Assembly (NCBI GenBank): GCA_022703445.1
Contig: JAKLDR010000016.1
Coordinates: forward strand, 1-60,121
Direction of reading: 5' to 3'
DNA length: 60,121 nucleotides
DNA from: Planctomycetota bacterium
Lineage (GTDB): Bacteria; Planctomycetota; SZUA-567; JAKLDR01
Notes under the pieces: generated by a model
Told to the model about the DNA's origin: nothing
What the model saw: the letters and a program-made list of their open reading frames with translations, nothing else
Databases searched by the model: none
Shown: in pieces, positions 1 to 60,121 of the stretch
Numbering within the stretch: the stretch's first letter is position 1
How the letters are laid out: each line of letters starts with the position of its first letter
Made by a program: the position numbers and the translations under genes

Positions 1-2
1 AT

Positions 3-692
3 GGATATCGGTTCGAGCATTCCTCTCCGCGAGGAGCCGCCGGGGAAGAGGCCAAGCCCATCTACGTCCTCCCCCCTGACAAGTACACCGTGACCGCCAG
101 CTACGAGCACGCCGAGCATGCCCAGGACAAGTCATGCTCCTTCTGGCACGGCAAGGTAACCACCGGCGCCTTCGAGATCGAGATCAAGCCCAAGGCCGTG
201 GAGTCGGTGCCGGTCAGCGCAGCCGAGCCGCTCGACCCCGGCTCGCGCCCTGAACGGACCGCCAACGCCTGGCAGAAGCTCTTCGCCGACGAGGGCTGGT
301 ACAAGAACCAGGCCGGCGCCGAGCAGGTCTTCAGCGGCACGCTCGAGGGCATCCCGGTCGTGGAGGGGATGGCAACCACCCTCCAGCGCGATTCCTACTA
401 CAAGCTGGGCGGGCGCACCCTCTACACCGGAGCCAAGAAGCTGCCGGCGCTCGACGCCCTGGTCGGCAGGAAGGTCGAGATCCGCGGCAAGCCGGTGGAC
501 ATGGACGGCCTGGAGGGCCAGAACGTCCGGGAGATCTGGCCGGCGGCGGTGCGGGAGGCCGGCGCGGCGGCCGGCGGCGGCGGGCCCGTCAAGCTGGACC
601 CTAAACAGGAGATCAAAGGCGAGCTGCCGGTGATCCTGCCGGTCGGGCCGCCCGTGCAGGCCCCGGTGCCCGGGATGCCCGGGAAGAGCTGA
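3..692 (+). CDS. Exported-type hypothetical protein, 5' end outside window
   Basis: The reading frame is open from the left edge of the window to the TGA at 690-692, so the gene begins upstream and only its C-terminal ~229 residues are visible. The visible part contains a beta-rich stretch with the pattern 'YEHAEHAQDKSCSFWHGKV' followed by 'TTGAFEIEIKPK', which looks like the end of an Ig/CARDB-like extracellular domain often seen in planctomycete exported proteins (family impression, not a firm assignment). The C-terminal half has a second small domain (around 'FSGTLEGIPVVEG' and 'GRKVEIRGKPVDM') and ends in a Gly/Pro-rich tail. A GTG at 90 could be read as an internal start but there is no ribosome-binding site for it. 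Function not recognised. Confidence 0.6.
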   Translation, partial: GYRFEHSSPRGAAGEEAKPIYVLPPDKYTVTASYEHAEHAQDKSCSFWHGKVTTGAFEIEIKPKAVESVPVSAAEPLDPGSRPERTANAWQKLFADEGWYKNQAGAEQVFSGTLEGIPVVEGMATTLQRDSYYKLGGRTLYTGAKKLPALDALVGRKVEIRGKPVDMDGLEGQNVREIWPAAVREAGAAAGGGGPVKLDPKQEIKGELPVILPVGPPVQAPVPGMPGKS

Positions 693-719
693 GATACCGA
701 GGACAACTTAGGCTCCCGC

Positions 720-753
720 CGTCCTCTGCGTCCTCTGCGTACTCTGTGGTTGG
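720..753. repeat. CGCAGAGG-family half element (right arm only)
   Basis: The intergenic stretch carries tandem 'CCTCTGCGT' octamer-like units ending in CTGTGGTTGG, the same family as the complete inverted repeats at 31524-31755 and 32762-32910. No matching left arm is visible, so this is probably a decayed or truncated element. Confidence 0.55.
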
Positions 754-792
754 ATATCTTCTGCGATGGCAGTGGGAACGCTCCAATGGGAA

Positions 793-822
793 TTGACGGC
801 CGCCGGCCGCGGCCTGTAGAAT
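793..822 (+). promoter_or_regulatory. Sigma70-type promoter of the 842 gene
   Basis: TTGACG (793-798), an 18-nt spacer and TAGAAT (817-822) match the promoter pattern seen repeatedly in this window. The predicted start of transcription lies about 12 nt before the ATG, just in front of a GGGAGG ribosome-binding site. Confidence 0.6.
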
Positions 823-841
823 GCCGCCGGGAGGCGAACTC

Positions 842-2746
842 ATGAGCGGAAAGAAGCGCGCGGCGATCATCGTCCTGGGCCTGGTCGTGCTGGCCGGAGC
901 CGGCCTGGCCGTCTTCGCGCTGAAGTATGAAGTGCGGACGGTGACCGACTACCGCGACCCCGAGCTGCCAGCCGACGAGGTCTTCACCGACGACCCGGTG
1001 CCCGCGGCGCGGCCGGCCTTCGACCCGGCGCTGGTCGATTCGCGCAGGCTCAACGGCTGGGAGGTCAACTCCAGCGCCGCGGTGCTCCGGCTCGACTGCC
1101 CGCCCTTCCGGCCCAAGCAGGACAAGACGCTCGAGATACTCTACCCCAGCTACGCCGTGGCCGCCCGGGCCGGCGGGCAGGACGTGCTCCCGTCGGTGAA
1201 CATGATCGACGGCAAGGCCAAGCAGTTCGACGACGGGCTCTACGCGGCGGTGGACCTGGCGGCCTACAAGGGGATCGAGAAGCGGCTGGCGGGGTGCAGA
1301 GACCTGGTCAAGCGCCTGGCCGCCCGGGCTCCGGCCGGGAGCGAGGCCGCGGCCCTTCTCGGCGCCGCGCAGGCTCTGGCCGCCGGGGAGACCAAGACCG
1401 GCTCGCCGGCCGGCGACGCCGCCCTCAAGGACTTCCTGGACAGCCAGGTCGCCTCCAAACCCATCGGCTTCTACACCTGGTCCAAGGAACTGGAGGCCCT
1501 CTGGCGCGTCGAACGCTTCCTGGCCCAGGAGCGCAAGCCCGGGGTGGCCGGGGAACTCGGCGCCGCGCTGAAGTCCGATCCGCAGCTGCTCGCCGACTAC
1601 CGGAAATTCGTCGGCCTCTTCCGGAAGCTGACCAATCCGCTCGCCTGCCTCACGCTCGACGAGCTGCCCGACGGCAAGCTGACGGCCGAGGTCATCGCCG
1701 CCGAGGCGAAGAAGCGCGGCATCCGCCGCGCCGCGGTCTGCTTCCTGCCTCCCTCGACCTGCCGGGAGAGCGAGCTGGCCGAGCGGCTCGAGCTGCCGGC
1801 CACGGGCAGCCTGATGCGCGAGTTCATGAAGCGGATCAAGAGCGGCGAAATCGATCTCAAGCCGGGGCAGAACGCCGGCTGGTACGACTACCAGGTCTAC
1901 GCGCTCGAGACGCTGCTCGTCCCCCAGAAGGGCGAGGAGCGCGACAAGCTGGTGCTCTCCGCGCGCTACAAGCAGCGCATGCAGGAGGCCTTCTCGGCGA
2001 TCCTGACCAAGCGCCGGGAAACGCACGCGCGTCAGTTGCCAGCGGTAACCAAGGGCGCTCCACCCCGGCCGCCGACGCGCGTCCAACCCCGCCTGCGCCT
2101 GGAACCGGCGCCGAGCTACTACCTGCGCACCGCCCGGGCCTACGCCTTCGTCGAGACCCTCCTGAAGGCCGAGCTCGGCGAGGAGGCGCTCAAGGAGCTC
2201 TACGGCCTGCGCTTCCGGGAGCTGGGCGGCACCGTCGGGAAGAAGAACCTCTCCGAGCGCGACGACTCACTGGCCGTCGAGCTCGCGTCCATGCGCGCGC
2301 TCTACCACGGCCTCTACCTGGTCTCCTGCGAGGACCTGGGCCTGGCGCCCGCGCTTCTCGACGGCGAGGTGGCCGACCAGGCGGCGGCCCGGCTCGGCGC
2401 CGAGAACTGGCTGGCCAACTGCGCGCGCGACCCGGACCTGGCCGCCGACACCCGGGTGGCCGTGCCGGTGATCTGCTACGGCATGAGCACCGAGCTCTGG
2501 GCCACCCTGGGCGTGCGTCTGACCCGCTTCAAGGCCGAGTACGCCTTCGGGCCGTCGATCCGCCAGCCCGGCGGGGAGTGGCAGGAGTGCCACGAAACGC
2601 GGCCCGCCGAGTACCTCATCCCCGTGGACACCTTCGTGTCCTTCACGGTGCGCGGCAACCGCGTCCTGGACCGCAAGGAACTCCGCGAGATGATCGAGAA
2701 GGCCGGCACCCGGGACAAGTTCCTGGAGATGGTTGGGAAGCAGTAG
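842..2746 (+). CDS. Single-pass membrane/exported protein of unknown function
   Basis: A 634-residue protein. The start is placed at the ATG at 842 because GGGAGG lies 6-10 nt upstream; an ATG at 821 would overlap the promoter -10 box. The N-terminus is K-rich followed by one hydrophobic helix (about residues 6-27), so it is a type II anchor or uncleaved signal. The rest is a soluble, mostly helical domain with no catalytic motif I can name; blocks such as 'KPIGFYTWSKELEALW' and 'YLIPVDTFVSFTVRGNRV' look conserved-type. A Pro/Arg-rich segment near residues 395-425 may be a loop or insertion. It has its own promoter and converges with the minus-strand gene ending at 2751. Function unknown. Confidence 0.8.
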   Translation: MSGKKRAAIIVLGLVVLAGAGLAVFALKYEVRTVTDYRDPELPADEVFTDDPVPAARPAFDPALVDSRRLNGWEVNSSAAVLRLDCPPFRPKQDKTLEILYPSYAVAARAGGQDVLPSVNMIDGKAKQFDDGLYAAVDLAAYKGIEKRLAGCRDLVKRLAARAPAGSEAAALLGAAQALAAGETKTGSPAGDAALKDFLDSQVASKPIGFYTWSKELEALWRVERFLAQERKPGVAGELGAALKSDPQLLADYRKFVGLFRKLTNPLACLTLDELPDGKLTAEVIAAEAKKRGIRRAAVCFLPPSTCRESELAERLELPATGSLMREFMKRIKSGEIDLKPGQNAGWYDYQVYALETLLVPQKGEERDKLVLSARYKQRMQEAFSAILTKRRETHARQLPAVTKGAPPRPPTRVQPRLRLEPAPSYYLRTARAYAFVETLLKAELGEEALKELYGLRFRELGGTVGKKNLSERDDSLAVELASMRALYHGLYLVSCEDLGLAPALLDGEVADQAAARLGAENWLANCARDPDLAADTRVAVPVICYGMSTELWATLGVRLTRFKAEYAFGPSIRQPGGEWQECHETRPAEYLIPVDTFVSFTVRGNRVLDRKELREMIEKAGTRDKFLEMVGKQ

Positions 2747-2750
2747 GCTG

Positions 2751-3356
2751 TCAGCGCCGCTCCTCGGCGGCCGCCCAGCCCTGGGCGTCCTTGGGGATGA
2801 GCAGCTCGTACCACTCGGCGAACCTCTCGCGCGGGCCGTCGATGCGCCACAGGCCGTCGGGCGAACGCACCAGGTACATATAGAAGCCGGCCTGCTCCTC
2901 CTGGACGAAGGGCATGCCCGAGGCCACCCAGACCCTGGCGGCCGAGTCCGACGTCCGCTCCACCCGGCGCACCTTCCAGTTGGGGATGAAGCGGCCGAAG
3001 GGCGTGTCGTAGCCGTGGGGGCTGTAGAAATCGAAGAGCGTCCGGTCGGCGATGGCCGGCGCGTAGTGCGCGTGGCAGTCGGCGGTCAGGCACTTCTCGG
3101 CCAGGGACCAGCGGCGGTCGTCCAGGGCCTTCTTGAAGGAGGCCATGGTCCGCTCGGGCGTGCTCAGGTCGAAGCCCGGCCGCAGCACGCAGTAACCGGT
3201 CAGGACCAGCGCCACGGCCAGCAGCACGGCCGCGTAGAGCTTCAGCGTCCGGTTGCGCCGGGCGATGGCCCCGCGGGGCTCGACGGTCAGGATGGCCCGG
3301 GGCGAGGGCTGCGGCCGGGGCCCGGGCTTGTCGAAGCGCGGCGTCTCCATGGGCAC
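2751..3356 (-). CDS. Membrane-anchored protein with NTF2/DUF4878-like domain
   Basis: About 201 residues. A proline- and arginine-rich cytoplasmic N-terminus is followed by one transmembrane helix (about residues 40-60, 'LYAAVLLAVALVLTGYCVL'). The outer part begins 'TPERTMASFKKALDDRRW', the typical opening helix of DUF4878/NTF2-like lipoprotein domains, and ends with a strand pattern 'DGLWRIDGP' also typical of that fold. It starts at GTG 3356 or ATG 3350, immediately after the stop codon of the Tdh-like gene (3358), so the two are co-transcribed and probably translationally coupled. No catalytic residues are evident; a binding or structural role is inferred from the fold only. Confidence 0.75.
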   Translation of the reverse strand: MPMETPRFDKPGPRPQPSPRAILTVEPRGAIARRNRTLKLYAAVLLAVALVLTGYCVLRPGFDLSTPERTMASFKKALDDRRWSLAEKCLTADCHAHYAPAIADRTLFDFYSPHGYDTPFGRFIPNWKVRRVERTSDSAARVWVASGMPFVQEEQAGFYMYLVRSPDGLWRIDGPRERFAEWYELLIPKDAQGWAAAEERR

Positions 3357-3357
3357 T

Positions 3358-4407
3358 CTACGGCGCCAGCACGATCTTGCCGCTGTCGACGTTGGGGTCC
3401 AACCCGGTCTCCATGGCCTTCACGAAGTCGGCGAGCTTGAACTTGTGGGTGGTCACCGGCCGCGGGTCGACACGCTTCTCGGCCAACAGCGGGAGCATCT
3501 CCTCCCAGGTGTTGAAGACCTCGCGGCCGTTGATGCCCAGCAGCGTCAGGCCCTTGAAGATCACGCCCTCGGCGATGTCCATGGAGACCGGCCCGTCGGG
3601 CAGGCCGAAGAGGGCCATCTTCCCGCCGCGGCGGAGGATGGCGATGGCCTGGTTGATGGCCGGGGCGGCGCCGGTCATCTCCAGCGACACGTCCACGCCC
3701 TCGCCCTTGGTGGCGGCCATGATCTCGCTTACGGGATCGCGGCGCTTGACGTTGATGACCTCGTCGGCGCCGAACTGCTTCATCATGGCCAGCTTCGAGT
3801 CCACCAGCCCCAGACCGAAGATGCGCCGGGCGCCGAAGGCCCGCGCGATGCCCGCGGCGTAGATGCCGATGGGCCCGTCCCCGACCACCGCCACGGTCTT
3901 GCCGGAGACCTCGCAGCTCGAGACCGTGAAGGTGGCGTTGCCGAATGGATCCTGGAGGCAGGCCACCTCCGGCTCGATGCGCGGGTCGTTCTTCCACAGG
4001 CAGCGCGCCGGGACGGTGAAGTACTCGGCGAAGCAGCCGTTGAAGTCCACGCCGAAGATCTTCACGTCGCGGCAGATGTGGCGCAGCCCGGAGGCACACT
4101 GCCGGCAGCGGTTGCAGAAGACGTGGCACTCCACCGAGACGTAGTCGCCGACGGCGGCGTCGCCGGCGTCGGGGCCGAGCTCGACCACCTCGCCGGCGCA
4201 CTCGTGCCCGAAGATCAGAGGGGTGGGAATGCGCTTCTCGGCCCAGGCCCCCCACTTGTAGATGTGCTTGTCGGTACCGCAGATCGAGCAGGCCAGGGTC
4301 CTGACCAGGGCCTCGCCGGGCCCGGGGCGGGGCACGTCCACCTCGCGGAGTTCGCAGCCGTAGGCCCGGGCCGTCTTCATCACCGCGAGCATCTTCTTCT
4401 TGGCCAT
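3358..4407 (-). CDS. tdh: Zinc-dependent L-threonine 3-dehydrogenase-like MDR alcohol dehydrogenase
   Basis: A 349-residue medium-chain dehydrogenase. It shows the catalytic-zinc segment 'CSICGTDKHIY', the GHE motif ('FGHECAGEV'), and the four structural-zinc cysteines in 'CNRCRQCASGLRHIC'. The Rossmann part has 'VVGDGPIGIYAAGIARAFGA' (NAD-binding GxGxxG-type). The combination GTDKHIYKW and the C-terminal 'TTHKF' resemble L-threonine 3-dehydrogenase, which oxidises threonine to 2-amino-3-ketobutyrate with NAD+. No kbl (2-amino-3-ketobutyrate ligase) gene is next to it, so related sugar-alcohol dehydrogenases remain possible. The ATG at 4407 is preferred; a GTG at 4422 would overlap the stop of the upstream gene (GTGA). 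It lies in a minus-strand run with the genes on both sides. Confidence 0.85.
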   Translation of the reverse strand: MAKKKMLAVMKTARAYGCELREVDVPRPGPGEALVRTLACSICGTDKHIYKWGAWAEKRIPTPLIFGHECAGEVVELGPDAGDAAVGDYVSVECHVFCNRCRQCASGLRHICRDVKIFGVDFNGCFAEYFTVPARCLWKNDPRIEPEVACLQDPFGNATFTVSSCEVSGKTVAVVGDGPIGIYAAGIARAFGARRIFGLGLVDSKLAMMKQFGADEVINVKRRDPVSEIMAATKGEGVDVSLEMTGAAPAINQAIAILRRGGKMALFGLPDGPVSMDIAEGVIFKGLTLLGINGREVFNTWEEMLPLLAEKRVDPRPVTTHKFKLADFVKAMETGLDPNVDSGKIVLAP

Positions 4408-4418
4408 GGGATCGGTTC

Positions 4419-4814
4419 TCACCCTTCAGCCTTGACCAGCCGGGCGATCAGTTCGCACTCCGCCGCCCGGTGGCCCTCGAACTCCAGCACGAACGAGTAG
4501 AAGCCCTCGCGGGGCAGGGGCAGGCCGGCCAGCTCGAAGACCGCGGTGGCCGCGGGCCGCACGCCCTCCTCGATCCGGATGCGGATCTCCGGCAGCGGCG
4601 GGACCACGTCCTTGTCCTCGCTGCCGGCCATGAAGCGCAGCCGGCCGGCGTACTCGCCGGGGTCGCCGCGGAGGCGCGCCACCAGGAAGCAGCGCGGCAG
4701 CTGCGCCGGAAACCGCGGGCAGTTCAGGCCGTCGAAGACGTTGATCAGCGAGTGCCGGCCCATGCTCTCGGCGTGGGCCTCGCACAGCAGGCAGTAGTCG
4801 GCGCAGATGGACAT
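4419..4814 (-). CDS. DUF6941-like small protein
   Basis: 131 residues, with the layout 'CADYCLLC...GRHSLINVFDGL...FPAQLPRCFLVARL', which matches the DUF6941 pattern (a short strand 'DYA', a turn, 'L-x-G-x-F/W', then 'FP..LPR..LVVRL'). Members of that family have no established biochemical role. The gene ends 11 nt before the preferred start of tdh. No strong ribosome-binding site precedes the ATG at 4814. Confidence 0.65.
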   Translation of the reverse strand: MSICADYCLLCEAHAESMGRHSLINVFDGLNCPRFPAQLPRCFLVARLRGDPGEYAGRLRFMAGSEDKDVVPPLPEIRIRIEEGVRPAATAVFELAGLPLPREGFYSFVLEFEGHRAAECELIARLVKAEG

Positions 4815-4835
4815 CAGCTTGTCGTCGTTCGATCA

Positions 4836-4922
4836 GCCACTAAGACACCGAGACGCAAGGGAGCCCCGAAGAGAAACCCGGGGCCATCTTGGCGGCCACT
4901 TTGCGTCTTGGTGGCTTGGCGG
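4836..4922. repeat. Imperfect inverted repeat (AAGACGCAAAG family)
   Basis: The left arm at 4836-4860 (GCCACTAAGACACCGAGACG and following bases) and the right arm at 4896-4922 are reverse-complementary over about 20 of 25 positions, enclosing about 35 nt. The units resemble the 'CCAAGACGCAAAG' intergenic repeats common in some environmental bacteria. It lies between the NifU-like and DUF6941-like genes. Confidence 0.6.
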
Positions 4923-4952
4923 TTGGGCGCCCCATGGCGGTCGGGGACGCGG

Positions 4953-5177
4953 TCAGTTCACGGCTTCGACGGACTTCACCCCGGGCACGGCCTTCTTCAG
5001 CCGGCGCTCGATGCCGCCCTTGATGGTCATCTGGGCCATGGGGCAGCCCGCGCAGTGGCCCTTGAGGCGCACCTGGACCACCCCGTCGGCGGTGACGTTC
5101 ACCAGCTCCACGTCGCCCCCGTCGGCCTGCAGCGCCGGGCGGATGTTGTTGAGTTCGGCTTCGACCTTGTCGCGCAT
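4953..5177 (-). CDS. NifU C-terminal-domain (Nfu-type) Fe-S scaffold protein
   Basis: A 74-residue protein made of a single NifU C-terminal domain. It has the signature 'LQADGGDVELV' and the Fe-S-binding CxxC in 'GHCAGCPMAQMTIKGGIE'. Such free-standing Nfu domains assemble and pass on [4Fe-4S] clusters in the cytoplasm. The start is well supported by GAGAGGAG placed 7-10 nt upstream of the ATG at 5177. It follows ilvN by about 40 nt on the same strand and may share its promoter. Confidence 0.93.
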   Translation of the reverse strand: MRDKVEAELNNIRPALQADGGDVELVNVTADGVVQVRLKGHCAGCPMAQMTIKGGIERRLKKAVPGVKSVEAVN

Positions 5178-5219
5178 GGGCAGCTCCTCTCCAATCTCCG
5201 GCGTCCGGACGGGGACCCT

Positions 5220-5741
5220 TCAGGGCTTGGCCGGGCCGCCCGCGTCGCGGGGCGAGCCCTCCATCAGCGGCCCGCGGGCCATGGCGATCCGTCCGGTGCG
5301 GACGACCTCCTTGCCGCCATAGGGCCGCAGGGTGTCGATGCAGGCGACGATCTTGGCCTCCGGGCCGGTCACCTCCAGCATCAGCTCCTGGCGGGTGATG
5401 TCCACAACCTTGGCCTCGAAGGCCTCGCCCAGCAGGATGATCTCGGGCTTCTTGTTCGGCGGGGCGTGGACCTTGATCAGGGCCAGCTCGCGCTCGACGT
5501 GGTCCACGCTGCTGAAGTCGTGGATCTTGACCACGTTGATGAGCTTGCCGAGCTGCTTGCGGATCTGCTCCAGGGTGGTCTCGTCGCCCCGGGCCACGAT
5601 GGTCATGCGCGAGAAGTCGTCGGCCTCGGTCTCGCCCACGGTGAGGCTGTCGATGTTGAAGCCGCGGCTGGAGAACAGCCCGGCCACGTGGCTCAGCACT
5701 CCGGGCGCGTTCTGGACCACGGCGGAAATGGTGTGGCGCAT
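5220..5741 (-). CDS. ilvN: Acetolactate synthase small (regulatory) subunit
   Basis: 173 residues from the ATG at 5741, which is preceded by GGAGGAA. The N-terminal ACT domain has the typical 'VVQNAPGVLSHVAGLFSSRG' and 'FNIDSLTVGETE', and the C-terminal half has 'KEVVRTGRIAMARG', both diagnostic of IlvN/IlvH. It binds the IlvB catalytic subunit and confers valine feedback control on branched-chain amino acid synthesis. No ilvB or ilvC lies within the window, so the pathway is split; the other pathway gene here, leuA, is 20 kb away. The C-terminus carries a short non-conserved Gly/Pro tail. Confidence 0.95.
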   Translation of the reverse strand: MRHTISAVVQNAPGVLSHVAGLFSSRGFNIDSLTVGETEADDFSRMTIVARGDETTLEQIRKQLGKLINVVKIHDFSSVDHVERELALIKVHAPPNKKPEIILLGEAFEAKVVDITRQELMLEVTGPEAKIVACIDTLRPYGGKEVVRTGRIAMARGPLMEGSPRDAGGPAKP

Positions 5742-5797
5742 GGGTTCCTCCGGGAGCTCCTGCCGCGGCCGGTCCCGGGGACCGGCCCGATGCGCTA

Positions 5798-5825
5798 AGT
5801 CTAAGTGCCGGCGACGGGGCGTCAA
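5798..5825 (-). promoter_or_regulatory. Promoter of the ilvN-nfu transcript
   Basis: On the minus strand TTGACG (5825-5820), a 16-nt spacer and TAGACT (5803-5798). It is divergent from, and only about 15 nt from, the promoter of the 5875 gene. Confidence 0.6.
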
Positions 5826-5838
5826 GGTGCGCGGCCAC

Positions 5839-5867
5839 TTGACCGTCCGCGGCGGGTGGGCTACCAT
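5839..5867 (+). promoter_or_regulatory. Promoter of the 5875 gene, apparently leaderless
   Basis: TTGACC (5839-5844), a 17-nt spacer and TACCAT (5862-5867). The ATG at 5875 is only 7 nt after the -10 box, so transcription should start at or next to the A of the start codon, and no ribosome-binding site exists. Confidence 0.6.
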
Positions 5868-5874
5868 CGCCGGC

Positions 5875-6597
5875 ATGGGTCCGCAGCGGCGGCGCTGGCT
5901 GATCCCGGGGGCGGCCGTCCTGGCCTTCGGGCTGCTGGCCGCTGCCGCGGCCTGGTCGCTGCTCCCCCGAGTCCGGAAGGCACTCATGCCCAGTCCCGAC
6001 AGACCCGCATCCGCGCCCTCCGCCCCGGAAGGCGGCCTGCCTGCGCTGTTCGCCGCGCGGGGCTGCCCGCACCCGCCGGAGCGGCTGGCCCTGGTGGCCG
6101 TCAAGGACGAGAAGCGCCTGGAGCTCTGGGCGCCCGGCGCCGGAGGCCGGTGGCGCCTGGTCAAGGCCTACCCGGTCCTGGCCGCCAGCGGCCGGGCCGG
6201 GCCCAAGCTGCGCGAGGGCGACCGGCAGGTGCCCGAGGGCCTGTACCGGGTGACCTTCCTCAACCCCAGGAGCCGGTTCCACCTCTCCATGCAGATCGAC
6301 TACCCCAACGGGTTCGACCGGGAGATGGGCCGGCTCGACGGCCGCGAAAGCCTGGGCGGCGAGATCTTCATCCACGGCGAGGCGGTCTCCATCGGCTGCC
6401 TGGCCGTCGGCAACCCGGCCATCGAGGAGCTCTACCGGCTGGTGGAGACCGTCGGCAAGGAACGGGTGCAGGTGCTGATCGCCCCGTGGGACTTGCGCCG
6501 GCCCGGCGCGTCGACCGAGCCTCCGCCGGGGGCGCCGGCGTGGGCCGGGGGGCTCTACCGGCGGCTGCAGGCCGAAATGGCCGCCTTCCGGGAATGA
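5875..6597 (+). CDS. L,D-transpeptidase (YkuD/YafK-like) membrane protein
   Basis: 240 residues: an N-terminal transmembrane helix (about residues 8-30), a Pro/Ala-rich linker, then a YkuD-type domain. The catalytic motif is present as 'IHGEAVSIGCLAVG' (H...SxGC), the family signature where the Cys attacks the peptidoglycan tetrapeptide. The spacing and 'VPEGLYRVTFLNPRS' place it nearer the YafK branch, whose members cleave or attach proteins at peptidoglycan instead of making 3-3 crosslinks; that subfamily choice is inferred. It probably acts outside the inner membrane. The start is fixed by the promoter just upstream. It ends 13 nt before the next gene. Confidence 0.88.
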   Translation: MGPQRRRWLIPGAAVLAFGLLAAAAAWSLLPRVRKALMPSPDRPASAPSAPEGGLPALFAARGCPHPPERLALVAVKDEKRLELWAPGAGGRWRLVKAYPVLAASGRAGPKLREGDRQVPEGLYRVTFLNPRSRFHLSMQIDYPNGFDREMGRLDGRESLGGEIFIHGEAVSIGCLAVGNPAIEELYRLVETVGKERVQVLIAPWDLRRPGASTEPPPGAPAWAGGLYRRLQAEMAAFRE

Positions 6598-6610
6598 TGG
6601 AACTTCCGGA

Positions 6611-7426
6611 ATGACCCGCTGGTTTTCAAGATCGATGCCCACCCTGCGCTGCATGACCCTGAACATGGCCCACGCCCGCCGCGGCGGGCCGCACCGGCTC
6701 ATCGTGCGCCGGGAGCGGGCCGAGGCCAACCTGGAGCGCATGGCCTGGAGCATAATGCGCGAGGCCCCCGACGTGGTGGCGCTTCAGGAGGCCGACGCCC
6801 CCTCGCTGTGGAGCGGGCGCTTCGACCACGTCGAGCACCTGGCCAAGGTGGCCGGCTACGACCACGTCTTCCACGGGGAGCACGTCTGCCTGTGGCGGGG
6901 CCGGCGGCGCATCTGCTACGGCAGCGCCATCCTGTCGCGCTTCCCGCTGGGCGACACGGCCTCGCACCGCTTCGCGCGCTCGCTGCCCACCCCGACCAAG
7001 GGCTTCGTGGCCGCCACCGTGAAGGTCCCGGGGCGGACCGGGCATCCGCTGCGGGTGGCCTCCGTCCACCTGGATTTCGCCCGCAAGCGGGTCCGCCAGA
7101 GCCAGGTGCTGCATATGGCCACGCTGCTCGCCGGCCACGCCGGGCCGATGCTCCTGCTCGGGGACTTCAACTGCCAGTGGGCCGGCCGGGAGGACACTCT
7201 GCAGCTCCTGGCGGGTCGGCTGGGCGTGCGACCCTTCCGCCCGGCGGCGGAGAGCCTGCTCACCTTCCCGTCGCGGCAGCCGCGCTGGCGCCTGGACTGG
7301 ATCCTGGCCTCGGCGGACCTCGACTTCCGCCGCTACGAGGTGCTGCCCGAGAGGCTAAGCGACCACCTGCCGGTGCTGGCCGAGCTGGCCCCCGCCGCCG
7401 CGAAGCCGCGGCACCCCTTGACCTGA
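6611..7426 (+). CDS. Endonuclease/exonuclease/phosphatase (EEP) family protein
   Basis: 271 residues with the full EEP motif set: 'TLNMAH' (metal-site Asn), 'VVALQEAD' (catalytic Glu), 'SVHLDF', 'LLLGDFNCQW' (Asp/Asn), and 'LSDHLPVLAEL' (Asp-His). Enzymes of this fold hydrolyse phosphodiester bonds in nucleic acids, lipids or phosphoinositides with Mg2+; the substrate cannot be told from the sequence. There is no signal peptide. An alternative start is the ATG of 'MPTLRCMTLN' at 6635. It follows the transpeptidase gene by 13 nt, so they may be co-transcribed. Confidence 0.88.
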   Translation: MTRWFSRSMPTLRCMTLNMAHARRGGPHRLIVRRERAEANLERMAWSIMREAPDVVALQEADAPSLWSGRFDHVEHLAKVAGYDHVFHGEHVCLWRGRRRICYGSAILSRFPLGDTASHRFARSLPTPTKGFVAATVKVPGRTGHPLRVASVHLDFARKRVRQSQVLHMATLLAGHAGPMLLLGDFNCQWAGREDTLQLLAGRLGVRPFRPAAESLLTFPSRQPRWRLDWILASADLDFRRYEVLPERLSDHLPVLAELAPAAAKPRHPLT

Positions 7427-7466
7427 GCGCTCCCGGCGCGAGAATCTGTGGTCGGAGGGTTCTGCA

Positions 7467-8882
7467 ATGACCGCAAGCTTCCGCTCCTTCGCTTTCCTGG
7501 CGGCGCTGCTGGGCTCGGCGGCGCTGCTCTGCGGCGGCTGCAGCACGGGCGGCTCCGGCGCGGCGACCAGCCCCGGCACGCTGACGACGCCTGCCGCCCC
7601 GCGCAGCCCGGCGCCCCCGGCTGTCACGCCGCCGACCGGCGAGCAGACCCCGGCGGGGGTCCCGGTCCGGCCGCCCGCCGCCGACCCGGCCCCGGCCCAG
7701 CCCGCGGGCCCCGGCCAACAGGGCCGCCTCACCCCGCCGGTCATGACCCGCAACGTGGTGGTGATCGGCTGGGACGGCGCCCAGCGCGAGCACGTCAAGG
7801 CCCTGCTGGAGAAGGCCAAGCTGCCGGAGCTGCAGCGGCTGCGCGCCGAGGGCACCATGGTGGACATCGACATCCACGGCACGACCGACACCAAGGCCGG
7901 CTGGAGCGAGATCCTCACCGGCTGCCGGGCCGAGACCACCGGCGTGCACGGCAACGCCCGCTTCGGGCCGATCCCGGCGGGCCTGACCCTCTTTGAGCGC
8001 CTCAAGCGGCACTACGGCGGCGACGGCGTCTTCACCGCCGCCGTGGTCGGCAAGCGCGTCCACGTCGACGCCGACGCCCCCCGCCGCGAGGCCACCGTGG
8101 TCGGCGACGTCGAGGACCCGGACGGCGCGGGCCCCGAGGCCGAGCGGGTCCAGGCCGACGCCGAGGGCCGGAAGGACGGCAAGAAGGCGCGGGTAATCGA
8201 GCCCGGCTCGAAGCTGGTCGTCGAGAACGGCGTCCAGTACCGGGAGTGGCCGGCCAAGCCCTTCTTCACCGCCCGGGAGGCCGGGCCGCGCGCCGGCCTG
8301 GACGTCTGGGTCAACGGGCTGGGCAGCAACGAGCGGGTGGGCGAACGCGCCCTCGAGCTCATCAAGCAGCAGAAGGACAGGCCCTTCTGCATCTTCGTTC
8401 ACTTCGCCGAGGTCGACCACCAGGGCCACAGGTTCGGGGAGAACTCCGACCAGTACACCGAGGCGCTGATCTCGTCCGACAAGTGGACCGGCCGGATCGT
8501 CGACCGCCTCCGGGAACTCAGGATCCTCGACCACACGCTGGTCTGCGTCACCGCCGACCACGGCTTCGACGAGGGCCGGCAGAGCCACCGCTCGGCGCCG
8601 TTCGTCTTCCTGGCGGCCAACGATCGCTCGGTGCTGCGCGCCGGAACCCGCACGGACATCACCCCGACGATCCTCGCGCTGCTCGGCCTGGACCCCGCCA
8701 AGGCCGACCCGCCGGTCGACGGGCGGACCCTCACCCGGCCGCTGCCCGAGGGCGAGAAGCTCCCGGCGGTCAAGTCCCAGCCCCCGCCCGGCCCGGCCCA
8801 GGGCGCCAAGCCCGGCAAGGCGGGCAAGGAGGGCAAGCCAGCCAAGGGCAAGGCCAACAGGAACGCCCCGGCAGCCCCGTAG
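7467..8882 (+). CDS. Alkaline-phosphatase-superfamily lipoprotein (phosphodiesterase/sulfatase-like)
   Basis: 471 residues. The N-terminus has a signal peptide ending in 'LLCGGC', a lipobox-like site, followed by a long Pro/Ala/Thr-rich linker (residues ~25-90). The catalytic domain begins '[15 protein letters not shown]' (metal-binding Asp) and contains '[14 protein letters not shown]' (candidate nucleophile Thr), '[13 protein letters not shown]' (metal-binding Asp/His) and '[14 protein letters not shown]' (Asp-His and His), the arrangement of type I phosphodiesterases and phosphonate hydrolases. It likely acts at the cell surface or in the periplasm. The C-terminal tail is Lys/Gly/Pro-rich and disordered. 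A weak TTGACC/GAGAAT promoter overlaps the end of the previous gene (7418-7445). Confidence 0.85.
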
Positions 8883-8916
8883 ACTAACCGAGGTCCCCAG
8901 CGGAAGGAATCGAGCC

Positions 8917-9468
8917 ATGAAGCAGCCCCACCGCTCCACCACCATCCTGGCCGTGCGCCGCGGCGGCGAGATCGCCCTGGCGGCCGACGGCCAGGTGACC
9001 CTCGGCGACCAGGTGATCAAGGCCCGGGCCGCCAAGCTACGGCGGCTGGGCGGCGGCCGGGTGCTGGTCGGCTTCGCCGGGGCGGCGGCCGACGGCCTGG
9101 CGCTGATCGAGCGCTTCGAGAAGCGCCTGGAGGAGCACGCCGGCTCGGTCCGCCGCGCGGCGGTGGAACTGGCCAAGGACTGGCGCACCGACCGCAGCCT
9201 GCGCCGGCTGGAGGCCGTGCTGGTGGTCGCCGGGGCCGAGGGCATGCTCATGATCGGCGGCTCCGGCGACGTGCTGGAGCCCGACGACGACACCCTCTCG
9301 GCCGGGTCCGGCGGCGGCTACGCGCGGGCCGCGGCCCGGGCGCTCCTGTCGGCCGCACCGAAGCTCTCTGCGTCCGAGGTTGCCAGACAGGCCCTGGGCA
9401 TCGCCGCGGACATCTGCATCTACACCAACCGCGAGATCGCCGTCGAGACGGTCCGGACGGGGGCCTGA
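8917..9468 (+). CDS. hslV: ATP-dependent protease peptidase subunit HslV
   Basis: 183 residues. The catalytic N-terminal threonine follows a short propeptide (MKQPHRS before TTILAVRR). Further family marks are '[17 protein letters not shown]' and '[18 protein letters not shown]', with '[14 protein letters not shown]' near the end. HslV forms a two-ring dodecamer that degrades proteins unfolded by HslU. The ATG is preceded by GGAAGGAA. The hslU start is 2 nt after the hslV stop, so the two are one operon and probably coupled. Confidence 0.97.
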
Positions 9469-9470
9469 CC

Positions 9471-10844
9471 GTGGCCGCCTCCGCCGACCCTTCCGGCCTG
9501 CGCGACCTGACCCCGCGGCAGATCGTCGCGGCGCTCGACCGCCACATCGTCGGCCAGGCGGCCGCCAAGCGCGCCGTGGCCGTGGCGCTCCGCAACCGCT
9601 GGCGCCGGCAGCGCCTGCCCGCGGAGCTCCGCGACGAGGTCGCGCCCAAGAACATCCTGATGGTCGGGCCGACCGGCGTGGGCAAGACCGAGGTGGCCCG
9701 CCGCCTGGCCGGGCTGGTGGGCGCGCCCTTCATCAAGGTGGAGGCCACCAAGTACACCGAGGTGGGCTACGTCGGCCGCGACGTGGAGAGCATGATCCGC
9801 GACCTGGTCAAGGCCGCGGTCTCCGAGGAGGAGCGCGCCGCCCGGGAGGCCGTGCGCGAACAGGCCGCCGCGGCCGCCGAGGACCGCCTCCTGGACGCGC
9901 TGCTGCCGGCGCCCCGGAGCCCGTCGTCGGCCGCCGCGCCCTCCGCCGCCCCGGCCGCCGGCGCGGCCACCCGGGAGCGCCTCAGGAAGAAGCTCCGCGC
10001 CGGCGAGCTCGACAGCCGCGAGGTCGAGGTGGAGGTCCGCTCCGCGGCCCCGAACCTGGCCGGGCTCTTCTCCGGGATGGGCGACGCCGAGGCCGCCGGC
10101 GAACTGCAGGACGCCATGGAGAGCATGATGCCCCGGCGCAGCGCGCGCCGGAAGCTGAGCGTGGCCGAGGCCCGCCGGCTGCTGGCCGAGGAGTGCGCCG
10201 CCGACCTGGTCGACCGCGAGGCGGCCGTCCGGCTGGCGCTGGACAAGGCCCAGAACCTGGGCATCGTCTTCATCGACGAGATCGACAAGGTCGTCGGCCG
10301 GAGCTCCGGCGGCTCCGGGCCGGACGTCAGCCGCGAGGGGGTGCAGCGCGACCTGCTGCCCTTCATCGAGGGCGCCAGCGTCTCCACCCGCTGGGGCATG
10401 GTCCGGACCGACCACATCCTGTTCATCGCCGCCGGGGCCTTCAGCCAGGCCAAGCCCTCCGACCTGATGCCCGAGCTGCAGGGCCGGCTGCCCATCCGCG
10501 TGGAGCTCAAGCCCCTGGGCGTCGCCGACTTCGAGCGCATCCTGACCGAGCCGGCCGGCGCGCTCACCAAGCAGGCCGCCGCCCTCATGGCCACCGAGGG
10601 CGTGGCGCTGACCTTCAAGCCGGAGGCGATCCGGCGCATCGCCGAGATCGCCGCGGAGGCCAACGCCCGCGCCCAGAACACCGGCGCCCGCCGGCTGGCC
10701 ACGGTCATGGAGAAGCTCCTCGAGGACCTGTCCTTCGACGCCTCGGAGCGCTCTGGGGAAAAGGTGGTCGTCGACCGCAGGATGGTCGACGAGCGCCTGG
10801 CCGGCATCGTCGAGGACGCGGACGTCACCAGGTTCATCCTCTGA
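9471..10844 (+). CDS. hslU: ATP-dependent protease ATPase subunit HslU
   Basis: 457 residues from a GTG at 9471. The AAA+ core shows Walker A 'GPTGVGKTE', the HslU-specific 'KVEATKYTEVGYVGRDVES' and Walker B 'GIVFIDEIDKV'. The I-domain (about residues 130-240) is rich in Ala and Pro, longer and less conserved than usual. Near the end 'NTGARRL' (sensor 2 Arg) and the C-terminal 'DEDADVTRFIL'-like tail end match HslU, whose C-terminus inserts into HslV (here the protein ends in ADVTRFIL). It unfolds substrates and feeds them into HslV. Confidence 0.97.
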   Translation: MAASADPSGLRDLTPRQIVAALDRHIVGQAAAKRAVAVALRNRWRRQRLPAELRDEVAPKNILMVGPTGVGKTEVARRLAGLVGAPFIKVEATKYTEVGYVGRDVESMIRDLVKAAVSEEERAAREAVREQAAAAAEDRLLDALLPAPRSPSSAAAPSAAPAAGAATRERLRKKLRAGELDSREVEVEVRSAAPNLAGLFSGMGDAEAAGELQDAMESMMPRRSARRKLSVAEARRLLAEECAADLVDREAAVRLALDKAQNLGIVFIDEIDKVVGRSSGGSGPDVSREGVQRDLLPFIEGASVSTRWGMVRTDHILFIAAGAFSQAKPSDLMPELQGRLPIRVELKPLGVADFERILTEPAGALTKQAAALMATEGVALTFKPEAIRRIAEIAAEANARAQNTGARRLATVMEKLLEDLSFDASERSGEKVVVDRRMVDERLAGIVEDADVTRFIL

Positions 10845-10859
10845 GCCGGCCACGGCGCC

Positions 10860-10888
10860 TTGACAGCCTCCCGCCGGCGGGCTAGTCT
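10860..10888 (+). promoter_or_regulatory. Promoter of the pseudopilin gene
   Basis: TTGACA (10860-10865), 17-nt spacer, TAGTCT (10883-10888). The spacer is a GC-rich imperfect palindrome (CCCGCCGGCGGG). The leader is only ~12 nt and includes GGAGG. Confidence 0.6.
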
Positions 10889-10906
10889 GCTCGATGGAGG
10901 GGTTCC

Positions 10907-11521
10907 ATGGCCATGTATCCCGCCGCAGCCCGCCGCCGGCGCGCCTTCACGCTCATCGAGCTCCTGGTGGTCATGTCGATCATCTGCCTGCTGATGGGGC
11001 TGGTCTTCGGCGTGGCCACGGCCGTGAAGCGCAAGAGCGAGAACCTTCAGGTCATCGCGCTCCTGGGCAGCCTGAAGACCGGCGTCGAGATCTTCCAGAA
11101 CGACTTCCGCTGCCTGCCCTGGACCCAGCCGTCGGCCGTCGGGCCCGGGACGGTCATCGATCCGGCCGACGTCTACGCCGAGCTGCGCGGACTGCCGGGG
11201 GCGAGCATCAACCGCACGCGGGACTGCCTGGAGGGAGTCTCGCCGCGGGCGATCAAGGTGGTCAACGGCCGGCCGCGCCTGCAGGACCCCTGGGGCTCGG
11301 ACATCGTCTTCCGGGTCGACCCCCGCGGGCTGCGCCCGGTGTTCTGGTCGCGCGGCCGGGACCGGGTCGACGACACCAATTTCGAGGATCCTCCGGCCTC
11401 GTACACCGACTACGCCCCGCCGCCGCCCCCGGCGGCCTACTCCGACCCGCTCAAGTACCCGCGCGCCTACTTCTACCTGGGCGACGGCCGCAGCCGCGGG
11501 GACGACAAGAGCAGCCTCTGA
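10907..11521 (+). CDS. Type II secretion/type IV-pilus-like pseudopilin
   Basis: 204 residues with a class III (prepilin) leader: a short basic segment ending 'RRRRAF|TLIELLVVMSII', i.e. cleavage before the Phe-equivalent position by prepilin peptidase and a following hydrophobic helix. The C-terminal domain contains 'DPWGSDIVFRVDP', the calcium-site-like DPWGxxY/I pattern of GspG-type pseudopilins, followed by a proline-rich tail and 'YFYLGDGRSRGDD'. It likely assembles into a periplasmic pseudopilus or acts as a minor subunit. No other secretion genes are next to it, which is common for the many orphan pseudopilins of planctomycetes. GGAGG precedes the ATG. Confidence 0.9.
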   Translation: MAMYPAAARRRRAFTLIELLVVMSIICLLMGLVFGVATAVKRKSENLQVIALLGSLKTGVEIFQNDFRCLPWTQPSAVGPGTVIDPADVYAELRGLPGASINRTRDCLEGVSPRAIKVVNGRPRLQDPWGSDIVFRVDPRGLRPVFWSRGRDRVDDTNFEDPPASYTDYAPPPPPAAYSDPLKYPRAYFYLGDGRSRGDDKSSL

Positions 11522-11604
11522 CCCCGGCTTCGCACGCCTCCCCTGAAACCGACGGCCTGACGCCCCCCTGATGAGGCGGCTGGCCCGCATGCCTCCCGGA
11601 AAAG

Positions 11605-11635
11605 CCCGGGGCGCGCCTCGTCGGCGCGCCCCGGG
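11605..11635 (-). terminator. Intrinsic terminator of ftsK
   Basis: A perfect 13-bp GC stem (CCCGGGGCGCGCC / GGCGCGCCCCGGG) with a 5-nt loop. Read on the minus strand it is followed by CTTTTCC, and it starts 27 nt after the ftsK stop codon. It also lies between two convergent genes and may act on both strands, though only the minus direction has a T-run. Confidence 0.75.
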
Positions 11636-11661
11636 ACGGTTCCGCGCTGAGTTCCGCCGCT

Positions 11662-14600
11662 TCAGGCCAGCCGCTGGCTCTCCGAGGTGGCCAGTTCGGC
11701 GCCCTCCTCCTCCTCCGCACCGGCGTCGACATCGGCCGCCTCGGGCTCCGGCGGTTCCTCGCCGGCGTCGTCGGAGGCCGCCCCGCGCGGCCCGCGCTCG
11801 TCGGCGCGCTGACCGGCCATCCCGCCCCTGGCCGGAGCGGCGCCGGGCGCGTTGCCCAGGCCCGCCTCCCACTGCTCGAGGGTGACCAGGATGTCGCGGG
11901 GCTTCGACCCGCGGTAGGGGCCCAGGATGCCGCGCTCGGCCATCATGTCGATCAGCTTGGCGGCGCGGGTGTAGCCCGTGCCCAGCCGCCGCTGGAGGAG
12001 CGACACCGACCCGCGCTGGGTCTCCAGCACCACCCGGACGGCCTCGTCGTAGAGGTCGTCGCGGAAGTCGGCGGTGTTGCCCTCGCCCGAGCCGCCGCCC
12101 TCGCCGGAGAGGGTCGACTCCAGGTCCGGGGCGAACTCCGGCTCGGCCTGGCGCTTGGACCACTCCACGATGCGGTTGACCTCGTCGTCGGAGACGTAGG
12201 TGCCCTTGGCCCGGACCAGCGCCGCCGAGGTGGGCGGCAGGTAGAGCATGTCGCCCATGCCCATGAGCTTCTCCGCGCCGTTCTGGTCGATGATCGTGCG
12301 GCTGTCGACCTTGCTCGACACCTGGAAGGCGACGCGCGCGGGCATGTTGGCCTTGATCAGGCCGGTGACCACGTCGACCGACGGGCGCTGGGTGGCCAGG
12401 ATGATGTGGATGCCCACGCCGCGCGACTTCTGCGCCAGGCGCGTGATGGCCATCTCGATCTCCTTGCCGGCCAGCATCATCAGGTCGGCCAGCTCATCGA
12501 TGATCAGCACCAGGTACGGCATCTGCTCGCGGAAGCGCTCCGGCTCCTCGTCGCCGGCGGCCTCGGCCTTGGCCGCGCGCTCGTCGACCGGCATGCGGTT
12601 GAAGCGGGCGATGTCGCGGACCCCGACCTCGCTGAGCATGGCGTAGCGCTCGTCCATCTTGCGCAGCGCCCACTCGAAGACCCCCACGGCGCGCTTCATG
12701 TCGGTCACCACCGGGGCGACCAGGTGGGGGATGCCGCGGTAGCAGGCCATCTCCACCATCTTGGGGTCGACCATGAGCATGCGCACGTCCGCGGGGCTCT
12801 TGGTCATCAGGATGGTGCTGATGAACGAGTTCAGGCAGACCGACTTGCCCGAGCCCGTGGCGCCGGCCACCAGCAGGTGCGGCATGCGGGCCAGGTCCTC
12901 CATGAGGATGGCCCCGGCGGCGTCGCGGCCCATGACCACCGGCACGGCCATGTCCTTGGCCCGGGCGCGGAACTCCTTGCTCTCCAGCAGCGGCCGGAGG
13001 CGCACCACCTCGCGCTCGGTGTTGGGCACCTCGATGCCGATGGAGTCCTTGCCGGGGATGGGAGCGATGATCCGGACGTTGGGGGCCTTCATGGCCATGG
13101 CCAGGTTGTCGGCCAGCTCCATGACGCGCTGGACGCGGATGCCGGGGGCCAGCTCCAGCTCGTAGATGGTCACCGCCGGCCCGCGGTCGATGGACACCAG
13201 GCGGGTCTGGATCTTGAACTCCTTGAGCGTGTCGGTGACCACCTGGCCGCGACGGGCCAGGACCTCGTTGGTGACCTGGGCCTGGCTCTCGACCCTGTCG
13301 AGCAGGTCGACCTCCGGGAGCTTGTAGTCGATCTCAGCCAGCGCCGGCTTGGCCGGGGCGCGCTGCGAGACCTTGGCGGCGGCCGGAGGCTGGGGCCGGG
13401 CGGACGGCTTGGGAGCCGGCGGGTCCTTCATGACCCGGGCCGGAGTGTTGACGGCGTCGGCCATCTGGCGGACGATCGGCTCGGGCGCTTCGGCCGCGGC
13501 CTTGGCCCCCTCCGCCTCGGCTCCGGATGCGGCCTCCGCGCCGCGGGCGGCCGCGGGACGGGCGGACTCCCTGGCGGGGCCCGAGGCGGCGACGGCGGCG
13601 GCTGCCGCGGCGGACTTCCTCTCCTCTTTGTCCGGCTTGGGCGGAGCGGCCTCGACCTTGGACGCGGCGATGGCCGCGGCGGCGGCCGCCGCCGGCTCGG
13701 GCTTCTTGCGCTCGATCTTGTCGGGCCGGACCGTCCCCTCGGCCGGGGTGTTGGCCCGGGCCAGGAGGGCGGCGATCTCGCGCTTCTCGCGCTCGGCCTC
13801 GGCCGCCGGCGATGGCGCCGCGGCGGGCTCGGTGACGCGGGCGATCTTGATGAGCGGGGCGGGGGCGGACGCCGGCGCGTCGGCCGGGGCGGCGGCCCGG
13901 CCCTTGCGCAGCTCGGCCTCGGGCTGGCCGAAGGTGGCCCGGACGCTGGGGACCTTCTCGCGGTCGCGCCGCGCCGGGGCGACGGCCGCCTCGGGCTCGG
14001 GCACGAAGCGCGCCGATCCGGATGAGCCGGAGGCGCCGGCGCCGGCGATGGCCGGAGCCATGTCCTCGGAACCGCCGTCCCCGGACAGCCCGCCGGCCGC
14101 GCGGCTGCCCAGAGCCCGCCGCATCAGGGCCAGGGCCCACCGGCCGATGGCCGAGAGCATCCAGTCCACCAGCCGCTCGGAGATGAGCACGAGCGAGAGG
14201 AAGAGTATTCCGCCGATCAGGAAGTAGCTGCCCAGCGCGCCGGCGAAGGCCACCATGTACTCCGCCGAGAGGGCGCCGAGCAGCCCTCCGGCCCGCCCGG
14301 ACCCGGCCGGCACGGCCAGGCCGGCGACCGCGTCGTGCAGCCAGCCGCCGCCGTAGGACATCACGCCGAAGAGCGAGCAGAGGCCCAGGATGAACAGGGC
14401 CGCGCCGGACAGAACCCGCCACTGCTGCGCGAAGCGCCGGCGGGCCAGGACGTGCACGCCCCAGGCCACGGGCAGGAGGGGCAGGATCCAGCCGGTCAGG
14501 CCGTACAGGCTCACCAGGTGGTAGGCGACGTTGGCGCCCAGCCAGCCGCAGGGGTTCTGGGTGCCGTGCCCGGCCACCCGGTTGCTCATGAACAGGTTGG

Positions 14601-14748
14601 GGTCGTCGGGGTGATAGCCGACGACGCTGGCGAAGGCGAAGAAGCCCAGGGCCATGGCCGCGGCGCCCCACAGCATGGTCGCGGTCGTTCTCTTGGCGCC
14701 GGATTCCTTCGCGACGCCTTCCCTGACGTCCTTCTTTTTCTTCTTCAT
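11662..14748 (-). CDS. ftsK: DNA translocase FtsK/SpoIIIE
   Basis: 1028 residues. The start is taken at the ATG of MKKKKKD (14748); upstream codons in frame lie in AT-rich intergenic DNA. The N-terminal domain has four to five membrane helices (about residues 20-240). A long Ala/Pro/Glu linker (about 250-520) is followed by the alpha-beta motor: Walker A 'VAGATGSGKS', the 'MVDPKMVE' segment, Walker B 'LVLIIDELADLMM', and 'ILATQRPSVDVVTGLIKAN'. The gamma winged-helix domain ('GSVSLLQRRLGTGYTRAAKLIDMME'-like, here residues ~930-990) reads the polar KOPS sites. It pumps chromosome DNA through the division septum. The very Ala-rich linker is long even for FtsK. An additional acidic tail ends the protein. 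Confidence 0.97.
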   Translation of the reverse strand: MKKKKKDVREGVAKESGAKRTTATMLWGAAAMALGFFAFASVVGYHPDDPNLFMSNRVAGHGTQNPCGWLGANVAYHLVSLYGLTGWILPLLPVAWGVHVLARRRFAQQWRVLSGAALFILGLCSLFGVMSYGGGWLHDAVAGLAVPAGSGRAGGLLGALSAEYMVAFAGALGSYFLIGGILFLSLVLISERLVDWMLSAIGRWALALMRRALGSRAAGGLSGDGGSEDMAPAIAGAGASGSSGSARFVPEPEAAVAPARRDREKVPSVRATFGQPEAELRKGRAAAPADAPASAPAPLIKIARVTEPAAAPSPAAEAEREKREIAALLARANTPAEGTVRPDKIERKKPEPAAAAAAAIAASKVEAAPPKPDKEERKSAAAAAAVAASGPARESARPAAARGAEAASGAEAEGAKAAAEAPEPIVRQMADAVNTPARVMKDPPAPKPSARPQPPAAAKVSQRAPAKPALAEIDYKLPEVDLLDRVESQAQVTNEVLARRGQVVTDTLKEFKIQTRLVSIDRGPAVTIYELELAPGIRVQRVMELADNLAMAMKAPNVRIIAPIPGKDSIGIEVPNTEREVVRLRPLLESKEFRARAKDMAVPVVMGRDAAGAILMEDLARMPHLLVAGATGSGKSVCLNSFISTILMTKSPADVRMLMVDPKMVEMACYRGIPHLVAPVVTDMKRAVGVFEWALRKMDERYAMLSEVGVRDIARFNRMPVDERAAKAEAAGDEEPERFREQMPYLVLIIDELADLMMLAGKEIEMAITRLAQKSRGVGIHIILATQRPSVDVVTGLIKANMPARVAFQVSSKVDSRTIIDQNGAEKLMGMGDMLYLPPTSAALVRAKGTYVSDDEVNRIVEWSKRQAEPEFAPDLESTLSGEGGGSGEGNTADFRDDLYDEAVRVVLETQRGSVSLLQRRLGTGYTRAAKLIDMMAERGILGPYRGSKPRDILVTLEQWEAGLGNAPGAAPARGGMAGQRADERGPRGAASDDAGEEPPEPEAADVDAGAEEEEGAELATSESQRLA

Positions 14749-14858
14749 GCCTGAGGCCCCTGACCAGTCAGACCGCGCCCATGGCCGGCCGGAGCCCACG
14801 GGGCTCCAGCCGCACTTTCCAGGCACCCGGTCCGCAGACGCGGCCGGGTCCCGGAGGC

Positions 14859-14874
14859 TATCAGATATATATCG
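14859..14874. promoter_or_regulatory. AT-rich island between divergent ftsK and M50 genes
   Basis: TATCAGATATATATCG, which includes the perfect palindrome GATATATATC, is the only AT-rich tract in the 257-nt divergent spacer, so it is the likeliest place for promoter or operator elements. No clear -35 box is visible on either strand. Confidence 0.3.
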
Positions 14875-15005
14875 ACCAGCGAAAGGTGCGGCTGGAGCCC
14901 AATATGCGTGCGGACATGCCGCCTGGCTGCGCGCAACCCGCGGAGGTGCAGACTCTTGCGCCACCGTCCTTGACGCTGGCGCGGCCGCGAAGAGAATCCC
15001 CGGCG

Positions 15006-16064
15006 ATGCCTGCACTGGAATCTCCGGCTCCCCCTCCGGCCGGGCCGGATCCGGCGTCCCCCGCCGCCGACGGCGCGGGGCCCGGCTTCCGCCTGTCGGC
15101 CGCGGCCATACTCGAGGCCGCCAGGGCGGCCGAGCGCGCCGAGGTGCTGGCCGAGGTCGGCCTGCTGCGCGCCGAGACCTCCGGCCGGATGCGCAAGGTC
15201 CTGACGCTGGTGATCTCCTTCGCGCTCTTCATGGCCGCGGCCAGGTACTTGGGCAACCCGTTGGAGTGGCTGATCGCCGTGGCCGCGGCCGTGATCGTCC
15301 ACGAGGCCGGGCACTACGCGGGGATGCGCCTGTTCGGCTACAGCGACGTGCGCATGTTCTTCATCCCCTTCGTGGGCGGGGCCGTGTCCGGCCGGAGCGG
15401 CGGGGTCGCCGGCTGGAAGCGGGCGACGGTGGCGCTGCTCGGCCCGGTGCCCGGGCTGCTGCTCGGCCTGGCCGGCGCGGCGCTCTCCCTGCTCCTGCCC
15501 GCGCCGGAGCCGGTGCTGTACCGGCTGTCCTGGGCCTTCCTGCTGATCAACGCCTCGAACCTCCTGCCCCTGCTGCCGCTCGACGGCGGCCGGCTGGTCC
15601 AGGACGTGCTCTTCTCCCGGAACCGGTTCCTCGACGCGGCCTTCCGCGCGGGGAGCGGGCTGCTCTTCCTCGGCGCCGGGCTGGCCATGTGGCGCGCCGG
15701 GCTCAAGGGCTGGTGGGTGCCGCCCCTCTTCGGCCTGGTGGTGCTGGCCGGCGCGCCCGGCGCGCTCCAGTTCGGGCGGATGCTGGCCCGGCTGCGCCCG
15801 GAGCTCGGCGAGCTGGCGGCGGCCGGCTCCGGGGAGATCCCGCCCGAGGCCGCCGACCGGCTGATCGCCGAGGTGCGCCGCGAGAACCCCCGCCTGCCCG
15901 ACGCGCGCGCCGTGGCCTGGCGCGTCGACCTGCTCTGGGACCGGCTGCTGGTCCGGCCGCCCGGCCCGGCGGCGGCCGCGGCCTTCCTGGCCATCCAGCT
16001 CCTGGGCCTGCTGGCCGGCTGCGGCGGCGCCATGGTCCTGGCCATGGCCGCCGCCCGGCACTGA
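15006..16064 (+). CDS. M50-family (site-2-protease-like) membrane metallopeptidase
   Basis: About 352 residues from the ATG at 15006; the frame is open further upstream but lacks coding character. A cytoplasmic helical N-terminus precedes five to six membrane helices. The zinc motif is 'VIVHEAGHYAGMRLFGY' (HExxH) and the third ligand motif is 'NLLPLLPLDGGRL' (N..PLDGG), both typical of S2P/SpoIVFB-type intramembrane proteases. Proteins of this group cut membrane-spanning substrates such as anti-sigma factors, but no such partner is adjacent. A cytosolic segment with 'ADRLIAEVRREN' lies between the last two membrane helices. The VWA gene follows 15 nt later, so they are likely co-transcribed. 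Confidence 0.85.
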   Translation: MPALESPAPPPAGPDPASPAADGAGPGFRLSAAAILEAARAAERAEVLAEVGLLRAETSGRMRKVLTLVISFALFMAAARYLGNPLEWLIAVAAAVIVHEAGHYAGMRLFGYSDVRMFFIPFVGGAVSGRSGGVAGWKRATVALLGPVPGLLLGLAGAALSLLLPAPEPVLYRLSWAFLLINASNLLPLLPLDGGRLVQDVLFSRNRFLDAAFRAGSGLLFLGAGLAMWRAGLKGWWVPPLFGLVVLAGAPGALQFGRMLARLRPELGELAAAGSGEIPPEAADRLIAEVRRENPRLPDARAVAWRVDLLWDRLLVRPPGPAAAAAFLAIQLLGLLAGCGGAMVLAMAAARH

Positions 16065-16079
16065 GGAGGACGGCGACCC

Positions 16080-18668
16080 GTGAGGCTCGACTCCCCGCTC
16101 TTCCTCCTGGCCCTGGCGCCCGCCGCAGCGGTTCTCGCGCTCGGGCTCCGCGCGGCGCGCGCCGGCGGCGGTCGGGCGCGGCTGGCGCTGGCCCTGCGCG
16201 CGGCCGCGGCGCTGGCCCTGGGTCTGGCCGCGGCGGGATTGCTGGTGCGCTTCGGAGGCCGGCCCAGGGCCCTGGTGATCCTCGACCGCTCGGCCAGCAT
16301 GGCCGGCTCGCGCGAGGCGGCCGCCGACGCGGCGCTCCTCTGCGAGCGGGCGCTCTCCGGGCGCTTCGACGTCGAGTACGCCTCCTTCGCCGGCGACGCC
16401 CGGGTCGAGACCGAGGCGGGCCTGCGCGCGCTCGAGCCGGACGGGTCCGGCAGCGACGTCCGTGCGGCCATGGAGCTGGCCGCCGAGCGCCTGCGCGACG
16501 GCGAGCCGGCGGTGGTGGTGACCGACGGGCAGTTCCGGGAGGCGCAAGGTTCAAGGCACAAGGAACAAGGCTCGGAAGAACGCAACTCGCAACCGGCCTT
16601 CGTCTTTCTCCCCATAGGCCCCAAGGGCCCCGACGCGGCGCTCGTCGAGCTCGACGCGCCGGCCGAGATCCGGCCCGGCGAGAAGTTCGCGGTGACCGCG
16701 CGGGTGGCCGGCTCGGCCTCGGGTCCGGTGACGGTGACCCTGACCTCGTCCTCCCAAGCCGCGGGCCCCGGGCCCCGGACCCGGACCGTCCAGCTGCCGT
16801 CCGAGGGCCGCGCGGTGCGCTCCTGCGCCTTCGAGGAGACCGCGCCCGAGTCCGGGCTCCTCGAGTTCCGCGCGGAGCTCTCCGCCCCCGGTGACGGCTT
16901 CGCGGGCAACAACGCCGCCCGGGCGCTGGTGCGGGTCCTCGGCAGGCTGCGCGTCGCGGTGCTTGGCCCGCCCGTCGCCCCGGCCGAGGCCCTCCGGGAT
17001 CTCGACGTGCGCACCCTGCTCCAGGCCGAGCCCTTCGACCCGGCCGGGCACGACGTGGTCGTGGTCAACGGCCTGCCGCGCACCGCGCCACTCGTCGCTA
17101 CTGCCGATGCGTACTACCATCATGTGGACGACCGCCTGGCCACGCAGCTGGCCGGATTCGTCCGCTCCGGCGGCGGCCTCGCGGTCCTCGGCGGTCCGGA
17201 GGGCTGCGCCGCCGGCGGCTGGGAGGACTCCGGCGCGCTCGAGAAGGAGCTGCCCGTCTCCATGCGTCCGCCGGACCAGAAGCTCTTCGTGGTCCTGGTA
17301 CTGGACCGCTCCGGGAGCATGGGGCGGACCGAGCCGGGGGCGAAGGAGACCAAGCTTTCGCTGGTCAAGCGCGCCGCGCAGGAGCTGCTCGACTCCTTCC
17401 GGGCCGGCGACCGGCTGGCGGTGGTGGCCTTCTCCGCGAAGGCCGAGGTCGTCGCCGGACCGGCCGAGCCGGCCGACGCCGAGGCCAGGAGGAAGCTGGC
17501 CAACGCCATCGGGAACCTCGAGCCGGGAACCGAGACGCATCTGGCCGACGCGCTGGCCGAGGGCGCCAGGCTGCTGCCGCCTCCGTCCGGCGACACCAAG
17601 CTCGTCCGGCACATCATCCTCCTCTCCGACGGCCTGCCCGAGGGGCAGGGCGTGGATCGCTCCGCGGAGGAGAGGCGCCTGGCGGCAACCGCCCAGTCGC
17701 TGGCCGATGCCGATGCCTCGGTCTCGACCGTAGGCACCGGCGGCGACGACCAGGACCGCGAGCTGCTCCGGAAGGTCGCCGAGGGGTGGGGCAAGGGGCG
17801 CGCCTACCAGCCCAAGGACCTCTCCACGCTGGTCTCCGTCTTCCGGAGGGACATCAGCAGGGGGGGACAGCTCGAGGCCAGCGCTAAGTTCTTCCCGCAG
17901 CCGACGGCCGACCCGCTGGGCGGAGCGTTCGGGGCCCTGCCGGAGATACGGGGACGCAACCGCGTCTCCGCCAAGAAGCTGGCACGGACGGTGTTCGAGG
18001 CTCCGGCCGCCGCCGGGCTCGGGCGCGAGCCGTGGCTGGTGGTCTGGGACCGCGGCCGCGGGCGCGCGGCGTGCCTGGCCTCCGACTTCGGCGGGAAGTG
18101 GGGCGGGGCGCTGACCGCCGACCACCTCAAGGCGCTCGTCAACTGGGCGGCGGGGCGTTCGGGGGCCAGGGGCTGCCGGCTGGCGCTGAAGTACGGGGCG
18201 CAAGGCGCCCAGATTGAGCTGATCGCCAAAGACGAGAAGGGCCAGCCGATCGGGAACCTCGCGCCGTTCGCCGAGCTCTCCGACCTGGCCGGCAAGTGGA
18301 CGCCGAAGGTCGATCTGCTCCAGGAGTCGCCCTCGCGCTACGCTGCCCGGATCGCGCCGCCGGCCGAGGTGAAGGAGATCGTCGCGGCCGTCCGCGACGC
18401 GAAGACCGGCGCGGAGCTCTCCCGCGGGGCCTTCCCGATCCCCTGCCCGGAGGAACTGGCCAGGATCGGCGTGGACCGCGCGTCCGTGGACGCTCTGGCC
18501 GAACTGGCCGGCGGCCGGGTGGTCGCCGCCCCGGGCGAGCTCGGCCTGACGGACTTCCCGCGCGCGGCCGGCCGGGGCGTCGCGGCCGCCGCGCCTTGGC
18601 TGGCGCTGGCCGGCCTGCTGCTGCTCCTGGCGGAGCTGGCGCTCAGGGCCGTGAGGAAGAGCGCCTGA
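16080..18668 (+). CDS. BatA-like membrane protein with two VWA domains and a GATase1-like fold
   Basis: 862 residues from a GTG at 16080 preceded by GGAGGA. Order: two N-terminal membrane helices (1-60); a degenerate first VWA domain ('VILDRSASMAG', about 65-165); a CARDB/Ig-like beta domain (~180-285); a GATase1-like Rossmann domain with a complete second VWA ('LVLDRSGSMGRTEPG' with DxSxS, then 'GTETHLADALAEGA' and 'HIILLSDGLPEGQG'); and a C-terminal helix followed by 'RKSA'. This architecture is common in planctomycetes beside MoxR-type ATPases, but no MoxR gene is nearby. The role is unknown; metal-dependent protein binding is inferred from the intact MIDAS motif. At 16541-16590 a low-GC tandem repeat appears to be inserted in frame (see findings). 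Confidence 0.82.
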   Translation: MRLDSPLFLLALAPAAAVLALGLRAARAGGGRARLALALRAAAALALGLAAAGLLVRFGGRPRALVILDRSASMAGSREAAADAALLCERALSGRFDVEYASFAGDARVETEAGLRALEPDGSGSDVRAAMELAAERLRDGEPAVVVTDGQFREAQGSRHKEQGSEERNSQPAFVFLPIGPKGPDAALVELDAPAEIRPGEKFAVTARVAGSASGPVTVTLTSSSQAAGPGPRTRTVQLPSEGRAVRSCAFEETAPESGLLEFRAELSAPGDGFAGNNAARALVRVLGRLRVAVLGPPVAPAEALRDLDVRTLLQAEPFDPAGHDVVVVNGLPRTAPLVATADAYYHHVDDRLATQLAGFVRSGGGLAVLGGPEGCAAGGWEDSGALEKELPVSMRPPDQKLFVVLVLDRSGSMGRTEPGAKETKLSLVKRAAQELLDSFRAGDRLAVVAFSAKAEVVAGPAEPADAEARRKLANAIGNLEPGTETHLADALAEGARLLPPPSGDTKLVRHIILLSDGLPEGQGVDRSAEERRLAATAQSLADADASVSTVGTGGDDQDRELLRKVAEGWGKGRAYQPKDLSTLVSVFRRDISRGGQLEASAKFFPQPTADPLGGAFGALPEIRGRNRVSAKKLARTVFEAPAAAGLGREPWLVVWDRGRGRAACLASDFGGKWGGALTADHLKALVNWAAGRSGARGCRLALKYGAQGAQIELIAKDEKGQPIGNLAPFAELSDLAGKWTPKVDLLQESPSRYAARIAPPAEVKEIVAAVRDAKTGAELSRGAFPIPCPEELARIGVDRASVDALAELAGGRVVAAPGELGLTDFPRAAGRGVAAAAPWLALAGLLLLLAELALRAVRKSA
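16541..16590 (+). repeat. CAAGG-type tandem repeat inserted inside the VWA gene
   Basis: The sequence consists of degenerate units GCAAGGTTCAAGG, CACAAGG and AACAAGG, with clearly lower GC than the flanks. It encodes residues QGSRHKEQGSEERNSQ between the first VWA domain and the next strand. Units of this kind are normally intergenic. Confidence 0.6.
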
Positions 18669-18721
18669 CGGCGGGCTGCCAGGTCATTGCGGACTGCGAT
18701 AGAGACCGGGCGCTGGCGCTC

Positions 18722-19276
18722 CTATTCTCCCGACCCGATACACGCTCGCACCTTGGCGCGCTGGCCCAGCATCTGCCTCAGCATCTCCCGGAGACCATCG
18801 ATCTGGGCGCGCTCCTGGAAGAAGCGCTTCGGGATGATGTTGACCTGGTTATCGGCAGTGAATAACACGAAGCTCGACTGCAGCTCGTGGGCCGCCCGAA
18901 CCGCATCCCAGGACATGCGACCGTCCGACAATGCCCCCGAGGTCTCAACCCCGTCAGCCGAGAAGCGGTACTGAACGGGCTGCTGCGCCAGTTTGTTACT
19001 GGCCCATCGTCTGCGGGCACTGTGGTAGGTCAGCAGGATGAAGATTGACATGACGCCGGGGACGAACAGGAAGGCGCCAACCGACGGGCGCACATCGCGC
19101 AATTGGCCCACATCGAACAGTCGGGCGCACAGCAGCAGCGCCGGATAGCCAACTCCAGCCAGGACGAACAACACCACAAGAAACCACAACTTCCGCAAGA
19201 GATACCAGAGGTTGACGCGCCAGTAGTCACCGAACTGCAGTTGCCCAGATATGACCAGAGCGTTCATTTCGAACAT
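18722..19276 (-). CDS. YcxB-like membrane protein
   Basis: 184 residues from the ATG at 19276 (an ATG at 19267 is also possible). Two membrane helices (about residues 30-52 and 70-92) are followed by a cytosolic YcxB-like domain: 'YRFSADGVETSGALSDGRM', 'SWDAVRAAHE', 'FVLFTADNQVNIIPKRFF'. This pattern (strand, W-x-x-x, then 'iPKRaF') defines the YcxB C-terminal family, of unknown function. The lower GC content of the N-terminal region and flank relative to neighbours suggests a younger insertion. It converges with the VWA gene. Confidence 0.8.
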   Translation of the reverse strand: MFEMNALVISGQLQFGDYWRVNLWYLLRKLWFLVVLFVLAGVGYPALLLCARLFDVGQLRDVRPSVGAFLFVPGVMSIFILLTYHSARRRWASNKLAQQPVQYRFSADGVETSGALSDGRMSWDAVRAAHELQSSFVLFTADNQVNIIPKRFFQERAQIDGLREMLRQMLGQRAKVRACIGSGE

Positions 19277-19454
19277 GGACCGGATCTCCGCTGGCGCCAG
19301 CAACACCGGGCCGGGCCGATCTGCGGGGCCGGTGATCGGGCATGCCCAGAGTCTTGCAGGTCGGAGACAAACTGTCAAGACTACTTCAGCCGCCCGGGAA
19401 AGAGCGCACACCGGCGTCGGTTGGCTCGGGCCGCCGTCCGGGCTGCCGCCGCAC

Positions 19455-19482
19455 TTGACAAGCCCCGGCCGCGAATCACAAT
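19455..19482 (+). promoter_or_regulatory. Promoter of the ACT-domain/LysE pair
   Basis: TTGACA (19455-19460) with CACAAT at 19477-19482 (16-nt spacer). The ATG at 19529 has a GGAGGG ribosome-binding site, so the leader is ~40 nt. Confidence 0.5.
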
Positions 19483-19528
19483 CCGTTCAGCCCGGCTTCC
19501 GGCCGGGCCGTTCCCCGGAGGGCCGGCC

Positions 19529-19930
19529 ATGAAATTCCACGTCAAGCGGGCGCAGCAGGTGGTGGCGGTCACCCCCAACGCCATCGGCATGTGCGAGGAG
19601 ATCTTCCAGCGCCTGGCCGCGGCCGGGGTGGACGTGCACAGCTTCACCGCCAACTCCATAGGCTCCAAGGGCGTCTTCATGCTCCAGTGCTCGGACTCCG
19701 ACAAGGCCGCCCGGACGCTGGACCGCAGCCGCTACGACGTCTCCGTGGAGGAGGTCCTGGTGGTGGTGACCAAGAGCCGCGTGGGCGTGGCCGCCCAGGT
19801 CACCAAGCGCCTGGGCGTGGCCGAGGTGGACATCGAATACATGTACGCCTCCAGCCACGACGACCAGGAGGACTCGGCCATCATCATCAAGTGCCGCGAC
19901 AACGACGCGGCCATCAAGGCCCTGGCCTGA
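19529..19930 (+). CDS. Stand-alone tandem ACT-domain protein
   Basis: 133 residues forming two ACT-like domains: 'AVTPNAIGMCEEIFQRLAAA' in the first and 'VTKSRVGVAAQVTKRLGVAE' in the second, with the usual Gly after the first strand. It resembles small ACT proteins annotated as amino-acid-binding regulators; no enzyme domain is attached. It is likely a cytoplasmic amino-acid sensor. The neighbouring LysE-type exporter, only 9 nt downstream, makes an amino-acid-linked role plausible (inference). The ATG at 19529 has a good GGAGGG site. Confidence 0.88.
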   Translation: MKFHVKRAQQVVAVTPNAIGMCEEIFQRLAAAGVDVHSFTANSIGSKGVFMLQCSDSDKAARTLDRSRYDVSVEEVLVVVTKSRVGVAAQVTKRLGVAEVDIEYMYASSHDDQEDSAIIIKCRDNDAAIKALA

Positions 19931-19939
19931 GGGCCCGAC

Positions 19940-20668
19940 TTGCCCGACGCCGCCCACTGGATCGAAGGCTGGTTCCGGGTCGAAGGACCGGCGGGGCTCC
20001 TGTGCCTCGCGGCCGGCTCCTTCGTGGCCGCCCTGTCCGGGGCGCTCTCGCCGGGGCCGCTGCTGGTGGCGGCGATCCGCGAGGGGGCCCGCCAGGGCGC
20101 CCGGGCCGGGGCGGTCCTGACGCTCGGCCACGGCATCCTCGAAGCCGCGGTGGTGGCCCTGATCTACGCCGGGCTCGGCGAGCGCCTGGCGCGCCCGGGC
20201 CCCAAGGCGGTCCTGGCCCTGGCCGGCGGGACCATGCTGCTGGTCATGGCCGTCGCCATGCTCGTCGGCGCCCGCCGGGCGAGCGTCGCGGAGCTCTCGG
20301 CGTCGCCGGGCCCCGGGGCCCCCGGGGGGCGCGGGGCCCTCGGCCGGACGGTGCTGGCCGGGGCGCTGGTGAGCATGTCCAACCCCTACTGGTGGATCTG
20401 GTGGGTGACCGTGGGGATGGGCTACATGGCCTCGGCGTCGATATGGGGCTGGGCGGGCGTCTGGGTCTTCTTCGCCGGACACATCCTGGCCGACCTGGGC
20501 TGGTACTGGCTGGTGACCTGGGCGGTCTCGCGCGGACGGCGGCTGCTGACCGACCGCAGCTACCGGCTGCTGATCGCCGGCTGCGCGCTGGTGCTCGTGG
20601 CCTTCGCGGCCTCGTTCCTGGGGATGGGGGCGGGGATGCTGTCCGACGCGGCGGGCGGCGGGGGCTGA
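19940..20668 (+). CDS. LysE/RhtB-family amino-acid exporter
   Basis: 242 residues with six predicted membrane helices. The family motif is present early as 'GALSPGPLLVAAIREGARQGARAG' with 'LTLGHGILE', and later as 'SMSNPYWWIWWV', both typical of LysE/RhtB transporters (which export amino acids by proton exchange). A Gly/Pro-rich loop (about residues 112-130) links the halves. It starts at a TTG 9 nt after the ACT gene with GAGGG in front, so it belongs to the same operon. Substrate unknown. Confidence 0.85.
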   Translation: MPDAAHWIEGWFRVEGPAGLLCLAAGSFVAALSGALSPGPLLVAAIREGARQGARAGAVLTLGHGILEAAVVALIYAGLGERLARPGPKAVLALAGGTMLLVMAVAMLVGARRASVAELSASPGPGAPGGRGALGRTVLAGALVSMSNPYWWIWWVTVGMGYMASASIWGWAGVWVFFAGHILADLGWYWLVTWAVSRGRRLLTDRSYRLLIAGCALVLVAFAASFLGMGAGMLSDAAGGGG

Positions 20669-20684
20669 GCGGCGGGACCGGCCC

Positions 20685-22991
20685 TCAGCCCGGCTTGGAC
20701 GAGCGCCTGGCCAGTCGGTAGCAGTTGACGGCCACCATCAGGGCGGCCAGCGCGGAGACCAGGGCCACCTGGATCGGGCTCACCCAGCGCGGCGCCAGCA
20801 TCGCGGCCAGGGGCAGCCCGACGACCACGCAGAGCACCGCCAGCAGCAGGTTGGCCCGGGCGCAGCCGGCCATGTCGCGGGCCAGGCAGAGCACCCGGCG
20901 CACGCCGTGCAGGTCCCCGCCGATCAGGGTGACCAGCGTGGGATGGGCCGCCGGGTCGGCGCCCCGGCCGATGGCCAGCCCGACGTCGGCGGCGTTGAGG
21001 ATGTCCACGTCCTTGTCGCCCCGGCCCACGGCCATGACCGCCCCGGACCGGTCGCGGATGGCGCGCAGCCGCGCGGCCAGCTCGGCGGGGCGGACCTCGG
21101 CGCAGACGTTGCCGGCGGGGATGCCGGTCTGGGAGGCCAGCACCGCCACGGTGGCGGGCGACTCACTGGAGAGCACGTGGCCGGCCACGCCCATCTCGGC
21201 CAGGCTGGCCATGACCCGGGCGGCGCCCGGGCGAACCGGATCGACGAAGGCCAGCAGAGCCAGGGCCCGGCCGTCGGCGGCCAGGAAGCGCACGGTCATG
21301 CCGGCGCACTCCAGCTCAGCCGCCCGGGCCGAGAGCCCGCCGAGCTCGACCCCCTCCTGGGCCAGGAAGGCCCGCCGGCCTATGAGCAGCTCGCCACCGC
21401 CGACCAGACGGCCGCGCGCGCCCATGCCCGGGAAGTAGAAGGCCTCGGCCACCTCGCGGCCGGAGATCCCGCGGGCCGCGGCCGCCTCCCGCAGGGCCCG
21501 CCCGAGCGGATAGCCGGCGGCGGCCGCCAGCCCCGAGGCCAGGCCCAGGATCTCCTCTTCGGGCATCCCGGCGGCGCCGTCGGCCTTGACCAGCCTGGCC
21601 AGGTCCGGGCGGTCGAGCGTCAGGATCCCCGAGCGCAGGAAGACCGCGTTGCGCAGCCGGGAGCAGGCCTCGAGCTTGGCGCCGGAGCGGAAGACGACCC
21701 CCTCGCGGGCCGCCCTGGCCAGGGCGGCGGCGTAGGCGCCGGGCACGGCCGCCAGCAGCGCCCAGGGGCAGGCCGCCAGCAGGATGGCCACGGACCGGAA
21801 GAGCGACTCCTGCACGGCCTGGCCCAGGAACTCGGACGAACCGGCCGAGGCGCCGCCGGACTCCATCGAGTGGTAGTAACCGGACACGAAGGACGCGGCG
21901 GCCATCAGCACCGCGCCGAGGACGAAGACCGTGGCCAGCCGCGCGCCGATGCGGGCGCCGGGGGGCTGGGACCGGCCGGCTTCCGACAGGTGCCGGACCA
22001 CCCGGGCCAGGGCCGTGTCCGAGCAGGCCTGCTCCACCCGGAAGACCAGCCGGCCGTTGCCGTTGAGGGTGCCGCCCAGGACCCGGTCGCCCTGGCACTT
22101 GGGGACCGGCAGGGCCTCGCCGGTGAGCACCGACTCGTCGGCGGCGCTATGGCCCTCGTTCACGACGCCGTCGGCCGGAAAGCGCTCGCCCGGGGCCACG
22201 ACCGCTACGTCCCCGGGGGCCAGGTCGCAGGCCAGCACGGCGCGCTCGTCGCCTCCGCGCAGGACCCGGGCGGTAGGCGGGGCCAGGTCGATGAGCGCGC
22301 GGATCGCTGAACCGGTCCGCTGCATCAGCAGCGTTTCGATCAGCCGCCCGAGAGTCACGGCGGTGAGGACGGCCGCCGCGGTCCCGAAGACCGCCAGGGA
22401 GGCGCCCGGGCCGAACTGGCGGTAGGGCTTGATTTCCCCGAAGGCCACGGCCACGGCGTACAGGTAGGCCAGGCTGGTGGCCAGGGCGAGCAGCACGTCG
22501 GTGCCCGGACGCCGGCTGGCCAGTTCCCGCCAGGCGCCGGCGTAGATCCGCGCCCCCAGAATGGCCTGGGCCACGCTGGCCACCACGAAGCCCAGCATGC
22601 GGACGTTGTCCTCGCGGAGCACCAGGAGCGGCAGCAGGGTGGCGGCGGCCACCGCCGCGAGCCCGGCCAGGGTCAGGAAGCGGTACAGCGCGGCCTCCTG
22701 GGCCGGAGTGCGCCCGGCCGGACGGAGCACCCCCCAGGGGCTGGAGGCGTAGGCCGGCGAGCCCTCGCCGGGCAGCGCGTGGCGCGCCTCGAAGCCGGCC
22801 GTCTCCAGCCTGGCGATCAGGGCGGCGGAGGTCGTCGCGGAATCGTGCCGTACGAGAACCAGCCTGGAGAGGTGGTCGGCCCGCACCGAGGCGACTCCGG
22901 GGACGGTCGAGAGCGCCTCCTCGACCCCGCGGGCTTCGGCGGCCGTGTTCATGGCGGCCACCACCAGGCGGGTGGCGAAGCTGGCGGTCAT
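20685..22991 (-). CDS. P1B-type ATPase-like protein lacking catalytic residues (pseudo-ATPase)
   Basis: 768 residues with the full outline of a copper-type P-type ATPase: an HMA-like N-domain, about eight membrane helices, the actuator loop 'DESVLTGEALPV' (TGE at 290-292), and P/N domains. However, the key residues are replaced: the HMA CxxC becomes 'AMNTAAEA' (residues 13-20); CPC becomes C408-P409-W410; the phospho-acceptor D of DKTGT becomes Leu452 in 'FLRSGILT'; the HP dipeptide becomes Y494-P; and GDGxND becomes 'GRGDKD' (Arg657). With no phosphorylatable Asp it cannot run the usual transport cycle, yet the frame is intact. The start codon overlaps the stop of the upstream SDR gene (ATGA), so translation is coupled. 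A regulatory or scaffold role is inferred. Confidence 0.85.
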   Translation of the reverse strand: MTASFATRLVVAAMNTAAEARGVEEALSTVPGVASVRADHLSRLVLVRHDSATTSAALIARLETAGFEARHALPGEGSPAYASSPWGVLRPAGRTPAQEAALYRFLTLAGLAAVAAATLLPLLVLREDNVRMLGFVVASVAQAILGARIYAGAWRELASRRPGTDVLLALATSLAYLYAVAVAFGEIKPYRQFGPGASLAVFGTAAAVLTAVTLGRLIETLLMQRTGSAIRALIDLAPPTARVLRGGDERAVLACDLAPGDVAVVAPGERFPADGVVNEGHSAADESVLTGEALPVPKCQGDRVLGGTLNGNGRLVFRVEQACSDTALARVVRHLSEAGRSQPPGARIGARLATVFVLGAVLMAAASFVSGYYHSMESGGASAGSSEFLGQAVQESLFRSVAILLAACPWALLAAVPGAYAAALARAAREGVVFRSGAKLEACSRLRNAVFLRSGILTLDRPDLARLVKADGAAGMPEEEILGLASGLAAAAGYPLGRALREAAAARGISGREVAEAFYFPGMGARGRLVGGGELLIGRRAFLAQEGVELGGLSARAAELECAGMTVRFLAADGRALALLAFVDPVRPGAARVMASLAEMGVAGHVLSSESPATVAVLASQTGIPAGNVCAEVRPAELAARLRAIRDRSGAVMAVGRGDKDVDILNAADVGLAIGRGADPAAHPTLVTLIGGDLHGVRRVLCLARDMAGCARANLLLAVLCVVVGLPLAAMLAPRWVSPIQVALVSALAALMVAVNCYRLARRSSKPG

Positions 22992-23884
22992 TTCCCGCCG
23001 GTCTGCCCCAGCATCCGGGCCACGCCCTCGGCCACCGTCGTCAGCGGGCGGCCGAGCAGCACCGGGGCGTAGTTGTTCTCGGCGGTCGTCTGGGCGATGA
23101 AGAACTCGGCCAGGCGCAGGCAGTCCCGGCGGCCGAGGGCCCGGGCCAGGGCGAAGCCGCCCAGCCGCAGCACGGTCTCGGGGACGTGCACGCGCACCCG
23201 GGCGACGCCCAGGGCGCGGGCCAGCTCGTCCCAGAAATCGATCACGGTGATGACCTCGGGGCCGGCCAGTTCGCGCACCCCGGGCTCGGCCCGCCCGCCG
23301 GCGGCGGCCGCTGCCAGGCACTCGGCCAGGTCGTCGGCCCAGACCGGCTGGGTCTTCCAGGTGCCCTGGCCGGTGAAGGTCGAGACGAACCAGCCGCGCC
23401 GCAGGCCGGCCAGCAGCGGGCAGGCCAGGGCGTCGCCGGGACCGAAGGCCGGGGCACAGCGGAAGACCATGGCGGGCAGGACCTCGCGGACGGCCAGCTC
23501 GCCGGCCAGCTTGCTGCGGCCGATGGCCGCCCAGGGGCGGGGCCGGCCGAGCACCGAGGCGTAGACGAAGCGCTCGGCCTTGGCCTTGGCGGCCGCCCGG
23601 GCCAGCGCCCGGGAGCCCTCCACGTTGACCTCCCGGAGGCGCTTCTGCGGAGCCGGACCGGTCTCGGCGGCCAGGTGCACCACCGCCGGGCAGCCGTCGA
23701 CCGCGCGCTCCAGGGAGGCGTGGTCGGTAAGGTCGCCCTCGGCCGCCTCGAAGTCCAGCCCGGCCAGCGCGGCGCGGTCGGAGCCCGGCCGGACCAGGCA
23801 GCGCAGGGCGGCGCCGCGGGCGGCCAGCAGCCGCGCCACGCGCCGCCCCAGGAAACCGGTCGCGCCGGTCAGCAGTATCTTCAT
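22988..23884 (-). CDS. Atypical NAD(P)-binding SDR (epimerase/NDUFA9-like)
   Basis: 298 residues. The Rossmann start 'MKILLTGATGFLGRRVARLL' is intact, and 'VVHLAAET' and 'NVEGSRAL' are typical of extended SDRs. The active-site YxxxK is changed: in 'AAIGRSKLAGE' the Lys is kept but the Tyr position is Ile. That matches the atypical NDUFA9-like SDRs, which bind NAD(P) without catalysis. It is leaderless (promoter 23893-23921) and its stop codon overlaps the start of the pseudo-ATPase gene, so both products are made together. Binding of a lipid or nucleotide near the membrane is an inference only. Confidence 0.85.
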   Translation of the reverse strand: MKILLTGATGFLGRRVARLLAARGAALRCLVRPGSDRAALAGLDFEAAEGDLTDHASLERAVDGCPAVVHLAAETGPAPQKRLREVNVEGSRALARAAAKAKAERFVYASVLGRPRPWAAIGRSKLAGELAVREVLPAMVFRCAPAFGPGDALACPLLAGLRRGWFVSTFTGQGTWKTQPVWADDLAECLAAAAAGGRAEPGVRELAGPEVITVIDFWDELARALGVARVRVHVPETVLRLGGFALARALGRRDCLRLAEFFIAQTTAENNYAPVLLGRPLTTVAEGVARMLGQTGGK

Positions 23885-23892
23885 GGCCGGGG

Positions 23893-23921
23893 ATGATAGC
23901 CGCCCGTAGAGGGGACGTCAA
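23893..23921 (-). promoter_or_regulatory. Promoter of the SDR/pseudo-ATPase operon, apparently leaderless
   Basis: Minus-strand TTGACG (23921-23916), 17-nt spacer, TATCAT (23898-23893). Only 8 nt separate the -10 box from the ATG at 23884 and no ribosome-binding site is present. Confidence 0.65.
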
Positions 23922-23975
23922 GGCGGGCGCTCCGGCCCGGGCCTCCGGCCACCGTCCGGCGGGCTGCCCGTCCGG

Positions 23976-25595
23976 CTATGCCGGCGGCTTGGCCGCCGCG
24001 GGCGTGGCCCAGCGCGCCCGGGGCCTGGCCCACTCGCGTAGGGCCTGGACCTTCTCCTGCATGGTCGCGGACAGGGGCACGGTCTCGCCCAGGGCCCGGC
24101 AGACATCCTCGGTTGTGAACTCGCGGCCCGCCGGGAAGGCGTGGTACATGGCCGAGACGATGGCCTGCTCGATCTCCGCGCCGCTGAAGCCCTCCGAGCA
24201 ACCGACCAGGCCGGGCACGTCGAACTTGGCCGGGTCGCGCCGGCGCTTGGCCAGGTGGATCCGGAAGATCTCGGCGCGCTCCGCGGCGACGGGCAGGTCC
24301 ACGAAGAAGATCTCGTCGAAGCGGCCCTTGCGCAGCAGCTCCGGCGGCAGCCGGTCGATGGAGTTGGCGGTGGCCACCACGAAGACCGGCAGGGACTTCT
24401 CCTGCATCCAGGTCAGGAAGCTGGCGAAGAGCCGCGCGGTGGTGCCCGCGTCGGTCTGCCCGGAGGACTCCAACCCCGAGAAGGCCTTCTCGATCTCGTC
24501 GATCCACAGCACCACCGGGGCGATGGACTCGGCCACCCGCAGGGCGTTGCGCACGTTCTCCTCGGTCTTGCCGATGTAGGAGCTGAACAGCGCCCCGACG
24601 TCCAGGCGCAGCAGCGGGATCGACCAGAAGGCCGAGGTGGCCTTGGCCAGCAGACTCTTGCCGCAGCCCTGGACGCCCAGGAGCAGGAGCCCCCGCGGCT
24701 GGGGCAGGCCGTAGGCCCGGGCCTTCTCGGAGAAGGCCTCGGTGCGCTGGTCCAGCCAGGCCTTGAGGTTGTCGAGGCCGCCGACGCTCTTGAGCGACTC
24801 GTTGTGCACGCAGTACTCGAGCAGGCCGGTCTTGGCGATGACCTGGCGCTTCTGCTCGGCGATGACCTTGAGGTCCTCGATGGTCAGGCGCGAGTCGTTG
24901 GCGATGGCCATGTTGAAGACGTGCAGGGCCTGCCCGCGGGTCAGGCCCAGGGAGTTGCGGACCACCTCGCCGACCAGTTCCTTGCGGACGGTCACGAAGG
25001 TCCCGGCCAGTTCCGCCGCGGCGCGCAGGCGCGAGAGCAGCAGCCCCTCGAGCTCGGCCGCGTCGGGCAGGGGCACGTCCACCAGGGCCACGTCCTTCTC
25101 GAGCAGCGCGGGCATGCCCGGCTTCTGGACCACGAAGACCACCGTCCAGGGCTGCTTCATCTGCATCAGGTCGGCCAGCTTCCTGACCACCTTCTGCTCG
25201 TCGAAGTAGTTGCCGATGTCCTTGAGGAAGAGTATCAGCCGCCGGCCCCAGGCGTTCTTCATGACCGCGTCGAGCGCGTCGATCGGCGCCTGCATCCGGC
25301 GGCGGTCGTCGTCGTCCTTGCCCTCGACCAGCAGCGCCTCGGAGCGGACGTCAATGATGTCGCCGCGCCAGCGCCAGCCGTCGGTCATGCTCCAGACGTA
25401 GACCTTGCGGCTGAGCTTGGCCGCGACCTCCTCGATGATGTCGCAGCAGCGGTCCTCCTCGGAGCTCATCATGGCGACGGCCGAGTAGCCGGAGCGCAGC
25501 AGCAGGTTGAGCCGGGCCTTGACCCGGTCGATCTCGGCCGCCCCGGTCGGCGCCGGGCTGCCCTCGGGAACCAGCTTGGCGGTCGGAACGGGCAT
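23976..25595 (-). CDS. Ycf46-like AAA ATPase
   Basis: 539 residues. The first ~230 residues form a degenerate ATPase-like domain ('LLLRSGYSAVAMMSSEEDR', then 'ILFLKDIGNYF'). The second half is a canonical AAA module: Walker A 'LLLGVQGCGKSLLAKATS', Walker B 'VVLWIDEIEKAFSG', sensor 1 'VVATANSIDRLPPELLRKGR' and an arginine-finger/sensor region 'RFDEIFFVDLP'. This two-part layout is that of Ycf46, a poorly understood ATPase of cyanobacteria, plastids and other bacteria. GGAGG lies 9 nt before the ATG. Downstream, on the same strand, a terminator-like hairpin separates it from leuA. Substrate unknown. Confidence 0.88.
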   Translation of the reverse strand: MPVPTAKLVPEGSPAPTGAAEIDRVKARLNLLLRSGYSAVAMMSSEEDRCCDIIEEVAAKLSRKVYVWSMTDGWRWRGDIIDVRSEALLVEGKDDDDRRRMQAPIDALDAVMKNAWGRRLILFLKDIGNYFDEQKVVRKLADLMQMKQPWTVVFVVQKPGMPALLEKDVALVDVPLPDAAELEGLLLSRLRAAAELAGTFVTVRKELVGEVVRNSLGLTRGQALHVFNMAIANDSRLTIEDLKVIAEQKRQVIAKTGLLEYCVHNESLKSVGGLDNLKAWLDQRTEAFSEKARAYGLPQPRGLLLLGVQGCGKSLLAKATSAFWSIPLLRLDVGALFSSYIGKTEENVRNALRVAESIAPVVLWIDEIEKAFSGLESSGQTDAGTTARLFASFLTWMQEKSLPVFVVATANSIDRLPPELLRKGRFDEIFFVDLPVAAERAEIFRIHLAKRRRDPAKFDVPGLVGCSEGFSGAEIEQAIVSAMYHAFPAGREFTTEDVCRALGETVPLSATMQEKVQALREWARPRARWATPAAAKPPA

Positions 25596-25620
25596 GGGCG
25601 TGCCTCCTCATAAAGGCGCA

Positions 25621-25642
25621 GGGGCACGGCGTGCCGTGCCCC
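25621..25642 (-). terminator. Hairpin between leuA and the Ycf46-like gene
   Basis: GGGGCACG / CGTGCCCC stem (8-10 bp) with a short loop, directly before the ribosome-binding site of the Ycf46-like gene. On the minus strand it is followed by TGCGCCTTTAT, a poor T-run, so it may be a weak terminator or attenuator. Confidence 0.45.
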
Positions 25643-25705
25643 CGCCCCTCTCCCTGATCCGGCCGGCCGCCGCGGCTGCGGCGCCGGCCGGAAGCTCGCG
25701 GTCTC

Positions 25706-27271
<1,566 letters not shown>

Positions 27272-27440
27272 GGGTTCGGTCCTCTCTTCTCTCTCCAGGT
27301 GGTGATCCGGGAAATGCGCCGGGCGGGGAACCCCCGGCTACGCGCCAGCCGCCGGCAGGCCACCCCCGGCGCGGGGCGCGCGGAAGCTACTCCGCGCCCG
27401 GCTGCCGGGCAGACACTCCTCGGGCCGCGCGGCGCGGGTC

Positions 27441-27896
27441 TCAGGCCTGCGCATCTGGCGGCGGGGGCTGGGGCTTGGTCTCATCGCTGGGCGACGACGC
27501 CGCCGGGCGGGCCGCGGCGTCCTCCTGCATCTTGGCCTCGAGCCGCAGGATCTCGTCGGCTCCGAAGCGGATCTCGTGGGGCGTGGTGGCCACGTCGGTC
27601 AGGGTGACGCGGCTGACCGGCTTGCCGTCGAGCAGCGTGCCGTTGGGCGAAAGGTTGACCAGCTCGATGGAGCCGAGGTTGACCATGGTGATCTCGAAGT
27701 GCCGGCCGCTGACCGTCCGGAAGGAGTCGTCGGCCTCGCGCTCGGACTCGGACTTCGCGGTCCAGGCCTTCAGGCGGACCAGCGACCAGTCCGCCGAGCG
27801 GCTGCGCCCGATCGTCACCTTCTTGCCGTACTCGAGAGCCAGTTCCTCTCCGGCGACGTGCCCGGAGACCCCAACCAGCCTGGGCATCACGGTCAT
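27441..27896 (-). CDS. FHA-domain protein
   Basis: 151 residues. The forkhead-associated core is complete: 'KKVTIGRSRSADWSL' (GR), 'VSGRHFEI' (S-x-R-H), and 'VNLSPNGTLLDG' (N-x-x-x-NG). FHA domains bind phosphothreonine peptides, which suggests a partner Ser/Thr kinase that is not encoded here. The C-terminal ~35 residues are a disordered Pro/Ala tail. The ATG at 27896 has GGGGGA 7 nt upstream; a second ATG at 27887 is less likely. It shares a compact divergent promoter region with the zinc-ribbon gene. Confidence 0.92.
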   Translation of the reverse strand: MTVMPRLVGVSGHVAGEELALEYGKKVTIGRSRSADWSLVRLKAWTAKSESEREADDSFRTVSGRHFEITMVNLGSIELVNLSPNGTLLDGKPVSRVTLTDVATTPHEIRFGADEILRLEAKMQEDAAARPAASSPSDETKPQPPPPDAQA

Positions 27897-27923
27897 GGCG
27901 CATCCCCCTAACGCGACGCGCCC

Positions 27924-27951
27924 ATGATAGCCCCGCCCGGTCGGGCGTCAA
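27924..27951 (-). promoter_or_regulatory. Promoter of the FHA gene
   Basis: Minus-strand TTGACG (27951-27946), 16-nt GC-rich spacer, TATCAT (27929-27924). The leader is about 20 nt and contains GGGGGA. Confidence 0.65.
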
Positions 27952-27968
27952 GTACCCCAAAGCGGCGG

Positions 27969-27997
27969 TTGACGGCGCGCGCCTCTCCGGGCAAAAT
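27969..27997 (+). promoter_or_regulatory. Promoter of the zinc-ribbon membrane protein gene
   Basis: TTGACG (27969-27974), 17-nt spacer, CAAAAT (27992-27997). It is arranged back-to-back with the FHA promoter, leaving only 17 nt between the two -35 boxes. Confidence 0.6.
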
Positions 27998-28019
27998 GCC
28001 GCCGGTTAGGAGGCATTCC

Positions 28020-30074
28020 ATGGCCAAGCTGGTCACCTGCCGCGCCTGCCACCGGCGCATCTCCGACGAAGCCGCCAAGGAGCTCAAGGGCGCCGTCCTC
28101 TGCCCCAACTGCTACGAGCCCCTGCTCGCGAAGCTCAAGGAACAGAAGGACCGCAAGAAGCAGACCGAGGCCCCCGCCAAGGAGGCCCCGGTCCAGGACG
28201 CGCCCCCGGCAACTCCGACCGCGCCGGCCGCCTTCGGCCCGCAGAAGCTGACCGCCAGGGCCACCGGGACGCTCGGAGCCAGGCACGCCGCCGGCGTGCG
28301 CGGCGTGTCCGCCCAGGCCCCGGCCCAGCCCGCCCCGGCCGCCTCCAACCTGCCCGACCTGCCGGACATGCCCCAGGGCCTGCTCACCCAGGAGGACTCC
28401 GGCAGCGGCGGCCGCGGCGGCTTCGGTCCCGAGGCGCTGGGCAAGGGCATCTACCTGGCGCTGGCCGGAGGCGCGCTCTTCGCCGGATACTGCTACGCCG
28501 CGTCCATCGCGGCCAACGGGCGCAGCGCGCTCTCGGTCGCGCTCCTGGCCATGTCCGCCCTGTTCGGCATCTTCGCGGTGCCGGCCGGGCTGCTCAACAT
28601 GCTGCGCGGTGGCGAGCGCCGGCGGCAGGTCGCCGGGGGCCTGGCCCTGGCCGCCGGCCTGTTCCTGGGCGGCTGGGGCGTGACGCGGACGACCTCCGAC
28701 GCCCGGCAGCTGCGCGCCGACGGATTCCTCGACCCGATGAAGAACTCCGGGACGGGCACGGCCGGGGCCGATCCGACCGGCAAGCCCGAAGCCAAGCCGG
28801 AGGCCAAGCCCGAGCCCAGGCCGGAAACCAAGCCTGACCCGAAACCGGTCGCCGGCGGAACGCCCAAACCGGGCCACGGGCTCGATCTGGTGGCCACCCA
28901 GCCCAAACCCGAACCCAAGCCCGAGCCGAAGCCGGAACCCAAGCCGGAGCCGCGGCCGGAGGACCGCACCAAGGCCGAGATCCGCGCCCTGCTGCCCGGG
29001 GCCGCCGCCGCCGAGGCCGGCAAGCTCGGCTTCCCCGGAACGCCCCGGAAGCTGGGCGATCTGGAGACCCAGCCGCTCACCGCCGTAGTGCTGCTAACCG
29101 GACAGCTGCCCGGGCTCAGGCCCGAACTCGAGCCCACCCCCGGCGGCGCGGGCAAGACCAACCAGGAACTGGCCGAGTCCATGCGCCTGGGCGAGATGCT
29201 CAGCGTGCTGCGCGACGAGTACATCACCGACGTCAGCTTCATGCTGCTCGACGGCGGCGAGCGGCTCTCCGGCGAGGTCAAGGTCAAGGCCCCGTTCTAC
29301 GCCGCGGCCTTCCCGTTCGAGGCCCGGCGCCGCGACGGCCGCTGGCAGATCGAGTCCTTCACGCTGCGCAGCTCGGCCCGCAAGGTGGCCCTGACCGACG
29401 GCAAGTGGAAGGTGACCGACGCCGTCACCTCCGACCCGGCCGTCCGGCTGATGCGCGCCCTGGGAGCGGCCGAGGCCGCCGAGCTGCCCGAGGCCTCGTC
29501 GGGCGCCGTCCCGGACGCCAAGCTGCTGACCCAGTTCGGCGAGCTGCGCTCCCCGGGCCGGGCCGCCGTGCCGCTGACCGACGGGGCGCCCGGCGTGGTC
29601 TTCCTCGCTCCCGGCAAGACCAAGACCGCCGACGCCCTGGCCGAGGCCAAGCTGGAGGGCGGGGGCTGGAAGCCGCTGGCCCTGATCGTCGCCGGCGGCC
29701 GGGGCCCGCTGCTGGCCCTGCCGGTGCTCACCGCCGACCCCCGCGGCGAGAAGGCCAGGATCGTGACCCTGGCGGTGGTCAAGAACCCCGGGCTGCCCGG
29801 CGGCTTCGAGGTGGCCGTGGACAACGGGGCCAAGTTCGCCCCGGACCCGGCCGGCATGACCGACCTGTCCGGGAAGCTGGTCCAGCTCAACCGCCTCGGC
29901 AACCTGCCGGTGAGGATCGCGCCGGACCCCGACGCCCCGCTGGCCGTGACCGCGGCCCTCTTCGACGCCTGCCTCCGGGCCCGCATCCAGCTGCAGTTCA
30001 TGGCCATCGACCCGACTCCGCCCGCGGCCCCCCCCAAGGACGGCGGCGCGGCGCCGGCCGAGGGCGTCAAGTAG
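28020..30074 (+). CDS. Zinc-ribbon, Lys-Pro-Glu-repeat membrane protein of unknown function
   Basis: 684 residues from the ATG at 28020 (AGGAGG site). It opens with a zinc ribbon 'VTCRACHRRI...VLCPNC' (CxxC-x-CxxC). Two to three membrane helices lie at about 140-225. A long low-complexity spacer of KPEPKPE-type repeats (~240-320) is interrupted by 'GHGLDLVATQ'. The C-terminal domain starts 'TKAEIRALLPGAAAAEAGKL' and contains two long beta-rich lobes; the final part ('LTADPRGEKARIVTLAVVKN') is unassigned. The topology suggests a zinc-binding cytosolic head and a large outer domain. I do not recognise the C-terminal family. Confidence 0.75.
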   Translation: MAKLVTCRACHRRISDEAAKELKGAVLCPNCYEPLLAKLKEQKDRKKQTEAPAKEAPVQDAPPATPTAPAAFGPQKLTARATGTLGARHAAGVRGVSAQAPAQPAPAASNLPDLPDMPQGLLTQEDSGSGGRGGFGPEALGKGIYLALAGGALFAGYCYAASIAANGRSALSVALLAMSALFGIFAVPAGLLNMLRGGERRRQVAGGLALAAGLFLGGWGVTRTTSDARQLRADGFLDPMKNSGTGTAGADPTGKPEAKPEAKPEPRPETKPDPKPVAGGTPKPGHGLDLVATQPKPEPKPEPKPEPKPEPRPEDRTKAEIRALLPGAAAAEAGKLGFPGTPRKLGDLETQPLTAVVLLTGQLPGLRPELEPTPGGAGKTNQELAESMRLGEMLSVLRDEYITDVSFMLLDGGERLSGEVKVKAPFYAAAFPFEARRRDGRWQIESFTLRSSARKVALTDGKWKVTDAVTSDPAVRLMRALGAAEAAELPEASSGAVPDAKLLTQFGELRSPGRAAVPLTDGAPGVVFLAPGKTKTADALAEAKLEGGGWKPLALIVAGGRGPLLALPVLTADPRGEKARIVTLAVVKNPGLPGGFEVAVDNGAKFAPDPAGMTDLSGKLVQLNRLGNLPVRIAPDPDAPLAVTAALFDACLRARIQLQFMAIDPTPPAAPPKDGGAAPAEGVK

Positions 30075-30098
30075 CGGGACGCCCTGCGCCGCACTTCC

Positions 30099-30160
30099 GC
30101 AATCGCAGCTCTGCAAGCGGCCGTCTGAAATCGCCGTTGGCCTGGGCCCACGGCCGTCTG
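30099..30160. repeat. GCAATCG / CGCCGTTGG dispersed repeat, copy 1
   Basis: GCAATCGCAGCTCTGCAAGC followed by TCTGAAATCGCCGTTGG and GGGCCCACGG. The same order of words occurs at 36722-36800, where it is part of an inverted-repeat element. It fills most of the gap before hflX. Confidence 0.6.
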
Positions 30161-30163
30161 CCG

Positions 30164-30191
30164 TTGCCCTCCCGGCCGCCGGCCTTATGAT
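30164..30191 (+). promoter_or_regulatory. Promoter of hflX, apparently leaderless
   Basis: TTGCCC (30164-30169), 16-nt spacer, TATGAT (30186-30191). The -10 box overlaps the alternative ATGs at 30187 and 30190, which argues that the third ATG at 30199 is the true start, 7 nt downstream. Confidence 0.6.
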
Positions 30192-30198
30192 GGCGCGC

Positions 30199-31509
30199 AT
30201 GGCCAAGGCACCTTCCTGGAGAACCTCCGTGGCCGGCCACCGGGTCGTGCTGGCCCGGCTGCTGACCCCCCGCGACCGCGACCTCGACGGCGGCGAGGAG
30301 CCGTTGGCCGAGCTGCGGCGCCTGGCCGAGAGCGCCGGGGCCGCGCCGGCCGGCGAGCTCGTCCAGCGCCGCGAGCGGCCCACCGGCTCGCACTACTTCG
30401 GCGTCGGCAAGGCCGCCGAGATCAAGGCGCTCTGCCGGCGCGAGCGGGCCAGCGCGGTGATCGTCGACGCCGAGCTCACCCCCATCCAGGGCCGCAACCT
30501 CGAGAAGGAGCTGGGCTGCACGGTGCTCGACCGCACCGAGCTGATCCTGGACATCTTCGCCTCCTGGGCGCGCACCCGGCAGGCCAAGGTCCAGGTGGAG
30601 CTGGCCGGGCTCGAGTACTTCATGCCCCGGCTGCGCCGGCGCTGGACGCACCTCGAGCGCCAGACCGGCGGCATCGGCGTGCGCGGCGGCGCCGGCGAGC
30701 GGCAGCTGGAGCTCGACCAGCGCATCATCCGCGACCGGATCACCGACTGCCGCCGGGAGATCGCCGCCATCGGCGAGCAGCGCCGCCGGCTGGTGGCCGC
30801 GCGCGGCGGCTTCGCGGTGAGCCTGGTGGGCTACACCAACGCCGGCAAGTCGACGCTCATGCGCGCGCTGACCGGCGCCGACGTGTACATCGCCGACCGG
30901 CTCTTCGCCACGCTCGACACCCGCACCCGGGAGATGAAGCTGGGCGGAGGGCTCTCGGCGCTCCTGTCCGACACGGTCGGCTTCATCCGCCGGCTGCCCC
31001 ACCACCTGGTGGCCTCCTTCAGCGCGACGCTGGAGGAGACCCGCTCGGCCGACCTCATCCTCCATGTGGCCGACCTGTCCTCGCCGGCCTGCCGCTCGGA
31101 GATGGAGACGGTCCGGGCGGTGCTGGCCGACCTGGGCGCCGACCGGACGCCGGTCCTGCCGGTCTTCAACAAGATCGACCTGGTGGCCGAGCCGTCGCTG
31201 GTGACCCGGGCGCTGGCCGACCACCCCGGGTCGGTGGCGGTCTCGGCGAAGACCGGGGCCGGGCTCGACGGGCTGCGCGCCGCGGTGGTCGAGCGCATGT
31301 TCCAGAACGCCGAGGAGGCCGAGCTCATCCTGGCCCCCGCCGGCGGGCAGTCCGAGTACTTCCTCAGGCGCCATGGGCTGGTCCTGGAGAGCGCGCTTGA
31401 CGGCGAGGTCCTGCGGGTCCGCGCCCGGGTGCGCCCCGAGCACCTGGGGAAGCTCGCCGAGCTGCCGGGGGTGAGCGTGGTCTCGCGGGGGAGCGCCGGC
31501 GCCCGGTAG
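30199..31509 (+). CDS. hflX: Ribosome-associated GTPase HflX
   Basis: 436 residues from the ATG at 30199; two ATGs just upstream lie inside the -10 box. The N-terminal HflX domain has 'SHYFGVGKAAEIKAL' and 'TVLDRTELILDIFA', the linker helix 'GGIGVRGGAGERQLELDQR', and the GTPase core has G1 'LVGYTNAGKST', G3 'DTVGFI' and G4 'FNKIDL', with 'VAVSAKTGAGLDGL' as G5. HflX splits stalled ribosomes after heat or antibiotic stress. The whole coding sequence is intact. Confidence 0.96.
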   Translation: MAKAPSWRTSVAGHRVVLARLLTPRDRDLDGGEEPLAELRRLAESAGAAPAGELVQRRERPTGSHYFGVGKAAEIKALCRRERASAVIVDAELTPIQGRNLEKELGCTVLDRTELILDIFASWARTRQAKVQVELAGLEYFMPRLRRRWTHLERQTGGIGVRGGAGERQLELDQRIIRDRITDCRREIAAIGEQRRRLVAARGGFAVSLVGYTNAGKSTLMRALTGADVYIADRLFATLDTRTREMKLGGGLSALLSDTVGFIRRLPHHLVASFSATLEETRSADLILHVADLSSPACRSEMETVRAVLADLGADRTPVLPVFNKIDLVAEPSLVTRALADHPGSVAVSAKTGAGLDGLRAAVVERMFQNAEEAELILAPAGGQSEYFLRRHGLVLESALDGEVLRVRARVRPEHLGKLAELPGVSVVSRGSAGAR

Positions 31510-31523
31510 TTCGTTAGGCTCGA

Positions 31524-31755
31524 CCCAACGCAGAGGCCGCAGAGGGGCGCGAAGGGCGCAGAGGCTACTTCTTATCGCTTAGCACCCTCTTCAGAGCCTT
31601 TCTCAGAGAGCCCTTTTCTGGCCAGATCCATGACTCCATCGCGAACTGACAGTCCCAAGGGAATTCTGCCGGCCTTTCGCTGGTACTGGTAATCAGTAAG
31701 CATCTGAATAGCTTCCTCTGCGCCCTTCGCGCCCCTCTGCGTCCTCTGCGTTGGG
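31524..31755. repeat. Near-perfect 41-bp inverted repeat bounding a 150-bp low-GC insert
   Basis: The left arm (31524-31564) and right arm (31715-31755) are reverse complements with one mismatch in 41 (CCCAACGCAGAGG plus CGCAGAGG units). The 150-bp core is close to 50% GC, far below its flanks. On the minus strand the core has a 43-codon open frame (31703 to 31572) that I do not recognise and do not call a gene. The CGCAGAGG family resembles repeats that in other environmental genomes flank small accessory cassettes. Confidence 0.8.
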
Positions 31756-31761
31756 TATGAC

Positions 31762-32682
31762 CTACGCCAGCCGCTTTCGCGGCTGGATGCGCAGCGCGCC
31801 GGACTCGTCGGCCAGGCACTCGGCCAGGAAGAGCGCCAGGCCCGAGCCGTCGAGCAGCAAGCAGCGCTCGCCGGCGGCCGGGGCGCGGCCGTCGGGGGCG
31901 AAGCGCTCGAGCGGCAGCGGCTTGGCGGCCATCACCTCGCGACGGGTCTTGTCGTCGGGGACAATCACGACCGGCAGCTCCGGGAAGGCCCGGCGCACCG
32001 GCAGGAGCGCGGCGTCCCCGGCCTCGCCGAGCCGGTCGAGGCCCACGGCGTCGGCGATCCGGAGCGCGCCGACCCGGGTGCGGACCAGCGCGGAGAGGTG
32101 CCCGCCGCAGCCCAGGGCCTCGCCCAGGTCGCGGGCCAGCGCGCGCAGGTAGGTGCCGCGCGAGACCCGGGCGGTCACGACCATCTCCGGCGGCGCCCAG
32201 CCGACGACGGCCAGTTCGTGGAAGGTCACCGGCCGGGGCTCGAGCTCCACGTCCTCTCCGGCGCGGGCCAGTTCGTAGGCCGCGCGGCCGCCGAGCTTGA
32301 GGGCCGAGAAGCGCGGCGGGCGCTGCATGACCGCGCCGAGGAAGGCCGCCAGCGCGCGCTCGGCGTCCTCCCGGGAGGCGGTCACGGGACGCTCCCCGCC
32401 CAGCGGCGCGCCGGCGGCGTCGTCGGTGTCGGTGGCCCGGCCCAGGCGGACGGTGGCGCGGTACTCCTTGTCGGCGTCGTGGAGCAGCTCGACCAGCCGG
32501 GTGGCTCCGCCCACCGCCACGGGCAGCACGCCGGAGGCCAGCGGGTCGAGCGTTCCGGCGTGGCCGACGGCCGCGCCGCGGAAGCGCCGCCCCACCAGGT
32601 CGGTGGCCCGGCGGCTGGCCATCCCGGAGGGCTTGTCCAGGTTGACGAAGCCCTGGGGCCCGTGCATACTTGCGGTGGTCAT
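31762..32682 (-). CDS. truB: tRNA pseudouridine-55 synthase
   Basis: 306 residues with the conserved opening 'GFVNLDKPSGMASRRATDLV' and the catalytic motif 'GHAGTLDPLASGVLPVAVG', in which the Asp is the catalytic nucleophile. Later come 'DKEYRATVRLGRATDTDDA' and 'RGTYLRALARDLGEALG'. TruB makes pseudouridine 55 in the T-loop of tRNAs. The ATG at 32682 sits 7 nt after a TAGAAT box, so the mRNA is likely leaderless; a second ATG at 32667 also exists. No rpsO, infB or rbfA gene is nearby, unlike the common truB context. Confidence 0.95.
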   Translation of the reverse strand: MTTASMHGPQGFVNLDKPSGMASRRATDLVGRRFRGAAVGHAGTLDPLASGVLPVAVGGATRLVELLHDADKEYRATVRLGRATDTDDAAGAPLGGERPVTASREDAERALAAFLGAVMQRPPRFSALKLGGRAAYELARAGEDVELEPRPVTFHELAVVGWAPPEMVVTARVSRGTYLRALARDLGEALGCGGHLSALVRTRVGALRIADAVGLDRLGEAGDAALLPVRRAFPELPVVIVPDDKTRREVMAAKPLPLERFAPDGRAPAAGERCLLLDGSGLALFLAECLADESGALRIQPRKRLA

Positions 32683-32689
32683 GCGCGGG

Positions 32690-32717
32690 ATTCTAGGTTG
32701 CCGGGGGCCGGAATCAA
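32690..32717 (-). promoter_or_regulatory. Promoter of truB, apparently leaderless
   Basis: Minus-strand TTGATT (32717-32712), 16-nt spacer, TAGAAT (32695-32690), then CCCGCGC and the ATG at 32682. Confidence 0.65.
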
Positions 32718-32761
32718 CCGTGCAGCGCGGCCGCACGACTTTCTGAGGCCGAAACGGCATG

Positions 32762-32910
32762 CCAACCACGGAGTGCGCGGAGGACACAGAGGACAGCATG
32801 AATTGCGCATACGCGGCAATGGCCGCTCCTGCATGCAGTCTCCCCGGCCACGGACCGGCTCTCATTCCTTCCTCTGCGTACTCTGTGTCCTCAGTTTCCT
32901 GTGTGGTGAA
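32762..32910. repeat. CGCAGAGG/CCACGGAG-family imperfect inverted repeat
   Basis: The left arm (32762-32794, CCAACCACGGAG... GGACACAGAGG) and the right arm (32869-32910, TTCCTCTGCGTACTCTGTG and following) are reverse complements at roughly 70%, enclosing ~75 nt of lower-GC DNA. It is a second, more decayed member of the 31524 family and fills the gap between truB and the next gene. Confidence 0.65.
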
Positions 32911-32956
32911 ACCTGTTGTTGCTCCTGGCGTCCTGGCGGTTCGATAGGATGACATC

Positions 32957-34240
32957 ATGCGCCGCGGCATAGCCGCCGATCCGGACACCATGAGGCGCCT
33001 GCTCCGCGCCTCCGGCGAGCTGCGCCTGGTGGTCCTGGGCACGAGCATGGCTCCGACCATCCGGCCCGGAGACTCGGTGGTCATGCGGCCGCTGGACGGC
33101 GCGCCGCGGGTGGGCGACGTGGTGGTCTACGCCCGCGGCGGGCGGCTCTGGTGCCACCGGGTGCTGCTCCCGGGGCGCGCGACCATCACCAAGGGCGACG
33201 CCCGCGGCCGGCCCGATCCGCCGGTGGCCACCGCCGACCTGATCGGCCGGGCCATCGCTCTGCAGCGCGGCAGCCGGATCATCGAACTGCACGGCCTGGG
33301 CTCGCGGCTGGCCGGGCTGGCGCTCAACCTCTCCGCCCCGGCCGCGGCGCTGGGCCGCCGGCTGGCCCGCCGGATCGGCGTGGCCCCGGCCCCGGAGCGC
33401 CCGGCCCGGCACCTGCTCGTCGCCGGATTCGACGTCGAGGTGACCGGCCCGCGCCGGCTGCTGCTGCCCGTCCCGGCCAAGCGCGGGCGCCCCAGCATCC
33501 GCCCGGACTTCCGCATCGACCTGGAACTGCGCCAGGGGGCCACCACCGGCGGGCGCTTCGGGCTGGTGGAGAGCGGCCGGCGCGGGCGCTTCCGGCTGAC
33601 CGCCCCCGCCGCGGTGGCCCACTTCGACATGGCCGACCGTCACTGCCGGGCGGAGGTGGTCCACGGCGCCGAGGACGCGGGCGTGACCGCGGTGCTGCGC
33701 GCCGCCGGGCTGCTGATGGTCGCGGCCGGCGGCGGGCTGGCCCTGCACGCCTCGGCCGTCCGCCACGGCGGCCGGGCCTACCTGTTCTCGGGGCCGAGCG
33801 GCGCCGGCAAGTCCACGGCCATGCGCCGGGCCTGCGAGGCCGGGGCCGAGCCGCTGGCCGACGACCTGGTGCTGCTGCGCCGGGACGGCTCCGGCGGAAC
33901 CGGGGACCCCGCCGGCGGCCGCGGAGACCGCTGGCTGGCCTGGGGGCCGCCGACCGAGCCCAATCTGGCGGAGCACGTCGGACAGGACCGCCGGGGCACG
34001 CCGGTCGCGGCGCTGCTGGTGCCGGCCCGCGGCGAGGAGCTCGACGTCCGCCCGCTCTCCGCCGCCGGCTGGACCGTCCTGGCCGGGACCTTCCCGCCGG
34101 CTCCCGGCGCGCCGGGGGACCAGGGGACGCTCGAGCTGCTGGCCGAGCTGGCCGAGGGCCTGCCGCGCCGTCTGGTGTTCTTCGCCGACCGGCCCGGGGC
34201 CCTCGCCGAGCTTTTCCGGCGCCTGGAGGAGGGGGCTTGA
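32957..34240 (+). CDS. Fusion of SipW-like S26 peptidase domain and HprK-like P-loop kinase
   Basis: 427 residues. N-terminal domain (~15-105): 'VVLGTSMAPTIRPGDSVVM' carries the catalytic Ser, 'GDVVVYARGG', and 'WCHRVLLPGRATITKGDA', with His where bacterial LepB has Lys; this Ser-His arrangement is that of SipW/ER-type signal peptidases. No membrane anchor precedes it. C-terminal domain (from ~150): HPr-kinase-like, with 'LHASAVRHGGRAYLFSGPS' and 'GPSGAGKST' (P-loop), then 'PLADDLVLLRRDG'. HprK-like kinases of this type occur in exopolysaccharide and PqqD-type systems of unknown chemistry. The stop (34240) overlaps the TTG start of the next gene (TTGA). Confidence 0.83.
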   Translation: MRRGIAADPDTMRRLLRASGELRLVVLGTSMAPTIRPGDSVVMRPLDGAPRVGDVVVYARGGRLWCHRVLLPGRATITKGDARGRPDPPVATADLIGRAIALQRGSRIIELHGLGSRLAGLALNLSAPAAALGRRLARRIGVAPAPERPARHLLVAGFDVEVTGPRRLLLPVPAKRGRPSIRPDFRIDLELRQGATTGGRFGLVESGRRGRFRLTAPAAVAHFDMADRHCRAEVVHGAEDAGVTAVLRAAGLLMVAAGGGLALHASAVRHGGRAYLFSGPSGAGKSTAMRRACEAGAEPLADDLVLLRRDGSGGTGDPAGGRGDRWLAWGPPTEPNLAEHVGQDRRGTPVAALLVPARGEELDVRPLSAAGWTVLAGTFPPAPGAPGDQGTLELLAELAEGLPRRLVFFADRPGALAELFRRLEEGA

Positions 34241-35349
34241 GCCGCACCGGGCTGCTGGCGCTCAGCGCAGCCTGGCTCGGCCGTCCCGGCGCCGAGGCTC
34301 CGGCGCGGGAGGCGCTGGCCGCCGCCGGCCGTTCGCCCGGCGACTTCGCCCGCGAGGCCCGCGCCCACCGGCTGGCCGCCGTGGCCCTGGAGGCCGCCGA
34401 AAGGCTCGGGGCCGGCGACGGGCTCCTCGCCGCGCTGCGGGCCGAGGCCCGCGCGGGGACGGCGCGGGCCCTGGCCCTGGAGTCCGCCGCCGCGGAGCTG
34501 GCCGCCGCCGCGAAGGAGCGGGGGCTGTCGGCCGCGCACCTCAAGGGCCCGGCCGTCGACCGCTCCTACGGGGGCCGCGGCCTGCGGACCTACGACGACC
34601 TCGACCTGCTGGTGCCCGCCGGACAGCTCGATCTCTGGCGCGGGTGCCTGCGCGACCTGGGCTACGCCCCGGCCAACCCCGCCGGCGGCAGCTGGCTCCG
34701 CGGGCCGGCCGAGACCGTCGACCTGCACTCCGGGGCGCTGGAGCTCTACGGGCTGATCGACGTGCCCGAGGCGCTCCGCCCGGTGCGCCTCGACCCGGAG
34801 GCCATGCTCTCGCGCGCCAAGCCGGATGCGAACCTGGCCTTCCCGGCGCTGGCCGCCGAGGACGAACTGCTCCTGGCAGCCTGCCACGGCTTCGGCCTGC
34901 ACCTCTACGCCCGGCTGGTCTGGGCGCTGGACGTGGCCGTGCTGGCCGCCGCTGCGGACCCCGCGCGGGTGGAGGCGGCCGCCGCGGAGTCCGGCGCCGG
35001 CCGGATGCTCTTCCACGCGGCCGACGCCGCCCGGCGACTGGGACTGCTGGGCGAGCCGCCCGGTGGCTGGCTGGAGCGGCTGCGCCCGGGGAGGCTCGGG
35101 CGCCTGGAGCGCCTGGTGGTCGGCCGGATCGTCCGCGGAGACGCCCCGGAGCGCGCCGAGTTCCTGCTGGCCCTGGCCATGCCCGCGCCGGCCGGCTTCA
35201 GGCGGGCCATGCTCCGGCGCGCCCTGCTGCCCTCCGGGAGGCGGCTGCGGCAATCAGCCGCCGCCGCGCGCGGGCGCGGGCGCCTGGGCGGAGCGCTGCG
35301 GCACTTCGGGCAGCTGGCCCGGATCGGGGCCCTGGCCCTCTGGGGCTAG
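34237..35349 (+). CDS. Nucleotidyltransferase-like protein (PF14907-type)
   Basis: 370 residues from a TTG that overlaps the previous stop, so translation is coupled. A helical N-terminus is followed by 'LSAAHLKGPAVDRSYGGRGL' and 'RTYDDLDLLVP', the 'KG...Y...R.y.DlDlLV' signature of the uncharacterised nucleotidyltransferase family PF14907 (NTP_transf_5). The DxD metal site (DDLDLL) is intact. The C-terminal half is helical ('EDELLLAACHGFGLHLYARL'). The same partner pair (HprK-like kinase plus PF14907 protein) is seen next to exopolysaccharide or exosortase loci in other bacteria, so a role in modifying an envelope polymer or peptide is plausible. The stop codon lies in the terminator-like hairpin. 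Confidence 0.82.
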   Translation: MSRTGLLALSAAWLGRPGAEAPAREALAAAGRSPGDFAREARAHRLAAVALEAAERLGAGDGLLAALRAEARAGTARALALESAAAELAAAAKERGLSAAHLKGPAVDRSYGGRGLRTYDDLDLLVPAGQLDLWRGCLRDLGYAPANPAGGSWLRGPAETVDLHSGALELYGLIDVPEALRPVRLDPEAMLSRAKPDANLAFPALAAEDELLLAACHGFGLHLYARLVWALDVAVLAAAADPARVEAAAAESGAGRMLFHAADAARRLGLLGEPPGGWLERLRPGRLGRLERLVVGRIVRGDAPERAEFLLALAMPAPAGFRRAMLRRALLPSGRRLRQSAAAARGRGRLGGALRHFGQLARIGALALWG

Positions 35350-35372
35350 CAGGCCGTTGAAAACGGCCTGCT
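35348..35372 (+). terminator. Perfect hairpin at the end of the kinase/nucleotidyltransferase operon
   Basis: AGCAGGCCGTT and AACGGCCTGCT form an 11-bp stem around GAA; the left arm includes part of the TAG stop codon. No T-run follows, so it may act as a weak terminator, an mRNA stabiliser, or be a repeat of the flanking family. Confidence 0.5.
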
Positions 35373-35495
35373 GGAGCAGGCGAGCAGGAGAACAGGTGAT
35401 CAGGTGAGGTCGAAGAGCGTAAGGACAACGAGGATGGTGGCACCACGAGCCGCTGCTCGACTGCGGTCTACTGCTCCACTGCTCTCCTGCTCTGT
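35373..35495. repeat. GGAGCAG-type imperfect inverted repeat
   Basis: The left part (35373-35396, GGAGCAGGCGAGCAGGAGAA) and the right part (35471-35495, CTGCTCCACTGCTCTCCTGC) are reverse-complementary in their repeat words. The whole gap before the glycosyltransferase is occupied by this element. Confidence 0.5.
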
Positions 35496-35534
35496 CCCAC
35501 GAAATCAATGGTCACGGACCGCCAGCCGTCAGCC

Positions 35535-36674
35535 ATGCGCGTCCTGACCTTCATCAACTGGCTGGGCCGCGGCGGGGTCGAGACCGCCCTGCTGCGCTGT
35601 CTGCCGCACCTGCGCGCGCGCGGGGTGGAGGTCGACGTCTGCTGCCAGGGAGCACGGCGCGAGCTGGACGCCGACTTCGAGCGCTGCGGCTGCCGGATCC
35701 TGCGCATCCGCAAGTGCGCCGTGCCGCTGGAGACCGCCTGGCGGCTGGGCCGGGAGCTCCGCGCCGGCCGCTGGGACCTGCTGCACTCGCGGATGGGGGC
35801 GACCTCCGGCGGGGCCGTCCTGGCCGCCGCCCGCTGCGGCCTGCCCGCGGTGGTCTCGGTCCACAACGGCCCGGCCGCGACGCTCCCGGCGTGGGCGGCC
35901 CGGCCGGGGCTGGCCGCCGTCCGCCGGGCGTGGCTCGGGTGGCACCGCCGGCTGATCGACCGGCACGCCCGGATGATCGTGGGCCACTCCGCGGCCAACC
36001 TCGACGCCTTCGCCCCCGGCTGGCGCTCCGACCCCGCGCGCCACCGGGTGGTGGTCAACGGCGTGGAGCCCCCCGGGCCGGGCCCGGACCGGGAGGAGTG
36101 CCGCCGGCTGCTGGGGCTCGAGCCGGGGCGGCTGGCGGTGCTGCACGTCGGGTCCTTCAAGCCGCAGAAGAACCACGCCGGGCTGCTGGCGGCCTTCGCG
36201 CGCGTCCGGGAGAGCGAGCCGGGAGCGCTGCTGCTGCTGGCCGGCGCCGGCCCGGAGCGCGGGGAGCGCTACGCGCGCCGGGCGGTCCGGGCCATGGGCC
36301 TGGACGGCGCGGTGCGCTTCGAGGGGCCTCTCGCCGGGCTCCGCGCTCACTACCTGGCCGCCGACGTGCTGCTGGCCCCCTCGACGCTGGAGGGCTTCGG
36401 CAACGCCCTGGCCGAGGCCCAGGCGGCCGGGCTGCCGGCGGTGGCCTCGGACATCCCCGCCCACCGCGAGTCGGTGGCGCCGGGCGCGCAGCGCTTCCTC
36501 TTCCCGCTGCCGGACTACGCCCGGGCCGCGGAGCTGGTCCTGGAGCAGGCCCGGGCGGCGCGCGCCGGGAGGAACCCCTGGGTCGCCGAGGCCGGCGAGC
36601 ACGTCCGCGCGCACTTCACCGTCGAGCGCATGGCCGGGGAGCTGGCCGACATATACGGCGAGGTGGCGGGTTGA
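35535..36674 (+). CDS. GT4-family glycosyltransferase
   Basis: About 379 residues from the ATG at 35535 (ATG-like alternatives at 35508). It has a GT-B layout: N-terminal Rossmann 'VLTFINWLGRGGVETALLR' and a C-terminal domain with 'LHVGSFKPQKNHAGLLAAFA' and the donor-site 'STLEGFGNALAEAQAAGLP' (E-x7-E), diagnostic of glycosyltransferase family 4. It probably adds a sugar to a lipid-linked or envelope glycan; the specific sugar is not readable. Its position downstream of the kinase/nucleotidyltransferase pair suggests an exopolysaccharide or glycoconjugate locus. No sugar-nucleotide synthesis genes lie nearby. Confidence 0.9.
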   Translation: MRVLTFINWLGRGGVETALLRCLPHLRARGVEVDVCCQGARRELDADFERCGCRILRIRKCAVPLETAWRLGRELRAGRWDLLHSRMGATSGGAVLAAARCGLPAVVSVHNGPAATLPAWAARPGLAAVRRAWLGWHRRLIDRHARMIVGHSAANLDAFAPGWRSDPARHRVVVNGVEPPGPGPDREECRRLLGLEPGRLAVLHVGSFKPQKNHAGLLAAFARVRESEPGALLLLAGAGPERGERYARRAVRAMGLDGAVRFEGPLAGLRAHYLAADVLLAPSTLEGFGNALAEAQAAGLPAVASDIPAHRESVAPGAQRFLFPLPDYARAAELVLEQARAARAGRNPWVAEAGEHVRAHFTVERMAGELADIYGEVAG

Positions 36675-36886
36675 GGGCGGAGGGCGGAAGGTGGGAGGTG
36701 GGAGGCTGAAGGCCGAACTCCTGCAATCGTAGATCGCTAATCGGCAATCTGAAATTGCCGTTGGGCCCACGGAGATTTGCGATTGCCGATTGCCGATCTT
36801 GGATCTTAGAAGTTCGGAGGTGCGCGGAAGCCCGCCTTCCGCCTCCCACCTTCAACCCTCCACCCTCCACCTTCCATCCGCCCCCC
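36674..36886. repeat. Nested inverted-repeat element, copy 2 of the GCAATCG family
   Basis: Outer arms: GGCGGAAGGTGGGAGG-type words at 36674-36712 and their reverse complement at 36834-36886. Inner part: GCAATCGTAGATCGC, TCTGAAATTGCCGTTGG, GGGCCCACGG and then GATTGCCGATTGCCGATC, which repeats the words found at 30099-30160. The 317-nt stretch between the glycosyltransferase and the MscS gene is essentially this element plus a promoter. Confidence 0.6.
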
Positions 36887-36902
36887 GCCCCGCGCCCGAA
36901 TT

Positions 36903-36916
36903 GCGCTTGCAAGCGC
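36903..36916. promoter_or_regulatory. Perfect 14-bp palindrome overlapping the MscS-operon -35 region
   Basis: GCGCTTGCAAGCGC is fully palindromic and overlaps the candidate -35 box (TTGCAA, 36907-36912). A repressor or activator site is inferred from position only. Confidence 0.4.
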
Positions 36917-36936
36917 CTGGCGCGACTGGATACTTT
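36907..36936 (+). promoter_or_regulatory. Candidate promoter of the MscS-ParB/ThiF/FeeM operon
   Basis: TTGCAA (36907-36912), 18-nt spacer, TACTTT (36931-36936). It is the only promoter-like sequence between the repeat element and the TTG start at 36992. Confidence 0.45.
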
Positions 36937-36991
36937 ATGGGCTGATGGCGCCGGAAGCGGCGGCAGTTACCCCGGCGCCGGGGAGACGAAC

Positions 36992-38410
36992 TTGTCCAAG
37001 AGCAGCAACCCGCACCTCGGGCGCACCGGCCTGTCCCTGCTGATCTGGGTGGCGCTGGCCGCCGCCTTCCTGTCCCTCGACCGGGCCTTCCCGGACCGCT
37101 GGGTGCTCCCCGGCCTGGGCACGCCCCGCAGCCAGGCTCCGGCCAGGCCGCCGGCAGCCCCGGCGGCCACCGCCGCGCCAGCGGCCCCCGCGGCGACCGC
37201 CGTCGGAACCGAGGAGCCGCCGACCGCCCCCCGGGGCCTGCCCGTGCTCCGCCTGCTCGGGATCATCGCGGCGATCCTCGCGGTCTTCGAGCTGCTGACC
37301 TTCCTCAACCAGCTCCTGCTGATCCGCCGGAAGAAGCCGGCCGCCGAGGGCGCCATGGTCGGCAAACTCTACCGCCTGGCCGCGGCGCTGGTGGTGGTGC
37401 TGGCCCTGGCCTACGGCTTCGGCGTGCTCGGCGCCTTCGGAACGGCCTTCGCGGCCTTCGGCGGCATGCTGCTCGGCTGGAGCCTGCAGGCCCCGGTCAG
37501 CGGCTTCGCCGCCTGGGTGCTGGTCAGCCTCAAGCGGCCCTTCCGCCCGGGCGACCGCATCCAGATGCCGCAGCTGGGCCTGACCGGCGACGTCAAGGAC
37601 GTGGGCCTGATGTACACCACCCTCGACCAGGTCGGCGGCACCATCGGCAGCGAGGAGGCCGTCGGCCGGCACATCCTGGTGCCCAACGCCATGCTCTTCA
37701 GCCAGGTGGTCATCAACTACACCGTCACCCAGGAGGCCGCCTACATGCTGGACGAGGCGGTCATCCGCATCACCTTCGACTCCGACTGGGAGGAGGCCGA
37801 GCGCATCCTGCTGGGCGCGGCCAAGGAGGTCACCGGCGACATCATCGCCGCCACCGGCGTGCCGGCCTACATCCGCTCGGACATCTACGACTACGGCATC
37901 TACCTGCGGCTGCGCTACCAGACGCGGGTCAAGGACCGCGCGGAGCTCTCCTACCTCATCCAGAAGAAGATCTTCGACGCCGTCCGGAAGACACCCACGG
38001 TGGACATGGCCATCCCGTTCATCTACTCCTACCGCGCGGGGCTGGAGCGCAAGGAGTCCGACGCGGCCGACGCGGCCGACGCCGCGGCCGCCCGCGAGGC
38101 GCCCCCCGCCGACAAGGAGGCCCGCAACATCCACCAGATCAAGATCGACCTGGTCAATCCGGGCGACGTGGCCATCGAGCTGCAGGACGTGGAACAGGTG
38201 GCCAGGAGCATCGCCGCCCACGGGCTGCTCCAGCCCATCATGGTGGTCAAGGCTCCGAGCGGCGATAACTTCGACCTGCTGGCCGGCCACCTGCGCCTGG
38301 CCGCCTGCAAGAAGCTCGGCTGGAAGGCCATCCCGGCGGTGGTCCTGGACAGCACCAGGGCTCCGGCGGCGCCTCCACCGGCGGGGGCGCCGGCGGCAAA
38401 GAAGCCGTAA
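36992..38410 (+). CDS. MscS mechanosensitive channel fused to a ParB-N-like domain
   Basis: 472 residues from a TTG preceded by GGGGAG; no in-frame ATG is closer. One membrane helix (~13-33), an Ala/Pro linker, a second helix near 90-115, then the MscS core: pore helix 'GTAFAAFGGMLLGWSLQAP' and 'SGFAAWVLVSLKRPFRPGD', followed by the beta domain ('VPNAMLFSQVVINYTV'). After a charged Ala/Asp-rich linker comes a ParB-N/sulfiredoxin-like domain (~378-455): 'QVARSIAAHGLLQPIMVVK' and 'DLLAGHLRLAACKKLGWKA', the ParB 'SI..hGLLqPi...aG.rR..A' pattern, but with GHLRLAA instead of GERRxRA. Downstream genes start after 31, 5 and 3 nt, so this heads a four-gene operon. Confidence 0.85.
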   Translation: MSKSSNPHLGRTGLSLLIWVALAAAFLSLDRAFPDRWVLPGLGTPRSQAPARPPAAPAATAAPAAPAATAVGTEEPPTAPRGLPVLRLLGIIAAILAVFELLTFLNQLLLIRRKKPAAEGAMVGKLYRLAAALVVVLALAYGFGVLGAFGTAFAAFGGMLLGWSLQAPVSGFAAWVLVSLKRPFRPGDRIQMPQLGLTGDVKDVGLMYTTLDQVGGTIGSEEAVGRHILVPNAMLFSQVVINYTVTQEAAYMLDEAVIRITFDSDWEEAERILLGAAKEVTGDIIAATGVPAYIRSDIYDYGIYLRLRYQTRVKDRAELSYLIQKKIFDAVRKTPTVDMAIPFIYSYRAGLERKESDAADAADAAAAREAPPADKEARNIHQIKIDLVNPGDVAIELQDVEQVARSIAAHGLLQPIMVVKAPSGDNFDLLAGHLRLAACKKLGWKAIPAVVLDSTRAPAAPPPAGAPAAKKP

Positions 38411-38441
38411 CGGCAGCCATCAAGGTTGCCAGGAGGACAGC

Positions 38442-39266
38442 ATGTTGTCCTACGAGGCCCTGACCCTGCGGAATCAGGGCTACATCTCCGCTGGACTCCA
38501 GGCGAAGATCCGCGCGACGCGACTGCTGGTGGCCGGCTGCGGGCTAGGCTCGATGACCACGGAACTCGCCGCCCGCACCGGGTTCGAGCGTTTCACCCTG
38601 GTCGACGCCGACGAGGTCGCCGGGCACAACCTCAACCGCCAGGGCTACGCCGCCGACGACGTGGGCCGGCCCAAAGTCGAGGCCCTGGCGGCCAGGTTGC
38701 GCGCCGTGAACCCGGGCGTGCAGGTCGAGGCCCGCAAATCCTGGGTCAAGGCCGACAACGCCGCCGGGCTGGTGGCCGGCTGCGACCTGGTGCTCGACAC
38801 CATCGACTTTCTGGACCTGCCGGCGATCATCGCGCTGCACGACCATGCCCGGCTCCAGGGCCGGCCGCTGGTCTCGGCCTTCTCGGCCGGGTGGGGCGCG
38901 GTGGCCGCGGTCTTCACGCCGCAGAGCGGCACGCTCCGGGGGCTCTGCGGCCTGCCCGAGTCCGGCTCGGTGGCGGGGGCCTCCTACCCGGAGGCTTTCG
39001 GGCGGATGTTGGCCGGCATTGCCACCCAACTGCCGGCCGACTTCGTGGCAGTGACCCGCCACACGCTCATGGAAATGGCCGACGGCCGCCCCTGCCCCGC
39101 CCCACAGTTGGCCGCCGGGGCTGCCGCCACCGCAGCGCTGATGGTCGCCCTGGCGGTCAGGCTGCTCGCCGGGCAACCGGTGACCGTGGCCCCCAAGATG
39201 CTTCTGGTCGATATGGCCGGGCTGGCCTGCGGCCCGGGAATAAGGGTGGTCAGCGCGGAGGGCTGA
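38442..39266 (+). CDS. ThiF/E1-like adenylyltransferase
   Basis: 274 residues with the E1-superfamily fold: N-terminal 'LRNQGYIS' (arginine-finger region), nucleotide loop 'LLVAGCGLGSMTTELA', 'LVDADEVAGHNLNRQGY' (Asp and Arg that bind ATP/Mg), 'GRPKVEALAARL' (catalytic Lys) and 'LVLDTIDFLDLPA' (Asp). All ATP-site residues seem present. There are no CxxC zinc motifs and only scattered Cys, and no Ubl domain or ubiquitin-like partner is next door. E1-like enzymes adenylate a C-terminal or carboxyl group. Its position directly before two FeeM-like acyltransferases suggests it activates a carboxyl substrate for them or modifies their product (inference). Confidence 0.85.
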   Translation: MLSYEALTLRNQGYISAGLQAKIRATRLLVAGCGLGSMTTELAARTGFERFTLVDADEVAGHNLNRQGYAADDVGRPKVEALAARLRAVNPGVQVEARKSWVKADNAAGLVAGCDLVLDTIDFLDLPAIIALHDHARLQGRPLVSAFSAGWGAVAAVFTPQSGTLRGLCGLPESGSVAGASYPEAFGRMLAGIATQLPADFVAVTRHTLMEMADGRPCPAPQLAAGAAATAALMVALAVRLLAGQPVTVAPKMLLVDMAGLACGPGIRVVSAEG

Positions 39267-39271
39267 GCGAG

Positions 39272-41506
39272 ATGCCCGCCCCAGCCTTCGATTACCGCAT
39301 CGCCGAGACCCGCGAGGACATCGAGGCCGCGGTGCGGCTGGTCTACCGCAACTACGTAGAGCTCAAGTACTGCAACCTGAACCGCTTCGGGGTTCACTTC
39401 TACCTTTACGACGTGCTGCCGGAGACGCGCACCCTGGTGGCCTCCGACGGCGACCGGGTGGTGGCCACGCTGACGCTGGTCTTCGACTCGCCGCTGGGGC
39501 TGCCCTCCGGGAAGCTCTACGCGGCAGAGCTCGAGGCGCTGCGCGGCGCCGGGCGCCGGCTGGTGGAGGTCTCCAAGCTGGCCGTGGACCGCGGGCTCGG
39601 CGCCCGTGGTCTGGCCGTGCTCAAGGGGCTCTTCCGGCTGGCCTGGCTGGTCTCCGGGCCGGTGCGAGGCTCGACCGACTTCCTGATCATGGTCGAGCCG
39701 CACCATGAGCGCTTCTATGCACGGAGCCTGCTGTTCGAGCGGGCCGGGGAGCTCAAGCCCGACCCGGAGGCGGCCGATGCGCCGAGCGTCTTGCTGCGGC
39801 TGCGGCTGGCGGAGTGCCCGGAACGCTACCGCGCGGCCTTCGGCGAGGAGCCGAAGGAAGCCAATCCCTACTGGTACTTTGTCAAGTCGCCCGAGGTGGC
39901 CCAGACCGAGACCGCCGCCCGCGCTGCCGATGGGCGGCTCTCGGATATGAACCGGCTGCTGGAGACCGGCCGCAGACTGCCCTCGCCCACGCCTGCCGAA
40001 CGGCGCTATATGGACTACCGGCTCTTCTCCATCGCCTTCGTCACCGACAAGACCTGCAAGGAGGCCGAGCGCCGCGCCCGCAAGGGGCTATTCCGCGAGG
40101 AGATCGAGGCCTACGACCGGCTGCTGGCCGCCCTGCCCCCAGACTACGCCCCGGAGCGGCGGGCAAGCATCCTCCTGGACCTGGCCACTGCCGCCTGGCA
40201 CTGCGGGCTCTACGAGCGGTCCCTGGCCCTGGCCCTGGCGGTGCGCGGGCTGGCCTCGAGCGCCGACCTCCAGGCCCAGGGCCGCGCCGCGGCCGGGGTG
40301 GCTCTCTACTTCCTGGGCCGGGGCAACGAAGCCGTCCAGGAACTGTCCGAGGGGCTGGCCCTCCCCGGCGTCTCCGGGTTCGAGCGCGCCCGGCTGCTGC
40401 GCTGTGACGGCCGGCTGGCCATCGAGCGCTTCGACCTGCCAGCTGCGCGGCGGCGCTTCGCCGAGGCGAGCGCGGCGCTCTCCTCGACGGGCAGTTCGCC
40501 GGAGGCCGACAAGACTCGCGCCATGCTGGCCCACAATCAATGGCTGTTGGAGACCAAGTGCGGCGACTTCCGGGCCGCCGGCCAGGCGCTCCGCGAGGGC
40601 GCCCCGTTCCTGAAGGCCGCCACCCCCCCGCTGATCATCCAGTACCACATCGCCTGGGCCGCGGTCGAGAGTGTCCTGGGCCGGCCGCGCGAGGCCCTGG
40701 CTCACAGCGAACTCGGCCTGCGCCGGATCTCCTCCGAAGACGACCCTTTCAACGCCGCGGTGCTGGCCAACAGGTGTGCCGCCGCCCACCTGTCCCTGGG
40801 CGAACTGGAGGCCGCCCGCCGCGCCGCCGACCAGAACATGGCCCTGGCGGTCCGCTCCCATTACCCGGGCGTGATCGCCGACGCCCTGGCCGTCTCCGCG
40901 ACCCTGCTAATCGCCGAAGACCAGGTCTCCCGGGCGCGGGCCGAGTTGGCCGCCGGCCTGGAGCGGCTGGGCGACACACTCCTGCGCAGATCCCAGGCTT
41001 GCATACTCAGTATGCAGGCACACCTGGCCCGTGTCGAGAAGGAATGGGACCGCGCACGCGAGCTTCTCGATGCCGTCGAGAAGGAGGTCCAGGAGGTGCC
41101 CGAGTACCGGGCCTACGCGCGCTACCAGCGAGTGGAGGGGGAACTCCTGGCCGGGGACCTGCTCCAGGCGCGGCAGCTGGCCGAGGGGTTACCCCGGCCC
41201 GAGGAACTCCCGGGCTCCGCCGCCTACGAAGCCGGCTGGAAGCTGCTGACCGGCGTCATGGCGGCGGCCGACGGCCGCGAGGACGAGGCCCTGGTGCTGG
41301 TCGAGGCCTCCCTGGCCATCGACCGCGCCGGCGACGCCCGGCACGACCTGGCCAATACGGCCCTCAAGGCGGCCGAGGCCCTCCAGGCCTGCACGCTGGA
41401 TGACAGGGTTCCCCGGGTCATGGAGCTCTGCCGCCGAACCGCAGCGGAGGTCTGCGCGACGACCCGGCTGCCGCACTGCGCACGGCGGCTCAGGGAGCTG
41501 GGCTGA
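39272..41506 (+). CDS. FeeM-like N-acyltransferase fused to a TPR-type helical domain, copy 1
   Basis: 744 residues. Residues ~1-200 match the core of N-acyl amino acid synthase FeeM (LuxI/GNAT fold): 'AVRLVYRNYVELKYCNLN', 'VVATLTLVFDSPLGLPSGKL', 'RRLVEVSKLAVDRGLGARGL' and 'FLIMVEPHHERFYARSLLF'. FeeM uses acyl-ACP to acylate an amino-acid amine. Residues ~260-740 are short Ala/Leu-rich helical pairs of TPR type. No signal peptide or membrane segment is visible. It follows the ThiF gene by 5 nt. The next gene is a close paralogue; the last ~22 residues ('TTRLPHCARRLRELG') are identical between them. Confidence 0.82.
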   Translation: MPAPAFDYRIAETREDIEAAVRLVYRNYVELKYCNLNRFGVHFYLYDVLPETRTLVASDGDRVVATLTLVFDSPLGLPSGKLYAAELEALRGAGRRLVEVSKLAVDRGLGARGLAVLKGLFRLAWLVSGPVRGSTDFLIMVEPHHERFYARSLLFERAGELKPDPEAADAPSVLLRLRLAECPERYRAAFGEEPKEANPYWYFVKSPEVAQTETAARAADGRLSDMNRLLETGRRLPSPTPAERRYMDYRLFSIAFVTDKTCKEAERRARKGLFREEIEAYDRLLAALPPDYAPERRASILLDLATAAWHCGLYERSLALALAVRGLASSADLQAQGRAAAGVALYFLGRGNEAVQELSEGLALPGVSGFERARLLRCDGRLAIERFDLPAARRRFAEASAALSSTGSSPEADKTRAMLAHNQWLLETKCGDFRAAGQALREGAPFLKAATPPLIIQYHIAWAAVESVLGRPREALAHSELGLRRISSEDDPFNAAVLANRCAAAHLSLGELEAARRAADQNMALAVRSHYPGVIADALAVSATLLIAEDQVSRARAELAAGLERLGDTLLRRSQACILSMQAHLARVEKEWDRARELLDAVEKEVQEVPEYRAYARYQRVEGELLAGDLLQARQLAEGLPRPEELPGSAAYEAGWKLLTGVMAAADGREDEALVLVEASLAIDRAGDARHDLANTALKAAEALQACTLDDRVPRVMELCRRTAAEVCATTRLPHCARRLRELG

Positions 41507-41509
41507 CCT

Positions 41510-43738
41510 GTGGCCGACTTCATCTACCGCATCGCCGAAACCCGCGAGGACGTCGAGGGCGCGGTGCGCCTCGTCTACCGCAACTACATCGAGCTGGGCT
41601 ACTGCCGCCTCAATCGCTTCGGGGTGCACTTCTACCTGTACGACGTGCTGCCGGAGACGCGCACCCTGGTGGCGCTGCACGACGGCCGGGTGGTGGCCAC
41701 GCTCACGCTGGTGTTCGACTCGCCGCTGGGGCTGCCCTCCGGCAAGCTCTACGCCGCGGAGCTCGGCGTCCTGCGCAGCGGGGGGCGCCGCCTGGTCGAG
41801 GTTTCCAAGCTGGCCGTGGACCGCGACCTGGGCGCGCGCGGTCTGGCCGTGCTCAAGGGGCTCTTCCGGCTGGGCTGGCTGGCCTCCGCCCGGGTGCGGG
41901 GCTCGACCGACTTCGTGATCATGGTCGAGCCGCACCATGAGCGCTTCTATGCCCGGAGCCTGCTCTTCGAGCGGGCCGGGGAGCTCAAACCCGATCCGGA
42001 GGCCAGGGACGCGCCCAGCCTGCTCCTGCGGCTGCGGCTGGCGGAGGGTCCGGAGCGCTACCGTGCGGCCTTCGGCGAGGAGCCGAAGGAAGCCAATCCC
42101 TACTGGTACTTTGTCCAGGCGCCCGAGGTGGCCGAGACCGAGGCCGCCGCCCGCGCCGCCGACGGGCGGCTCTCGGACATGAACCGGCTCCTGGAGACCG
42201 GCTGCCAGCTGCCATCGCCCACGCCGGCCGAGCGGCGCTACATGGACTACCGGCTCTTCTCCATAGCCTTCGTCACCGACAAGACCTGCCAGGAGGCCGA
42301 GAAGCGCGCCCGGCACGGCCTCTTCCGCGAAGAGATCGAGACCTACGACCGGCTGCTGGCCGCCCTGCCCCCCGACTACGCCCCGGAGAGGCGGGCGGAC
42401 ATCTTCATCGACATCGCCAAGGCCGCATGGTACGGCGGACTGTATCAGCGCGCCGTGGACCTGGCCCGGGCCGCGCGGGAACTGGCGGTCGGCCCCGGCA
42501 TCAAGGCGGCCAGCCATTGCGTGGCCGCGATGGGCCTCCACCACCTGGGCCGCGGCGGCGAGGCCCTCGGCGAGCTCCGCGAGGGCCTGGAGCTGCCGGG
42601 CATATCGGCCCGGGATCGGGGGCGGCTTCTGCAGATCGACGGGCGGTTGGCCATCGATCGTTTCGACCTGGCCACCGGCCGGCGCCGCCTGGACGAGGCC
42701 CGCGAGGCCGCCGCCGGCCTGCCGCGCGACCCGGCCGACGACCGGCTCCGCGCGCTGATCTTCCACAACCGGTGGGTGCTGGAGTTCAAGTCCGGCGACC
42801 TGGTCGCCGCCCGCGAAGCGCTCCGCTCGGGCGTGCCGTTCCTGGAATCGACGGGCAGCGCGCTGCTGATGCAGTACCACCAGGCCTGGAGCCGGACGGA
42901 GATGGCTGCGGGCCGGCCGCGGGAGGCCCTGGCCCATGCGGAGATGGGCCTGCGCCAGATCGATCCGGCTTCGGCCCCCTTCAATGCGGCGGTCATGGTC
43001 CACGCCCGCGGCGAGGCCCACCTGGCGCTGGGCGAGCTCGAGGCCGCCATGCGGGACTCCCAGGAGGAGATGGAACTGGCCGCGAGCTCCAAGTTCCCAG
43101 TGGTTATGGTGGACGCGCTGGGCCAGTCCTCGGCCGTGCTGGCTGCCGAGGACCGGCTGGCGGACGCCCGCAGGGAGCTCGAGGCCGGGCTGGAGCGCAT
43201 CGGCGACGGGCTACCGGTGCGGGCGGAATACGCCAGGCTCCAGGCCCGGGCCTGCCTCTCCGGTCTGGAGCGCGACTGGCCGGCGGCCCGCGAGCTCCGC
43301 GAACTCGGCGAGCAACGCGCTGAAGGCGTGCCCGAGTACAAAGCCTACGCGCGCTGCGAGCGTGTGCAGGCCGAGCTTCTGGCCGGGGACCTCCCCGCCG
43401 CACGCCGGCTGGCCGCCAAGATGGTCCTGCCTGAGAGGCTGCGCGGCTTCGTCATCTACGAGGCGGGCTGGAAGACCGTGCAGGCGATCCTGGCCGCCGC
43501 CGACGGCGACGAGCCCCGGGCCTTGGCGCTCGCCGGGGAGGCGCTGGCCGTCCACCGCTCCGGCGAGGCCCTGCGCGACCTGGCTGAAGCCACCATCGCG
43601 ATGGCCGAGGCGCTCAGGAACTGCCAACTGGCCGGCAAGTGCCCGAGTCTGTACGGGTTCCTGAGGAATACGGCGGCGGAGGTCTGCGCGACGACCCGGC
43701 TGCCGCACTGCGCGCGGCGGCTCAGGGAGCTGGGCTGA
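41510..43738 (+). CDS. FeeM-like N-acyltransferase fused to a TPR-type helical domain, copy 2
   Basis: 742 residues from a GTG at 41510, 3 nt after the first copy. Its FeeM-like domain is nearly the same as copy 1 through ~270 residues ('ETRTLVALHDGRVVATLTL', 'GLPSGKLYAAELGVLRSGG', 'EPHHERFYARSLLFERAGE'), but the TPR-like middle (about residues 290-715) has diverged strongly, and similarity returns at the last ~22 residues. It therefore probably acts on the same type of acyl donor but binds a different partner. It is followed by a decayed third copy. Confidence 0.82.
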   Translation: MADFIYRIAETREDVEGAVRLVYRNYIELGYCRLNRFGVHFYLYDVLPETRTLVALHDGRVVATLTLVFDSPLGLPSGKLYAAELGVLRSGGRRLVEVSKLAVDRDLGARGLAVLKGLFRLGWLASARVRGSTDFVIMVEPHHERFYARSLLFERAGELKPDPEARDAPSLLLRLRLAEGPERYRAAFGEEPKEANPYWYFVQAPEVAETEAAARAADGRLSDMNRLLETGCQLPSPTPAERRYMDYRLFSIAFVTDKTCQEAEKRARHGLFREEIETYDRLLAALPPDYAPERRADIFIDIAKAAWYGGLYQRAVDLARAARELAVGPGIKAASHCVAAMGLHHLGRGGEALGELREGLELPGISARDRGRLLQIDGRLAIDRFDLATGRRRLDEAREAAAGLPRDPADDRLRALIFHNRWVLEFKSGDLVAAREALRSGVPFLESTGSALLMQYHQAWSRTEMAAGRPREALAHAEMGLRQIDPASAPFNAAVMVHARGEAHLALGELEAAMRDSQEEMELAASSKFPVVMVDALGQSSAVLAAEDRLADARRELEAGLERIGDGLPVRAEYARLQARACLSGLERDWPAARELRELGEQRAEGVPEYKAYARCERVQAELLAGDLPAARRLAAKMVLPERLRGFVIYEAGWKTVQAILAAADGDEPRALALAGEALAVHRSGEALRDLAEATIAMAEALRNCQLAGKCPSLYGFLRNTAAEVCATTRLPHCARRLRELG

Positions 43739-43739
43739 T

Positions 43740-43960
43740 CGCGGCCGACTTCACCTGTCGCATCGCCGAGACCCTCAAGGGCGTCGAGGGCACAGTCCGG
43801 CTGGTCTAACGCAACTGCATCGAGCTTGGCTGCTGCCACCTCAACCGCTTCGGCGGTTCACTCCAGCCTTTATGACGTGCTGCCGGAGACGCGCACCCTG
43901 GCGGCGCTCGGAGGCGCCGGCGCGCCGGCGCCGGCCGCGCCGCCGGCGAAGAAACCGTAG
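43740..43960 (+). pseudogene. Remnant of a third FeeM-like copy
   Basis: Translation after the second copy gives 'ADFTCRIAETLKGVEGTVRL', then an in-frame stop (TAA at 43807-43809), then 'RNCIELGCCHLNRFGG', a frameshift, and 'YDVLPETRTLAAL', i.e. the first ~55 codons of the FeeM-like genes with disruptions. It runs into a low-complexity GAPAPAAPPAKKP tail ending at TAG 43960 that resembles the Pro/Ala/Lys tail of the MscS-ParB protein; this tail match is weak because the region is low complexity. Confidence 0.7.
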
Positions 43961-43971
43961 GGGTCGTCGCT

Positions 43972-45156
43972 TCAGTTGTGCTTCAGCCAGTCCGCGATCC
44001 GGTCCTGCACCTGATCGCGGACTGCGAAGAAGAGAAAGTGGCACTGCCCTTCCCAACACCGGGTCTCGACGCGCAGGCCTGCCGCCCGCAGTGACTCGGC
44101 GGCCTCCCTGACTTGCGGCGCGGGCACACGATTGTCGTCGGCGCCGTGGATGATCAGTATCGGCTTGTCCTTCCAGGCGGCGGCGAAACAGCCGGCCAAC
44201 AGCGCCTGTTCATCGATGACCGGAGAGATGAGCATCAGGCCCCGGTAGGCCTCTGGCGAGCGATTCGCCGCCAGGCAGACGCCCCGGCCGCCGTTGGACA
44301 GCCCGGCGAGATGGATGCGCGAGGGATCCATCCGGGGGTGGGATGCGCAGTATCGGAGCGCATGATCGACGGCGTCCATGCCGCCGGGCCGGTCCCAGTT
44401 CCCGGCGCCGAAGGTGGGTGCCACCACGGCCACGCCGCTCTGGTCGGCGATCCGCTTCCACACCCAAAGATAGCCTTTGAAATTACCCAGGCTGCCGTGC
44501 AGGAAGATCACCACCGGCAGCCGGCCCGCCGGGGCTTTCGCGGGGATGTACTCGTAGAAGTGTCCGACGGCCGCCTTGCCGAAGAGCACATCCCGATAGC
44601 TCTGGTCCAGGACCGAGCCCAGCCGCTCGAACTCCGGGGAGCGCCCCATCTCGGCGTACACCGCCCGGACGTTTTCGCGCAGCTCCGCGGCGGCGGCTCG
44701 GTCCAGCAGCCGGTCCGCGGCCGGCATGACACGGGTTCCCAGCAGCAGCTGGTCCTCCTCCGGCACCAGGTTCGTCAGCGAGGAGCGCCGGTAGGCGGTC
44801 GCCCCCGAATAGCAGGAACGGACGGAGGCACCCGGCCGGGCGGCGCCATCCGGCGTCAGGACGTAGACCACCACGAGCAGAAGCAGGGACAGGCCGCCGC
44901 AGGCCGCGGCGGCCTTCAGGACCGCCCACCGGCGGCCGGCGCGGGATGCCAGCCAGAGGAGCACCGGCACGCAGAGGCCGGCCAGCACGGCGACGGCGAA
45001 GAGCCTGCCTCGGCCGGTGGCTGCGTGCACCAGCAGGAGTCCGGCCAGCGCCAGAACCGGCACGGCGGCCAGCATGTGGAGCCCGACGGCCACGCCCAGG
45101 ACGGCCCGCAGGACCGGCCTGGTAACCTGTTCGCCTTCGGCGTCCATGGCCCACAT
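43972..45156 (-). CDS. Membrane-anchored alpha/beta hydrolase
   Basis: About 394 residues (ATG at 45156; the ATG at 45147 and GTG at 45174 are alternatives). Three N-terminal membrane helices (~10-115) are followed by an alpha/beta hydrolase domain: 'VVIFLHGSLGNFKGYLWVW' (oxyanion HG), the nucleophile elbow 'LAGLSNGGRGVCLA' (G-x-S-x-G), 'ILIIHGADDNRVP' (Asp) and 'GQCHFLFF' (His). This is a complete Ser-Asp-His triad, so it is probably an esterase or lipase facing the periplasm. It runs opposite to the FeeM genes and ends 12 nt after the remnant. Confidence 0.85.
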   Translation of the reverse strand: MWAMDAEGEQVTRPVLRAVLGVAVGLHMLAAVPVLALAGLLLVHAATGRGRLFAVAVLAGLCVPVLLWLASRAGRRWAVLKAAAACGGLSLLLLVVVYVLTPDGAARPGASVRSCYSGATAYRRSSLTNLVPEEDQLLLGTRVMPAADRLLDRAAAAELRENVRAVYAEMGRSPEFERLGSVLDQSYRDVLFGKAAVGHFYEYIPAKAPAGRLPVVIFLHGSLGNFKGYLWVWKRIADQSGVAVVAPTFGAGNWDRPGGMDAVDHALRYCASHPRMDPSRIHLAGLSNGGRGVCLAANRSPEAYRGLMLISPVIDEQALLAGCFAAAWKDKPILIIHGADDNRVPAPQVREAAESLRAAGLRVETRCWEGQCHFLFFAVRDQVQDRIADWLKHN

Positions 45157-45232
45157 TCTCACGCCCCCTGCCACCGACGCAACTGCCGCGCCGGCCGCTG
45201 ACCCTGTCGCGGCTCCGGCGGTTTAAGATCGG

Positions 45233-46477
45233 ATGAACCTCGCGATCCTCCGAACGTCCGCGCGCCTGGCGGCCGGCCTGGTCCTCCTGGCCGGGCTCCC
45301 GGCCGCCGCGCCGGCCCTCCCGGGCGAGGACCGTTCCCTGCCGTTCAACCCGCCCGGGCGCGGCGGCCAGCCGGCGGCCGGCGCTCCGGCCGAAGCCCCC
45401 AAGGCGGCGGCGCCGGTGCTGGTCGTCTACCCGATCATCTCGGCGTTCGACAAGGGCGAGCTCGGCGCGAGCGTCAAGACCTGCGTGGGCGGCCACGCCC
45501 TGCGCGGCAAGCTCGCCAGCGGCTTCGACGCGCTGACCGAGGGCGAGATCCTGGCCCGCGCGCCCTTCCGCCCGGAGACCGGCACGCCGCTGGCCGACGT
45601 GGCCCGCCACGCCCGGGATAACTTCAAGGCCGCCTACGCGGTCTGGGGGGAGATCTCCAGGAAGGAGCCGGAGAAGGCCCCGGCCGGGGGCAGGGACAAG
45701 GGCAAGGGTAAGGGCAAGGGCGCGCCCGGGGACGAGGGCTACACCCTGCGCCTGCTCGGCGCGCGCGTCGGCGAGCAGGACGCGGAGCTGGCCGTCGACG
45801 AGACCTACGACTGCCCCAACGTCCACTTCATCCCGCAGCACGTGGAGACCTTCCTGGCCAAGCTCTTCGGCACCGAACGCCGCGACCTGGAGCGCAAGTG
45901 GCCTAAGGTGCTCAGGGAGCTCGACCCGGAGCTCTGCGCCAACGGCGACTTCGCGAAGGGCCGGGAGCTGCCCGAGGGCTGGACCGTGGTCCGCGACGAC
46001 GTCCGGGACCAGGTGGCCGCCGAGCGCCGGCCGGGCGGCGCCGAGGCCGACCGGTGCCTGGCCTACCGCATGAAATCGGCGGTCGCCGACTCCTCGGGCA
46101 TCGCCGTGCTGAGCGCCGAGATCCCCGTCGAGGAGGGCGCCTTCTACCGGGTGGGCGTCGACATCCTGTCGAAGGGCCCCAAGGTGATCATCTTCGTCAA
46201 GGGCTACGCCAGCTTTGGCGGCGAGCTCCGCGAGGTCTACAACCACCAGGCGCGCTACTACCCCGAGAAGCCCGGCGATTGGGAGCGCAAGCTCACCGAG
46301 GCCTTCCGCCCGCGCCACCCCTGGCTCAAGGTCGAGAAGCTGCGGGTGATGCTCTACGCCTACCACCCGGCCGGGGACGTCTTCTTCGACAACGCCTCGG
46401 TCCGGAAGGTGGAGGTCGAGCCCGTGGCCGAAACCAAGTTGCCGTACAAGAAGGAAGGCGGTGGGGCGGACCAATAG
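45233..46477 (+). CDS. Exported protein with C-terminal CBM-like beta-sandwich
   Basis: 414 residues with a classical signal peptide ('LAAGLVLLAGLPAAAPALPG'). The middle (~60-200) contains 'VLVVYPIISAFDKGELG' and a Lys/Gly-rich loop (KGKGKGKG). The C-terminal ~190 residues resemble carbohydrate-binding modules of the CBM4/9 galactose-binding fold: 'CANGDFAKGRELPEGWTVV' (N-G-D-F...P-x-G-W), then 'VFFDNASVRKVEVEP' at the end. It is predicted to be periplasmic or extracellular; the N-terminal domain is not recognised. Confidence 0.72.
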   Translation: MNLAILRTSARLAAGLVLLAGLPAAAPALPGEDRSLPFNPPGRGGQPAAGAPAEAPKAAAPVLVVYPIISAFDKGELGASVKTCVGGHALRGKLASGFDALTEGEILARAPFRPETGTPLADVARHARDNFKAAYAVWGEISRKEPEKAPAGGRDKGKGKGKGAPGDEGYTLRLLGARVGEQDAELAVDETYDCPNVHFIPQHVETFLAKLFGTERRDLERKWPKVLRELDPELCANGDFAKGRELPEGWTVVRDDVRDQVAAERRPGGAEADRCLAYRMKSAVADSSGIAVLSAEIPVEEGAFYRVGVDILSKGPKVIIFVKGYASFGGELREVYNHQARYYPEKPGDWERKLTEAFRPRHPWLKVEKLRVMLYAYHPAGDVFFDNASVRKVEVEPVAETKLPYKKEGGGADQ

Positions 46478-46491
46478 CGGGATTCTGGAAC

Positions 46492-46520
46492 CGCCGATAC
46501 ACGCCGATGAACGCCGATCG
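46492..46520 (+). repeat. ACGCCGATGA-type tandem repeat before the ogt gene
   Basis: Three units: CGCCGATAC, ACGCCGATGA, ACGCCGATCG. It is another intergenic repeat family, between the CBM-like gene and ogt, and lies in front of the GTG start. Confidence 0.6.
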
Positions 46521-46545
46521 GAACCGCCGGGGAAGGGATGGCGCC

Positions 46546-47022
46546 GTGAATCAGTACGTAGTGAAGACCAGGCTCGGGGAGTTCCGGGCCGGCTTCCTGG
46601 GCGGGAAGCTCGCCGAACTGGAGCTGCCGGGCACCTGGAAGTCGCGCGCGAAGCCGCCGCTCCTGTCCGGGCAGGAGGGGGCGGCCGGGCGCCGGCTCGT
46701 TCGCGAGCTCCGCGCCTACCTCGCCGGCCGGCGGACGCGCTTCACCGTGCCGGTCGACCCCGAGGGCACCGCCTGGCAGCGGCGGATCTGGGCGGCCATG
46801 CGCCGGATCCCGTGGGGCGAGGTCCGGACCTACGGCGAACTCGCCCGGATGGCCGGCCGGCCCGGAGCGGCCCGCGCGGCCGGGGCGGCCTGCGGCGCCA
46901 ACCCCATCCTGATCGTCACCCCCTGCCACCGGGTGGTGGCCGCCGACGGCCTCGGCGGCTTCGGCCGGAAGGCCCGGAGACTGGACCTCAAGAGGATGCT
47001 GCTGGGGATCGAACGGGAGTAG
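46546..47022 (+). CDS. ogt: Methylated-DNA--[protein]-cysteine S-methyltransferase
   Basis: 158 residues from a GTG at 46546 (AAGGGATGG upstream; an ATG at 46507 would put part of the repeat in the protein). The active-site motif is 'VTPCHRVVAADGLGGFGR', with Cys in PCHRV, preceded by 'FTVPVDPEGTAWQRRIW' and 'IPWGEVRTYGELARMAG'. It takes the alkyl group from O6-methylguanine onto the Cys, a suicide DNA repair. It has no N-terminal ADA domain. It stands alone between repeats. Confidence 0.93.
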   Translation: MNQYVVKTRLGEFRAGFLGGKLAELELPGTWKSRAKPPLLSGQEGAAGRRLVRELRAYLAGRRTRFTVPVDPEGTAWQRRIWAAMRRIPWGEVRTYGELARMAGRPGAARAAGAACGANPILIVTPCHRVVAADGLGGFGRKARRLDLKRMLLGIERE

Positions 47023-47396
47023 ATTGGTCGGGGCGATACGGTTCAATCAAGCAGGGTGCGAATCCGTGCGACGGTAGTAATCAGCCTCGATGCCTGGAAG
47101 CCGCGCACCCGCAAGACCTTGCGCGCTGCCTGAGTCCTCCGCCCGCACCCTCCCGAGACCCGTATCGTCCTTCCCCGCTTGAACGGAACCCGCCGAAATC
47201 CTTCCTGCTTGAACGATACCCGCTAAGCCATGTGTTTTCAAGCACTCGGCTTGACTGAAGCCCGCGCCGGAGCGCATTCCGGGGCTTTCCTGCTTGAACG
47301 GAACGCGCGGAGGAGACTGGTTAACGGTGCGGGTTCCGTTCAAGAAGGAAGGCCCGTGCGGCTCGGGCGGAAGATCGTCAGGGTCGAACGCCACCC
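47023..47396. other. 374-nt stretch without a gene, with dispersed repeats
   Basis: The only structures visible are the repeats listed at 47169-47352 and a few words without meaning. An open frame on the minus strand (47047-47394) reads through them and has poor coding character. The start of the AbiEii-type gene lies just beyond the right end (stop at 47397). Confidence 0.6.
47169..47352. repeat. Four dispersed copies of a ~24-bp TTCCGTTCAAG repeat
   Basis: Consensus on the minus strand: GCGGGTTCCGTTCAAGCAGG plus AAGG. Three copies point one way (47169-47193, 47200-47223, 47286-47308) and a fourth is inverted (47329-47352). Spacers are 6, 62 and 20 nt, so it is not a regular CRISPR-type array. 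Confidence 0.7.
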
Positions 47397-48278
47397 TTAT
47401 CCTGGGCAGACTGTGGCAGCGAGGTCCGATATCAAGGCGCAGGCTCGCTTCAAATCGAACTCCGCCAAGTCTTGGCTGCGAAGCACGGGTTTCAACTGGC
47501 CGTCCACCTGAGATCTCAGGGCCGCCAGCCTGCCTTCCGAAACGTCTACGGCCTCGTTCCCGGGAATGGAGAGCTTCTTTTTGACCAACTCAAGGAACCC
47601 GGGAAGTCTGGCGTCGAAGCGCAGACAGCGTACGGCGTAGTCCATGTCGTAGAAGTCGCGGATGGCCACATCCCTCCGCGTTAGAGCCGCCCGAAGCTTC
47701 TCGGCCATGGCTTCCTCCCTCGAGAGGCAGGAGACCTGAACGGCCGGCACCATGGGCGCGTTGACCAGCGGGTTGAGCAGGAGAGTCTGTGCCCCGGCCT
47801 GAACCTCGGGAGTCAATACCGGCTCGCGCAGCCCGACTTCTATCTTGATGGGCTCCTCCTGCCCACCGAACACGGACTGGTAGCCCACCAGCGCCTGGTA
47901 CTGGGTGGAGTTGTTGCTGCCCGTGAGTTCCTTGATGACGCGGAGTCCGGACTGGCCTTCACCCAGCTTGGCGACCGCTTTCTTGGACGGGGTGGCAAGA
48001 CGACTTCGGCCGGAACGCGTGGTCGCCAGCGGAGTATGGATGGCGAAATCCAGGTCCTCACTGAGGCGATAGAATTGGGCATGCACCTTGGCCAGGCATG
48101 TGCCGCCCTTGAAGACCAAGCCGGGAACGCTGGCGCACAGGTACTGCAGGGCCAGGGTGCAATAGTAGTCTTTCTCGACGAGCCGCGGGATGAAGCCGGT
48201 CCGCGCCGACGTGAAGGCTACGGCCTCACGAAAGAGGGCCTGGTTCTCGTGCCAGCGGATGGGCTCAGGCTTGGTCAT
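47397..48278 (-). CDS. AbiEii/AbiGii-type nucleotidyltransferase toxin
   Basis: 293 residues. It carries the family motifs 'LVEKDYYCTLAL', 'LVFKGGTCLAK' and 'YRLSEDLDFAIHT' (S-x-D-x-D), the nucleotidyltransferase active site of AbiEii toxins, plus 'REEAMAEKLRAALTRRD' with 'RDFYDMDYAVR'. In studied systems such toxins modify tRNA or other cell targets and cause growth arrest upon phage infection. It follows the antitoxin gene with a 14-nt overlap, so the pair is translationally coupled. Its GC content is lower than its neighbours, consistent with transfer. Confidence 0.92.
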   Translation of the reverse strand: MTKPEPIRWHENQALFREAVAFTSARTGFIPRLVEKDYYCTLALQYLCASVPGLVFKGGTCLAKVHAQFYRLSEDLDFAIHTPLATTRSGRSRLATPSKKAVAKLGEGQSGLRVIKELTGSNNSTQYQALVGYQSVFGGQEEPIKIEVGLREPVLTPEVQAGAQTLLLNPLVNAPMVPAVQVSCLSREEAMAEKLRAALTRRDVAIRDFYDMDYAVRCLRFDARLPGFLELVKKKLSIPGNEAVDVSEGRLAALRSQVDGQLKPVLRSQDLAEFDLKRACALISDLAATVCPG

Positions 48279-49062
48279 TCCACAGCACTCCCCATCTCCG
48301 GTCCACCGTGCCGCGCTTAGGACGCGTTGGAATCCAGAGGATCAGGCTTTTGGATGGCTTGAGCGCACGTTCCAACCGGCCCAGAACCCGACTCGGGACA
48401 CCCTCCCGATCCAGCAGGGCGCCAATCCGGCGTATCGTGCCGATGTCTCCGTAGCGCAGGGCCAGGCGCACCAATTCGGCGGCGGAGACCCGCTGGGCCT
48501 TCAACTCGGCTCGAATCCACTGGAATGCCCGTGGCAGACCATCGAATCGTGACCAGTCGTAGACGGCGTCCACAAGGGTCCGGGCGCGGGAGGAATACGG
48601 CAGCGTCACCCCGCCGGCCTCCAGCGGCTCCGTATTGCCCAAACGTTCGTCCGCCACCTTGATCAGGGTCAGGGCCACCGCCCCAATGGTCCGTTCTCCG
48701 TAGATGCGGTTGTTGTAGACGTAGACCCGGTTGGGGATCTGCTCGTCGAACCCGTAGCGGTTGAAGGCATTGGGACCGCAGACCTGGAAGCGCCCTCTAC
48801 AGTCCTCCATGAGCGCAGCAAGCGCCGTCGCTTCGTCCGGACTCCAGACCACGCCGAGCGGCATCTGCGGCGGTGCCAGGTAAAGTCCCCGCCTGACCCT
48901 CACGATCACGCCGCTGCGGACCATGCGATGAACGAGCTCCCGCTCCTGCTTGCGGGTCAGCTGGAAGGGGGCCATCAACTCGCCTGCGCGGAGAGTCGCC
49001 TTCCTGTGCATCTGCAGATATGCCAGGACCTGCGCCTCGCGGCGCCCCATCATCTTCTTCAT
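48265..49062 (-). CDS. AbiEi-type antitoxin/transcriptional repressor
   Basis: 265 residues. The N-terminal winged-helix 'LRAGELMAPFQLTRKQEREL' and 'RMVRSGVIVRVRRGLYLAP' match the AbiEi family, and the C-terminal part includes 'GPNAFNRYGFDEQIPNRV' and 'YSSRARTLVDAVYDW'. AbiEi proteins neutralise AbiEii and repress their own promoter. The mRNA start predicted from the promoter (49071-49098) lies within a few nt of the ATG at 49062, so it is leaderless or starts at a later Met (MMGRRE at 49053/49050). The -35/-10 region is covered by a large dyad. Confidence 0.9.
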   Translation of the reverse strand: MKKMMGRREAQVLAYLQMHRKATLRAGELMAPFQLTRKQERELVHRMVRSGVIVRVRRGLYLAPPQMPLGVVWSPDEATALAALMEDCRGRFQVCGPNAFNRYGFDEQIPNRVYVYNNRIYGERTIGAVALTLIKVADERLGNTEPLEAGGVTLPYSSRARTLVDAVYDWSRFDGLPRAFQWIRAELKAQRVSAAELVRLALRYGDIGTIRRIGALLDREGVPSRVLGRLERALKPSKSLILWIPTRPKRGTVDRRWGVLWNDQA

Positions 49063-49070
49063 GAGAGTGC

Positions 49071-49098
49071 ATTGTATTAGGCGTAGATTGCGTGTCAA
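49071..49098 (-). promoter_or_regulatory. Strong sigma70-like promoter of the AbiE pair
   Basis: Minus-strand TTGACA (49098-49093), 16-nt spacer, TACAAT (49076-49071). It is the closest match to the E. coli consensus in the whole window. Confidence 0.8.
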
Positions 49099-49118
49099 GC
49101 AATCTGTTCGTAATACAA
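49072..49118. promoter_or_regulatory. 47-bp nested dyad operator over the AbiE promoter
   Basis: Outer arms TTGTATTA (49072-49079) and TAATACAA (49111-49118) and inner arms GATTGC (49086-49091) and GCAATC (49099-49104) are each perfectly palindromic about the same centre. The arms cover both promoter boxes, as expected for autorepression by AbiEi. Confidence 0.8.
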
Positions 49119-49330
49119 GGCACACAACAGAAGCCGTCCGACTGCCAATTGATCCGGCGGCAGCACCTCGTTACGCGCTCCAATGGGACTGCCCCCACCA
49201 GGTCGTCCAGGCCTTCCACCGATAACAGATTCCGGGCTTGCCGCCGCATGGCGGGCAGTAGCTTCCAGACACGTCCCCAGCCATTGCATCGCCTCGGGAC
49301 CGGCTTACGCTTGCCCAGGGGGGAAGGGAT

Positions 49331-50605
49331 ATGCAGCCAACCGTAATTCCAATCGATGCCGGCCGCTGGCCGCGGGCCCTGCGGCTGCTGGTGGAGGCCA
49401 TCGCCACCGCTTTCATGCGCGGTTACTGGCTCTCGCGCTGCCGGGCGGCCGACCACGCATCCGCACTGGTCAGGCTCGTAGCCGAGCGCGACGACGCACT
49501 CTGGCGCTCAGCCATGGCCGAGCGGATGCTCGCCGTGCAGCTCCGGCGGATAGCCGCCATGAACCCGCTGCGCCGGCCGGAGATCCTGCCCGCGGACCGC
49601 TTCGAGGTGCTCCAGATCATCCGCCTGCAGGGCTGGAGCGTCCGGGAGGCCGCCAGGCGCTTCGTGCTCCACAAGAACACCGTCTCTGCCTGGCAGCGGC
49701 TCTTCCGCACTGGCGCAGACGTCGGCGGCTTCTTCGGGCCGGCGCCCTTCAACCGGCTCAACGACGCTGTCCGCTGGCTGGTCCAGGACCTCCGCCGCAT
49801 GTGCCCGCACCTGGCCGTCGGCACGCGGACCATCGCCAGGCTGATCCTCCAGGCCGGCCTGCAGATCAGCCGCTCCTCAGTCCAGCGCATCCTCCGGGAG
49901 AAGCCGCCCAGGAAGCGGGACCGAAGGGCCGTGCCCCCGGGCGGCACCGACACCATCCCCTACCACATCCTGCTCCCCAGAACGATCAACCGCACCTGGC
50001 ACCTGGACCTGACCGTGGTCACCGTCCTCTGGTTCCGCTTCCACATCGCCGCCCTGATAGACGGCTTCTCCAGGAAGCTCCTGACGCTGCACGTCTTCGC
50101 CCGAACACCCACTTGGAAGATGATGGCGGCACTGGTCCGTCAAACCGCCGAGACCCACGGCAAGCCGCGCTTCCTGGTCACCGACCGCGGCTGCCAGTTC
50201 CGGGGTCGCTTCCACGGCTACGTGGAAACAATCCTGGGCATCAGTCACGTGCGTGGAAAGGTCCGAAGCTGGACCTTCAACGGCAAGGTCGAGCGCTTCT
50301 TCCGGACGCTGAAGCTCTGGTGGAGGCTCAGCCTGTTCGGATGGGCGTTGAACAAGGCCGGCATCGCCGTCCGGATGCAGGCGCGGCTCGATGGCTTCCA
50401 GGACTGGTACAACACCCGGCGCGTCCACCAGGCCCTCGGAGGCTGGACGCCCGAGCAGGCCTGGACCGAGTCAGGCCCGCCCGTCGCCGTGACCCTCCGC
50501 GCCCGCGACCCGCAGCCGGAGATCCGCATTCTGCGGCACCGCTACCGAGGCGATCCGCACCTGCCGGATCTGGAGATCGAGATCGACTGGAGCAACGTCG
50601 CCTGA
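49331..50605 (+). CDS. DDE (rve-type) transposase/integrase-like protein
   Basis: 424 residues. An N-terminal helix-turn-helix part ('LQGWSVREAARRFVLHKNT') precedes a second HTH ('GTRTIARLILQAGLQISRSS') and the retroviral-integrase-fold core: 'TWHLDLTVVTVLWF' (first D), 'KPRFLVTDRGCQFRG' (second D), 'TFNGKVERFFRTLKLWW' (E), then 'YNTRRVHQALGGWTPEQAW'. All three catalytic residues are present. The gene lies next to a toxin-antitoxin pair. I found no terminal inverted repeats or target duplication around it, so it may be an orphan or an element with unmarked ends. Confidence 0.85.
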   Translation: MQPTVIPIDAGRWPRALRLLVEAIATAFMRGYWLSRCRAADHASALVRLVAERDDALWRSAMAERMLAVQLRRIAAMNPLRRPEILPADRFEVLQIIRLQGWSVREAARRFVLHKNTVSAWQRLFRTGADVGGFFGPAPFNRLNDAVRWLVQDLRRMCPHLAVGTRTIARLILQAGLQISRSSVQRILREKPPRKRDRRAVPPGGTDTIPYHILLPRTINRTWHLDLTVVTVLWFRFHIAALIDGFSRKLLTLHVFARTPTWKMMAALVRQTAETHGKPRFLVTDRGCQFRGRFHGYVETILGISHVRGKVRSWTFNGKVERFFRTLKLWWRLSLFGWALNKAGIAVRMQARLDGFQDWYNTRRVHQALGGWTPEQAWTESGPPVAVTLRARDPQPEIRILRHRYRGDPHLPDLEIEIDWSNVA

Positions 50606-50791
50606 CGGGGAGAGCCCTGATCGACAGCCAGCAGTTCACGCCTGCGCGGAGAGAAGGTCTGCCCGGGCTGCAGATTGCCACGCGATCTTACCGTTTCGGA
50701 TCGTCGGCCGGGCCATTTTCGAGCTTTCCCGAGCCCTCGGTCCCCGGTACAGTCGGGTGGGCCACTACGAGGGTCCGGATCATCATGAGAC

Positions 50792-53419
50792 TCATTTCTC
50801 CTCGCCGTAGAAGGCCTTGGTGCCGGCCGGAACGTTTTTCAGCCGGAAAGCCACCAGCTGGCTGATGGGCCTGAGGCCTATGAAGACGTTGTGCTGCGGG
50901 TCGTAATCGAACACCCGCACGTGACAATCCTCGCCGGAAACCTTTCGCCAGGCGTCGCCGGCGCGATCGTAGGTGAAGGCCCCGGTGGAGCGGAGCAGCA
51001 CCAATTCGCGATTGAGCGTGTCGAAGACCATCTGCATGCCCTGGCTGCTCTTGCCTTCCGGCAGCGGGCTTTGCGACTTCCTGGCCTTGCCCGCCGCCAG
51101 GTCCAGGAGCCACACCCCGAAATCCTCGGGCGGCTGGTGTTGGCGTTTGCTGTGCTGTTTGACCTCGCGCAGCAGACGGTCCGAGACCGGGTCGTAGCCG
51201 GCCGCCTCGAACACGTAGTACTCGTGCAGGCGCGGCAGGCCCTCAATCTTGCGATCCACGAGCCCGGCCGTGGCGGCATCGATGACCGTGGTGGTGGGCC
51301 CCATCCACTCCGAGTAGACGTGTCCGCGCCGCGTGTCGGCAACGTACCACTTGGGCCCGCCGCCGGCGCCGGAAAGGCGCGAGTCGGGGAAATTGCCCTC
51401 GAAGCGGTCGGTCGCCAGATCGTAGCGGCAGGCGCCCTGCCCCGGGTACATCTCGGTGGGGAAACCGGTGGAGTTGTTGACGAAGAAGGTCCGGCTCCGG
51501 GGGTCGAAGGCCATGCCGCGCGAGCAGCCTCGGCCGGCGCGGGTCTCGTTGTAGAACAACCCGGTCGTCTCGTTCGGCCGGACCACGAACCACTTGCCGC
51601 TGGCCACATCGTAGCCGATGGCCTCGTTCGAGTAGCACATGTCGCAGCCGCCATAACGCAGCCATACGCCGGAGTACTGGTCCACCGCACAGCGGGTCTC
51701 GCCGAGCGAGGCCACGGTGAACACGTTGCCGATGGGCACCAGTTTGCCTGTCGGGAAGTCGGCCCCGAACCTGGGATTGACCGGATTGAAGCTCGGCACA
51801 AACTCCGCCAGTTCCTTCTCGGCTGCGGCAATCAACTGCGCATGGGCCGGCTCGCCCGTGCCGATTTCCCTGAGCATGGCGCAGGCCGAACGCCTGGGGA
51901 GGTACTCCTCCTCGGACTTGAGCAGTGCGGCCAGCGCCTTGGCCGCATCCGGCCCGCCGATCCGCCCGAGGGCCAGTGCCGCCCGACTGCGCAGGACCCG
52001 GTTGGGATCGGCCAGGGCCTTGATAAGGGGGGCAACCGCGGCGAGTTGGGCGCTCTCGCCAAGCCCCCGCGCTGCCGCCGTGGCGGTGCAGAGGTCGTCG
52101 CTGGCCAGCAGCGGAGCGATCATCTTGACGGAGTCAGGCCCGCCGACATAGCCGACCGCCAACGGCGCCACGAACCCGCGCTGGGTGAAAACCTTCCCGA
52201 GGTGCCGAAGGGCGGACGGTCCGGAGAACCGCGCCAGCAGGAACTCCGAGGAGAGCTCCCAGTTCTCCACGCCCAGACGGGGGCCAAGCTCCCCGGACAG
52301 CGCCTCTCCATCGAAGAGCGCCGCGAGCCCGCGCTTGCCCTGATGGACCCCCGTCCCCTGGTTCCTATCCGGCCAGGGCTTGCCGGCATCGGCCAGCTCC
52401 TTTAGGAACCTGACCAAATCGGCTCCCCCGGCGTAGTTCACCAGCGAACTTCTTGCCCATCCCCGGATGTGGTCGCTCTTGGTGGTTCTGCACAGCTCGA
52501 TCAGCTTCACGATATCTCTGTCCGTCCCGAAGGCGGCTATGAACGGGGCCGAATCCCTTGTGCCGATTTCATCGCGGACCGCAGCCTCCCAATGCCTGGC
52601 CAGGTCCGGCTTCTGGACCGGGCGTGGCTTGGCAACCGGCGGAGCTTCCCAGGTGCGCAGCGTCCGAATCGCCGCCTGACGCACCGGCGGGCTGGGATCC
52701 TTGGCGAGCTTCCCCGCAACCGTCCGGCCCGCGCCGCAGCCGGCGGCAAGCCGCGCGGCGGCCTCGCGCAGAGGCACATAGGATGACACAGCCAAAGACT
52801 CGATTGCCGGGGCCGGTACCGGATCACCGAAGCACGCGCCCATAGGGAGCTGCGAAAGGCCGGCATCCCGCGGAGAGTCTTTGGCATAGAGGGTGTCGGC
52901 GACCACCCAACGGTGGATGTCGAAGTTCTCCTCGCCGTCCAGCCGCCGCAGCGCATGCGCAGCCGAGAGCGCCACGGCCACGTCCTTCCCCGCGGCAGCC
53001 TTGGCCAATGCTGACCAGGCGCGGGCGTCCTTGAGGTGGCCCAGAAGCCAAGCCGCCCGGACCGCCTCTTCCTCGCCCGCGGCGAGCCTGGCCTCAAGCT
53101 CCTTCCGTTTGGCCTCGTCCGGCCGGTGTGCCACCAGCACGCCGCCAATCAGTTCCACCCGGATGCCCGTGCCCTTCTCGAAGTCCGCGGCGGGCTTCGA
53201 TGCCGGGACGTTCTCGCCGCCGGCGCGGGCGCGCCCGGAGATCCCGTCGACGATCGCCCAGCGCAGACCCGCCGCCTCGGCCAACCGCCAGGCGAACTCG
53301 TGCTCGTTCCACCAGCGGGTCTCGAGCGAAACGGGAGCGGCCAGGGAACCCTCGCCCGCCGGGACACCACCGGCGGCCAGTAGCAGAGCACAGACCAGTA
53401 CAGATGCAGTCTTCGTCAT
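50792..53419 (-). CDS. Secreted HEAT-repeat/beta-propeller protein
   Basis: 875 residues with a signal peptide (MTKTASVLVCALLLAAGGVPAG region). The N-terminal ~500 residues are mostly HEAT-like helical pairs ('GESAQLAAVAPLIKALADP', 'SRAALALGRIGGPDAAKAL', 'LREIGTGEPAHAQLI'). The C-terminal ~330 residues look like a beta-propeller/quinoprotein-like fold ('VAPIGNVFTVASLGETRC' region, 'SGVWLRYGGCDMCYSNE', 'TTVIDAATAGLVDRKIEGLP'). Domain assignments are from pattern only. It overlaps the previous gene's stop by 4 nt (ATGA). As the last gene of the operon it may bind or sense the polymer degraded by the glycosidase-like protein (inference). Confidence 0.75.
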   Translation of the reverse strand: MTKTASVLVCALLLAAGGVPAGEGSLAAPVSLETRWWNEHEFAWRLAEAAGLRWAIVDGISGRARAGGENVPASKPAADFEKGTGIRVELIGGVLVAHRPDEAKRKELEARLAAGEEEAVRAAWLLGHLKDARAWSALAKAAAGKDVAVALSAAHALRRLDGEENFDIHRWVVADTLYAKDSPRDAGLSQLPMGACFGDPVPAPAIESLAVSSYVPLREAAARLAAGCGAGRTVAGKLAKDPSPPVRQAAIRTLRTWEAPPVAKPRPVQKPDLARHWEAAVRDEIGTRDSAPFIAAFGTDRDIVKLIELCRTTKSDHIRGWARSSLVNYAGGADLVRFLKELADAGKPWPDRNQGTGVHQGKRGLAALFDGEALSGELGPRLGVENWELSSEFLLARFSGPSALRHLGKVFTQRGFVAPLAVGYVGGPDSVKMIAPLLASDDLCTATAAARGLGESAQLAAVAPLIKALADPNRVLRSRAALALGRIGGPDAAKALAALLKSEEEYLPRRSACAMLREIGTGEPAHAQLIAAAEKELAEFVPSFNPVNPRFGADFPTGKLVPIGNVFTVASLGETRCAVDQYSGVWLRYGGCDMCYSNEAIGYDVASGKWFVVRPNETTGLFYNETRAGRGCSRGMAFDPRSRTFFVNNSTGFPTEMYPGQGACRYDLATDRFEGNFPDSRLSGAGGGPKWYVADTRRGHVYSEWMGPTTTVIDAATAGLVDRKIEGLPRLHEYYVFEAAGYDPVSDRLLREVKQHSKRQHQPPEDFGVWLLDLAAGKARKSQSPLPEGKSSQGMQMVFDTLNRELVLLRSTGAFTYDRAGDAWRKVSGEDCHVRVFDYDPQHNVFIGLRPISQLVAFRLKNVPAGTKAFYGEEK

Positions 53420-54051
53420 GGGGTCTTCCTTTCAGCGTCTGCCCCGTCACGCATGGGCAGCACGAGGTTGCGGCCGAGGTTGATCATGAAGTCCTGGACG
53501 TTGGTGAGTATGGCGCTGACCTGGACCGAGCCGCGGTTGGCGAGCTTGTCGGCGCTGAACTCGCTCATGTCCACGATGTAGAAGAACACAGGCCGGATCG
53601 CGCCATCCGGCATCACCCGGTAGCTCGGTACCATGTTGCCGAAGGCGATGGAGTGAAGCTGGGTGGCCAGGGCGATCACCGTGGTGGCCTTCCTGGCATG
53701 GCAGCGCATGGCGTCCTGCGCGGCATAGACGTCGGCAAACACTCCAGGAAGCGGACCGTCGTCGCGGATCGAACCGGCCAGGACGTACGGCACATCGTTC
53801 TGTTCACAGGCCCAGATGATGCCGTCTGCAATGTCCAGTTCCTCGATTAGCCTGCCGAGCGAGCCGGCCCGCCGGGCCCGGTTCAGTACGATAAGGTGGT
53901 TGTAGTGCCCCTTGGGTTGCAGCACCTGCGTGTAGATGTCCTGCCCCAACCCCGTTCCGAAATACGCCGCTTCCAAGTCGTGCGTGGCCAGAGCGTTCCC
54001 GGCCAGCAGCGCCTGGCAGTAACCATTCTCGATCAGGAACTGCGCAGCCAT
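53416..54051 (-). CDS. Free-standing LOR/SDH (ArgZ/AgrE C-terminal)-like domain
   Basis: 211 residues. It aligns by eye to the end of LOR/SDH bifunctional enzymes (TIGR00300) and ArgZ/AgrE: 'QALLAGNALATHDLEAAYFG', 'GHYNHLIVLNRARRAGSLG', 'VPYVLAGSIRDDGPLPGVF', 'DAMRCHARKATTVIALATQL' and 'LANRGSVQVSAILTNVQDFM'. Those enzymes are more than 600 residues and include an N-terminal dihydrolase or substrate domain that is missing here; the start also truncates the C-terminal domain itself. It starts 15 nt after the kelch gene with GGGGGA in front of the ATG. The function as a single domain is unknown. Confidence 0.8.
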   Translation of the reverse strand: MAAQFLIENGYCQALLAGNALATHDLEAAYFGTGLGQDIYTQVLQPKGHYNHLIVLNRARRAGSLGRLIEELDIADGIIWACEQNDVPYVLAGSIRDDGPLPGVFADVYAAQDAMRCHARKATTVIALATQLHSIAFGNMVPSYRVMPDGAIRPVFFYIVDMSEFSADKLANRGSVQVSAILTNVQDFMINLGRNLVLPMRDGADAERKTP

Positions 54052-54068
54052 GCGTCGTCCCCCGCCGC

Positions 54069-55181
54069 CTATTTCTTGGGTGCCGGCGGCTGGGCGGCCG
54101 CCGCGGCCTTCTCCGCCAGGGCCTTGAAGTCGAACTTCTCCGGCGGTCGGTAGGCCCAGGTGCCCTTGGCGTTGACGATCAGGATCACCTTGTCCACCGG
54201 CGAGTAGTTGCAGTTACCGTAGATCCAGGATTTACCCTCGAAGGTCTTCTCGGGCACGAGCGGGTACCACTTCTTCGTTTCGAAGTCGAGCACGCCGCCG
54301 GCCTGAAAGACGTTGATGGCCACGTCCTGATCCGGGAGATAGACCATCCCGCCGCCGCCGTGCGGCTTGTATAGCGAGGTGTCCGGCTGTTCGACGGCGA
54401 AGGTCTCCGGGTTGATGAGGTAGGCCTTCTTCTGCTCGCCAACCGCCGCGGCGATCAGGTCGCGCTTGGGGCTGTAGACCAGGTCCAGGTGGCAGGTGGC
54501 GCTGGAGTCCGGCTTCATGGCATGCGCGCTCCACTTGGCGGTCTTGATATCGAACTTCCAGAGCTTGGGCCAGCTCGTCCCCGGCAGCGCCCAGACCACG
54601 TCGCGCTTGGGATCGTAGCAGGTGCCGCCGCCGACGGTCTTCGGGCCGTCAGTGGCCAGCAGTTCCCACTTGTTCGCGACGTAGTCATAGTACCAGGCGT
54701 CCGGCGGCGCCGGGCAGGTCGGGGCGATCTTGCCCCAGCCCGGACCGCACCCGGACCAGACGAACATCTTCTTCGCCGTGGGCACGAAGGTCAGCATCTG
54801 GTAGCTGTGCCGGGTGTAGGGCTTGTCGGAGTCCTTGAGCTTGCCCTTGACGTTGTCGATGTTGTCGTTGGTGTAGCGTTCCCTGGCGTCCGGCTCGTAC
54901 ATCCGCTTCCAGGCGAGCGTCTTCATGTCCAGAGCACAGACCTCGTTGCCCCAGTAGTCACCGTGCCCGCCGCCGAAGAGCAGGTAGACGTTGTGTTCGC
55001 TATCCAAGACCCCGCCGGCATACGCCAGGATGCCGTCCGGCGCCGGCTGCTTGTCAGCCACCCGCACCCAGGTATTGACCGGCAGCGCCGCCAGCTTGGG
55101 GTTGGGCTGGTGGACCGGCTCGGCGGCCGCCGCGGCGGCCACTAGGCCGGCCAGGACAGCTGCCGCAAGAATGATCTTCAT
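54069..55181 (-). CDS. Exported kelch-type beta-propeller protein
   Basis: About 370 residues (start at ATG 55181 with GGAAGG at 7 nt; ATGs at 55187 and 55205 also exist, the latter overlapping the previous stop). A signal peptide ('ILAAAVLAGLVAAAAAAEP') is followed by kelch-like blades: 'GGVLDSEHNVYLLFGGGHGD', 'YWGNEVCALDMKTLAWKRM', 'LWKFDIKTAKWSAHAM' and 'VLDFETKKWYPLVPEKTF'. The GGGH-x-x-Y/DYW-x-N pattern recurs in planctomycete exported kelch proteins. A Pro/Ala tail ends the protein. It probably binds or positions glycans for the operon's hydrolase. Confidence 0.82.
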   Translation of the reverse strand: MKIILAAAVLAGLVAAAAAAEPVHQPNPKLAALPVNTWVRVADKQPAPDGILAYAGGVLDSEHNVYLLFGGGHGDYWGNEVCALDMKTLAWKRMYEPDARERYTNDNIDNVKGKLKDSDKPYTRHSYQMLTFVPTAKKMFVWSGCGPGWGKIAPTCPAPPDAWYYDYVANKWELLATDGPKTVGGGTCYDPKRDVVWALPGTSWPKLWKFDIKTAKWSAHAMKPDSSATCHLDLVYSPKRDLIAAAVGEQKKAYLINPETFAVEQPDTSLYKPHGGGGMVYLPDQDVAINVFQAGGVLDFETKKWYPLVPEKTFEGKSWIYGNCNYSPVDKVILIVNAKGTWAYRPPEKFDFKALAEKAAAAAQPPAPKK

Positions 55182-55201
55182 CTTCATGCCTTCCCGCCTT
55201 T

Positions 55202-57766
55202 TCATCTGCCAGCCTTGGCAGCAACCTCCGCCGCCGCGGCGAAGAGCCTTTCGGCGCGCTCGCGCAGGCCCTGCTGGTAGTAGAGCCAGTTGGGGCTCGC
55301 CCCTCCGGCGACCATGGCGTGCCCGCGCTCGTCGAGGACGCCCTGGCATTTCGCAGCCAGCGCCTCGCCGAGCCTGGCCTTCTGCGCCGGGTCCTTCAGG
55401 GCCTTCTCCAGGAGGACACGCGCCGCGATCTCCTGCTGGTTCTCGCGGAACATCTCCGAGCGCGCTGTGGCGACTGGACCGTTCCGGCCGGCGGCGAAGA
55501 TCTGGGTGATGGCGGCTTCGAAGCCGATGCCCCAGGTCTCGCCCACGTCCGGCGTGGTGCGCAGGACGCTCTTCGCGCGGCCCTTGGCGTCGATGGCCAC
55601 GTCCCAGAACTCGCCGCCCACCCGGCCCAGGCCGCGGTAACCGCAGATCATCATGCCCTCGATGCCGGCACGGTACTTGAGCGGGCTGGTCCCGTCGTAG
55701 ATGGCGCCGACTCCGCCGGAGGACATGCGCGGGAAGGTGGCGATCACCCTGTCCGTCTCCCAACCGGTCTTCCGGTCGGCAATCGTGTTGAAGTTGATCT
55801 GCGGGGAGCCCCAGACGTGGACCAAGTAGCCCACCCGCTGTCCGTGGATCTTGCCGGTGTAGGGATGGGCATGACAGCTCCACTCCACCTCGGGGGCCAG
55901 GGCCTTCAGGTCCTCGACCGTCTCCTTGCGCGGGCGGCGGTCCGAGGCCAGCCCCCAGACCAGCGCCTTGCCGAGGCCGCGCTTGGCCAGCCGCTCCTTG
56001 AGGCCCTCGACCACGGGCTTCCAGAACTCGCGCGCCTCGGGCGTGCCCCACTTGGGCCCCTCGCCGATCGAAAGCTTGCCGGTGGCCGGGTCCTTGAGCG
56101 TGATGGCCACGCCCTTGTCCTGCTCGGCCTGCTGGTCGGCCCGGCCGGTATAGTTGACCATCCCGAAGCGCCGGTCCCACAGGTCGACGACCACCACCTC
56201 GGGCCGCATGTGCTTCAGGGCCGCGTCCAGGTATTTCTCGAGGGCGCTGAAGTCATGCTGGTAGCTGCCGTCCGGCTGCTTCATCGAGTGGACCATGGAA
56301 TGTTCGTTGCCGAAGTAGGTCCCGGGCAGCAGCAGGAGGTAGAGGCACTTGGCTCCGAGCCCGCCCATCAGCTCGAAGTTCCGGTCGAGGAGCTTCCAGT
56401 GCTCCTCCGACCACATCGGCACCTTGTACTTCAGCGCCAACGTCTCGGGCGAGTCGATGACGTCGATGAAGCCCGGGAACTCCTTCGGATCGGGAATAGT
56501 CCAGTCGGCCACGGATATCTCCAGCGGCACCTCGGCGGCCTTCTGGCCGTTGGCCTCGATGGTCAGCTTCCCAGCGTACCGGCCGGGCTTCGCGTCGCGC
56601 GGCACCCGAACCGTCGCCCAGACCGGCTGGGCGGCGGCGCCGCCGGCCTTGTCGATGGCCGGGAGCACGCCGGGAGCATCATCCAGGCCGTTGAACCGGC
56701 CCTCCTCAGCGAGCGAATAGCGCACCTGGATCGCCGCGGCCGGGATGGGCGAACCGCCATCTGCACTCTTGAGGTCGGAGGCGACGACCTTGACGCCCTT
56801 CAGCTCGGCCGGGGAGCTCACCACCACCTGGCCGGAGAAGGCGCCGTTCCTGGCCCCGGCCAGCCGGATGGGATGGAGCACGCCGCCCGGGTTCCCCGCC
56901 GACGCGGCGCTGAGCTCCTGCCCCGTCGGGCGGTTCCAGACCCGGACCCCCTGTGGCTGGCCGGCATCGGCCGAGACTCCCTTCGCACCGCTCAATGCCA
57001 GGCTCACCAGCCCGCAGGTCCCCCACGAGCACATATAGTTGAGGCCGTCCTTCTCGATGCTGTTCTTTGGATAGGGTGCCCGGCGCAATTCGATGGCCAG
57101 GACGTTGACGCCGGCCTTGAGGAGCTTTCCGTCCAGGGAAACCTCCAGGCTGCGGACGCGCTTCTCGAGTTGATCCTTGCATTTTTCGGGGTCCCCGCGG
57201 TTCGCCTGGATGGGCTGTTTGTTGTCCTTGAAGAAGGCTTCAGCGGGATAGTCCTCGGCCACCGTCTCCGGCGTCAGTTCGCCCTTGGGGAGATGGTCGC
57301 GGGTGATCTCCTTGCCGTTCAGGTAGACGGCCGCGCCGCCGCGATAGGCCAGCGACAGTTTCAAGTTGCCGGCCCCGGCCGGGTCGGCCACCAGAAAGCG
57401 GCCCCGCATGTAAATGCCGCTCACGCCGGGGCTGGGTGCGCCGGCGTCGTCGAAGCCATAGATGAAAAGGCTTTGGCTCTTGCGCCCGCGATCGGCGGCA
57501 GGCTGCCAGTGGGGCCACTCCGAGTCGTCGAACTCCGGCGCGTTCCAGCCGGCTGGAATCTGCGGCGAGGCGCAGGCGGTGGCTCCGTACTTGTACGAAT
57601 GGCTTGCGCGGCAGGGTTCGAGACCAGCCTCGCTGCGCACCACCGGCGTATCCATCTTGAAGCTGGCCCGCCAGACGCTCTCCTCGCTCAGGATCGGCGG
57701 TTCGCCGACGGCGGCCGGGGCCATCAGACAGCAGAGCACTGCGGGCAGGATGCTGAAGCGTACCAT
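55202..57766 (-). CDS. Exported glycoside-hydrolase-like protein (DUF4091/GH123-like)
   Basis: 854 residues from the ATG at 57766 (AAAGGAG upstream). A signal peptide ('LPAVLCCLMAPAAVGE') is followed by a jelly-roll-like N-domain ('VYLNGKEITRD', 'LAIELRRAPY'), then a linker domain 'TVRVPRDAKPGRYAGKLTIE', the typical 'PAGxYxGxxxxxA' strand before the catalytic part of GH123/DUF4091 proteins, and a TIM-barrel-like region ('LMGGLGAKCLYLLLLPGTYF', 'VVVDLWDRRFGMVNYTG'). The catalytic pair Asp/Glu cannot be fixed by eye. It lies 2 nt after the regulator gene and starts the structural part of the operon. Confidence 0.72.
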   Translation of the reverse strand: MVRFSILPAVLCCLMAPAAVGEPPILSEESVWRASFKMDTPVVRSEAGLEPCRASHSYKYGATACASPQIPAGWNAPEFDDSEWPHWQPAADRGRKSQSLFIYGFDDAGAPSPGVSGIYMRGRFLVADPAGAGNLKLSLAYRGGAAVYLNGKEITRDHLPKGELTPETVAEDYPAEAFFKDNKQPIQANRGDPEKCKDQLEKRVRSLEVSLDGKLLKAGVNVLAIELRRAPYPKNSIEKDGLNYMCSWGTCGLVSLALSGAKGVSADAGQPQGVRVWNRPTGQELSAASAGNPGGVLHPIRLAGARNGAFSGQVVVSSPAELKGVKVVASDLKSADGGSPIPAAAIQVRYSLAEEGRFNGLDDAPGVLPAIDKAGGAAAQPVWATVRVPRDAKPGRYAGKLTIEANGQKAAEVPLEISVADWTIPDPKEFPGFIDVIDSPETLALKYKVPMWSEEHWKLLDRNFELMGGLGAKCLYLLLLPGTYFGNEHSMVHSMKQPDGSYQHDFSALEKYLDAALKHMRPEVVVVDLWDRRFGMVNYTGRADQQAEQDKGVAITLKDPATGKLSIGEGPKWGTPEAREFWKPVVEGLKERLAKRGLGKALVWGLASDRRPRKETVEDLKALAPEVEWSCHAHPYTGKIHGQRVGYLVHVWGSPQINFNTIADRKTGWETDRVIATFPRMSSGGVGAIYDGTSPLKYRAGIEGMMICGYRGLGRVGGEFWDVAIDAKGRAKSVLRTTPDVGETWGIGFEAAITQIFAAGRNGPVATARSEMFRENQQEIAARVLLEKALKDPAQKARLGEALAAKCQGVLDERGHAMVAGGASPNWLYYQQGLRERAERLFAAAAEVAAKAGR

Positions 57767-57768
57767 GA

Positions 57769-58878
57769 TCAGGCTCCTTTTCTGTTCTCGCCGGCCAATC
57801 TCAGGCACGTGGGAATCCGCACGCAGATCGGCGGCAGCTCCGCATGGGCGCGGCGTTCCTCCATCCTGGCCACGGCGTTGTCCGCCATGTGCGCCAGGCT
57901 CCAGACGACCACGGGGGGCGTCGGTCCGCCGGCGAAAATCGGGAGGTAGCCGTCCTCGTAGTCCTCCTCCGTCCACCACCCGACCATGTCGAAGTCGCCG
58001 CCGGGGACCAGGCCCAGGGCTCGCGCGGCCTCGGCCACCGCCCTGGCCAGCGGCTGCCAGAGCGCGAGGATCGCCCCCGGCCGGCGGGGGCCGGAAAGCA
58101 GCCGCCGCGCCGCCCCCGCCGCCGCATCGGCATCATCGAACGGGACCTCGACGCGGAGGTCGGCCGGCACGCTCTTGCCGGCCCAGGCCAGGCCTCCCAT
58201 GGCCCCCGAGGTCCGTTCGATGACATGCAACCCGGCGGCCTCGGCCGGATAGCCCAGCCAGGCAATAGCCCCGCGTCCATGACAGGCGACGTGTTTGGCC
58301 GCCAGCACGGCCCCGCCGAAACTATCCTGGGCAATGACATCGATGCCTGCGCCCGGCAGCCAGTTCTCGACGAGCAGCACCGGTATGCCGGCTTTTCCCA
58401 GCAGAGCGATCAGCTCGGGATTGGGGACGTTGAGCAGCGCCGCCCGCGCCCGGGCGGCGAGCAGCTGCCCGACAACCTCCTCCGGCCCCGAGTGGCCCAT
58501 GCCGACCGCCAGCAGGGAGCAGCCCCTGGCGGTGCAGGCCAGCTGGAGCTTCTCCACGAGCATGCGCAGCAGAGCATCCCACTGCGGCTGTTCCGACGGC
58601 AGCACCAGGGCCAGCGGACACCTGGCGGCGGAGGCATTGACCCGGGCCGTGACCCGGTAGCCCAGCCGGGGCTCGGCCACAATCAGGCCCTCCTCGGCCA
58701 GGTGGCGCAGGGCGCGCTGCACGGTCTTGGTGGCCACGCCGTGCTCCTCGCCCAACTGGCGGACGCTGGGCATGAACTCCCCGGGCAGGATCCGGCCGGA
58801 ACACAGGCTCTTGCGCAGAGCGGTGCAGAGCCGGGACGAGGCTCGTCCGGTTTCGGCTGCTTTTTGAATTGGGGCCAT
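57769..58878 (-). CDS. GntR/LacI-type transcriptional regulator (AraR-like layout)
   Basis: 369 residues. An N-terminal GntR winged helix ('LPGEFMPSVRQLGEEHGVAT', 'VQRALRHLAEEGLIVAEPRL') is joined to a LacI/PBP1-type ligand-binding domain (~85-360: 'LALVLPSEQPQWDALLRML', 'AQDSFGGAVLAAKHVACHG', 'DFDMVGWWTEEDYEDG'). This is the AraR type of sugar-responsive repressor. It is the first gene of the minus-strand operon and probably controls it; a dyad operator candidate lies upstream at 58942-58970. The start at ATG 58878 has a GGAGGAG-type site in front. Confidence 0.9.
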   Translation of the reverse strand: MAPIQKAAETGRASSRLCTALRKSLCSGRILPGEFMPSVRQLGEEHGVATKTVQRALRHLAEEGLIVAEPRLGYRVTARVNASAARCPLALVLPSEQPQWDALLRMLVEKLQLACTARGCSLLAVGMGHSGPEEVVGQLLAARARAALLNVPNPELIALLGKAGIPVLLVENWLPGAGIDVIAQDSFGGAVLAAKHVACHGRGAIAWLGYPAEAAGLHVIERTSGAMGGLAWAGKSVPADLRVEVPFDDADAAAGAARRLLSGPRRPGAILALWQPLARAVAEAARALGLVPGGDFDMVGWWTEEDYEDGYLPIFAGGPTPPVVVWSLAHMADNAVARMEERRAHAELPPICVRIPTCLRLAGENRKGA

Positions 58879-58941
58879 TCTGCTCCTCCTGTGGTAGTGC
58901 TGTATCCCTATACACCGCCAGATTGCCTAGGTGCGGCGCAT

Positions 58942-58970
58942 TGTTTGTAATTCCTATCGTATTAGAAACA
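58942..58970. promoter_or_regulatory. Candidate operator of the GntR/LacI-type regulator
   Basis: TGTTTGTAAT (58942-58951), a 9-nt spacer and ATTAGAAACA (58961-58970) match as inverted arms at 9 of 10 positions. It lies about 65 nt upstream of the regulator's start codon in an otherwise GC-rich region. Confidence 0.6.
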
Positions 58971-59125
58971 TGCTCAGAAATCCTGATTTTGCGGGCCACC
59001 GATATGGCTGCGTCATATTTATGGCAATGTGTATGCGTGCTGTGGTGCCTCGCTGGGGGCGGATCCGAGGACGCCAGCCGGGCAGGGTGGGCTGCCGCGC
59101 GGTCCCGGATTGGACCGAAAGTTGC

Positions 59126-59154
59126 TTGATTCTCGGCCGCACCGCAACTAGGCT
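59126..59154 (+). promoter_or_regulatory. Promoter of the M42 peptidase gene
   Basis: TTGATT (59126-59131), 17-nt spacer, TAGGCT (59149-59154); then GGGAGGA and the GTG start at 59184. Confidence 0.55.
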
Positions 59155-59183
59155 ATAGCCCGGCGCCCGGGAGGAATCCACCA

Positions 59184-60121
59184 GTGAAACTGGGTCAGAT
59201 CCTGGCTCTCGTGCAAGAACTCGCCTCGGCGCGCGGCCCCTGCGGACAGGAGGACGAGGTCCGCGAGATTGTGCTCCGGGAGCTGGGGAGGCACTGCGAC
59301 CGGGTCTGGACCGACGAGGCCGAGAACGCCGTGGGCCTGATCCGCGGCCGCTCGCCGCGCGGCGCCAAGGGCCGGCCGGCTCCGGTGGTCCAGGTCATGG
59401 CCCACATGGACGAGCTGTCCCTGATCGTCAAGCGCGTCGAGGCCGACGGCAGCCTGCGCGTCCGCCAGCTGGGGGGGCTGGCCCCCTGGGCGATCGGCCT
59501 CGGGCCGGTCGAGATCCTCGGCGACCGGCGGAGGCTGCCGGGGGTGCTCTCGGTGGGCTCGCTGCACACCACCGCGGAGACGCCCGAGGCCTGGCGCTCG
59601 AAGGTCACCGGCGAGGGCCGGACCGTCGACTGGCCCCAGGTGCGGGTCTTCACCCGCCTGGGCACCGCGGAGCTCGCCGCCGCCGGCGTGCACCCCGGCA
59701 CCCGGGTGGTGATCGGCCAGGCCGCGCGGCAGTTCGTCGAGATCCAGGACTGCGTCGCCGGCCGCTTCATGGACGACCGCGCTCCGCTGGCCGCCATGGT
59801 TGCGGCCGCGGCGCAGCTGGCCGCCGCCAGGAGGCGCCCGGCGGCCGACGTGTACCTGGTCGGGACCTGCGGGGAGGAGCTGGGCAACGGCCCGGCGCCC
59901 TTTTCGGCCGGGAGCCTCGGCGCGGGGATCAGCCTGGCGCTCGAGGTCGGCCCGGTCGCCGGGGAGTACGGCACGGTGCTCTCCGCCGACCCCATCGTCG
60001 TCTACCGCGACCGGCGCGTCCTGTACTCCAAGGCGGTGGCCGACCGCCTGGTCGAGGTGGGCCGGTCCCTGGGAATGCACCCGCAGCGCGCGGTGTACGA
60101 GGGCTACGGCACAGACGCGTC
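59184..60121 (+). CDS. M42-family metallopeptidase, 3' end outside window
   Basis: The frame is open to the right edge, giving 312 residues without a stop; the gene continues beyond. It starts at GTG 59184 with GGGAGGA 8-9 nt upstream. M42 motifs are present: 'VMAHMDELSLIVKRVEADG' (H-x-D zinc site), 'GRFMDDRAPLAAMVAA' (bridging Asp), 'LVGTCGEELGNGPAPF' (Glu base and ligand) and 'LALEVGPVAGEYGT', where the usual Asp ligand is Glu. Enzymes of this family are aminopeptidases or glucanases of TET type with two zinc ions. The substrate is not readable. Neighbours to the right are unknown. Confidence 0.9.
   Translation, partial: MKLGQILALVQELASARGPCGQEDEVREIVLRELGRHCDRVWTDEAENAVGLIRGRSPRGAKGRPAPVVQVMAHMDELSLIVKRVEADGSLRVRQLGGLAPWAIGLGPVEILGDRRRLPGVLSVGSLHTTAETPEAWRSKVTGEGRTVDWPQVRVFTRLGTAELAAAGVHPGTRVVIGQAARQFVEIQDCVAGRFMDDRAPLAAMVAAAAQLAAARRRPAADVYLVGTCGEELGNGPAPFSAGSLGAGISLALEVGPVAGEYGTVLSADPIVVYRDRRVLYSKAVADRLVEVGRSLGMHPQRAVYEGYGTDA

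What the first reader, a model, noticed from the sequence alone, without database searches (positions are those of the whole stretch)
36992..43738. Compact operon joining an MscS-ParB fusion, a ThiF/E1-like enzyme and two FeeM-like N-acyltransferase/TPR proteins
Seen: four plus-strand genes with gaps of 31, 5 and 3 nt and one candidate promoter. Known: FeeM-family enzymes acylate amino-acid amines from acyl-ACP, and E1-like enzymes adenylate carboxyl groups. Inferred: the E1-like enzyme may activate a carboxyl (for example the acyl-amino-acid product or a peptide C-terminus) for coupling, giving an acylated small molecule or protein tag, while the channel-ParB fusion links it to membrane state. 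I do not know this exact four-gene combination as a described system. Comparative surveys of E1-like proteins have noted other acyltransferase neighbourhoods, but I cannot verify whether this one is included.
Basis: partly seen in the sequence, partly recalled or inferred. Interest (0 to 1): 0.85.

Follow-up and report, generated by a model that had tools for sequence, protein, structure and literature searches.

The report
AclA-like ring-closing lipid-signal operon
A bacterium known from a draft genome, likely a planctomycete, carries one E1-like enzyme gene directly beside two genes whose products have an N-acyl-amino-acid-synthase domain; the E1-like enzyme's closest solved relative is AclA, so the set is predicted to make a ring-closed fatty molecule that would act as a chemical signal.

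The parts
36992..38410 (+). MscS-type channel fused to a ParB N-terminal domain (472 aa, TTG start); probably a neighbour, not a core part
   Evidence: PF00924 E 3.4e-10, PF02195 E 3.5e-10; widespread fusion family; not linked to ThiF/FeeM in the other class genomes that hold it
38442..39266 (+). AclA-like ThiF/E1-type adenylating enzyme (274 aa), predicted cyclase of N-acyl amino acids
39272..41506 (+). FeeM-type N-acyl amino acid synthase with C-terminal TPR solenoid, copy 1 (744 aa)
   Evidence: PF21926 19-177; model matches FeeM 2g0b TMt 0.77-0.84 and TPR solenoids; 2g0b by profile, E 1.9e-10
41510..43738 (+). FeeM-type N-acyl amino acid synthase with C-terminal TPR solenoid, copy 2 (742 aa, GTG start)
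   Evidence: PF21926; 66% identical to copy 1
43739..43960 (+). decayed remnant: start of a third FeeM with in-frame stops, then a tail resembling the end of MscS-ParB (APAPAAPPAKKP against APAAPPPAGAPAAKKP; low-complexity, so the second part is weak)
   Evidence: search hit 43744-43857, 55% identity, TAA inside; three-frame translation

Best explanation
The core of the operon is a ThiF gene whose closest solved relative is AclA beside two FeeM-TPR genes, and it likely makes a ring-closed N-acyl amino acid that would serve as a small lipophilic signal. Steps, all inferred for these proteins: (1) a FeeM domain transfers a fatty acyl group from acyl-ACP or acyl-CoA to the alpha-amine of an amino acid; (2) the ThiF enzyme adenylates the free carboxyl with ATP; (3) a nucleophile in the same molecule displaces AMP and closes the ring, most likely a side-chain amine giving a lactam, as the name of AclA and its signal class suggest; (4) the product, shaped like an acyl-homoserine lactone, leaves the cell; (5) the TPR tail of the synthase senses a ligand or partner and tunes the synthase, the role that the N-terminal half of the sigma-54 activators beside the genome's other FeeM genes would play. 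Shown: the genes, the domains, the sequence match to AclA, the conserved ThiF-FeeM pairing, and at the paralogues the activator pairing and sigma-54-like sites. The folds are confident predictions. MscS-ParB is taken as a neighbour. I give 'ThiF ring-closes the FeeM product' about 0.62 and this lactam version of it 0.37 (lowered from 0.4 on rechecking the tree).
For: ThiF-FeeM adjacency: 43 of 54 window-type loci from a GTDB scan hold FeeM, 36 within 300 bp; of the 11 misses, L054 has a FeeM-cluster fragment at its contig edge. In the class, 12 of 15 ThiF places have FeeM within about 4 kb. FeeM and a class-II ThiF share one 596-aa frame in this genome (C308), and NCBIfam PRK14852 matches FeeM in its first part and ThiF in its middle part. 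The closest solved structure is AclA with substrate. The 10 Bacteroidota loci of the scan carry ThiF with a LuxR-type gene (10 of 10) and a FeeM-like acyltransferase (9 of 10), by BLAST clusters with one member of each checked by Pfam. A tree joins them to the window type (SH-aLRT 81) apart from the class-II ThiFs. ACLs are N-acyl-cyclolysine signals of Bacteroidota (PMC13419125, passages). Nitroreductases: 2 matches among 113 proteins, the set being 111 neighbours plus 2 positive controls. Nine of 11 activators of one family lie at FeeM genes; 7 of 9 have a sigma-54-like site toward FeeM against 2 of 51 control regions.
Against: No chemistry was tested. That AclA makes acyl-cyclolysine is inferred from its name and the review; the Nature 2025 paper is not held. 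In both trees the AclA group falls inside the window type but nearer to other members than to the window: outside a 38-row group with support 90, and on the other side of a 100% branch that puts the window, 7 other window-type rows, class II and the other ThiFs together. The Bacteroidota branch is long (2.9). Positions 133 and 145-148 are H, S, A, F, S in the window against D, H, P, Y, N in the AclA group, and the window type has a near-invariant CPAP motif (Cys218) that the AclA group lacks, so substrate and ring may differ. The acyltransferases of Bacteroidota are only weakly FeeM-like: my FeeM profile finds 1 of 10. No regulator or exporter lies next to the window operon. The activators' N-halves show TPR matches by Pfam only weakly and in one of six scanned; hhalign links them to the synthase tail at 94.6%, but an unrelated TPR protein also scores 73 and 65%.
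Confidence: 0.37

Rival explanations
1. Saturated oxazolone synthase: FeeM N-acylates an amino acid and ThiF closes an oxazolone (azlactone) through the amide oxygen, as TyzB and TrzS do, but without the desaturase.
For: TyzABC and TrzAS are acyltransferase + ThiF-like cyclase + flavin desaturase (PMC10404671, abstract and two sections; PMC12856293, abstract and two sections); TrzS cyclises before it desaturates, so a saturated ring is possible; most adenylation residues are shared by both ThiF classes; in the tree the window lies on the class-II side of a 100% branch.
Against: The window ThiF does not pass PRK08223 (96 bits, cut-off 266), which four class-II ThiFs do (320-353 bits), and no nitroreductase was found among 111 neighbours.
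Confidence: 0.25
2. Ligase, not cyclase: ThiF activates the N-acyl amino acid and joins it to a second amine or alcohol, making an aminolipid or lipid-modified molecule for the envelope.
For: Some loci of this ThiF type carry MacB/LolE-type permeases and LolA-like proteins; FeeM loci of the class carry permeases that match DevC below its cut-off; Massilia loci carry PEP-CTERM proteins, the PEP-CTERM system acyltransferase TIGR03694 and PrsT; all are envelope functions. MccB and PaaA (ligase-type E1 relatives, as I recall) are among the structural matches.
Confidence: 0.2
3. Sulfur-carrier or ubiquitin-like E1: ThiF adenylates a small protein, and FeeM acylates something unrelated.
For: ThiF/MoeB fold and adenylation residues.
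Against: No carrier domain in the operon; no CXXC motif in the protein (sequence); FeeM as the usual partner.
Confidence: 0.05
4. A decaying locus with no present function.
For: A third FeeM remnant follows the operon, and the second ThiF+FeeM-TPR copy on contig C304 is broken.
Against: The four window frames are intact, with homologues of 65-86% identity on metagenome contigs.
Confidence: 0.04

Closest known systems
AclA / N-acyl-cyclolysine (ACL) signalling of Bacteroidota (PDB 9egb-9egd; Linares-Otoya et al., Nature 2025, known to me only through passages of PMC13419125 and the PDB title)
   Same: ThiF enzyme of the same fold, matched nearly full length; FeeM-like acyltransferase as neighbour in the Bacteroidota loci
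   Different: No LuxR neighbour; two FeeM copies with TPR tails; different pocket-region residues and a CPAP motif; not AclA's nearest kin within the subfamily
Acyl-oxazolone pathways TyzABC, TrzAS and OxzAB
   Same: N-acyl amino acid synthase plus ThiF-type enzyme in one cluster
   Different: No flavin desaturase; ThiF apart from the PRK08223-type ThiFs that stand beside such desaturases
Stieleriacine/kyonggic acid clusters (NasY + ThiF + nitroreductase; PMC12479983, abstract and one section)
   Same: Planctomycete NAS and ThiF clusters, several NAS copies in one locus
   Different: No nitroreductase or methyltransferase here; TPR fusion
FeeM (PDB 2g0b) and the PEP-CTERM system acyltransferase TIGR03694
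   Same: Catalytic domain of the two synthases; two TIGR03694 genes stand beside this ThiF type in the Massilia locus L060
   Different: About 500-residue TPR tail
MscS-ParB fusion family
   Same: First gene of the array (119 of the 120 listed hits carry both domains)
   Different: In the class genomes other than the own it stands apart from ThiF/FeeM

Membership tests
AclA/ACL system | ThiF-fold enzyme homologous to AclA over its full length | tested here: met
AclA/ACL system | Member of the same clade as AclA to the exclusion of other ThiFs | tested here: inconclusive
   Joined with SH-aLRT 81, but AclA group nearer to other window-type rows; a 100% branch puts the window on the class-II side
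AclA/ACL system | Partner FeeM-like acyltransferase | tested here: met
   Two PF21926 genes directly downstream, gaps 5 and 3 nt
AclA/ACL system | Adjacent LuxR-type regulator, as in 10 of 10 Bacteroidota loci | tested here: not met
   Neighbours are a glycosyltransferase, MscS-ParB and an alpha/beta hydrolase
AclA/ACL system | N-acyl-cyclolysine as product | not testable with these tools
   Needs expression and mass spectrometry
Oxazolone (Tyz/Trz/Oxz) pathway | N-acyl amino acid synthase gene in the cluster | tested here: met
   PF21926
Oxazolone (Tyz/Trz/Oxz) pathway | Flavin desaturase of the nitroreductase superfamily, adjacent or fused | tested here: not met
   None among the nine window proteins scanned; among 113 proteins only two nitroreductase matches, as many as the positive controls put in
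Oxazolone (Tyz/Trz/Oxz) pathway | ThiF of the TyzB/TrzS/OxzB cluster | tested here: inconclusive
   Not PRK08223 (96 bits, cut-off 266), weak to PRK07877/Rv1355c (40.5 bits); apart from class II in the trees; TyzB, TrzS and OxzB sequences themselves were not compared
ThiF/MoeB sulfur-carrier E1 | Small carrier protein partner and CXXC zinc motifs | tested here: not met
   No carrier domain in the operon; no CXXC in the 274-residue sequence
FeeM N-acyl amino acid synthase | PF21926 over its cut-off and FeeM fold | tested here: met
   132.8 and 129.4 bits against 27; 2g0b best Foldseek match of copy 1
FeeM N-acyl amino acid synthase | N-acylation of an amino acid | not testable with these tools
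   No assay

The most novel reading that the evidence does not exclude
A LuxI/LuxR-like signalling world built on another chemistry: this planctomycete runs about ten parallel FeeM-made signals, each sensed by its own TPR/sigma-54 activator, and the window operon is a variant in which the sensor solenoid is fused to the synthase itself and an AclA-type ThiF ring-closes the signal.
Probability: 0.22. Interest if true: 0.88.

Novelty: new variant of a known kind. Interest (0 to 1): 0.62.

Why it matters
A 2025 paper reports N-acyl-cyclolysine signalling as widespread in Bacteroidota (seen through PMC13419125). ThiF enzymes of the subfamily in which AclA's group falls, each with a FeeM partner, are found here in Planctomycetota, Kiritimatiellota, Bdellovibrionota, Myxococcota, Pseudomonadota and Clostridium, so ring-closed acyl amino acids may reach far beyond one phylum. 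The paralogue loci give ready tests: nine FeeM-activator pairs, seven with sigma-54-like sites toward the synthase, in a phylum whose cell-cell signalling is, to my knowledge, little known.

Tried and rejected
Rejected or weakened: (a) MscS-ParB as a functional part: 7 of 29 class genomes hold the fusion (G001 only a fragment), and only in the own genome is it on a contig with ThiF/FeeM; the 9-15 kb fetched around it in five other genomes show no ThiF or FeeM; none of the 54 GTDB loci has the full fusion, two (L042, L080) have a match to its MscS part. Against this rejection: two metagenome contigs (18650 and 76838 bp) appear to hold all three families, judged by equal contig lengths only. (b) BLAST similarity of the TPR tail to the activators' N-halves: none (best E 0.028); hhalign gave 94.6% with a TPR control at 65-73%, so it is suggestive only. 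(c) A sigma-70 or sigma-54 promoter for the window operon: none found. (d) Papers: FeeM/ThiF, E1-like/ThiF/nitroreductase, oxazolone/quorum sensing, exosortase/FeeM, 9EGB codes, ThiF/quorum sensing, cyclolysine, Tenacibaculum, ThiF+exosortase, synthase/sigma-54 (87). By the titles and abstract starts listed (capped lists), none describes a TPR-FeeM/ThiF operon or FeeM-activator pairs. Four papers were read in part: PMC10404671, PMC12856293, PMC12479983, PMC13419125.

Limits: the sigma-54 consensus and weights were recalled, and the threshold of 18.2 was set after seeing the nine scores, before the controls. My nitroreductase profile rested on two seeds and found nothing but them, hence the Pfam/NCBIfam check, which covered 111 of the 185 neighbours listed (260-560 aa, within 2.5 kb, 47 of 54 loci); searches do not name the two matching members, which I take to be the two controls because the best E-values equal theirs. 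Of the 65 scan loci I counted 54 as window type (L039-L092) and 10 as Bacteroidota; L102, a ThiF fragment at a contig end without FeeM, was left out. The trees left out six rows (four duplicates, the broken C304 gene, a distant second hit in L089) and, by a coverage cut, L102 and L103. Six of the nine FeeM-linked activators were checked by Pfam, two only by alignment, and the C113 one is cut by the contig end. The MoeB arginine-finger and zinc-site roles are recalled.
Full report
What is there. The window is contig C68 of a 6.0 Mb, 81% complete draft genome. Two same-class genomes share contig lengths with records titled 'Planctomycetota bacterium', so the host is likely a planctomycete. Four plus-strand genes lie at 36992-43738 with gaps of 31, 5 and 3 nt: MscS-ParB, ThiF, and two FeeM genes with long tails. 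The AlphaFold2 model of the first FeeM protein (pLDDT 91.3) has a FeeM domain (best match 2g0b, TMt 0.77-0.84) and a TPR solenoid of about 500 residues, similar to APC/C subunits and to Rap of phage Phi3T among others. A decayed third FeeM start follows.

ThiF and FeeM belong together. A scan of GTDB genomes with an alignment of this ThiF subfamily gave 65 loci: 54 of the window type (L039-L092), 10 of Bacteroidota, and L102, a fragment at a contig end that I left out. Of the 54, 43 hold a FeeM gene by my profile, 36 within 300 bp; the 11 without are L044, L045, L047, L054, L058, L064, L080, L084, L085, L087 and L091. L054 has a FeeM-cluster fragment at its contig edge and L084 is 3.8 kb long. 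In the 29 genomes of the class, 15 ThiF places pass 1e-15 (the two halves of the C304 gene counted once); 12 have a FeeM place within about 4 kb. The exceptions are a contig end (G007:C105), one at 7 kb (G006:C18) and one without FeeM (G002:C96). Four other ThiF-family places of the own genome, on three contigs, have no FeeM nearby.

How it likely works. In Mycobacterium, TyzA or TrzA N-acylates an amino acid and the ThiF-like TyzB or TrzS cyclises it with ATP (PMC10404671, PMC12856293, read in part). In planctomycetes, NasY, ThiF and nitroreductase genes go with stieleriacines, though no oxazolone was seen there (PMC12479983, one section). By this logic FeeM makes the N-acyl amino acid and ThiF activates and ring-closes it. 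I favour an AclA-like lactam over an oxazolone because of the match to AclA and the missing desaturase, but residues in the substrate region differ between the window type and AclA, so the ring is open. All chemical steps are inferred.

Regulation at the paralogues. The genome holds 13 FeeM places and 11 places of one family of sigma-54 activators with a helical N-terminal half; 9 of the 11 lie at a FeeM gene, one (C280) is at a contig start and one (C312) has no FeeM on its contig list. Of the nine upstream regions, 7 score 18.2 or more for a sigma-54-like site pointing at FeeM; the two on C304 do not (16.7, 16.0); 0 of 9 reach it toward the activator; 2 of 51 control intergenic regions and 4% of random windows do. 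FeeM domains are also fused to radical SAM proteins twice. In the sister family f3, FeeM/ThiF loci carry extended ECF sigma factors. The window operon has neither; its TPR tail matches the activators' N-half by hhalign at 94.6% against 73 and 65% for an unrelated TPR protein, while Pfam sees weak TPR matches in one of six activators scanned. The second ThiF+FeeM-TPR copy, on C304, stands 40 bp downstream of an activator gene whose ATPase motifs are altered and whose C-terminal part is missing, and is itself broken.

MscS-ParB. It belongs to a large fusion family (853 hits; 119 of the 120 listed carry both domains). In the class, 7 of 29 genomes hold the fusion (one a fragment); only the own genome has it on a contig with ThiF/FeeM. 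Two metagenome contigs may repeat the linkage (equal contig lengths). I treat it as a lineage-specific neighbour.

Verdict. New here: an AclA-like ThiF with TPR-fused, duplicated FeeM in a likely planctomycete, the spread of this ThiF subfamily with FeeM over several phyla, and the FeeM-activator pairs.

Noticed in passing
G000 contigs C20, C35, C113, C293, C294, C304 (2), C308 (2); loci L027, L029, L033-L035, L037, L038: Nine FeeM genes each beside a paralogous sigma-54 activator (helical N-half, AAA+, winged helix in most), 7 of 9 with a sigma-54-like site toward FeeM; looks like parallel synthase-regulator pairs.
   Followed up: partly
window 43739-43960: Third FeeM start with in-frame stops, running into a tail like the end of MscS-ParB: possibly a trace of an older tandem duplication of the operon.
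   Followed up: partly
L027 16462-18550 (G000:C304): Second ThiF+FeeM-TPR copy, broken in several places, 40 bp downstream of an altered sigma-54 activator gene.
   Followed up: partly
L033 5878-7803, L034 5464-9111: FeeM domains fused behind a radical SAM and a B12-binding radical SAM protein, each near a divergent activator.
   Followed up: no
L029 3063-6532: FeeM + class-II ThiF + L-2-amino-thiazoline-4-carboxylic acid hydrolase family (PF14196) + methyltransferase: a cluster with a ring-opening-type hydrolase.
   Followed up: no
window 32957-36674: A protein with weak S24 and ScmC matches, NTP_transf_5 and a glycosyltransferase lie just upstream; the Massilia locus L060 has HprK-related kinase A next to NTP_transf_5 and an XrtA/PEP-CTERM export gene near its ThiF.
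   Followed up: partly
Massilia-type loci, e.g. L060, L070: This ThiF type sits beside the PEP-CTERM/exosortase system acyltransferase TIGR03694 (two genes tested, L060), PrsT (tested in L070; its BLAST cluster is in 10 loci) and PEP-CTERM proteins; 9 of the 113 proteins scanned carry a PEP-CTERM motif. The search for ThiF+exosortase gave one paper, not on this (listing).
   Followed up: partly
L041, L075, L078, L157, L159-L163, L165, L168: FeeM/ThiF loci of the sister family carry ECF sigma factors with a long C-terminal extension.
   Followed up: partly
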